DNA from: Oscillospiraceae bacterium
Lineage (GTDB): Bacteria; Bacillota; Clostridia; Oscillospirales; Ruminococcaceae
DNA length: 36,313 bases
Assembly (NCBI GenBank): GCA_024697725.1
Contig: JAILFE010000222.1
Span: 1 to 36,313 of the forward strand
Direction of reading: 5' to 3'
Both the position numbers and the translations under genes were made by a program. Positions 1 to 36,313 of this stretch are shown in pieces (the stretch's first letter is position 1; every line of letters begins with the position of its first letter). The notes beneath the pieces are model-generated. The model was not told the DNA's origin and made no database searches. It saw only the letters and a list, made by a program, of their open reading frames with translations.

Positions 1-1
1 T

Positions 2-718
2 CCGATGCCTGTCACGACTGACGGGGTGAATCTTTCAGCCCCCGATACTGAAAAGGCGTTTCCTCTTGCGGGTCTGAGTTCACTTGTAAAAAAGGGAGGA
101 ATGGTATTCGGCGGTAGGATTACTCCGGATATCAGAAGGATATTTGAAGATCAGACCGTAATAGATTATTCCGCTGTCGAAGAGCTTACAGTGGAAAATG
201 CGATGATAACAGCAGAAGGCGCGGTCAGCGAGGCTATGCGCAGGCAGGATATCACACTTTACGTTCAGAAGATACTTGTTATAGGGTTCGGCAGGATTGG
301 CAGGGCGTTAGTCCGTGTCCTCGGTGGTTTTTCATCTGATATTACAGTAGCAGTCCGCCGCAGAGAAAGCGCCGCATGGGTCGGGATATGCGGATGCCGC
401 AGTATCATGTCCGATAATCTCGTTGGTGACGGGATGCCGTATACCCTTGTATTCAATACGGCACCTTCGGAACAGGGGAGATATATCCTTGACCGCGGCA
501 TACTGAAGAATATGAGAAGAGATGCGCTGATAATAGATCTTGCATCAGCTCCGGGAGCGACCGATCTTTCCGCTGCTGAAGAGCTCGGCATCGAAGCGGT
601 GAATCTCACAGGCGTTCCCGGGAGATATGCGCCCGAAACGGCAGGCAGACTCATTGCCGATACGGTATATGATATAATAAACAGAAGAAAGGAAGTTGAT
701 AAAGGTGATCTCGTTTGA
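2..718 (+). CDS. dpaA: Dipicolinate synthase subunit A (5'-truncated by window edge)
   Basis: Open frame from window start; Rossmann motif ILVIGFGRIGRALVRVL and C-terminal 'TGVPGRYAPETAGRLIADTVYDII' typical of DpaA/SpoVFA; followed directly by the subunit B gene. Confidence 0.88.
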   Translation, partial: PMPVTTDGVNLSAPDTEKAFPLAGLSSLVKKGGMVFGGRITPDIRRIFEDQTVIDYSAVEELTVENAMITAEGAVSEAMRRQDITLYVQKILVIGFGRIGRALVRVLGGFSSDITVAVRRRESAAWVGICGCRSIMSDNLVGDGMPYTLVFNTAPSEQGRYILDRGILKNMRRDALIIDLASAPGATDLSAAEELGIEAVNLTGVPGRYAPETAGRLIADTVYDIINRRKEVDKGDLV

Positions 719-1301
719 TAATGTACGTATCGGATATGCGATGTGCGGTTCCTTCTGCACATTTGAAAAGTCCTTTGCCGCAATGGCGGAGCTGAAAAGG
801 CTCGGTGCCGATATCACGGTGATAATGTCGTCGAGTGCTGCCTCTGTCAGCTCCCGTTTCGGCACTGCAGCGGAGAATATCTCCCGTGCAGAAGAGATAA
901 GCGGCAGGAGTATCATCAGTACGATCGAAGCCGCAGAGCCTGTGGGTCCAAAGCATATGTTCGATCTGCTGATATGCTCTCCGTGTACCGGTAATACTAT
1001 TGCAAGACTGAGCCGAGGGATAACGGACACACCTGTTACTATGGCGGTAAAATCACATCTTCGCAACAGCTCGCCCGTGCTTATCGCAGTATCGACCAAT
1101 GATGCTCTGACCGCCTCTGCCGAAAACATCGGAAGGCTGCTGAACAGAAAAAATTATTATTTCGTTCCGTTCAGACAGGATGATCCGCAGAAAAAGCCTT
1201 CGTCTGCGGTCGCCGATTTCTCACTGATACCCGAAGCGGCAGCAGCGGCTCTTGACGGCAGGCAGCTCCAGCCGGTGCTGCGTTCACCCGTCACACGCTG
1301 A
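705..1301 (+). CDS. dpaB: Dipicolinate synthase subunit B (flavoprotein)
   Basis: VRIGYAMCGSFCTFEKSF...LLICSPCTGNTIARLSRGITDTPVTMAVKSHLRN is SpoVFB-like; overlaps dpaA. Start may be GTG 705 (aaagga upstream) or TTG 696. Confidence 0.88.
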   Translation: MISFDNVRIGYAMCGSFCTFEKSFAAMAELKRLGADITVIMSSSAASVSSRFGTAAENISRAEEISGRSIISTIEAAEPVGPKHMFDLLICSPCTGNTIARLSRGITDTPVTMAVKSHLRNSSPVLIAVSTNDALTASAENIGRLLNRKNYYFVPFRQDDPQKKPSSAVADFSLIPEAAAAALDGRQLQPVLRSPVTR

Positions 1302-1311
1302 TGATGCAAAT

Positions 1312-1350
1312 ACCGCCCGACAGCATTGATATACTGTCGGGCGGTCGTCT
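1312..1350 (+). terminator. Probable intrinsic terminator / strong hairpin after dpaB
   Basis: accgcccgacag (1312-1323) pairs perfectly with ctgtcgggcggt (1334-1345); only a short T-rich tail. Confidence 0.6.
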
Positions 1351-1366
1351 TACATACATCCGGAAG

Positions 1367-1975
1367 TTACCGAATATATGACATATCGCTGATCCGTTTT
1401 ATTATCCTTTTCCCGTCGTCCCTCACGATCATCTGAGACACTCCGCCGGAATAGCCGAACATTTCACATATGTTAAGTGCTCCGACCTCCGTTCCGAGGA
1501 ACATTGAATTGAAAACACTCAGCAGATCGCCATGAGAGACGATAACGATGTTTTCGGTATCATCTGCTATGATATCGTCAAAAAACGGCTTTAATCTGTT
1601 CCATACGTCCCTGCGGCTCTCTGCATCCGAAAAAAGACGGTCATCTATAGTCTTTTCATCGCATTCAAGATTCTCACGCAGCCACTGCACAGACTTCCCG
1701 CAGCATTTTCCGAGATTTCGTTCCCGCAGTTCTTTTCTCACGACCGGAACGACCTGAAGCTGCTGTGATATCCTGTCAGCCGTTTGCCTTGCGCGTTTAA
1801 GATCGGAAGTATACAGCACAACATCCTTGCCGTCAAGCTCTTGTTTCAGCTTTACTGCGATCTGGTCTGCCTGATGCTTTCCGAGTTCGGTCAGTTCCCA
1901 ATCTGTCCATGAGCCCACCATACCGTTTGTATGGTGTACAGACTGCGTATGCTGAACGGTGAATATATTTTTCAT
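1367..1975 (-). CDS. Histidine phosphatase family protein (phosphoglycerate mutase-like)
   Basis: LYTSDLKRARQTADRI and IVIVSHGDLLS motifs; start MKNIF with GGAGG 7 nt upstream. N-terminal motif reads QHTQS instead of RHGxT. Confidence 0.8.
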   Translation of the reverse strand: MKNIFTVQHTQSVHHTNGMVGSWTDWELTELGKHQADQIAVKLKQELDGKDVVLYTSDLKRARQTADRISQQLQVVPVVRKELRERNLGKCCGKSVQWLRENLECDEKTIDDRLFSDAESRRDVWNRLKPFFDDIIADDTENIVIVSHGDLLSVFNSMFLGTEVGALNICEMFGYSGGVSQMIVRDDGKRIIKRISDMSYIR

Positions 1976-2077
1976 CAGCTGTCCTCCGATCAATATACAA
2001 GTGCCATAGTACTTCCGGACTTGGAACGGAAATTACTATGGCATGGCTCTTTTTCTTTTCGCATTAGATGGATTATA

Positions 2078-2737
2078 TCATTTTTTCTTCTTGTTTGTCA
2101 CCATTTTTACCTTGTCTGCACTGCTGCTTTTGTCGAATATCTTTTTGCGCAGCTTACGGCAGAGCTCGGTAAGTTCGTTTTTTCCGTCATATGCGGAAAA
2201 ATCCTCCGATGCCTTCTGTGCATCGGCTATCATATCGAGCTTCAGGAATGATCTTACGATGCAGATATCGGTCATAAGTGTTTTTCTTTCGTCCTTGTAG
2301 TCGTTTATTATCTTTATAAATACGGTGACAGCAGCGTCAAAATTTCCTGCGATGAATTGGTGTATCCCGAGACTTCTTCTCAGGAATACGTTCGGTTCAC
2401 CGAGAACTATCTTGTTGTATTGTACATATATCTCGTCTGCCGCCGCAAAGCGGTTCAGAAGGAACAGACAGAGGATGCGGTTTGCAAGGAATGCCTGTGC
2501 GGATACCTTCGGTACCTTTTCTGTTTCGACATCTTCATATGCGTTTGCTGCTCTTTTCAGCTCACCCATGAACAGAAGGGAGTTTGCATATCTGCTCTTG
2601 CCCTCTGCTATGTCCGAAGGCGATTTTGCTTCGGCGATCTCCGAGAGCAGCTTTTCCGTATATTCCTCACAGTAGCCTTTTTCGGTGAGTATCTTCATCG
2701 ACTCGGAATAATAATCCTTCTTTTTCCGGAAAAACAT
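2078..2737 (-). CDS. Hypothetical protein, helical/TPR-like
   Basis: 219-aa ORF with Ala-rich amphipathic helices; tandem with other minus-strand genes. Confidence 0.6.
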   Translation of the reverse strand: MFFRKKKDYYSESMKILTEKGYCEEYTEKLLSEIAEAKSPSDIAEGKSRYANSLLFMGELKRAANAYEDVETEKVPKVSAQAFLANRILCLFLLNRFAAADEIYVQYNKIVLGEPNVFLRRSLGIHQFIAGNFDAAVTVFIKIINDYKDERKTLMTDICIVRSFLKLDMIADAQKASEDFSAYDGKNELTELCRKLRKKIFDKSSSADKVKMVTNKKKK

Positions 2738-2759
2738 GGCACATCCCTTTCATATGTGA

Positions 2760-3977
2760 TCAGACAGCCGAGACGACCTCGATCGCTTTTATCAGCTGAG
2801 AATCATACATTTCCTGTTCGGCGGCTGTAAGTCTGAACGGGTCTACTCCCGCAGGGAGCGATATGTCATAATCAGGCCTCAGCCCAATCCCGTTGAAATC
2901 GCCGCTGTTTTTCGTATGCACCGACGCAGCAGAAAATCTGACGGCACTCCCGTCCGTGCATTTGTATGTTTCCTGAATAACGCCTTTGCCATAGGTGTTT
3001 TTCCCGACTATGACCGCACCGAGCTCATCACGCAAAGCAAATGCAAAAAGCTCGGCTTCTCCGATAGTACCGCTGTTTACGATAACTGCCGCTGTCCCGT
3101 TGAGCGCAATCTCGTCGTTTGTACGGACAGCTATATCCTGATGAGTCGGATAATCGGCTGTAACGATATCTCCCGATGGGAGCAGCAGTTCTAGCACAGC
3201 CGAAAGCGCTTCAAGAGAACCGCCCTTGTTGTCGCGAACATCAAAAATATATTTGTCCGCGCCGTTTTCCGAAAGTACGTCAAGGATAGGGGAGAGCTGT
3301 CCCGCAGTGAGATCGTTGAAGCTGCTTATGCGTATATATCCGATATTTCCTCTGATGCTTCCCGTTACTGAGATTATATCCGTTTCGGCGGCGATCATAT
3401 CAAGATTACGGAATACAGTAGTTCCGTCGGCGTTTGTCCTTTTTATATGGAGCTTGACCTTTGTCCCGTCAGGCGAGGAGAATACTCCTACAGCGCTCTG
3501 ATATCCGCCGGGATAGGAATTGATATTGACATTGTTCACTGCCATAACGACATCGCCCTTAACGAGTCCGTATTCCTCGGCGGGGGAGCCCTTGTATATC
3601 GAATCTATCACAGCATAGCCCGCGCTGTCCTTTTCCCATGTGAAGCCGAGCCCTGTGATCTTGCCGGTATATTCTGCTGTCTGTGAAGCAAATTCATCTG
3701 CGCTGTAATACCGTGCATACGGGTCATCAAGTCCCTGTATATAGCCGCTCATGATATCGTCAAGAAGCTGCTTTTCATCTATCTCGTTGATATAATTGCT
3801 GCGGACGAAATTATCCGCATCTGAAAGCTTGATGTAAAAATCCTGCTTTTCGCTGACGCTGCGTATTTTTTTATTGAATATATTCAGTGATACGTTGCCG
3901 GTGATCACGAATGTAACTGCTGCGGTCACTGCTGAGATCCCGATGACCGTGCCGATTGAAAATCTTTTTCCCATCAA
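2760..3977 (-). CDS. S41 family C-terminal processing peptidase (CtpA/CtpB-like) with PDZ domain
   Basis: N-terminal TM; PDZ region GLGFTWEKDSAGYAVIDSIYKGSPAEEYGLVKGDVVMAVN; S41 core DVRDNKGGSLEAL...GAVIVGKNTYGKGVIQ. Confidence 0.85.
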   Translation of the reverse strand: MMGKRFSIGTVIGISAVTAAVTFVITGNVSLNIFNKKIRSVSEKQDFYIKLSDADNFVRSNYINEIDEKQLLDDIMSGYIQGLDDPYARYYSADEFASQTAEYTGKITGLGFTWEKDSAGYAVIDSIYKGSPAEEYGLVKGDVVMAVNNVNINSYPGGYQSAVGVFSSPDGTKVKLHIKRTNADGTTVFRNLDMIAAETDIISVTGSIRGNIGYIRISSFNDLTAGQLSPILDVLSENGADKYIFDVRDNKGGSLEALSAVLELLLPSGDIVTADYPTHQDIAVRTNDEIALNGTAAVIVNSGTIGEAELFAFALRDELGAVIVGKNTYGKGVIQETYKCTDGSAVRFSAASVHTKNSGDFNGIGLRPDYDISLPAGVDPFRLTAAEQEMYDSQLIKAIEVVSAV

Positions 3978-4099
3978 TCGGATGCCTTTCCTCCCGGATC
4001 ATGCTCCGCGCAAGGCGGGGCAGATCATTATTTTTGTTTATTCAAAGGCAACACCGCACAGAATGATCCATGCGGTATTGATTGTTTTATATTATTCTG

Positions 4100-5773
4100 T
4101 TATTTTTCCATTTCCACGTAATTGAACGGGTCGGTGTGCTGACCGTTGACACGGACTTCAAAGTGGCAGTGGTTTCCGTAGGCATATCCTGTATGACCGA
4201 TATATCCTATGATCTGACCCTGCTGAACCTCTTCTCCGACGCTAACGCAGCAGCTTTCCATATGCGCATATACAGTAGCGATACCGTCGCCGTGGTCGAT
4301 AATTACGTGTATACCGTAGCCGTTTCCTGTATCGGAGGCTGTCATGACAACGCCGCCAGCAGAAGCGACTATCGCTTCCCCCTCACAGCCCGGTTTGTTT
4401 ATGTCTATACCCTTGTGGAATGAGCTCGAGCTTTCTTCCTCAATGTATCGGCTGCCATAGCCGTCGGTTATATTCCTCACGGTAGGCACAGGCCACATAA
4501 ATCCTGTATCGGGATATGTACCGTAGCCCTTGTCACCGTCATATTCGTAGTTGTATTCAAATCCATTGTCATCGAAGAATAATGTATCTTCGTCATCGCT
4601 GTTTTCAGCCGGAACTGAGCTGTCCTCATCATAGAGATGATCGAACTGATAATCGGAATAGGGATCATAGAAATCATATTCATCTTCGCTGCCTGACGGC
4701 TCCGACATTATGAAGAACGATTCCTCCGGCGTTTCTGTTTCGGTATATGGGCTCTCTGTGTCAAAGGAGGAAGACTCTGTTTCGGGCGCGGCTGTCTCTT
4801 CGGGAGACCCGCTCATTATAATATCTTCATTCTCCACAGTGAGGGGAACTTCAGTCTCCTGTTTTCTGGCATCTTCCTCAGCCTTTTTCTGTGCCTTGGC
4901 TTTCTTCTCGGCTTTAGCCTTTCTTTCTGCTTCTGCTTTCTTTCTTGCAGCTCGTTCTTCCTCGAGCTTTTTCTTCTTTTCCGCCATTCTTTCGGCTATT
5001 GCTGCCTGCTCGCGGCGGATATAATCCTGAAGCTCTTCCTCGATCTGCTGTTCTTCCTTTTCTATCTCAACAGTGCGCTCGGACTGAGCCTCTGCCTGAT
5101 TTTCATACCACTGCTGTGTCTCTTTATGGTTTGCGTATGTATTCTGAAGCTCTTTGAGGATATGCTCCTGCTCCGCCTTTTTATTTCCGAGTGCGGCGCG
5201 TTCATTTTCGAGCTCCTGCTTGTCGGCATCGAGCGCTTTTATCTCATCCGAGAGATCGTTGATCATGTCGTTTTCGTGCTTGGATACTCTCTGCACTATC
5301 TCTAGGCGTGAAAGCATATCGTAGAAATCAGACGAGCCGACTATTACCTCTGCAAGGCTGTCGTTCCCGGAGACATACAGGACACGAAGGCGCTGACGGA
5401 ATTTTTCTATACCTTCATCCACCGCTGCCTGCTTTTCGGAGATCCTTTGGTCAAGCTCGGTCATTCTTCCGTTCAGGAGCAGTATCTGTTCGGAAACGTT
5501 TGCCATTTCTTCTTCCTGGATCTTCATCTTGCGGTCGTAAAGCTCAAGATATTCAGCATATTTATCGGCTTTTTCGGAATAGTCCTTTATTGATGCCTCA
5601 AGCTGCAGACGCTCTGTTTCAAGCTCTGTCTGGCGGCTTTCGAGAGATGTTATCGCATCCTCATAATCTGCCGAGCAGATCTCCGATCCCTGCATTGATA
5701 CCGCAATGATCGAAAGAGCAGCTGCAAATGCTGTTATCTTCATTAAAAAATGCTTACCGTTTCTGTACGCCAT
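4100..5773 (-). CDS. Coiled-coil murein hydrolase activator/M23 (LytM) peptidase, EnvC/PcsB-like
   Basis: Signal peptide, long coiled coil, acidic linker, C-terminal LytM domain with HKGID, YAHM and HCHFEV motifs; lies immediately downstream of ftsEX. Confidence 0.85.
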   Translation of the reverse strand: MAYRNGKHFLMKITAFAAALSIIAVSMQGSEICSADYEDAITSLESRQTELETERLQLEASIKDYSEKADKYAEYLELYDRKMKIQEEEMANVSEQILLLNGRMTELDQRISEKQAAVDEGIEKFRQRLRVLYVSGNDSLAEVIVGSSDFYDMLSRLEIVQRVSKHENDMINDLSDEIKALDADKQELENERAALGNKKAEQEHILKELQNTYANHKETQQWYENQAEAQSERTVEIEKEEQQIEEELQDYIRREQAAIAERMAEKKKKLEEERAARKKAEAERKAKAEKKAKAQKKAEEDARKQETEVPLTVENEDIIMSGSPEETAAPETESSSFDTESPYTETETPEESFFIMSEPSGSEDEYDFYDPYSDYQFDHLYDEDSSVPAENSDDEDTLFFDDNGFEYNYEYDGDKGYGTYPDTGFMWPVPTVRNITDGYGSRYIEEESSSSFHKGIDINKPGCEGEAIVASAGGVVMTASDTGNGYGIHVIIDHGDGIATVYAHMESCCVSVGEEVQQGQIIGYIGHTGYAYGNHCHFEVRVNGQHTDPFNYVEMEK

Positions 5774-5859
5774 TTAAATTCACATCCTGTAATCTTTTGT
5801 TCTGCTTTACACTTTTTTTCTATGAATAAACTGGATTACCTGTGCAGCGGACTGCATTT

Positions 5860-6765
5860 TTACACTTTGACATATTTCTTTGTACTCAGAAGAGTACCGA
5901 ATGAACCGACCACAGCTCCGGCTGTGATATATACGATAGCCATACGCAGTGCTACCTTTGAAAACGGGATAAAGCCCTTTATCCCCATTGCGAGCCATAT
6001 CGTGCTGTCGGACATGAGCACATCAATGATCTTCACATAGCCTGCCCATGTAAGGAGTATAGCTGCTGTACCGGCGAATATCCCCATTATCATGCCTTCG
6101 ATGAAGAAAGGCACCTCGATGAAGGTATTTGTCGCTCCGACATATTTCATTATTGCGATCTCGCGCTTGCGCATATCGACGCTTGCTCTTGCTGCATTAG
6201 ATATGATGACAATGCTTACAACGATCAGCGCGATTATTATTATGCCCGAAAGGATATATACGAGCGATCTGAGACCCGTGAGCACGCTGACAAAATCCGT
6301 CGGCGCCTTGACCGAGTAGATGCCCTGCAATGAATTTATGCTCATGAGCGTCGAGCTCATCCTGCTTATATCTGCGACCTTGAGCCTGTATGCGTCGGGC
6401 AGGGGACTTTCATCACCGATGTAGTCAAAAAGCTCCTCTGCATTGTCCATACCGGCCTTCATGTCCTCAAAAGCCTGATCCTTTGAATAGAATTCGACCG
6501 ATTTGATATTGTCCATCTGTCTGAGCCTGTCGCCCATAATTGATATATCATCGTCAGTCAGATTGTCATTCAGGAAGATCACGACCTCGTTCTTTTCCTC
6601 GACATTGCCGATAAAGGTATTGATATTTTCCGTAAAAAGGACTGAAAAGCCCACAAGTAGCATTGAAACAGTCAGGATGCAGAACGATGCGACGGACATT
6701 ATCCTGTTGTTCCATATATTCTGAAAGCCTCTTCCGGTGAGGTATGCGATACTGCTGATTCTCAT
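5860..6765 (-). CDS. ftsX: Cell division protein FtsX (permease-like)
   Basis: RGFQNIWNNRIMSVASFCILTVSMLLVG N-terminus; four-TM architecture; downstream of ftsE. Confidence 0.92.
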   Translation of the reverse strand: MRISSIAYLTGRGFQNIWNNRIMSVASFCILTVSMLLVGFSVLFTENINTFIGNVEEKNEVVIFLNDNLTDDDISIMGDRLRQMDNIKSVEFYSKDQAFEDMKAGMDNAEELFDYIGDESPLPDAYRLKVADISRMSSTLMSINSLQGIYSVKAPTDFVSVLTGLRSLVYILSGIIIIALIVVSIVIISNAARASVDMRKREIAIMKYVGATNTFIEVPFFIEGMIMGIFAGTAAILLTWAGYVKIIDVLMSDSTIWLAMGIKGFIPFSKVALRMAIVYITAGAVVGSFGTLLSTKKYVKV

Positions 6766-6841
6766 TAATTAATGTTCAAACCTTTCTTACGCCCCTTGAC
6801 CTGTCTTCTTCTCTTTTTTCTTTCTTTATCACAAAATACGG

Positions 6842-7507
6842 TCAGATAACATCATCAAAATTGACCTGACCCTCATATATCGAAATAATCCGACCGCCGA
6901 AACGGCGCACGAGATCATGCTCGTGAGTTACCATAAGCACTGTTGTGTCGCATTTGTTTATGCCCTGAAGCAGCTCGATTATCTCGATCGTTGTTTTGGG
7001 ATCAAGATTTCCCGTAGGCTCGTCGGCAATGATGAGCTTGGGATCGTTCACAAGGGCGCGTGCGATCGCAACGCGCTGCTGCTCACCGCCCGAAAGCTCG
7101 TTCGGGTGGACCTTCGCCTTGTCCTTCAGACCGACAAGACCGAGAACATATGCCACGCGCCGTCTGATATACTTTACGGGAGCGTCGATGCTGCGGAGCA
7201 CGAACGCCACGTTGTCGTAAACGCTCATATTGTCTATGAGCTTGAAATCCTGAAATACGTATCCTATAGTACGGCGGAGCTTGGGGATCTCATTTGCTCT
7301 GATCTTATTGAGCTCGTATCCGTTCACGGCAACAGAGCCGCTCGTCGGAGATATCTCCTTGATAAGCAGCTTGATGAGCGTGCTTTTTCCCGCGCCAGAT
7401 TTGCCGACAAGAAATACGAAATCTCCGTCGTTTATCGTAAGGCTCACATTATTCAGGGCTCTTACGCCGTTTGAATATGTGACCGATACATTTCTGAGTT
7501 CAACCAT
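6842..7507 (-). CDS. ftsE: Cell division ATP-binding protein FtsE
   Basis: Walker [10 protein letters not shown], signature [15 protein letters not shown], Walker [14 protein letters not shown]; likely start [14 protein letters not shown] inside the longer ORF 6842..7597. Confidence 0.92.
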
Positions 7508-7640
7508 CCGTTTTGATTCCTCCAAAATATAAAAGGGCATAACACTGTCTGCCCTTTTATACGGCATCCATCGGATACCGTCAGCCCAGCGTTTCAATTT
7601 ATCTTTTTCTGTTGAAATACGTTTGAGACTGTTATACTAC

Positions 7641-7680
7641 GCGCTGTTCCGGAATGTCTGAAAGACATTCCGGAATGCGC
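7641..7680. repeat. Palindromic hairpin repeat, family B copy 1
   Basis: ttccggaatgtct (7647-7659) / agacattccggaa (7663-7675), 13-bp perfect stem, GAA loop, flanked by gcgc/gcgc. Related copy at 16086-16128. Confidence 0.65.
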
Positions 7681-7694
7681 CGTCTTTTATACTA

Positions 7695-8780
7695 TCAGAA
7701 CTTTGTCGGGTTTGCCGAAAGATACTTCTTTACCATAAGTGCGATCTTGAACACTATAGCGTGATCGAATTCGCGGAGATCAAGTCCTGTGAGCTTCTTG
7801 ATCTTTTCGAGTCTGTACACGAGAGTATTTCTGTGTACGAAGAGCTTTCTCGATGTCTCGGAAACATTGAGGTTGTTTTCAAAGAAGCGCTGTATGGTGA
7901 AAAGCGTTTCGTGATCGAGAGATTCGATAGAACCCTTCTTGAATACCTCCTGCAAAAATGTCTCGCAGAGAGTGGTGGGGAGATGATAGATAAGTCTTGC
8001 GATACCGAGATTATCGTAAGAGCATATGATCTTGTCGGTATCGAACACCTTGCCGACTTCAAGGGAGATCTGAGCCTCCTTGAAGGACTTTGCAAGATCC
8101 TTTATCCCTGTGACAGGAGTGCCTATGCCGACATTCACGCGGGTATAGAATTCACTTGAAAGCGTGTCCGAAATGGAACGTGCGAGCTTTTCAAGATCCT
8201 TGGATTCGATATTGCTCTTGACCTCCTTGACGAGAACGATATCTGTCTCGGAGATATTGAACACGAAATCCTTCGCCTTGTCGGGGAAAAGATTCTGTAT
8301 AACATCATAAGCAGATACATCGTTCGAGGAGATTATCCTTACGAGCAGAACAACTCTGTTCACATCGGAATTGAAATGCAGTTCGCGCGCCTTTACGACG
8401 ATATCACCGGGAAGGACGTTATCGAGAACGACATTCTTTATGAAATTGTTCCTGTCGTATTTTTCATCGTAATACTGCTTTATGCTCGAAAGAGTGATCG
8501 CAAGGATACTTGCATATTTTGCGGCACTTTCGTCTGTTCCCTCGACAAATACTGCATAATCGGGCTTTATATGTGAGCCAAAGGGCTTATAGGTATAGTT
8601 GTCGCGCACAAATATATCATGTGAATCGCTGAGATCGAGAGATACGAACTCGTTTGTTGAACCGATCTTTGTGAGATCGCTGCACGCAATGATCGTTGCA
8701 GAGGTATCTACAACGCCGATAACGCAGTCCATCGTATCACGCATCTGATGAATAAGTCCCTGAAAAAGTCTGTTTGACAT
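7695..8780 (-). CDS. PucR/CdaR-family transcriptional regulator
   Basis: C-terminal HTH_30: LFTIQRFFENNLNVSETSRKLFVHRNTLVYRLEKIKKLTGLDLREFDHAIVFKIAL. Confidence 0.8.
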   Translation of the reverse strand: MSNRLFQGLIHQMRDTMDCVIGVVDTSATIIACSDLTKIGSTNEFVSLDLSDSHDIFVRDNYTYKPFGSHIKPDYAVFVEGTDESAAKYASILAITLSSIKQYYDEKYDRNNFIKNVVLDNVLPGDIVVKARELHFNSDVNRVVLLVRIISSNDVSAYDVIQNLFPDKAKDFVFNISETDIVLVKEVKSNIESKDLEKLARSISDTLSSEFYTRVNVGIGTPVTGIKDLAKSFKEAQISLEVGKVFDTDKIICSYDNLGIARLIYHLPTTLCETFLQEVFKKGSIESLDHETLFTIQRFFENNLNVSETSRKLFVHRNTLVYRLEKIKKLTGLDLREFDHAIVFKIALMVKKYLSANPTKF

Positions 8781-8978
8781 TATACGGTCATCCTTTCGAT
8801 ATTATGCGGAATAATCGCCGGAAAACGGGATATGTTTTCAGCGGTGACCATCACACGATCCTGTACCGCACTTTTATATACAAAATTATTTTAGCATACT
8901 TTAAACAAAAAAGTGTTAATTTTTTGTGAATTATGCAGTGCTTTTGTAAAATGCTGCTGCATTTCAGCGGCGGTAATA

Positions 8979-9695
8979 CTACTGCAATTCAATATAATTC
9001 CCGCCTGAAAGCAGGAAAGAAAGCTTTCTTTCCTTTACGGCAGAGATATAATCGGACGGCGACTTTATCCTGTGCTCCAGAGCAATACCGCCGCCGTAGA
9101 ATCTGTCGGTGGTATTGTGGGCATCGGAGCCGGCAGTCACAGGCAGATCATACCATCCTGCGTATATCTTTGCGCGGTCGTTGAATATGCTCCTGTCGCC
9201 GCGCATGGAATCGTTTAGTATCTCTATGCCGTCAACGCCGTGTACGAGCACGAATTTATGTATATACGGAGCCTCCCTGAACGGGTGGGCCTGTATCACC
9301 ATAGCGCCCTCTGATCTTGCAAACGGCACATATTCCTCAAACGGCATATCCATTATCTCGGGGTGTGCCTTCAGCCACTGCTTGTCAATGCCGTAGGTGA
9401 GGAGATCCGTCTCTCCGTTACCGAATTCGACGCCGAAAAACACATCAAGACCTATCTCATCGCCCTTTGCTTTGGCATGTTCATATCCGAGACAGTACCT
9501 GTCTACCTTTTCGTCCCACGGCAGATCCTTCGGGACGGCGCAGTTGCCGTTGAAGAAATGATCTGTCACGAACACTCCGGTATAGCCCTCGGATTTATAT
9601 TTTATCGCCATTTCCTCGGCAGTGCTCGAAGAACAGAGGCTACCTTCCGAGGTATGCATATGAGTCTCATATTTGTAAAGCAATATACTTATCAC
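8979..9695 (-). CDS. PHP domain-containing protein (metal-dependent phosphoesterase)
   Basis: YETHMHTSEGS, GVFVTDHF, HPFR and AGSDAHNT PHP motifs. Start uncertain: GTG 9695 or TTG 9683 with aaaggtg upstream. Confidence 0.85.
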   Translation of the reverse strand: MISILLYKYETHMHTSEGSLCSSSTAEEMAIKYKSEGYTGVFVTDHFFNGNCAVPKDLPWDEKVDRYCLGYEHAKAKGDEIGLDVFFGVEFGNGETDLLTYGIDKQWLKAHPEIMDMPFEEYVPFARSEGAMVIQAHPFREAPYIHKFVLVHGVDGIEILNDSMRGDRSIFNDRAKIYAGWYDLPVTAGSDAHNTTDRFYGGGIALEHRIKSPSDYISAVKERKLSFLLSGGNYIELQ

Positions 9696-9724
9696 CTTTC
9701 TGTATCAGGATCAAAGAACGGGTA

Positions 9725-11044
9725 TCATTCTTCGCCGGCATCGTTCTCTTCATTATTCACAGTGTTTTCAGTATTATCATCGGGTGTATCCTTATTTGGC
9801 TTCCATAGCCTGAAGCTCTTTTTCCGGTTGCGGTCAGCGGACTTTTTCTCGTCATGTATCGCAGGAACGGGAGCATAATCTGAGGTGAGTTCCGAAAGCC
9901 CCTTGCGCTTGAGCATGAAATCAATGAACTCATCCGTAATGGAGTATATCACAGCGAATATCGGCACACCGATCACCATTCCCGGGAATCCGAAAAGTCC
10001 GCCGCCGACGATGATCGCAAACATTACCCAGAAAGCGGAAAGTCCGGTGGAATTTCCAAGGATCTTGGGACCTATTACATTTCCGTCGAGCTGCTGGAGG
10101 ACTACTATGAGAAGAATGAACGGCAGCACCTGATTTGGGGATGAGAGCAGCAGGAGCAGAGCACTCGGTATCGCTCCGAAGAACGGTCCGAAGAACGGTA
10201 TAATATTGGTAGCGCCGACGATAACGCTGATGAGCAGCACATAATCGAACTGCATTATCGACATACAGATAAAGCAGAGAATACCTATTATGAGCGAATC
10301 GGCAAGCTTTCCGGATATAAAGCCGCTGAACGATGCATTTGCCTTTGTGCATATGCGCAGGAACTCGGCAGCGAATCTCTCGGGGAACAGCGCCTTGATG
10401 ATCTTTTTGAGCTGTGCCTGAAAATGCTCCTTGTCCAGCAGGAAATAGACAGCGGCTATAACTCCGATCAGGAAATCCTTGATAGCTCCTACGAACGAGA
10501 GTGCGCCGTCCTTTACCTTCACGACGAGATCTCCGAGCTTCGGGATGAGATTATTTACATATGTCTCCAGGGTGCGTGTTATCTCTTCAAATTTGCTGTT
10601 CAGGATATTGGATATCTCGGGATAATTGTTGAGCAGCTTGTCTACCCAGTTTTCGAGATTGGTCATATATGTCCCGAAATTATTGAATATCCCCATTATG
10701 CTATCGATAACGTTAGGTATGATGATCGCAAACAGTCCTGCGATTATCACGATAAAGAAAAGCATTGACAATATCGTCGCTATGACGCGGTCAAGCTTGG
10801 GATGAGGCTTTTTTTTGCCTGTCAGCTTTGATGATATCTTTTCAAGAGACAGCATGACCGGTGTGAGGACATATGCGATGCACACGCCCCATATCATAGG
10901 GGAAAGCACTTTTACCACATTTTTGAGAACGCTGTTTGCTCCCGAAAGGTTATTCATCAGACGATATATTATCAGTCCGAGAGTGAATGTTATCAGTGCA
11001 TATACCGATACAGTCGTATATTTGGAATTCCATTTGACTTTCAT
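9725..11044 (-). CDS. AI-2E family transporter
   Basis: Multi-TM protein with GATNIIPFFGPFFGAIPSALLLLLSSP and QQLDGNVIGPKILGNSTGLSAFWVMFAIIVGGGLFGFPGMVIGVPIFAVIY motifs. Confidence 0.92.
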   Translation of the reverse strand: MKVKWNSKYTTVSVYALITFTLGLIIYRLMNNLSGANSVLKNVVKVLSPMIWGVCIAYVLTPVMLSLEKISSKLTGKKKPHPKLDRVIATILSMLFFIVIIAGLFAIIIPNVIDSIMGIFNNFGTYMTNLENWVDKLLNNYPEISNILNSKFEEITRTLETYVNNLIPKLGDLVVKVKDGALSFVGAIKDFLIGVIAAVYFLLDKEHFQAQLKKIIKALFPERFAAEFLRICTKANASFSGFISGKLADSLIIGILCFICMSIMQFDYVLLISVIVGATNIIPFFGPFFGAIPSALLLLLSSPNQVLPFILLIVVLQQLDGNVIGPKILGNSTGLSAFWVMFAIIVGGGLFGFPGMVIGVPIFAVIYSITDEFIDFMLKRKGLSELTSDYAPVPAIHDEKKSADRNRKKSFRLWKPNKDTPDDNTENTVNNEENDAGEE

Positions 11045-11100
11045 TTTTGCCTCCGATATCTCCCGGATGATACAAATACCTAACGATTTACGCTAAATCA

Positions 11101-11140
11101 GTGTCCGTCTTGCAGCAGGGGACTGCTTACAAGCGGACAC
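11101..11140. repeat. Multi-segment hairpin between fucose isomerase-like gene and AI-2E gene
   Basis: GTGTCCG-t-CTTG-ca-GCAG-ggga-CTGC-tta-CAAG-CGGACAC; three collinear stem segments, no T-tract. Confidence 0.55.
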
Positions 11141-11161
11141 CGAATGATAGTTATTTATGCT

Positions 11162-12664
11162 TTATGCAAAGGGATTTTCTTCAGGATAGAAATTGCCTGC
11201 GGGACGGTTGAAGCCGATATCCTTTACGCCGAGATATCTGAGCACATTGAAGAGTGCCTTTCCGCTGTGGGAGAATACGATAGCTCCGTGATGCGGATAG
11301 TGCTTCTCTATAAGCACATAGCGATAGAAGCGTCCCATTTCCTTTATTGCGATTATTCCTATGCCGCCGAACGAGCGTGTGGGCACGGGAAGTACTTCGC
11401 CCTCTGCGATGTATGCAGAGAGAGTTGCATCAGCGGTGCTCTGGAGACGGAAGAGAGTGATCTCAGAGGGGATGATATCGCCTTCGAGCGTACCTCTGGT
11501 GATATCGGGCTCCTTGTCGGGCTCAAGACCGCGGTGCATGATGAGCTGATATTTCATCGTGTGGCTCGTGAGCTTGCAGGATGCGGTATTTCCGCAGTGG
11601 AAGCCCATGAATGTATCTGTGAGCTTATAATCGAATTTGCCCTTGATATCATTGTTGTATGTATCGGAAGGAACGGTGTTGTTGATATCAAGCAGAGTAA
11701 CGACATCGTCGGATACGCACTGACCGATGTATTCGCTGACAGCGCCGTAGATATCGACCTCGCAGGATACAGGGATGCCTCTTGCGGCAAGACGGCTGTT
11801 CACGTAGCAGGGAACGAAGCCGAACTGTGTCTGGAAGGAAGGCCAGCACTTGTTTGCAAATATAACGTACTTTCTTTCGCCCTTGTGAGCCTCTGCCCAG
11901 TCTGTGAGGGTGAGCTCATACTGTGCGAGCCTCGGAAGTATGCCGGACATCTTGTTGCCTTCGCCGAGCTCCTTTGCCATATCGTCGATAACGCTCTGTA
12001 TGCGGCTGTCGTCCTTGTGTGCGTTGTAGGCAGCGAAAAGATCGAGCTCGGAGTTCTCCTCGATCTCTGCGCCGAGGTCATAAAGACGTGCGATCGGGGC
12101 GTTGCAGGCAAGGAAGTCCTGCGGACGGGGGCCGAAGGAGATGATCTTGAGAGAATTGAGACCGAGTATCGTTCTTGCAACGGGGATGAAATCCTTTATC
12201 ATGGATGCGACCTCATCTGCCGTGCCTACGGGATATTCGGGGATATACGCCTTTACGCCGCGCAGTGCAAGGTTATAGGATGCATTGAGCATACCGCAGA
12301 AAGCATCGCCTCTGCCGTCGATAAGATTGCCGCCTGTTTCCTCCGAAGCAGCTGCAAACATAACAGGGAGCGAAAAGCGCTTTGCAAGCAGTGTCTCAGC
12401 AGATTCGGGGCCGAAGTTGCCGAGATATACCACGAGAGCGTTAACGTCATTGGCTTTGATATCGTCAAGAGCCTTGAGCATATCGCTTTCGCTCTCAACG
12501 GTAACGGGACATTCGTATATATCGATCCCCGCTGCCTTGCAGGCTTTGACTACTTCTTTTCTGCGGCCCTCGGAAAGACTCATTGGGAAACAGTCGCGGC
12601 TTACGGCGCAGATACCGAGCTTCACTTCAGGCATATTACCAAGATTATTCATATTATTTACCAT
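11162..12664 (-). CDS. L-fucose/L-arabinose isomerase family protein
   Basis: 500-aa protein with GNFGPESAETLLAKRFSLPVMFAAASEETG..., FMGFHCGNTASCKL and C-terminal HHGAIVFSHSGKALFNVLRYLGV, like FucI-related isomerases. Confidence 0.8.
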   Translation of the reverse strand: MVNNMNNLGNMPEVKLGICAVSRDCFPMSLSEGRRKEVVKACKAAGIDIYECPVTVESESDMLKALDDIKANDVNALVVYLGNFGPESAETLLAKRFSLPVMFAAASEETGGNLIDGRGDAFCGMLNASYNLALRGVKAYIPEYPVGTADEVASMIKDFIPVARTILGLNSLKIISFGPRPQDFLACNAPIARLYDLGAEIEENSELDLFAAYNAHKDDSRIQSVIDDMAKELGEGNKMSGILPRLAQYELTLTDWAEAHKGERKYVIFANKCWPSFQTQFGFVPCYVNSRLAARGIPVSCEVDIYGAVSEYIGQCVSDDVVTLLDINNTVPSDTYNNDIKGKFDYKLTDTFMGFHCGNTASCKLTSHTMKYQLIMHRGLEPDKEPDITRGTLEGDIIPSEITLFRLQSTADATLSAYIAEGEVLPVPTRSFGGIGIIAIKEMGRFYRYVLIEKHYPHHGAIVFSHSGKALFNVLRYLGVKDIGFNRPAGNFYPEENPFA

Positions 12665-12710
12665 TCCTTTCGTTATTTGATGCCGTTATACGGCAAATTC
12701 GACTTGATAC

Positions 12711-13451
12711 TTATTCTTTTTTCTCTTCGGCTTCGGTCTTTTCTTCCTTCTTTTCGTCTTTTTTGCTGTCCTTCTTATCTTCGGATTCGCTGCCGACTGT
12801 CACAGCAGTCTTTGTATCGAGTTCCTTGACCTTGATCGAGATATGTGTGCAGTAATAGCCCTCCGCGCCATCGACCGTATCATAGGAAAGGGTCATCGAT
12901 GCCGTGACGGAAAAGCTCGACATTTTCAACACTGTTTCGTATTCGAGGTGCATATCCACGTCCTCGGTGCCGGTCACAGCAGTGACATAGTCCTCGATAG
13001 GCTTGTATTTTTCCGCAAGCTGCTTGACCTTGCTCTCGTAGTATGATACCGCGGTATCCCTGTCGATAAGGCAGGTCACTTCTTCCTGATACGCCTTCAG
13101 GGTATAATCCTGCGTCTTTTTGTTGACGTTGAATTCGTAGGTTATAAGAGAATCATCGCAGTAGTAATATCCGTTGTCCGAGGGGATGATATCGCGGACC
13201 TCCATGATATCGGTATCGGTGTTCACACACCAGAGAACGGTATCATTTTCGTAGAATACTTCCTCCTGATTGTTGAGTGCAAGCACCTTCTTCTGAGGCA
13301 TCCCGAGCTTTATCTTGGACAGGACGCCAGAATATGCGGGCAGTTCCGATCCTGCTTCTTCCTTCTTCTTGCCGCAGCCCGCAAGCATGACGGCGGCTGC
13401 AAGAACAGCAGCGGATACCCTCATGATCTGTTTTTTTCCGGAAAATATCAA
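12711..13451 (-). CDS. Putative lipoprotein with charged C-terminal tail
   Basis: Lipobox VMLAGC; TTG start at 13451 with tGGAGGaattgaaTTG; KKDEKKEEKTEAEEKKE tail. Confidence 0.7.
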   Translation of the reverse strand: MIFSGKKQIMRVSAAVLAAAVMLAGCGKKKEEAGSELPAYSGVLSKIKLGMPQKKVLALNNQEEVFYENDTVLWCVNTDTDIMEVRDIIPSDNGYYYCDDSLITYEFNVNKKTQDYTLKAYQEEVTCLIDRDTAVSYYESKVKQLAEKYKPIEDYVTAVTGTEDVDMHLEYETVLKMSSFSVTASMTLSYDTVDGAEGYYCTHISIKVKELDTKTAVTVGSESEDKKDSKKDEKKEEKTEAEEKKE

Positions 13452-13615
13452 TTCAATTCCTCCAAAAAAATACATTACTCATATAAAATAATACAGCATA
13501 TTGTATGAAATGTCAATATATTAACGCAATATTTTTCATACCCGATAAAATAATCCACCCGGTATGTATACATTTGTTTCCTACGGTATGACCGATAGCT
13601 CCCGGAAGTCATTTA

Positions 13616-14602
13616 TCATTCCGATTTGTCCGCTTGTGAAGTGTTTTCTACATTATCGTTTTCATCATCACTGTGAGAATAGTCAACAAAGCTGATATTC
13701 ACATCAACTTCATTCTCTATGCCGGGGATTATTGCATCAGAGGCGTACTGCCATATCTTGAAATCATACGGATATGACGGCTTATCGTCATATTCCGCAA
13801 GCCATATGTCATATTCCGTGAGCTCGCTCATATCAATATGAACAAGTGCCTGACGGGTGTTCGTATATATCATCGGCTTATATCCCGCAGACGCTATATC
13901 AGAGCAGAAGCGTACCGTGCAGTCGGTGAGTATCCTCACGGGGATATCATTTGTTCTTGCGGATTCCTCTCCGATTATCTCCCAGTCGAATACAACGGGA
14001 TATGTCACATCATATCCTTTCAGATGTGATATCACAAATTCCGCTTCACTGGCTGCTTCGCTCTCGCTCACTGCCTGTGAAAAAAAGTAGACTCCGGTAT
14101 CGATCCCCGCTTTTGCGGCACCGGTCATATACTCATCAAATTTTTTGTCAAGCTTTATAGCGCCGCTCTCATAGCCGCGGTAGCCGATGCGTATCATTGC
14201 AAAATCGACGCCGCTTTCCTTCACCTTTTCCCAGTCGATATCACCCTGGAAATAAGAGACATCTATACCGACCTTCGAGGCTGCGTCATCGCCTTCATAA
14301 TACATGAATCCGCCGCGCTTTGTCAGACGGGAAAGATCATAGGTGCAAAGCGGTATCTCTTCGTGTTCTGAGGAATCATCTTCCTTGGCTTCATATTCAT
14401 CGACATCGGTCGCCATAGCTGCTATGTACAGCTCATAATCCCTGTTCTTTCTCACCGCGCTGATAAGTGATGCGGCGAGTATCAGTACGACCACGGCCTC
14501 CGCGATGCTCAGAAAAACGAATACGGCGTGCAACGATATTTTCTTTTCTTTATCCTTATCCTGCTTTCCGTCAAATGCTTCAAGCAAGTCTTTTTCAGTC
14601 AT
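13616..14602 (-). CDS. Membrane-anchored glycoside hydrolase family 25 (lysozyme-like)
   Basis: N-terminal TM; GIDVSYFQGDIDWEKVKESGVDFAMIRIGYRGYESG, YPVVFDWEI, DIWLAEYDDKPSYPYDFKIWQYASD typical of GH25. Confidence 0.9.
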   Translation of the reverse strand: MTEKDLLEAFDGKQDKDKEKKISLHAVFVFLSIAEAVVVLILAASLISAVRKNRDYELYIAAMATDVDEYEAKEDDSSEHEEIPLCTYDLSRLTKRGGFMYYEGDDAASKVGIDVSYFQGDIDWEKVKESGVDFAMIRIGYRGYESGAIKLDKKFDEYMTGAAKAGIDTGVYFFSQAVSESEAASEAEFVISHLKGYDVTYPVVFDWEIIGEESARTNDIPVRILTDCTVRFCSDIASAGYKPMIYTNTRQALVHIDMSELTEYDIWLAEYDDKPSYPYDFKIWQYASDAIIPGIENEVDVNISFVDYSHSDDENDNVENTSQADKSE

Positions 14603-14634
14603 CTGTATTTATTCTCCGTAGAATTTTACTGCCG

Positions 14635-16050
14635 TCAGGCTGTACGTGTGCGGTTTTTCCTTGATGAGAGTATCTTTTTCGCAGTCCTGTACAGAGCGGC
14701 GAAATTGAACAGCAGCAGCAGGCAGAACAGTATGATGAGCCACACGATATGCAGCTTGGGCTGTTTTACCGAAAGTATGCACATTCCGATAAGCACAGCG
14801 GTATTGAGCCCGAGCCTGAGAAAATCGACCTTGAACGGTATGAACTGCCTTGCGTCGAAAATGCGCACGGCAAAGCATACGAAATACGACGCGGCGGTCG
14901 CTATCGCAGCACCGTAGACCTTGAACTGCTTGATAAGCAGGAGATTTAGCAGGATATTCACCGCTGCCGCCGTGAGCGCCGTGAAAAGGCTGTTGAAAGA
15001 CTTCTTTTTGACGCTGTATATGCTTGAAAGGAACTGACAGAAGCACTGGAATATCATTGCGATTATAAGTATCGGGGTATAGAGCTCCGCACCTTCATAT
15101 TTTCCGGCAGGTGTGAGCATAGCGAGCATAGGCTTTACGATAAGTATCAGAGCGCCCGCTGCAAGATATATTATCGATGTATAAGCGCCGAATACGTTGC
15201 GGTAGAATTTTCCGAGAGTGCTGCTGTCCTTCTCCTCGATAGAGGACATCTGCCATGCATTGTAGAACATTGTCGTGACGAGCATCAGCAGTGTCGGTAT
15301 CTTGTAGGATACGGCGTATATGCCGTTCGCCGTTTCACCGACCATACGTATAACGAAGAATTTATCCGAATACTGCGTTATCCACCAGAGCAGATAGGTC
15401 GGTATCAGCGGAGCCGAGAATTTCAGCATTTCCTTGATAAGGTCGGCATCGATGAATTTGAAATCAAATGATCTGTTCAGTCTGCCGAACAGTATCAGGC
15501 AGATAAAGGATATGAGGTCCGATGCGATGAATGAAAGGATATATCCTGTTATACCGAGCTTCAGGACGAGCATGAACAGCAGATTGAACAAGAACTGCGT
15601 GAGCGTCGCAAATATGCCGTCGATCGCAAACAGCCGCACATATCCGCAGGCGCGTATATAATATGACGCCTGAAGTCTGAACACACTGAAAAAGCAGTAT
15701 ACGAAAAGCAGGAAGGTATATCCGTTGTAGTACGATGTCAGGTTCCACAGGGGAGTGGTCGCAGCAAATATCGTCATGCCGATCAGCGTCATGAAATTAG
15801 CCGAGGTATAGACCTTGCGGCGGTCATACGCCTTGTCAAGACCGAACCGTATTATTGCATCTGCCATTGAAAACGTGACTATAGGCACCAGCACATTGAG
15901 CGTGCTATAAAGCAGATCGGCCTTGCTGTATTCATTTTCGGCAAGTACGCCGGTATACAGACGCAGCAGAAAAAAACTCAGCAGTTTTGCGCTGAGCTGC
16001 CCTATGGCAAATACGAGCGTATTGCCCATAAGCTTTTTGTATTTGTTCAT
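14635..16050 (-). CDS. Polysaccharide biosynthesis flippase (Wzx/MATE-like, MOP superfamily)
   Basis: Multi-TM; MNKYKKLMGNTLVFAIGQLSAKLLSFFLLRLYTGVL N-terminus; aagg 9 nt upstream of ATG 16050, shorter than the listed ORF (16155). Confidence 0.85.
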   Translation of the reverse strand: MNKYKKLMGNTLVFAIGQLSAKLLSFFLLRLYTGVLAENEYSKADLLYSTLNVLVPIVTFSMADAIIRFGLDKAYDRRKVYTSANFMTLIGMTIFAATTPLWNLTSYYNGYTFLLFVYCFFSVFRLQASYYIRACGYVRLFAIDGIFATLTQFLFNLLFMLVLKLGITGYILSFIASDLISFICLILFGRLNRSFDFKFIDADLIKEMLKFSAPLIPTYLLWWITQYSDKFFVIRMVGETANGIYAVSYKIPTLLMLVTTMFYNAWQMSSIEEKDSSTLGKFYRNVFGAYTSIIYLAAGALILIVKPMLAMLTPAGKYEGAELYTPILIIAMIFQCFCQFLSSIYSVKKKSFNSLFTALTAAAVNILLNLLLIKQFKVYGAAIATAASYFVCFAVRIFDARQFIPFKVDFLRLGLNTAVLIGMCILSVKQPKLHIVWLIILFCLLLLFNFAALYRTAKKILSSRKNRTRTA

Positions 16051-16085
16051 TTCTTTCATCCTTTTGTGCCGAGAAATTATATGAG

Positions 16086-16128
16086 CGCTGTTTCGGGAAT
16101 GATCTGAGATCATTTCCGAAATTCGCCG
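16086..16128. repeat. Palindromic hairpin repeat, family B copy 2
   Basis: tttcgggaatgatc (16091-16104) / gatcatttccgaaa (16108-16121) with one G-T wobble; same gcgctgtt...cgccgt flanks as the copy at 7641. Confidence 0.6.
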
Positions 16129-16172
16129 TATTTGCCGCCTTGCGGCGTGAAGCACTGTCGATTATACCGCCG

Positions 16173-16289
16173 TCAGACCTCGACGTATTTGGTCTTTGTC
16201 GATCTGAGGACTGCCGAGAACACTCCGATAAATGAAACACCGCCGCAGAATGCGACTGCCAGCCACATAGCTCTGTAAAAGAATTTCAT
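16173..16289 (-). CDS. 38-aa predicted membrane microprotein
   Basis: MKFFYRAMWLAVAFCGGVSFIGVFSAVLRSTKTKYVEV*; GGAGG SD with atcact spacer before ATG; upstream -10 tataat on minus strand (16361-16366). Below the ORF-track length cutoff. Confidence 0.6.
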   Translation of the reverse strand: MKFFYRAMWLAVAFCGGVSFIGVFSAVLRSTKTKYVEV

Positions 16290-16488
16290 AGTGATCCTCC
16301 GTTCGTTGCTGCCGGCAATCTGATGCAATTATCACGGGCAGCAGATATAATATCAGTATAATTATACCACATTGTTTTATAAATTGAAAGACCGAATAAT
16401 AAAAAAACTTATTATTTAAGCAAAAGTAACAAAAAATTTACAATTTGGTTTGTCAGCTGTATCATACACTGTTAAATGATCTGTAATA

Positions 16489-16524
16489 TAAAAAGCCGCG
16501 GAGCATTTCTCAATGCCCGCGGCG
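16489..16524 (-). terminator. murA intrinsic terminator
   Basis: Minus strand: gccgcgggcattgagaaatgctccgcggctttttat; hairpin followed by T-tract. Confidence 0.8.
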
Positions 16525-16554
16525 TGTTTACATATTAGAGGGACTGCAAATCCA

Positions 16555-17862
16555 TCAGAGAGCGACCTTATGCGATGATGAAGTCCCGCCGGGAACGGAT
16601 TTCCTTGAGATATCCGCGCCGAGTCCCTGAAGTTTGCGTTCGATATCCTCATATCCGCGCTCGATGTGGTAGATATCCTCTATCTCGGTTATACCGCGTG
16701 CCGCAAGACCTGCGATCACGAGCGCGGCGCCTGCACGCAGATCGGGAACTGTGACCGGTGCGCCCATAAGATAACTTACGCCTTCGATGACTGCGACTTT
16801 ACCGTCGATAGAGATGTTCGCGCCCATTCTCCTGAGCTGCTCGACATAGCGGAAACGGTTATTGAATATATCCTCCGTGACTATGCTCGTACCTGCGGCA
16901 GTGCAGAGCAGAGTCGAGAACTGCGGCTGCATATCGGTAGGGAAGCCCGGATGCGGCATGGTCTTTATATTTGTGCGTACCAGAGGACCATCCACCGAAA
17001 CTCTTACACTATCGTCGAATTCCTCGACGGTAGCGCCTATTTTTTCGAGCTTGGCGGTAATAGATTCAAGATGCTTGGGGATAACGTTTTTTATAAGGAC
17101 ATTTCCTCTTGTTGCAGCAGCAGCGACCATATATGTGCCTGCTTCGATCTGGTCGGGGATAATGGCGTAATTCGTTCCCTTGAGGGATCTCACGCCTTTT
17201 ATCTTGATGACATCGGTACCGGCTCCCATGATATCGGCACCCATTGAATTGAGGAAGTTCGCAAGATCGACAACATGAGGTTCCTTTGCGGCGTTCTCTA
17301 TTACCGTAAGTCCCTTTGCTTTTACTGCGGCGAGCATTGTATTGATCGTTGCGCCGACTGTTACGAAGTCAAAATATATCTGTGCGCCTATGAGCGATCC
17401 GGCGTTGATATCTATCATGCCGTGATCGAGATTGCACTGTGCTCCGAGAGCGGAGAAAGCCTTGATATGCTGATCTATCGGGCGGTCTCCGAGATAGCAG
17501 CCGCCGGGCATCGAAACGCGCGCACGGTTGAACTTTCCGAGGAGAGTGCCGAGGAAATAGTAGGATGCACGCATATGCTTTGCCATCTCATAGGGTACTA
17601 TAGGCTCGGTTATGGTAGTAGCGTCGATCAGGAAAGTATTGTAACCGAGTGTTTTTACCTGTGCGCCCATTTCATAGAGGATGCGCAGAGATATGGATAC
17701 ATCACTTATATTGGGAACATTTTCAAGAATGCACGGACCGTCTGCAAGAATGACGGCAGGGATTATGGCGACGGCGGCGTTTTTCGCTCCGCTCACCGAA
17801 ACTTCGCCCTCAAGGCGGCGTCCGCCTTTGATTATAAACTTATCCAAATCATTATCTCCCAT
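16555..17862 (-). CDS. murA: UDP-N-acetylglucosamine 1-carboxyvinyltransferase
   Basis: MGDNDLDKFIIKGGRRLEGEVSVSGAKNAAVAIIPA..., GGCYLGDRPIDQHIKAFSALGA; likely start 17862 inside the longer ORF. Confidence 0.95.
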   Translation of the reverse strand: MGDNDLDKFIIKGGRRLEGEVSVSGAKNAAVAIIPAVILADGPCILENVPNISDVSISLRILYEMGAQVKTLGYNTFLIDATTITEPIVPYEMAKHMRASYYFLGTLLGKFNRARVSMPGGCYLGDRPIDQHIKAFSALGAQCNLDHGMIDINAGSLIGAQIYFDFVTVGATINTMLAAVKAKGLTVIENAAKEPHVVDLANFLNSMGADIMGAGTDVIKIKGVRSLKGTNYAIIPDQIEAGTYMVAAAATRGNVLIKNVIPKHLESITAKLEKIGATVEEFDDSVRVSVDGPLVRTNIKTMPHPGFPTDMQPQFSTLLCTAAGTSIVTEDIFNNRFRYVEQLRRMGANISIDGKVAVIEGVSYLMGAPVTVPDLRAGAALVIAGLAARGITEIEDIYHIERGYEDIERKLQGLGADISRKSVPGGTSSSHKVAL

Positions 17863-18268
17863 ACAAAACGCATAGCGGCGCAGGATCTCTTTATTCTGGT
17901 ATACGATCCGCGGCGTTACCGTCGTATTTTGCTGTCCTTTGTTCTTCACAATGACAGTGTCTCTTCATTTCCGCATAAACACTACAGCAGAACATATCGG
18001 AGTATGACAGCATTGTTACACACTGTCCCATAACCTTTATTATATCACATTTATCAGATAATTTAAAGAGATTTGGATTGAAATCTGATACATTTTTTTC
18101 CACATACAGGGCATCATTTGTTGCATATCATACAAAAATACCACACAAACGCCCATACAGCCGACATTTGCTGTTACCAAACTGTAATCAAGTGCCGTTC
18201 TGCCGTAATAAAGTCTGTTCCCAAAGGTGCGTTCTCATGCTATTAACATTTATTTAAAATATGTGCGC

Positions 18269-18296
18269 TTGATTTCTATTGTTGATATGATATAAT
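18269..18296 (+). promoter_or_regulatory. Putative sigma-A promoter for flavodoxin
   Basis: TTGATT (18269-18274), 16-bp spacer, TATAAT (18291-18296). Confidence 0.5.
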
Positions 18297-18404
18297 CAAT
18301 ACAATAACAGCTGATGCAGCATATATGAGGCTTGCCCGTCATGCTGATTGCTTTTGACATCAGTGTATACAGCAGGATGGTAACAGGAAACGGAGGCTTG
18401 TTTT

Positions 18405-18878
18405 ATGGGTAAAAAACTTGTAGCGTATTTCAGTGCGAGCGGTATGACAAGAAGGCTCGCTGCTGCACTTGCCGAGGTCGAAGGTGCAGATCTTTTTGAA
18501 ATAAAGCCCGAAACACCGTATACCGAAGCCGATCTCGACTGGCAGGACAAGAACAGCCGCAGCAGTATCGAGATGAATGACAAGTCTTTTCGTCCGCCGG
18601 TCGCTTCAAAGGTCGAGAATATCGCGCAGTATGACGTTATATTCCTTGGTTTCCCGATATGGTGGTATGTTGCACCCACGATAATAAACACATTCCTTGA
18701 AAGCTATGATCTCACAGGCAAGAAGATAGTCCCGTTCGCCACCTCCGGTTCGAGCGGAATGGGCAGCACCAACAGTGAGCTCGCACCATCATGCGTCGGC
18801 GCCGAGCTCATTGAAGGACGCCGTTTCCCGAATGAGATAAGCAAGGACAAGATCAAGCTCTGGGCGGATCAGTTCTGA
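18405..18878 (+). CDS. Flavodoxin family protein
   Basis: KKLVAYFSASGMTRRLAAALAEVEGADLFEIKPETPYTEADLDW; FLGFPIWWYVAPTIINTFLESYDLTGKKIVPFATSGSSGMG. Confidence 0.93.
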   Translation: MGKKLVAYFSASGMTRRLAAALAEVEGADLFEIKPETPYTEADLDWQDKNSRSSIEMNDKSFRPPVASKVENIAQYDVIFLGFPIWWYVAPTIINTFLESYDLTGKKIVPFATSGSSGMGSTNSELAPSCVGAELIEGRRFPNEISKDKIKLWADQF

Positions 18879-18908
18879 TACGGTCATAGAGCTGGTGGGA
18901 TAAAATAC

Positions 18909-18936
18909 AGGCGGTATCGTGTGATGCCGCCTTTTT
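18909..18936 (+). terminator. Flavodoxin intrinsic terminator
   Basis: aggcggtatcgtgtgatgccgccttttt. Confidence 0.75.
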
Positions 18937-18954
18937 GTCAGTATATAACAGAAA

Positions 18955-18983
18955 GCCGCTGCACGATATCATCATGCAGCGGC
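18955..18983 (-). terminator. Hairpin downstream of tsf, possible weak terminator
   Basis: gccgctgca ... tgcagcggc stem; short T tail on minus strand. Confidence 0.45.
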
Positions 18984-19012
18984 GGATAATTATGCTGTTG
19001 TAAGGATCAGTC

Positions 19013-19942
19013 TCAGCCGTTGCCCTTTGCCATATTTGCAACTTCCTCGGCAAAGTTCTCTGCCTTCTTCTCTACGCCCTCGCCTCTCTCAAAGCGTACA
19101 TAGTCAACTACCTTGATGCTGCCGCCGAGTTCCTTGGCTGCGTTCTCAACATACTTGCCTACTGTGCCGTCGAAGATGTCGGATCTTACGAAATCCTGCT
19201 CGAGGAGGCAGTTCTCGGAATAATACTTGCCGAGCTTGCCCTCTGCGATCTTGCTCTTTACCTGATCGGGCTTGGAAGCCATCTTCGGGTCTTCGTTCAT
19301 CTGAGCGATGATGATCTTCTTCTCTTCTTCGATAACATCAGCTGTTACGGATTCCTTGTTGAGGAAAGAGGGGCTCATAGCTGCGATCTGGAGAGCGCAG
19401 TTCTTGCCGACCTCATATACCTTGTCAGCGGGGAGGTCTGTGTCGAGCTTTACCATAACGCCGATCCTGCCGCCGTCGTGAACATAGGATACGAGTGTAC
19501 CTTCGAGCCTTGTGAAGCGGCGGATGACCATATTTTCTCTGATCTTGATGAAGAGATCCTGGAGCGATTCCTCAACGGACTTGTCGCCGCCGGAGATCTT
19601 TGCAGCCTTGAGAGCGTCGATATCGGCAGGATTGCTGTCGATGACAGTCTTTGCTGTTGCTGCAACGAATGCCTTGAATTCGTCATTGTTTGCTGCGAAG
19701 TCTGTTTCGATGTTCACTTCGAGAACTGCACCGACATTTCCTTCAACAACTGCTGTAACGATACCCTCTGCCGCAACTCTCGAGCTCTTCTTTTGCTGAG
19801 TTGAAAGACCCTTCTCACGAAGTATCTTTATAGCTTCATCTACATTGCCGTCAGCCTCTGTAAGAGCGTTCTTGCAGTCCATCATGCCGACGCCTGTGGA
19901 TTTCATAAGATCCTTGATCTCCTGTACGGATATCTTTGCCAT
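19013..19942 (-). CDS. tsf: Translation elongation factor Ts
   Basis: MAKISVQEIKDLMKSTGVGMMDCKNALTEADGNVDEAIKILREKG; downstream of rpsB. Confidence 0.96.
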   Translation of the reverse strand: MAKISVQEIKDLMKSTGVGMMDCKNALTEADGNVDEAIKILREKGLSTQQKKSSRVAAEGIVTAVVEGNVGAVLEVNIETDFAANNDEFKAFVAATAKTVIDSNPADIDALKAAKISGGDKSVEESLQDLFIKIRENMVIRRFTRLEGTLVSYVHDGGRIGVMVKLDTDLPADKVYEVGKNCALQIAAMSPSFLNKESVTADVIEEEKKIIIAQMNEDPKMASKPDQVKSKIAEGKLGKYYSENCLLEQDFVRSDIFDGTVGKYVENAAKELGGSIKVVDYVRFERGEGVEKKAENFAEEVANMAKGNG

Positions 19943-20003
19943 TTTACATTCCTCCGTTTATATTTGTAAGGCATTATACTTTCAATACCTGTATCATCCC
20001 ATA

Positions 20004-20030
20004 AAAATACCCGATATCGTCGGGTATTTT
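20004..20030. terminator. rpsB-tsf intergenic hairpin, possible attenuator
   Basis: aaaatacccgatatcgtcgggtatttt; symmetric stem with A/T flanks. Confidence 0.55.
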
Positions 20031-20051
20031 CTGTATGCCGCGTTCAGCGGA

Positions 20052-20795
20052 TCATTCAGCTGCTTCTTCGGATGCAGCCTCAGCCTCTGCTGTTTCCTCT
20101 GCGTTGTCCTGCTGACCCTGTCTGCCCTCGATGATGGCATCTGCCATAGCGCCTGCGATGAGCTTTACGGCTCTGATAGCATCGTCATTGCCGGGGATAA
20201 CATAGTCAACATCATCGGGATCGCAGTTTGTATCTACGATTGCAACGATGGGGATACCGAGCTTTCTTGCTTCGGATACCGCGATCTTTTCCTTGCGGGG
20301 GTCAACGATGAAGAGTGCGCCGGGGAGTCTCTTCATATCCTTGATACCGCCGAGATATTTTTCGAGCTTTTCGATCTCAAGTTCGAGCTTTACAACTTCC
20401 TTCTTGGGGAGAAGGTTGAATGTGCCGTCTTCCTGCATCTTGTGGAGCTGCTCGAGTCTTGCGATCCTTCTCTGGATAGTCTTGAAGTTTGTCATCATGC
20501 CGCCGAGCCATCTTGCGTTTACATAATAAGCGCCTGCTCTTAAAGCCTCTTCCTTGATCGAATCTCCCGCCTGCTTCTTTGTGCCGACAAAGAGAACGTT
20601 CTCGCCCTCTTCAGCAACGCTGCGGACGAAAGCATATGCTTCGTCAAGCTTCTTTACAGTCTTCTGAAGGTCGATGATATAGATACCGTTTCTTTCGGTA
20701 AAGATATACGGTGCCATTTTGGGGTTCCATCTCTTTGTGAGATGACCGAAATGTACGCCTGCTTCGAGAAGCTGTTTCATTGATACTACGCCCAT
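20052..20795 (-). CDS. rpsB: 30S ribosomal protein S2
   Basis: [41 protein letters not shown]. Confidence 0.97.
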
Positions 20796-20831
20796 GATTT
20801 GATTCCTCCGTAAAATTTGGTTATTTTCCTC

Positions 20832-20892
20832 CGCCGTGTCATATCCGACGCTTATCCGTTTTCTGCGGACACCAACGTCAAAAACAGCGGCG
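20832..20892 (-). promoter_or_regulatory. Structured rpsB 5' leader (three nested stems)
   Basis: Minus strand CGCCG...GACG...TCCG cagaaaa CGGA...CGTC...CGGCG between promoter and rpsB SD. Confidence 0.5.
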
Positions 20893-20909
20893 TGCGAATT
20901 GCAGTAATT

Positions 20910-20938
20910 ATTATACCATATAATTCCGCAGTTTGCAA
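20910..20938 (-). promoter_or_regulatory. Putative sigma-A promoter for rpsB
   Basis: Minus strand TTGCAA (20933-20938), 17-bp spacer, TATAAT (20910-20915). Confidence 0.7.
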
Positions 20939-20976
20939 GATATTTCGTTCGGTTTTCTGTATGATTTTTTTGTGTT

Positions 20977-21240
20977 TCAGCTATCGCTTTTTGTTGAAAA
21001 ATACCCTTCTCCCGTCACAAGAACGGTATCTCTCCCTATCGTGTGTATGCTGTCTGCAGGTATGATTATGTCGTCATCCCTGCCGAGAAGCCCGAAAAAA
21101 TGCGCTCTTCCGAATATTATCAGCGCTTTCAGAGAATGATCGCTGCTGTCGAGTTCGGCATCGTCCGCAAACCCGAGCTTTTCTCCGTTCTTTATGCTGA
21201 TGACCTCTTTTCTGCGCAGTTCACTGAATGTAAAGCTCAT
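20977..21240 (-). CDS. YlmC/YmxH family sporulation-associated protein (PRC-barrel-like)
   Basis: [44 protein letters not shown]...[26 protein letters not shown] upstream of ATG 21240. Confidence 0.8.
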
Positions 21241-21330
21241 TTCATCACACTCCATGTTCAGGGTCATTTTTGTAAAATATATGCAGTTTCGGCACGAATA
21301 ATGACCTGTTTATTCTTTATTATTATCATA

Positions 21331-21359
21331 TTGCAAAAACGGAGCAAATGATGTATAAT
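21331..21359 (+). promoter_or_regulatory. Putative sigma-A promoter for uvrC
   Basis: TTGCAA (21331-21336), 17-bp spacer, TATAAT (21354-21359). Confidence 0.65.
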
Positions 21360-21405
21360 AATTATAGAAGCAGCTGCTTTTTGTTCTGAAAGGGGGTGAT
21401 CTGCT

Positions 21406-23232
21406 ATGAATGACCGGCTCGAATATCTCCGTGAAAAGACATCAAAGCTCACAACATCGCCCGGCGTATATCATATGAAGGACAAAACAGGTCATATCAT
21501 ATATGTCGGAAAAGCCAAGAATCTCCGGAACCGCGTCACATCCTATTTCTGCAGATCTCCCGACCATACTCCCAAGGTCGCAAAAATGGTCGAGCACGTA
21601 TATGATTATGACTTTATCGTAACAGACAGCGAATATGAGGCGCTTGTGCTCGAATGCTCGATGATAAAGCAGTATTCCCCGAAATACAATATCCTGCTGA
21701 AAGACGACAAGGGATACTGCTATATAAGGATATCTGATGAGCCCTATCCGCGGATAACTGCCGAGATGCAGAAAAAGGGCGGCGGGACCTATCTCGGACC
21801 GTATACCAGCGCCTATGTCGCAAAGCAGGCGGTCACAGAGGCAAACAAGATGTTCGCGCTTCCCGACTGCCGCAGGAAATTCCCGCAGGAGATAGGCAGA
21901 GGACGCCCCTGTCTGAATTATCATATAAAACAGTGCATGGGGGTATGCACCGGATGTATCTCACAGGAAGATTATAATTCGCTCATTGATGAGGCGGTCG
22001 AATATATAAAGAGCGGCTCCATGAAGTCCGTGGAAAAGCTCACAGAGGAGATGAACAGGGCATCCGATGAGCTGGATTTTGAAGCGGCAGCCCGTCTGCG
22101 CGACAGGATAAACGCCATAAAGCGTGCCGCCGAAAAACAGAAGATAATAGAGGATAATATGCCCGACGCAGATGTGATCGCCATCGCAAAGAACAGCGGT
22201 CAGGCGTGTGCGGCAGTGATAGTATACCGCGGCGGCAGACTTACCGACAGGGCGGAATTCTTTCTCGGCGATGACGACAGCGAAGACGATCTTCTCGAAG
22301 GATTCATCGGGCAGTACTATTCCAATGGGCGCGAGATACCGCGCGAGGTGATAACCGAGGAGCTTCCCGAAAGTGCAGAGCTGCTCGAACAGCTCCTTCG
22401 CAGACGCGCGGGAAAGGCTGTCAGCATAATATGTCCGAAAAAGGGACGCGATGCCCGCCTTCTGGCGCTTGCAAAGGCGAATGCGGGTGAATATCTTTCG
22501 ATAAGAGTCGGCAGGACGGGCAGGGAGATAATCGCTCTCGAAGAGCTTGCATCCGTTCTCGGACTTGAAAAGATACCCGAATATATCGAGTCATACGATA
22601 TATCTAATATCGGTTCGGATGCAATGGTATCGGGCATGGTCGTCTTTGAAAACGGCAGACCGCTCAAAAAGGCATATAAAAAATTCTCTCTGAAGACAGT
22701 TGATATACAGAACGACTATGCGAGCATGGCAGAGGTCCTCCAAAGGCGTTTCAGCCGTTATCTTGACGATGAAGAGAACGACGAGGGCTTCAAGCGTCTG
22801 CCCGATCTGATACTTCTCGACGGCGGAAAGGGACAGGTCAATGCGGTCGCTCCGGTGCTCTCGCAGCTCGGGATAGATGTCCCGCTTTTCGGGATGGTAA
22901 AGGACAGCCGTCATCGCACACGCGCTATCGCAACAGGCGGAGGGGAGATATCCGTCACTGAAAAGAAGGCGGCGTTCATGCTCATTACCCGCATACAGGA
23001 CGAGGTGCATAGATTTTCGATAACTTATCAGCGTGCAAGACATAAAAATGAGGCTTATTCCCTTGAACTTACAAAGGTGAAGGGGATAGGTGAGAAAAAG
23101 GCACAGAAGCTCCTTATGAAGTATAAGACAAAAGCTGCGATGAAGGAAGCATCCGCCGAGGAGCTTGCCGCAGCAGCGGGAGTATCCGGCGATACTGCCG
23201 AGCAGCTCTACCGCGTGATACAGGAATTATGA
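21406..23232 (+). CDS. uvrC: Excinuclease ABC subunit C
   Basis: GIY-YIG GVYHMKDKTGHIIYVGKAKNLRNRVTSYF; UvrC RNase H-like core DLILLDGGKGQVNAV; C-terminal HhH. Confidence 0.97.
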   Translation: MNDRLEYLREKTSKLTTSPGVYHMKDKTGHIIYVGKAKNLRNRVTSYFCRSPDHTPKVAKMVEHVYDYDFIVTDSEYEALVLECSMIKQYSPKYNILLKDDKGYCYIRISDEPYPRITAEMQKKGGGTYLGPYTSAYVAKQAVTEANKMFALPDCRRKFPQEIGRGRPCLNYHIKQCMGVCTGCISQEDYNSLIDEAVEYIKSGSMKSVEKLTEEMNRASDELDFEAAARLRDRINAIKRAAEKQKIIEDNMPDADVIAIAKNSGQACAAVIVYRGGRLTDRAEFFLGDDDSEDDLLEGFIGQYYSNGREIPREVITEELPESAELLEQLLRRRAGKAVSIICPKKGRDARLLALAKANAGEYLSIRVGRTGREIIALEELASVLGLEKIPEYIESYDISNIGSDAMVSGMVVFENGRPLKKAYKKFSLKTVDIQNDYASMAEVLQRRFSRYLDDEENDEGFKRLPDLILLDGGKGQVNAVAPVLSQLGIDVPLFGMVKDSRHRTRAIATGGGEISVTEKKAAFMLITRIQDEVHRFSITYQRARHKNEAYSLELTKVKGIGEKKAQKLLMKYKTKAAMKEASAEELAAAAGVSGDTAEQLYRVIQEL

Positions 23233-23251
23233 TAATGGAGGTCGTGAACGT

Positions 23252-23776
23252 ATGTCCGTGTCAGAAGAAAAACAGGACTCCTTACAGCTTGCAACGGAGT
23301 TCATAAAGGTGATAATAAAGAGTATACTATTTTTTATACTGCGGCTGCTGATATTTTATCTTGCCTACAGGCTGATAAATATTCTGGTCGTATACGGCGT
23401 GTCTTATCTGCGGAAGGATGATATCGCCTCGGCAGCAAACCGCAGTGAGTCGGTGTTTGCCGAGATACAATCGCCCGCTCCCAGGATAAATGACTGTGTT
23501 GATTATCAGCTCCTTGCAGAGAGATACAGGTTCTTCATTTCCGAGCAGGAATATGATTCGTGCAGCGATTATCTCAAACAGGCACGTACAATGAATCTGT
23601 GCAATATTTTCCTGCCCATTACGGCAGTCCCGCAGTATTTCGAGCCTGCCGGCGCATCGGTGCGCGGGACATCCGGCGGTACGGAATATCTGCTCGATGT
23701 TGATACGGGGATAAATGTTTTCACGCTCGAACCCGAGGAAAGCTTTTCTTTCAGGATATTATCCGTCAAGAGATAA
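23252..23776 (+). CDS. Hypothetical single-pass membrane protein
   Basis: 174 aa; TM FIKVIIKSILFFILRLLIFYLAYRLINILVV; GGAGG upstream of the ATG. Confidence 0.65.
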   Translation: MSVSEEKQDSLQLATEFIKVIIKSILFFILRLLIFYLAYRLINILVVYGVSYLRKDDIASAANRSESVFAEIQSPAPRINDCVDYQLLAERYRFFISEQEYDSCSDYLKQARTMNLCNIFLPITAVPQYFEPAGASVRGTSGGTEYLLDVDTGINVFTLEPEESFSFRILSVKR

Positions 23777-23871
23777 GCTTTACAGTATGCAGCTGACGTG
23801 ACCCTGCACTTATACCTGCCGGATATCCCGGCACCGAAAAAATGTGAAGAGAAAATTATGAGATCGAAAGG

Positions 23872-26133
23872 GTGATATTTATGACCGAAACAAATGCATG
23901 GAGAGGCTTTGACGGCATAAAATGGAAAAGAGAGATCGATGTAAGGGATTTTGTCAACCGCAATTTCACACTGTATGACGGCGACGAGAGCTTCCTTACG
24001 CCTCCCACCGAGGCGACGAACAGGCTCTGGGCGCGGTTGCAGGAGCTCCAGAAGGAGGAACGCGAAAAGGGCGGAGTGCTCGATATGGAAACAGAAGTCG
24101 TATCGGGACTTACAGCTTACGGCGCTGCATATATAGACGATTCCATGAAGGATCTTGAAAAGGTAGTCGGACTTCAGACAGACAAGCCGCTGAAACGCGC
24201 CTTCATGCCCTACGGCGGTATAAAAATGGCGGAGCAGGCGTGCGAGAATTACGGCTATACCCCGAGCGCAAAGCTGCATGAGATATTCACAAAATACCAT
24301 AAAACGCATAATCAGGGCGTGTTTGATGTATATACTCCGGAAATGAGACTTGCAAGAAAGAGCCATATCCTCACCGGTCTGCCAGATACCTATGGGCGCG
24401 GCAGGATAGTCGGGGATTACCGCCGCATACCTCTCTACGGTATAGATTATCTTATCGAATGCAAGAAGAACGATATGTACTATATAGGAAAGAACCGTAT
24501 GACAGGCGATATCGTCCGTCTGAGGGAGGAAGTCGCAGACCAGATAAAGGCTCTCGGCGCTATGAAGGAAATGGCGCAGATGTACGGCTTTGATATATCA
24601 AGACCCGCTGAGAATGCGCGTGAGGCGGTACAGTGGCTCTATTTCGGATATCTTGCCGCGATAAAGACCCAGAACGGCGCAGCTATGTCAGTCGGCAGAG
24701 TATCGACCTTCCTTGATATATATATTACAAGAGATATCAAAGAAGGCACCCTTACCGAATCCGAGGCACAGGAGCTCATTGACCATTTCGTAATGAAGTG
24801 CCGCATGGTCAAATTCGCAAGGATACCTTCATATAACGAGCTCTTTTCCGGCGACCCTGTATGGGCAACTCTCGAAGTCGGCGGCATGACTATAGAAGGC
24901 AGACCTATGGTCACGAAAAATGATTTCCGTTTCCTGCATACTCTTGAAAATATGGGGCCATCTCCCGAGCCCAACCTCACCGTGCTTTACAGTTCAAGGC
25001 TCCCTGAGAAATTCAAGAAATACGCTGCCGGGATATCCGTCAGGACGAGCTCTATCCAGTACGAGAACGATGATGTCATGAAACCCGTGTGGGGGGATGA
25101 CTACTCTATCTGCTGCTGTGTTTCGGCAACTCAGACAGGCAAGGAGATGCAGTTCTTCGGAGCAAGGGCAAATCTTGCAAAGTGCCTTCTCTATGCGATA
25201 AACGGCGGATACGACACCGTCATGAAACAGCAGATATCGCCGTATTACCGCAGGATAGAGGGTGATTATCTTGATTATGACACACTCATTGAGAAATTTG
25301 ATGTCATGATGGACTGGCTGGCTGATCTTTATGTGAACACTCTGAATCTTATCCACTATATGCACGATAAATACTATTACGAAGCGGCGCAGATGGCTCT
25401 CATAGATACCGATGTCCGCCGCACCTTCGCAACAGGCATCGCGGGCTTCTCTCATGTGGTGGACAGCCTTTCCGCCGTAAAATACGGCAGAGTAAGAGTG
25501 ATGCGCGATGAGGAGGGCTATGCTGTCGATTTTGATAATGAGGCTGATTTCCCCCATTACGGCAATGACGACGACCGCGCAGATGAGATAGCAGTTGAGC
25601 TTCTCGGGAAATTCATATCCAAGATAAAGATGCGCCATACCTATCGTCATTCCGAGCCCACTACCTCGATACTGACGATAACCTCCAATGTGGTATACGG
25701 AAAATATACCGGCAATCTTCCCGACGGCAGACCTGCGGGGGCTCCTCTTGCACCGGGGGCGAATCCTTCATACGGAGCCGAAAAGGAAGGACTTCTTGCA
25801 TCTCTCAATTCGCTTGCGAAGCTGCCCTATACGTGGGCGCTCGACGGAATATCGAATACTCAGTCCATAAACCCGGAGGCACTCGGTCACAATGATGATG
25901 AAAGAGCGGATAATCTTGTTCATGTCCTTGACGGATATTTCGACCAGGGTGCACATCATCTGAATGTCAATGTGTTCGGCATTGAAAAGCTCATAGATGC
26001 TATGAAGCATCCCGAAAAGCCGGAATACGCGAACTTTACGATACGTGTATCCGGATATGCTGTAAAGTTCATCGACCTTACACACGAGCAGCAGCTCGAT
26101 GTCATAAGCAGGACATTCCATGAACGGATCTGA
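23872..26133 (+). CDS. pflB: Formate C-acetyltransferase (pyruvate formate-lyase)
   Basis: Active-site [27 protein letters not shown]; glycyl radical motif RVSGYAVKF. Confidence 0.96.
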
Positions 26134-26863
26134 GAATGATATCATCGGATATGTTAATTCGACCGAGAGCTTCGGCGCAGCGGACGGCCCCGGCGTGAGA
26201 TTCATCTTTTTCATGCAGGGCTGTCCGATGCGGTGTATGTACTGCCACAATCCCGAAACATGGAGCACCGGAGGCGGAAAGGAGTATACCCCCGCACAGG
26301 CGCTCGCGCTTGCCTGCCGCTACAGGAGCTACTGGAAGGACGGCGGTGGCATTACCGTGAGCGGGGGAGAGCCGCTCATGCAGATAGGGTTTGTCACGGA
26401 GCTTTTCAGACTTGCTCATGAAAACGGGATAAATACTGCGATAGACACCTCGGGAGCGGTCTTTGATCCTTCGGAGCCGTTTATATCAGAGTTTGATGCT
26501 CTTATGGAGAATACCGATCTTTTCATACTCGATATAAAGCATATCGACAGTGAAAAGCACCGTATTCTCACAGGCAGACCGAACGATAATATACTCGCTA
26601 TGGCGCGTTATCTTTCGGATAAAGGGAAGGATATGTGGATACGGTATGTTCTCGTTCCGGGTGTCACCTCGGGAGAGGATGATCTGAAAAGGCTGTCACG
26701 GTTCATAGGTACGCTCGGAACGGTGAGAAGGACAGAGATACTGCCTTATCACACATTGGGTGTGGCGAAATACGAAAAGCTCGGTATAGATTACCGGCTG
26801 AGGGGTATATCTCCGCCGACAGCAGAGGAGATAAGGAACGCATCCGATATACTCGGAATCTGA
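26120..26863 (+). CDS. pflA: Pyruvate formate-lyase activating enzyme (radical SAM)
   Basis: [14 protein letters not shown] (CxxxCxxC), [14 protein letters not shown]; overlaps pflB end. Confidence 0.95.
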
Positions 26864-26914
26864 TACTGCGTCGAACTGCTTTTCGTATCATTTGCAAAAG
26901 GGAAAGATACTTCT

Positions 26915-27901
26915 ATGAAATATATATTTTTGGTAAATCCGGTTTCCGGCGGCGGAAAGAATCTCCGGCTCATTGATGATATCAGGTCGGAATTCAGCAG
27001 TATCGGCCGCGGAAGCAGCCTCGAGATCGTGTATACGAGCAAGCGCGGGGAAGCACAGAGGCTTTCCGCTGGCTTTGCCGATATCTACGGAAAAAACTGC
27101 ATGATCGTATGCTGCGGCGGCGACGGAACTATACACGAATGCGCAAACGGTCTTGTACATACCGATACTCCGATGGCAGTTCTCCCGTTTGGTTCGGGCA
27201 ATGATTTTGCTTCAAAGCTGTATGGGAAAAAACCTTCCGCATACAAGGCGGCAGAGGAGCTCGGCTTTATCGGCGGGCTTCCGAGATTTTTCATCAGACA
27301 TATCGATCTCGGCAGAGTCACGGCGAATGGCAGTACATTCTGTTTCATAGGTATCATGAGCCTCGGATTTGACACAAGAGTCGAGATACTCGCCGACAAG
27401 ATCTCACGAAAGATACCCAAAGCGGCATCTATGGCATATACTCTCGGTCTTATGGGAGGTCTGTTCGGAGAAAAGACATACTGCATAAATGCCCGTCTTG
27501 ATGTTAAGGAAAAAAACGGGGATATACGTCCGATAAAAAGACGTATGGCATATACGCTCATGGCTGTCTGCAATTCCAGCTATTACGGCGGCGGGTTCTG
27601 TCCCGCTCCGAATGCAAAGCTCAATGACGGGATATTTGAATTCCTTGTTGCCGCTCCCTGCAATCTCGTCGAGATATGCAATCTCGCACCGATGTATAAA
27701 ATGGGTGTTGCGGATATATCTCCCAAGATAAATCTGACAAGTATAGTCGGCGGTTCGTTCTTCTCGTCCGACGGGAACACTTTCGTTCTCAACTGTGACG
27801 GAGAAAACACTGTCACACAGCGTGCGGATTTTTCCGTTGAGCATAAGGTATTGAAGCTTTGTGTGCCTATCCTTTCCGAAGGCGTCAAGGCTTTCCGGTG
27901 A
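26915..27901 (+). CDS. Diacylglycerol kinase family lipid kinase (YegS/BmrU-like)
   Basis: IFLVNPVSGGGKN, CCGGDGTIHECANG, VLPFGSGNDFAS. Confidence 0.92.
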   Translation: MKYIFLVNPVSGGGKNLRLIDDIRSEFSSIGRGSSLEIVYTSKRGEAQRLSAGFADIYGKNCMIVCCGGDGTIHECANGLVHTDTPMAVLPFGSGNDFASKLYGKKPSAYKAAEELGFIGGLPRFFIRHIDLGRVTANGSTFCFIGIMSLGFDTRVEILADKISRKIPKAASMAYTLGLMGGLFGEKTYCINARLDVKEKNGDIRPIKRRMAYTLMAVCNSSYYGGGFCPAPNAKLNDGIFEFLVAAPCNLVEICNLAPMYKMGVADISPKINLTSIVGGSFFSSDGNTFVLNCDGENTVTQRADFSVEHKVLKLCVPILSEGVKAFR

Positions 27902-27937
27902 GAATCCGCACAGAATTAACGGATCGGGAGAATTATT

Positions 27938-28471
27938 ATGGCAGATCTGAAAAAATACGCCGGCAGGATATTGGGAAACAAAAAAATGATCGCAGTCATA
28001 TGCTGTATGGCTGCGGTCATTTTGTGGCTGATATTATGGAAGATATTTCCTCTTGAATTCTATTCGCTGTTCTTCGCTTCGGCGGTCGGGAGCAATATCC
28101 TGCTCGTTATGCTGATACTTGTGATATCTATCCCATGTACGGTGCTTTTTTCAAAGCTCATGCGCACCGGGATACCGGTGAAGCGTTCCATAGCGGCGGA
28201 TATACCGTGCATGATCGCGGCAGCGTTCGTATTCTCGGTATTCCGCTATACGGGTGTGCATTGGGTCGTTCTTGCCGAGGCAGTACATTTTGCGGCGGTA
28301 TTCTTTATTATGAGGAGCGCTCTGTCAAAGGAGCAGGATGCAAAGCGGAAGAATGCTCAGGATATTCTGACAGCAGTATTTGCTCTTTTCCGCACGATGA
28401 TATCCGACAGCGCTTTCCTGATGATAATGTTCGCAATGGCAAAAGCGGCTTATGAATATACAGACGGATGA
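27938..28471 (+). CDS. Hypothetical multi-pass membrane protein
   Basis: 177 aa with several hydrophobic helices; ggag upstream of ATG. Confidence 0.65.
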   Translation: MADLKKYAGRILGNKKMIAVICCMAAVILWLILWKIFPLEFYSLFFASAVGSNILLVMLILVISIPCTVLFSKLMRTGIPVKRSIAADIPCMIAAAFVFSVFRYTGVHWVVLAEAVHFAAVFFIMRSALSKEQDAKRKNAQDILTAVFALFRTMISDSAFLMIMFAMAKAAYEYTDG

Positions 28472-28474
28472 TCA

Positions 28475-29725
28475 TTATTCTGTGATCTTTATCATTACTG
28501 CCTGCGAGCCGTTTTCCTCCCAGCGCTCGATAAAATCATCGCGGCTGTAAGGGACTATGTTCTTTTTATCATTGCAGTCCATGAAATAGTATGCTTTCGG
28601 GTCATACCCGACAAGGACGAGCGTGTGGGAATTGCCGAGCCATTTTATCTTTCTTCTCGTTCCGATAGCTGTCCATTCCGAGCGTTCGGAATACCTGTAG
28701 AAATCCATGTTCTTTGATGCCCATACGATCACAGGAACGCCTGAATCTATGAGCTTTTCCATATCTGCGGAGTTGAGGTCTTCAAGGCATATCGCCTTGT
28801 ATTTGTCCGAGACTCCGTTTTTTTCAAAATAAACGTTCAGTGTATTTCCGATGACGGGAGCATAACAGCCGTAACCGTCTTTATGCGGATCACCTGCAAA
28901 GCATATGTACGGGTCGGGACCGTAGTTCGTGCCGTCATTATCGGTGTAGAATTTTGTGCTCGAACGCATATAATGATCGGCAAGGTCGGTCTTGTCCGCA
29001 TCAAAGCCGAGATAGTTCAGCACCGCCGCCGCACAGGTTATCTCACAGCCTGTCGGGAGTTCGGGATACTGTGATATCACCGGGAAATCCTTTATGAGCT
29101 TCTTGCTGAAAAAGACCTCCGGAGACGAATAGCCTTGACCAAGGTCTTCGACGGTATATCCGTCATAATGCTGATGCGGGTCAGCGTTGAGTCTTGTATA
29201 GCGTTCGCGTTCGTTTATCCTGTTGAGGTATATCTCATCGGAGCATATCCTGTCGGTGAAGTATGTGCATACGAGCAGTGCCGCTCCGAGTATCACGGAG
29301 ATAGTTCTGAACACTTTATAACTCCTTTCACAGAGCAAGCTGCACGGCAGGAGCTCTGTCAGCGGATAAAGCTCCGGCTCGCCGCTTTCGTTTTCGAGTA
29401 TGACAATGATCCCCGGAGAAAACTCCGCGAGCACCTGACGGCATATCCCGCATGGGAAGGTATATCCGCCCTTTGTGTTGTTCACTATCGCTATCGCGGC
29501 AAAACTGCGGCAGCCCTCCGATACTGCTTTGAATACAGCAGTCCTCTCGGCGCAGTTAGTCGCGCCGTAGGATGCATTCTCGATATTGCAGCCGGTGAAT
29601 ATCCTGCCGTCTTCCGTGAGCAGGGCAGCCCCTACCCTGAAGTCGGAATATGGCGCATATGCATATTCTGCGGCTTCGTGAGCTGCTTTCAGGAGTTCCT
29701 TTGCATTGATATCAGAATTTGTCAT
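28475..29725 (-). CDS. Single ORF: N-terminal cytidine deaminase + C-terminal TM-anchored C39-like cysteine peptidase (possible frameshift fusion)
   Basis: CDA motifs NCAERTAVFKA and FPCGICRQVL (residues ~1-130), then TM, then C39_2-like QYPELPTGCEITCAAAVLNYLG and GNSHTLVLVGYD. Confidence 0.8.
   Translation of the reverse strand: MTNSDINAKELLKAAHEAAEYAYAPYSDFRVGAALLTEDGRIFTGCNIENASYGATNCAERTAVFKAVSEGCRSFAAIAIVNNTKGGYTFPCGICRQVLAEFSPGIIVILENESGEPELYPLTELLPCSLLCERSYKVFRTISVILGAALLVCTYFTDRICSDEIYLNRINERERYTRLNADPHQHYDGYTVEDLGQGYSSPEVFFSKKLIKDFPVISQYPELPTGCEITCAAAVLNYLGFDADKTDLADHYMRSSTKFYTDNDGTNYGPDPYICFAGDPHKDGYGCYAPVIGNTLNVYFEKNGVSDKYKAICLEDLNSADMEKLIDSGVPVIVWASKNMDFYRYSERSEWTAIGTRRKIKWLGNSHTLVLVGYDPKAYYFMDCNDKKNIVPYSRDDFIERWEENGSQAVMIKITE
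29312..29329 (-). promoter_or_regulatory. Internal Shine-Dalgarno + GTG start at the CDA/C39 junction
   Basis: Minus strand GAAAGGAG-ttataaa-GTG-TTC-AGA; would start the C39 peptidase at 29314. Confidence 0.6.
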
Positions 29726-29804
29726 ATATGATCACCATGTAAAAAGCTCTCAGGCGGATGCGGAAAAGTGCCTTGAACGGCAGCACTGAACTAAAATGCT
29801 TAAA

Positions 29805-29947
29805 TAATGTCTGCTCAAAAAGCCGAAAAGTACGTAATAGTGCAACTTCGAAGTGCTTTTCGGCTTTTTGAATGCAAGATTTTTGAGCTGATAAGCCCAA
29901 AAATCTTGCACTATTGCTGACCGTAGGTCAGCAATAAGCAGACATTA
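29805..29947. repeat. Cloverleaf-like palindromic repeat, unit 1
   Basis: Outer IR taatgtctgct/agcagacatta (11 bp) enclosing hairpins 29816-29870, 29874-29909 and 29912-29936. Confidence 0.75.
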
Positions 29948-29953
29948 ATCAGG

Positions 29954-30051
29954 TAGTGCGCTGCAAATCTTTGATTTGCAGCAGCAGAAGCGGCAGTAAG
30001 CAGCCGCTTCTGCCAATAACCGCCCGTAGGGCGGTTATTGAGCACGCACTA
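29954..30051. repeat. Cloverleaf-like palindromic repeat, unit 2
   Basis: Outer IR tagtgcg/cgcacta enclosing hairpins 29960-29982, 29985-30012 and 30014-30040. Confidence 0.75.
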
Positions 30052-30226
30052 TTTACCGATAAACTCATATAAATATTGAAGCTATATTCCCCAAAATGCA
30101 TTATAAATTTCTATAGGTAATTAATTGCCGAAGTAATAAGATCTGTGCAGAACTGCATAATATCAATATATCATGCAGTTAAGGAATTGTCAAGCTCAGT
30201 GTCAGTATAATCACAGCCTGATCTGA

Positions 30227-30255
30227 AATAGTGTCCCTTTGGGACACTATTTTTT
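30227..30255 (+). terminator. Intrinsic terminator-like hairpin
   Basis: aatagtgtccctttgggacactatttttt. Confidence 0.6.
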
Positions 30256-30385
30256 GAAAATCAGATGATGCTTTCCGCACTCATTGATAGAGTCACTTTC
30301 AGATCCTTCGTTCTGAATATGAATTGCAGCTCATCTTACCCTATCGACTCTGCCATTAATAATGATCAGTGGCTCATTAAAAATT

Positions 30386-30418
30386 GCTCCCGGAATTTAA
30401 ACTCCGGGAGCTTTGTTT
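30386..30418. terminator. Terminator-like hairpin
   Basis: gctcccgga atttaaac tccgggagc tttgtttt. Confidence 0.6.
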
Positions 30419-30532
30419 TCATAAATGTTCTGATTCTTACTCACTTTAAGAATTCAGGAAAAGATCTCATACGCATATTATATCATTCCTCAATTATCCA
30501 GAATATCCTTTAGGTATTCTCCTTAAGATGTC

Positions 30533-31225
30533 TTATTCAAGACCCTTGCGTTTGTATATCAGTATAAAGAGAACTGCTGCTATCAAGAAATTCACAGATA
30601 TTACCACTATGCTTTCCGAAGTGATATCCGAGTTTCCGATACCGTTGATAAGCTCGCTTATCTGCTGAGAGTAGGTCATCCTTGCGATATCCTTTATCTT
30701 TTCGTTGAACATCGAAAGCATCGGGAGCAGAGAAAAGACCAGCGATACCGGAACAGAAAGCGATGAGGAAGCCATCTGATTTTTCGAGAATACTCCGATC
30801 ACGGCTCCGGTGAGCCCGGACAGCAGTATCCCCGTGCATATCAGTGCAATGAACATCGCAAGGTCTGCTCCTCTGTATCCGCCTAGTATCGCAAATACTG
30901 CCGTACCGAACATAGACATCACGAATACATATATCCCTATGCCGATAAGATATTCCGCAGACTTCACGCTGCTCATTATAAGTACGCGAAGAGTGTTCTT
31001 TTCCTTTTCCTCGGAGATTATCGCTGCCATACTTGAAAGAGGCGCCATTGCCACAAACATTACCGCAAAAAGTTTTGCAAAGAAATGCTCGGGCATACCT
31101 TCCGGCTTTACCGCATTTTGCATTATTACCGCCAGTACCGGGAACATGACGAACTGTATCAGTACCATCTTGTTTTTAAGAGTGTCTTTCATTTGCTTGA
31201 GAAATATCGCAGATATGTTCTTCAT
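30533..31225 (-). CDS. ABC-2 type transporter permease
   Basis: Multi-TM; FLKQMKDTLKNKMVLIQFVMFPVLAVIM...ISEEKEKNTLRVLIMSSVKSAEYLIG; overlaps the ATPase gene by 4 nt. Confidence 0.87.
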   Translation of the reverse strand: MKNISAIFLKQMKDTLKNKMVLIQFVMFPVLAVIMQNAVKPEGMPEHFFAKLFAVMFVAMAPLSSMAAIISEEKEKNTLRVLIMSSVKSAEYLIGIGIYVFVMSMFGTAVFAILGGYRGADLAMFIALICTGILLSGLTGAVIGVFSKNQMASSSLSVPVSLVFSLLPMLSMFNEKIKDIARMTYSQQISELINGIGNSDITSESIVVISVNFLIAAVLFILIYKRKGLE

Positions 31226-32073
31226 GCAGAAAGCTCCTTTCCTGTAAGCTCCATGAACACCGTTTCAAGATCGGGTTCTGAGGTGTGTATCGTTTCCGCG
31301 AGACCTTTTCCGATGAATTCGGAAAGCCTTGCAGCAGAATCTGTGTTGTACGGCAGCTCAATATCACTGCCGTCCGCGAGATGTATCTTAAGCATACGCT
31401 GATGATCGTATCTTCGGCATATATCCTTCGGACTGCCGCGCTCCACGATCTTTCCTTCGTTTAGAAGAGCGATGCTTCCGCACAGCTTCTCTGCCTCCGT
31501 CATCGTGTGGGTCGTGAGGAAGATTGTCTTGCCGCGTTCCTTTTCCGCGAGGATGATCTTGTGTATCTCATTTGCCGAAACAGGGTCAAGCCCATTCGTT
31601 GGCTCATCCAGGAAAAGTACATCCGGATCGGTCATAAACGCTCTTGCGAGCTTCAGGCGGCCTGTCATTCCCTTGGAGAGTTTTCCAGCAGGTGTTTTTG
31701 CAGCGTCAGACAGCCCGACCTTTTTGAGCACAGATGTTATTTCTGCATTTCCGATGCCATACAGTCTTGCGAACAGCTTGAGATTGTCAAAGCAGCTCAG
31801 ACGTTCGTAGATCCCGAAATCATCCATAGCTATGCCGAAGCGCCTGCGGTCTTCACCCATGAGCCTGCTGGTGTTTTTCCCGTTGATGAACGCCGTGCCG
31901 CCGTCCTGTACGATCTGTCCGGTAAGGATCTTTATGAGGGTGGTCTTGCCGGCTCCTGAAGGACCGAGCAGCCCGAATATCTCTCTGCGGTCTATATCAA
32001 GATCGATACCGTCAAGTACCTTCCTGCCGCCGTATTCCTTTACGATGTTTATTCCTGTGATCGCTTTGCTCAT
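31222..32073 (-). CDS. ABC transporter ATP-binding protein
   Basis: GLLGPSGAGKTTLIKILTG; LSKGMTGRLKLARAFMTDPDVLFLDEPTNGLDP. Confidence 0.94.
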   Translation of the reverse strand: MSKAITGINIVKEYGGRKVLDGIDLDIDRREIFGLLGPSGAGKTTLIKILTGQIVQDGGTAFINGKNTSRLMGEDRRRFGIAMDDFGIYERLSCFDNLKLFARLYGIGNAEITSVLKKVGLSDAAKTPAGKLSKGMTGRLKLARAFMTDPDVLFLDEPTNGLDPVSANEIHKIILAEKERGKTIFLTTHTMTEAEKLCGSIALLNEGKIVERGSPKDICRRYDHQRMLKIHLADGSDIELPYNTDSAARLSEFIGKGLAETIHTSEPDLETVFMELTGKELSA

Positions 32074-32074
32074 A

Positions 32075-32545
32075 TTATTTGTCCTCCTTTATACGTTTCA
32101 GAGCTTCATCCAGTCTGCGGTTCTCCTGACGTTCAGCCAGCGATGTCACGAATATGCTCGTCAGACAGCTCACTGCAAAACATATCACGAACAATATCCA
32201 TGCGATCGGCAGATCTGTCGGGAACCACCCGAAAATAAAGACGAATATCGTTATGACTGCGAACACGCTCGAGATCATTGCGGCTATCCTTGCCGCAGCA
32301 GACATTTTCTTTATAAGGATATCTGTCATGAACACGGTGCGTATCAGTATCACCAGCACCGCCGCGAGCAGGAACTGAAAGCTCGTTGCTGAACTTATCC
32401 CTTTTCCCGCAAGCGAAAACATTGACGAATATTCCTCCGCGTTCCTGCCGAACAGCATACTGAATATATTCAGTATGACATTGGTCAGTCCGTAGGTCGT
32501 GAATATCTGTGCGAGAATACCGAAAACTGTTCCTCTTTTGTCCAT
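32075..32545 (-). CDS. DUF3021-like membrane protein
   Basis: Four hydrophobic segments, 156 aa, directly downstream of a LytTR gene, a known DUF3021 context. Confidence 0.7.
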   Translation of the reverse strand: MDKRGTVFGILAQIFTTYGLTNVILNIFSMLFGRNAEEYSSMFSLAGKGISSATSFQFLLAAVLVILIRTVFMTDILIKKMSAAARIAAMISSVFAVITIFVFIFGWFPTDLPIAWILFVICFAVSCLTSIFVTSLAERQENRRLDEALKRIKEDK

Positions 32546-32986
32546 TTATCTTACCCCCAGTCTGGATTTTAATTCATCCGCATATTGTCTCGAAACTATC
32601 ATCTGCTCGCCGTTTTCAAGGGTAAGCCTGAGCCTGCGCTCGAATTCCGACCTGATAGAACGGATATACCGAAGCTGCACGAGACAGGACTTGCTTATCC
32701 TGAAAAAACCGCTGCCGCAGAGTCTTTCTTCCATTTCATACAGCTTCTGCTTTGTTTCGTAGACTTCATCCCGGGTATAGACAAAGGTCTTTCTGTCAAC
32801 GGATTCTATATAAACTATCCCGGATATATCGAGTATAAAGGACTCGCCGTTCTTTATAGCCGTTATCTGACTGTCCATTATGCGCAGCGCGGATATTATC
32901 TCCTCCGTTTCGGGAGTCAGCGCGGGACAGTTTATCACTATCTCGATATCTTTGTATGACGGGTCTGTATTGATCAATATTTTCAC
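32546..32986 (-). CDS. LytTR-family DNA-binding transcriptional regulator
   Basis: IVYIESVDRKTFVYTRDEVYETKQKLYEMEERLCGSGFFRISKSCLVQLRYIRSIRSEFERRLRLTLENGEQMIVSRQYADELKSRLG; GTG 32986 preceded by gaggggtg. Confidence 0.85.
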   Translation of the reverse strand: MKILINTDPSYKDIEIVINCPALTPETEEIISALRIMDSQITAIKNGESFILDISGIVYIESVDRKTFVYTRDEVYETKQKLYEMEERLCGSGFFRISKSCLVQLRYIRSIRSEFERRLRLTLENGEQMIVSRQYADELKSRLGVR

Positions 32987-33008
32987 TGTATTCACCCCTC
33001 TGTCTGAA

Positions 33009-33037
33009 ATGTTATCATATATCCCCGTAAATATCAA
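33009..33037 (-). promoter_or_regulatory. Putative promoter for LytTR-ABC operon
   Basis: Minus strand TTGATA (33032-33037), 17-bp spacer, TAACAT (33009-33014). Confidence 0.5.
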
Positions 33038-33119
33038 TAGTGTAATGCGTATCCTGCCGGAATCGATGCATAAGATGCCGCACTTGTGAGTGTCTGTGCA
33101 AGAGCATCGGTATGCTTAT

Positions 33120-33168
33120 AGCCGCTTCTGCCAATAACTGCCCGCAGAGTGGTTATTGAGCACGAACT
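33120..33168 (+). repeat. Partial copy of unit 2 (right half), same orientation
   Basis: 44/49 identical by eye to 30002-30050 (agccgcttctgccaataac.gcccg.ag.g.ggttattgagcacg.act). Confidence 0.75.
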
Positions 33169-33214
33169 GATTATAGCTGTAGTTCTGCGGAAAGGTCAAT
33201 TGCCGGAAAAGATA

Positions 33215-33246
33215 AAGAGCTGTTCTCCGGCTTGAGAACAGCTCTT
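33215..33246. terminator. Terminator-like hairpin between GGDEF and LytTR genes
   Basis: aagagctgttctc / gagaacagctctt, 13-bp perfect stem. Confidence 0.55.
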
Positions 33247-33250
33247 ATAT

Positions 33251-33311
33251 ACTGCGTGTCCAATAACTGCCCGCAAATCAAAGATTTGCAGCGCACTATC
33301 TGATTAATGTC
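33251..33311 (-). repeat. Shortened copy of unit 2, inverted orientation
   Basis: 33273-33311 is 38/39 identical to the reverse complement of 29941-29979; adjoining ccaataactgcccgc matches the hairpin 30014-30040 arm. Confidence 0.75.
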
Positions 33312-33351
33312 GTTTACTATAGCTGCTTGTGAAGTGAATATTTTGATGCTG

Positions 33352-35244
33352 CTATTTCCGTCTTCCGGGCTTTGAAAGCTTTTGCTCGTACATATGTGAA
33401 TCGCTTATTTTCAGAAGATCCTCCAGCCGTCCTGAAGAATCCGTTTCAGTCATGTATGTACCGTAGCTGAAATCTATTTTATAGGGCTTCGGGTTATTCT
33501 CATTGAATTCCCTGATGAATTCCTTCATGCGTGAGATAAAGCGTGCAAGCTGAGTTTCGGAATAATCCACCGCAAAAATATAAAATTCATCGCCGCCTGC
33601 CCTGCCGGCTGTCTCGCCGGAATCACAGCATTTCATTATTATTTCCGCAGCTGATTTTATCGCACGGTCGCCTTCATAATGTCCGAATTGATCGTTGATA
33701 AATTTAAGTCCGTCCATATCAATGACCATGGTGCAGACAGTTTTCTTTTCAATAAGAGAAGCGAGCGATTCTCTCGATTTGTTGTCAAATCCCCGGCGGT
33801 TGTACATACCTGTGAGATCGTCCTTGATGCTGAGGTTTTCGAGCTTTCTGATAAGCTTGCGGATACGGTCGCTTTTTAGGAGATTTTCAAGTGTTATCCC
33901 GAGATTCAAGAGCCAGACAGTGTAGAATTCGTTGAAAATGTCCTTGCCGGACATTTCTATAACAGAATATCCGAAAACACATTCCGCAAAATTTACGCTC
34001 ATTATGTAATAGAAATGACATCTGTCAGAGTTGGATTCCGGAATAAGATAGGTACTGTCAAAATTCCGTCTGCATCCTGTGTATTCATTCTTTTTGTCTA
34101 TCCAGATCGCAGGGATGAATTTTCCGGAGGGAAATGTGAAGTCGCTGTTACAGGAGGGATGTTTTTCGTAGTCTGTATGCATCATCAGAAAGAAGGCGTT
34201 GAATTCACCGAAATTCACCGAGTTTTCAGAAAAGACTGTCTCCATACTGCGTACAGTTTCAACCTTGTTCAGCTTCAGCATGGATGCTTCCGCATCGTAG
34301 ATATTGAAGCCGTAGGATCGTGTCAAGTCATATACACGGTTGAGGTTTTCGGCTTCTTTGCGGTAATTGAGCGGAACGCATCCGCAGGACTGGTCAAATA
34401 CAGGACGGGGACGGATAATAAGATCCGGTTCGGTATTTTGTTTTCCGTCAGCGAGATCAACAAGTAGCCGGAGAGTTTTTCTTGCGATATCAAGCCTTTC
34501 GCGTGTCGCAGAGGTGATGTGCGGAAGAAATTCTTTTCCCTCTATAGTTCCGTCAAATCCCGATATTGCAATATCCTCCGGTATTCTGATATCGCGGTTT
34601 TTCAGTGCAATGGAAAGAGAGATCGCCATATAATCATTTGCGCATACTATTGCTTCGGGGCGGTCGGGCAGCGAAAGAAAATAATCCGCAGCTTCATTGC
34701 CCTTGTTGAACCAGAAATCGCCCTCGAAGATCCCTGCGCCGTCCTTCGGCATCCCGCGTTCGGACATGACCTTCCTGAATTCTGTGAGTCTTGCCTGTGC
34801 ATCCGGATGAGTCAGATAGCCTGACATAAATCCTATTTTTGTAAAATGATGATGATCTATAAAATGTTCGATGAGCGCTCGTATCCCGCCTGTTTCGTCA
34901 AAATCGATATTGTAAAATCCGTCAACATGACTGCTTATGGAAATGACCGCACATTTTGCGGTGCGCAGCTTGCGTATGACCTTGTCCGCCATGCCTTCGA
35001 CGTTGTAACCCTCGCCGTCAAAGACGATACCGTCATACTGAGAAAGATCGACATATTCATACATATCAAATTCAGAATCGCCGTACAGCGGATTCTTGTA
35101 GCCTATTTTTCCGAGAGAGTTGAAATAGTGCATATCAAGGTCAAGTTCCTCTGCGGCAATGTTGAAGCAGCGGCAAAGATTGCTGCGGTATCTGCTTGTG
35201 AAGCTGCATCCGAATACTGCTATCCTTTTTCGTTTACTGCTCAT
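33352..35244 (-). CDS. LacI/periplasmic-binding-like sensor domain fused to GGDEF diguanylate cyclase
   Basis: N-terminal LacI-type effector fold (HHHFTKIGFMSGYLTHPDAQARLTEFRKVM...AIVCANDYMAISLSIALKNRDIRIPEDIAISGFDGT); C-terminal DDLTGMYNRRGFD...AGRAGGDEFYIF. Confidence 0.9.
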   Translation of the reverse strand: MSSKRKRIAVFGCSFTSRYRSNLCRCFNIAAEELDLDMHYFNSLGKIGYKNPLYGDSEFDMYEYVDLSQYDGIVFDGEGYNVEGMADKVIRKLRTAKCAVISISSHVDGFYNIDFDETGGIRALIEHFIDHHHFTKIGFMSGYLTHPDAQARLTEFRKVMSERGMPKDGAGIFEGDFWFNKGNEAADYFLSLPDRPEAIVCANDYMAISLSIALKNRDIRIPEDIAISGFDGTIEGKEFLPHITSATRERLDIARKTLRLLVDLADGKQNTEPDLIIRPRPVFDQSCGCVPLNYRKEAENLNRVYDLTRSYGFNIYDAEASMLKLNKVETVRSMETVFSENSVNFGEFNAFFLMMHTDYEKHPSCNSDFTFPSGKFIPAIWIDKKNEYTGCRRNFDSTYLIPESNSDRCHFYYIMSVNFAECVFGYSVIEMSGKDIFNEFYTVWLLNLGITLENLLKSDRIRKLIRKLENLSIKDDLTGMYNRRGFDNKSRESLASLIEKKTVCTMVIDMDGLKFINDQFGHYEGDRAIKSAAEIIMKCCDSGETAGRAGGDEFYIFAVDYSETQLARFISRMKEFIREFNENNPKPYKIDFSYGTYMTETDSSGRLEDLLKISDSHMYEQKLSKPGRRK

Positions 35245-35296
35245 AATATATGTTCACTCCATTCAAAGGAACAAAATGGTCTATGAGAATATTATT

Positions 35297-35325
35297 ATGA
35301 TAGCACGATTTCAGGCGTGTGTCAA
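35297..35325 (-). promoter_or_regulatory. Putative promoter for the GGDEF gene
   Basis: Minus strand TTGACA (35320-35325), 17-bp spacer, TATCAT (35297-35302). Confidence 0.6.
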
Positions 35326-35362
35326 CAGTTTTATTGTTAATATTGGCTCATGCCTGCCGCTC

Positions 35363-35391
35363 TTGACAGAGAAACTGGATAGTGTTAAAAT
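35363..35391 (+). promoter_or_regulatory. Putative promoter for the GNAT gene
   Basis: TTGACA (35363-35368), 17-bp spacer, TAAAAT (35386-35391). Confidence 0.6.
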
Positions 35392-35575
35392 ACTGATGAG
35401 ACGAAAGCTTTCTGCCCCGGTCTTACCAATGCTGTAATTCTTTTTTCAAACTGCCATTCCGGCTGTAGGAAAGGTCTTGCGGCGGCACCCTGTTCTGCGA
35501 AAAGATCGGGTACGGCAAAGGTTCTCATCGGACTTTCCGGAAACGGGACGAATAGCTTCAAAAAGGGGAGTATAT

Positions 35576-36100
35576 ATGAAGATAGAAACAGAGCGCCTGC
35601 TGCTGCGCAAGATGAATAAGGACGACTATGACGCATTATATGCGGTGCTTGCCGATCCGGAGATAATGCAGCACTACCCATATCCCTTCGGCGAAGAAAA
35701 GGTAAGGGGCTGGATAGAGAGGAATATTGCCAGATACCGTATATTCGGCTTCGGACTGTGGGCGGTATGTCTCAGGGATACGGGCGAAATGATAGGCGAC
35801 TGCGGTCTTACGATGCAGAATATCAACGATCTCATAAGACCCGAGATAGGGTATCATATCCGCAGGGATATGCAGCGCAGGGGATATGCAAGAGAAGCCG
35901 CTCTGGCAGTGAGGGACTGGACATTTGAAACGCTCCCGTTCAATGTGATATATTCGTATATGAAGTATACAAATATCCCTTCCGCAAAGGCAGCCGAATC
36001 ATGGGGCTGTCATTTTGAAGAAGAATTTGAGGACGATATCAACGAAAGAACAAGGGTCTATGCGATAACAAGGGAAGAGTGGCTCGCGTCACGGAAATAA
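35576..36100 (+). CDS. GNAT family N-acetyltransferase (RimJ/RimL-like)
   Basis: MKIETERLLLRKMNKDDYDALYAVLADPEIMQHYPYPF...EIGYHIRRDMQRRGYAREAALAVRDWTFE; aaaggggag SD before ATG 35576. Confidence 0.92.
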   Translation: MKIETERLLLRKMNKDDYDALYAVLADPEIMQHYPYPFGEEKVRGWIERNIARYRIFGFGLWAVCLRDTGEMIGDCGLTMQNINDLIRPEIGYHIRRDMQRRGYAREAALAVRDWTFETLPFNVIYSYMKYTNIPSAKAAESWGCHFEEEFEDDINERTRVYAITREEWLASRK

Positions 36101-36142
36101 ATAAAAGCAAAGACCGCTCTGCGCGAAAATGCCGCAAAGCTA

Positions 36143-36171
36143 TTGACACACACGGGAAATGATTGTATAAT
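36143..36171 (+). promoter_or_regulatory. Consensus sigma-A promoter
   Basis: TTGACA, 17-bp spacer, TATAAT: perfect match to consensus hexamers. Confidence 0.85.
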
Positions 36172-36240
36172 TAGTGTATCCGGTAACTGGCATATGGGCA
36201 TAGGATAACGGATATCAATTATAATACAGGAGGTCATGAA

Positions 36241-36313
36241 ATGAAATTTTATCGCAGTGAAGACAAGAAAACGGTCATCAGCGTGATGAACGGAGAATTT
36301 TCGGCAGCGGGGT
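36241..36313 (+). CDS. Start of an unidentified gene (truncated by window edge)
   Basis: MKFYRSEDKKTVISVMNGEFSAAG...; AGGAGG SD upstream; too short to assign. Confidence 0.6.
   Translation, partial: MKFYRSEDKKTVISVMNGEFSAAG

Follow-up and report, generated by a model that had tools for sequence, protein, structure and literature searches.

The window analyzed here, a stretch of 36,313 nucleotides from an Oscillospiraceae bacterium, carries a strongly structured segment at positions 29805-30051 (247 bases) between two minus-strand genes, located at 28475-29725 and 30533-31225, the latter encoding an ABC-2 permease. The gene at 28475-29725 (minus strand) is an apparent one-frame fusion of cytidine deaminase-like and C39-peptidase-like parts, which are two separate genes in the genomes G001, G002 and G041; the joined frame may be genuine or an assembly error. 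A sequence-only reading had described the segment as two tandem cloverleaf-like units, with six hairpins inside two enclosing stems and no open reading frame. All the inverted repeats that it named are in place, and single-sequence folding gave the same picture of two adjacent four-way junctions, each made of one enclosing stem and three hairpins. No ORF overlapping 29805-30051 reaches 80 aa. The segment folded at -146.7 kcal/mol as RNA (z -16.2) and at -94 kcal/mol as DNA (z -18.5), values that none of 200 dinucleotide shuffles equaled in either case. When the 36-kb window was scanned with a G+C correction, the element was the sole extreme (z -8.7), the next unconnected region reaching -3.2. 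A strong hairpin at 30223-30256, ATAGTGTCCC-TTT-GGGACACTAT followed by a T run, is an ordinary terminator-like site.

The outermost TA of the enclosing stems belongs to a TANNTA target, and the mobile element proper therefore spans 29807-30049, which leaves 243 bp between the flanking hexamers. The parts are as follows:

29801-29806 (+): left flanking target hexamer TAAATA, of the TANNTA class (repeat check, target consensus of 37 copies); differs from the right hexamer
29805-29815 (+): 5' arm of the unit 1 enclosing stem, TAATGTCTGCT (repeat check, folding)
29807-30049 (+): mobile element proper, ATGTCTGC...CGCAC, no ORF (ends set by aligning G000 and G002 copies whose flanks are unrelated, and by duplications in other copies)
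29807-29824 (+): left terminal inverted repeat ATGTCTGCTCAAAAAGCC; core in relatives RTGTCTGCTSAAYAA (copy alignments, relatives)
29816-29870 (+): hairpin 1a (folding; compensatory changes between G000 and G002)
29873-29910 (+): hairpin 1b, TGCAAG...CTTGCA (folding; GTGCAAG/CTTGCAC among the best-conserved intergenus sequence)
29912-29936 (+): hairpin 1c, loop GTA, inverted to TAC in other copies (folding, loop comparison)
29937-29947 (+): 3' arm of the unit 1 enclosing stem, AGCAGACATTA (repeat check, folding)
29954-29960 (+): 5' arm of the unit 2 enclosing stem, TAGTGCG (repeat check, folding)
29961-29981 (+): hairpin 2a, core CAAATC-TTT-GATTTG common to G000 and G002 (folding, alignment)
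29984-30013 (+): hairpin 2b, wholly different in sequence in G002 and absent from a G000 subfamily (folding, alignments)
30014-30040 (+): hairpin 2c, adjoining the right end (folding, G000/G002 comparison)
30032-30049 (-): right terminal inverted repeat, read inward GTGCGTGCTCAATAACCG (copy alignments)
30045-30051 (+): 3' arm of the unit 2 enclosing stem, CGCACTA (repeat check, folding)
30050-30055 (+): right flanking target hexamer TATTTA (repeat check, target consensus of 37 copies)
33120-33168 (+): decayed right-end remnant of another copy (90% over 49 bp)
33273-33311 (-): decayed unit-2 remnant of another copy (97% over 39 bp)

The two remnants lie in opposite orientations about 100 bp apart, in the spacer that separates a LytTR gene from a GGDEF gene.

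Copies, ends and target duplications

Further copies, which the sequence-only reading had proposed to count, are abundant. The genome that contains the window (G000, 457 contigs) yielded at least 40 scored copies, the full-length ones being mostly 93-98% identical to the window copy. In another genome of the same genus, G002 (JALEMR01, 'Oscillospiraceae bacterium SUG144'), at least 40 places hold a homologue that equals the window copy in length and is ~73% identical to it; matches to the right end numbered 70 in G000 and 48 in G002. G001 and G003, two further genomes of the genus, lack the element. G041 (uncultured Ruminococcus, CAMCRP01) has one intact copy and remnants, and RUI259 a single copy, at a contig end. 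Many G000 copies also coincide with assembly breaks at contig ends, and many contigs start or stop inside a copy; the element is a likely reason why these assemblies are broken. By heuristic ORF calls, ~52 of 54 insertion sites are intergenic, with either orientation relative to the neighboring genes. An alternative 10-bp pairing noted earlier (29836-29845 with 29906-29915) does exist in the window copy, but it is not conserved in the G002 homologue and is thus probably incidental.

The ends were set by aligning copies with unrelated flanks, which gave ATGTCTGCTCAA... on the left and ...TTGAGYACGCAC on the right. The terminal inverted repeats are imperfect, with 8 of 12 positions matching between the left ATGTCTGCTCAA and the right end read inward (GTGCGTACTCAA), and this arrangement is kept in relatives. 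Target duplications measure 6 bp, sometimes 7, take the form TANNTA, and are exact in 20 of the 37 intact-ended copies. Eighteen exact 6-mer duplications were observed against 4.6 expected when flanks were re-paired, the best of 20000 shuffles reaching 13; with TANNTA required on both sides, 17 of 24 copies matched against 6.4 expected. Over these copies and those of other genera, the matched duplications are diverse (TATTTA, TACATA, TACTTA, TATATA, TAATTA, TAAATA, GAATTA, TATAATA, TAATTTA). One copy, L013, has GAATTA on both sides and a right end in CACG where the others have CACT, showing that the last base belongs to the duplication. A 5-bp ANNTA duplication had been our first idea; it was dropped for 6 bp, the better fit owing to L013.

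The remaining 17 of the 37 intact-ended copies lack a matching duplication, among them the window copy, whose flanks are unequal (TAAATA on the left, TATTTA on the right). Such flanks may result from decay, from recombination between copies or from misassembly, these genomes being fragmented. L024 on its left and L026 on its right are flanked by sequences that together form a TATATA/TATATA pair, and some unequal cases look like exchange between copies or misassembly. No strain-level empty site was found for the window family; at the window locus, compared by synteny, the neighboring genes are not conserved.

Several kinds of partial copy were also seen. Right-end-only remnants are commoner than left-end-only ones in G000 and G002 (e.g., L103, L116, L140, L148, L149, L151); several start near the border of units 1 and 2, and they have no duplications. 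Five G000 loci (L108, L109, L112, L120, L121) are palindromes of 47-48 bp in which two right ends stand back to back, with TANNTA-like sequence on both sides that never forms matching duplications; those inspected closely have a 4-nt loop, TTAC/GTAA, and the flanks of L120 are inverted repeats. In G002, the contigs of L070, L080 and L143 have a common left flank, where a terminator hairpin leads into a truncated copy, and differing right flanks, a pattern reflecting either duplication or assembly branching at a repeat. The RUI259 locus (L173) carries another end-like sequence, TAAATAGTCTTTACTCAA, near 2605-2622; it is different from the element's own and lies ~80-100 bp past the right end of the element.

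Conservation of the double cloverleaf across genera

A covariance model of unit 1 was searched against 398 genomes of the bacterial family, representing 126 genera. Matches were obtained in 16 genomes from 13 genera, with 14 of the 16 genomes lying outside the genus of the window. These other-genus copies again show the end motif and TANNTA flanks, while most of the interior sequence differs. A matching duplication was present in 24 of 33 copies from other genera, including 20 exact 6-mers against 5.2 expected (best shuffle 13). Among 27 copies from 14 genomes aligned on unit 1 by fitting to the model, 40 of 49 pairs had pairing-keeping changes on both sides, compared with 22 in shuffles, and 90% of cells paired, compared with ~40% when partners were slid. 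The covariation that the sequence-only reading had asked about is therefore present among homologous loci. This alignment was fitted to the model, so unfitted folds of single sequences are the cleaner evidence. Folded one by one without alignment, 18 of 27 full-length copies formed two three-hairpin junctions, in 10 of the 11 genomes with full-length copies (G398, G130, G361, G024, G399, G072, G280, G106, G247 and G209), which cover nine genera besides that of the window. In at least 10 genera of one family the double-cloverleaf plan persists while most of the sequence has been replaced. The sequence best conserved between genera comprises the left end and the GTGCAAG/CTTGCAC arms of hairpin 1b, which may be candidate protein-binding sites. 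The window element gave no match in the plasmid collection and the G072 element none in the phage collection; one exact pattern searched in viral contigs gave 0 matches.

Internally deleted forms bear on the role of the fold. Two 127-bp copies in G002 (L150 and L153) have one common internal deletion junction and different duplications (TATATA and TAATTA), and in G000 some copies of the form without hairpin 2b are flanked by duplications (L022, L115). The deleted forms have thus moved, which means that transposition does not strictly require the complete double cloverleaf and that, at least in some cases, the ends are enough. Some other reason must then underlie the lasting presence of the fold; efficiency, replication-linked movement and protection are candidates.

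A second family came to light inside one copy. Hairpin 1c of L275 (G024:C149) is broken by a 166-bp insert unrelated in sequence to all other loci collected, and the uninterrupted paralogues L272 and L273 show its insertion site empty. Folded alone, the insert also forms two three-hairpin junctions. This one case suggests that the double-cloverleaf plan is not peculiar to one lineage. We tentatively entertain the broader idea that the double cloverleaf recurs as a design among bacterial transposons that lack genes, having been retained or reinvented in unrelated families, and that the branched DNA fold would be part of their recognition and movement; we regard this as possible rather than probable.

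Proposed mode of transposition and alternative explanations

The many dispersed copies, exact ends, imperfect inverted repeats, TANNTA duplications, intergenic sites and kept two-cloverleaf plan place the element in the MITE class, and the covarying stems of other genera likewise uphold the proposal of the sequence-only reading, a structured, MITE-like mobile repeat scaled to four-way junctions. We consider it a non-autonomous DNA transposon moved in trans by a transposase (probability about 0.85). This enzyme would bind both terminal repeats and make a staggered cut at a TANNTA in the target, and gap repair by the host would create the duplication. The cloverleaves would act as folded DNA, as a cruciform or in single strands, and not as an RNA product; they might, for example, present or pair the ends or serve during replication. 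A DDE-type enzyme would be the likeliest mobilizer because the duplication size is near-fixed. Five DDE_Tnp_1 genes were found in G000, one in G041 and none in G002, and the ends of the element are absent at those of G000 and G041, where the ends differ. Y1_Tnp genes are single in G000 and in G002, with none in G041. All long loci collected were scanned for terminal repeats that pair at a distance of 0.5-7 kb and bear equal hexamers, and none were found. No parent autonomous element was thus found near the DDE_Tnp_1 or Y1_Tnp genes or by the paired-end scan, in MAGs that are incomplete. The element points to a transposase beyond those matched here.

The same fold could be read as that of a mobile structured RNA, acting as a riboregulator or as a guide in transposition, in which the double cloverleaf would have to form in the transcript and mobility would be incidental or RNA-assisted. 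The structure is indeed very stable and covarying, and transcripts of known MITEs are stably folded and able to influence mRNA decay (PMC2229807). The placement of the copies, however, shows no preferred orientation relative to genes, and the loops of the hairpins occur inverted, as reverse-complement pairs (GTA/TAC, GCA/TGC, TTT/AAA, TTC/GAA, TTAC/GTAA, CGTCAGT/ACTGACG), as expected from arm exchange or template switching within a DNA palindrome. An RNA fold should favor G-U over A-C mismatches. On the plus strand, G-T and A-C mismatched pairs were balanced, as 23:22 distinct events were counted within genomes and 49:57 cells across genera; since neutral decay alone gives parity within genomes, the cross-genus count is the informative one. 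In Rfam, 11 relative loci had no match at the gathering score, and the window gave sub-threshold matches only. The lack of a G-U bias, the inverted loops and the intergenic, orientation-free placement make folded DNA the best reading of what is kept, and the structured-RNA option left open by the sequence-only reading is unlikely. Because template switching alone can keep the arms of a palindrome matched, selection need not account for every compensatory change; even so, distinct changes per site are two- to three-fold fewer in stems than at unpaired positions.

Two other kinds of enzyme deserve consideration as movers. Insertion by a tyrosine recombinase would make the flanks coupling sequences rather than duplications, with inverted 12-bp arms around a 6-bp TANNTA overlap. 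A right end, TANNTA and a left end in succession would make a recombinase-like site, a tandem pair (L077) has differing hexamers on its two sides, and hexamers are unequal in many copies. The need for identical overlaps would nevertheless carry one hexamer through a lineage, whereas over half of the copies have matched yet diverse duplications, as target duplication predicts, and we find this explanation quite unlikely. Still less plausible, and very improbable overall, is the REP/BIME idea of the sequence-only reading, that is, a REP/REPIN/BIME-type element moved by a RAYT or another hairpin-reading Y1 (HUH) single-strand transposase. IS200/IS605-type chemistry is not known to make target duplications, and clear ones of 6-7 bp are present here. 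G041 has an intact copy with a duplication yet no Y1_Tnp match, and no matching terminal repeats flank the Y1 genes of G000 and G002. What speaks for it is that each of these two genomes has one Y1_Tnp gene and that several hairpins show compensatory change, as REPINs do (PMC3116915). Transposition as a MITE, with duplication of the target, remains our preferred reading.

Comparison with known repeat families

Our literature searches, with mainly open-access coverage, found no report of the element or of any double-cloverleaf MITE, and nothing relevant on its terminal-repeat sequence, a TANNTA target or MITEs of Ruminococcus. The conserved double-cloverleaf architecture thus appears undescribed in the searched literature, which is not proof of novelty. 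A complex branched fold that is conserved while its sequence is replaced makes the dependence of a transposon on multi-branched DNA structure testable, and raises the question of why the fold persists although internally deleted copies still move.

The REPIN and REP-BIME elements are, like this one, palindromic and non-autonomous with compensatory changes between arms, but they are tied to RAYT Y1 transposases (PMC3116915), whereas here there are clear duplications and no matching Y1. The bcr1 repeats (BCR group A) of the Bacillus cereus group, with ~39 copies per strain on average, are also dispersed and gene-less, with mobile-element features and predicted secondary structure (PMC6542083; PMC2267715). 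They are, however, confined to that group, and their short, AT-rich, mobility-linked motif is TTTAT rather than TANNTA (PMC6542083; PMC2267715). No double-cloverleaf plan is described for bcr1/BCR in these papers, and the host group differs. The CIR elements of Caulobacter and Brucella similarly have two independent structured arms and a linker, but each CIR arm is a single long inverted repeat, and their target duplication and mobility are uncertain (PMC2229807).

According to reviews, bacterial MITEs are mostly one long hairpin and known from one or a few genera (PMC2229807, PMC10969869). The Correia/NEMIS, RUP, ERIC, RPE and QMITE elements share with ours the lack of a protein, terminal inverted repeats, a terminal TA, target duplications, stable stem-loops and mostly intergenic positions (PMC2229807; PMC10969869). 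They measure ~100-200 bp and mostly form one stem-loop by 5'-3' pairing (PMC2229807; PMC10969869), whereas the present element consists of two tandem four-way junctions with six hairpins in ~250 bp, kept across genera.
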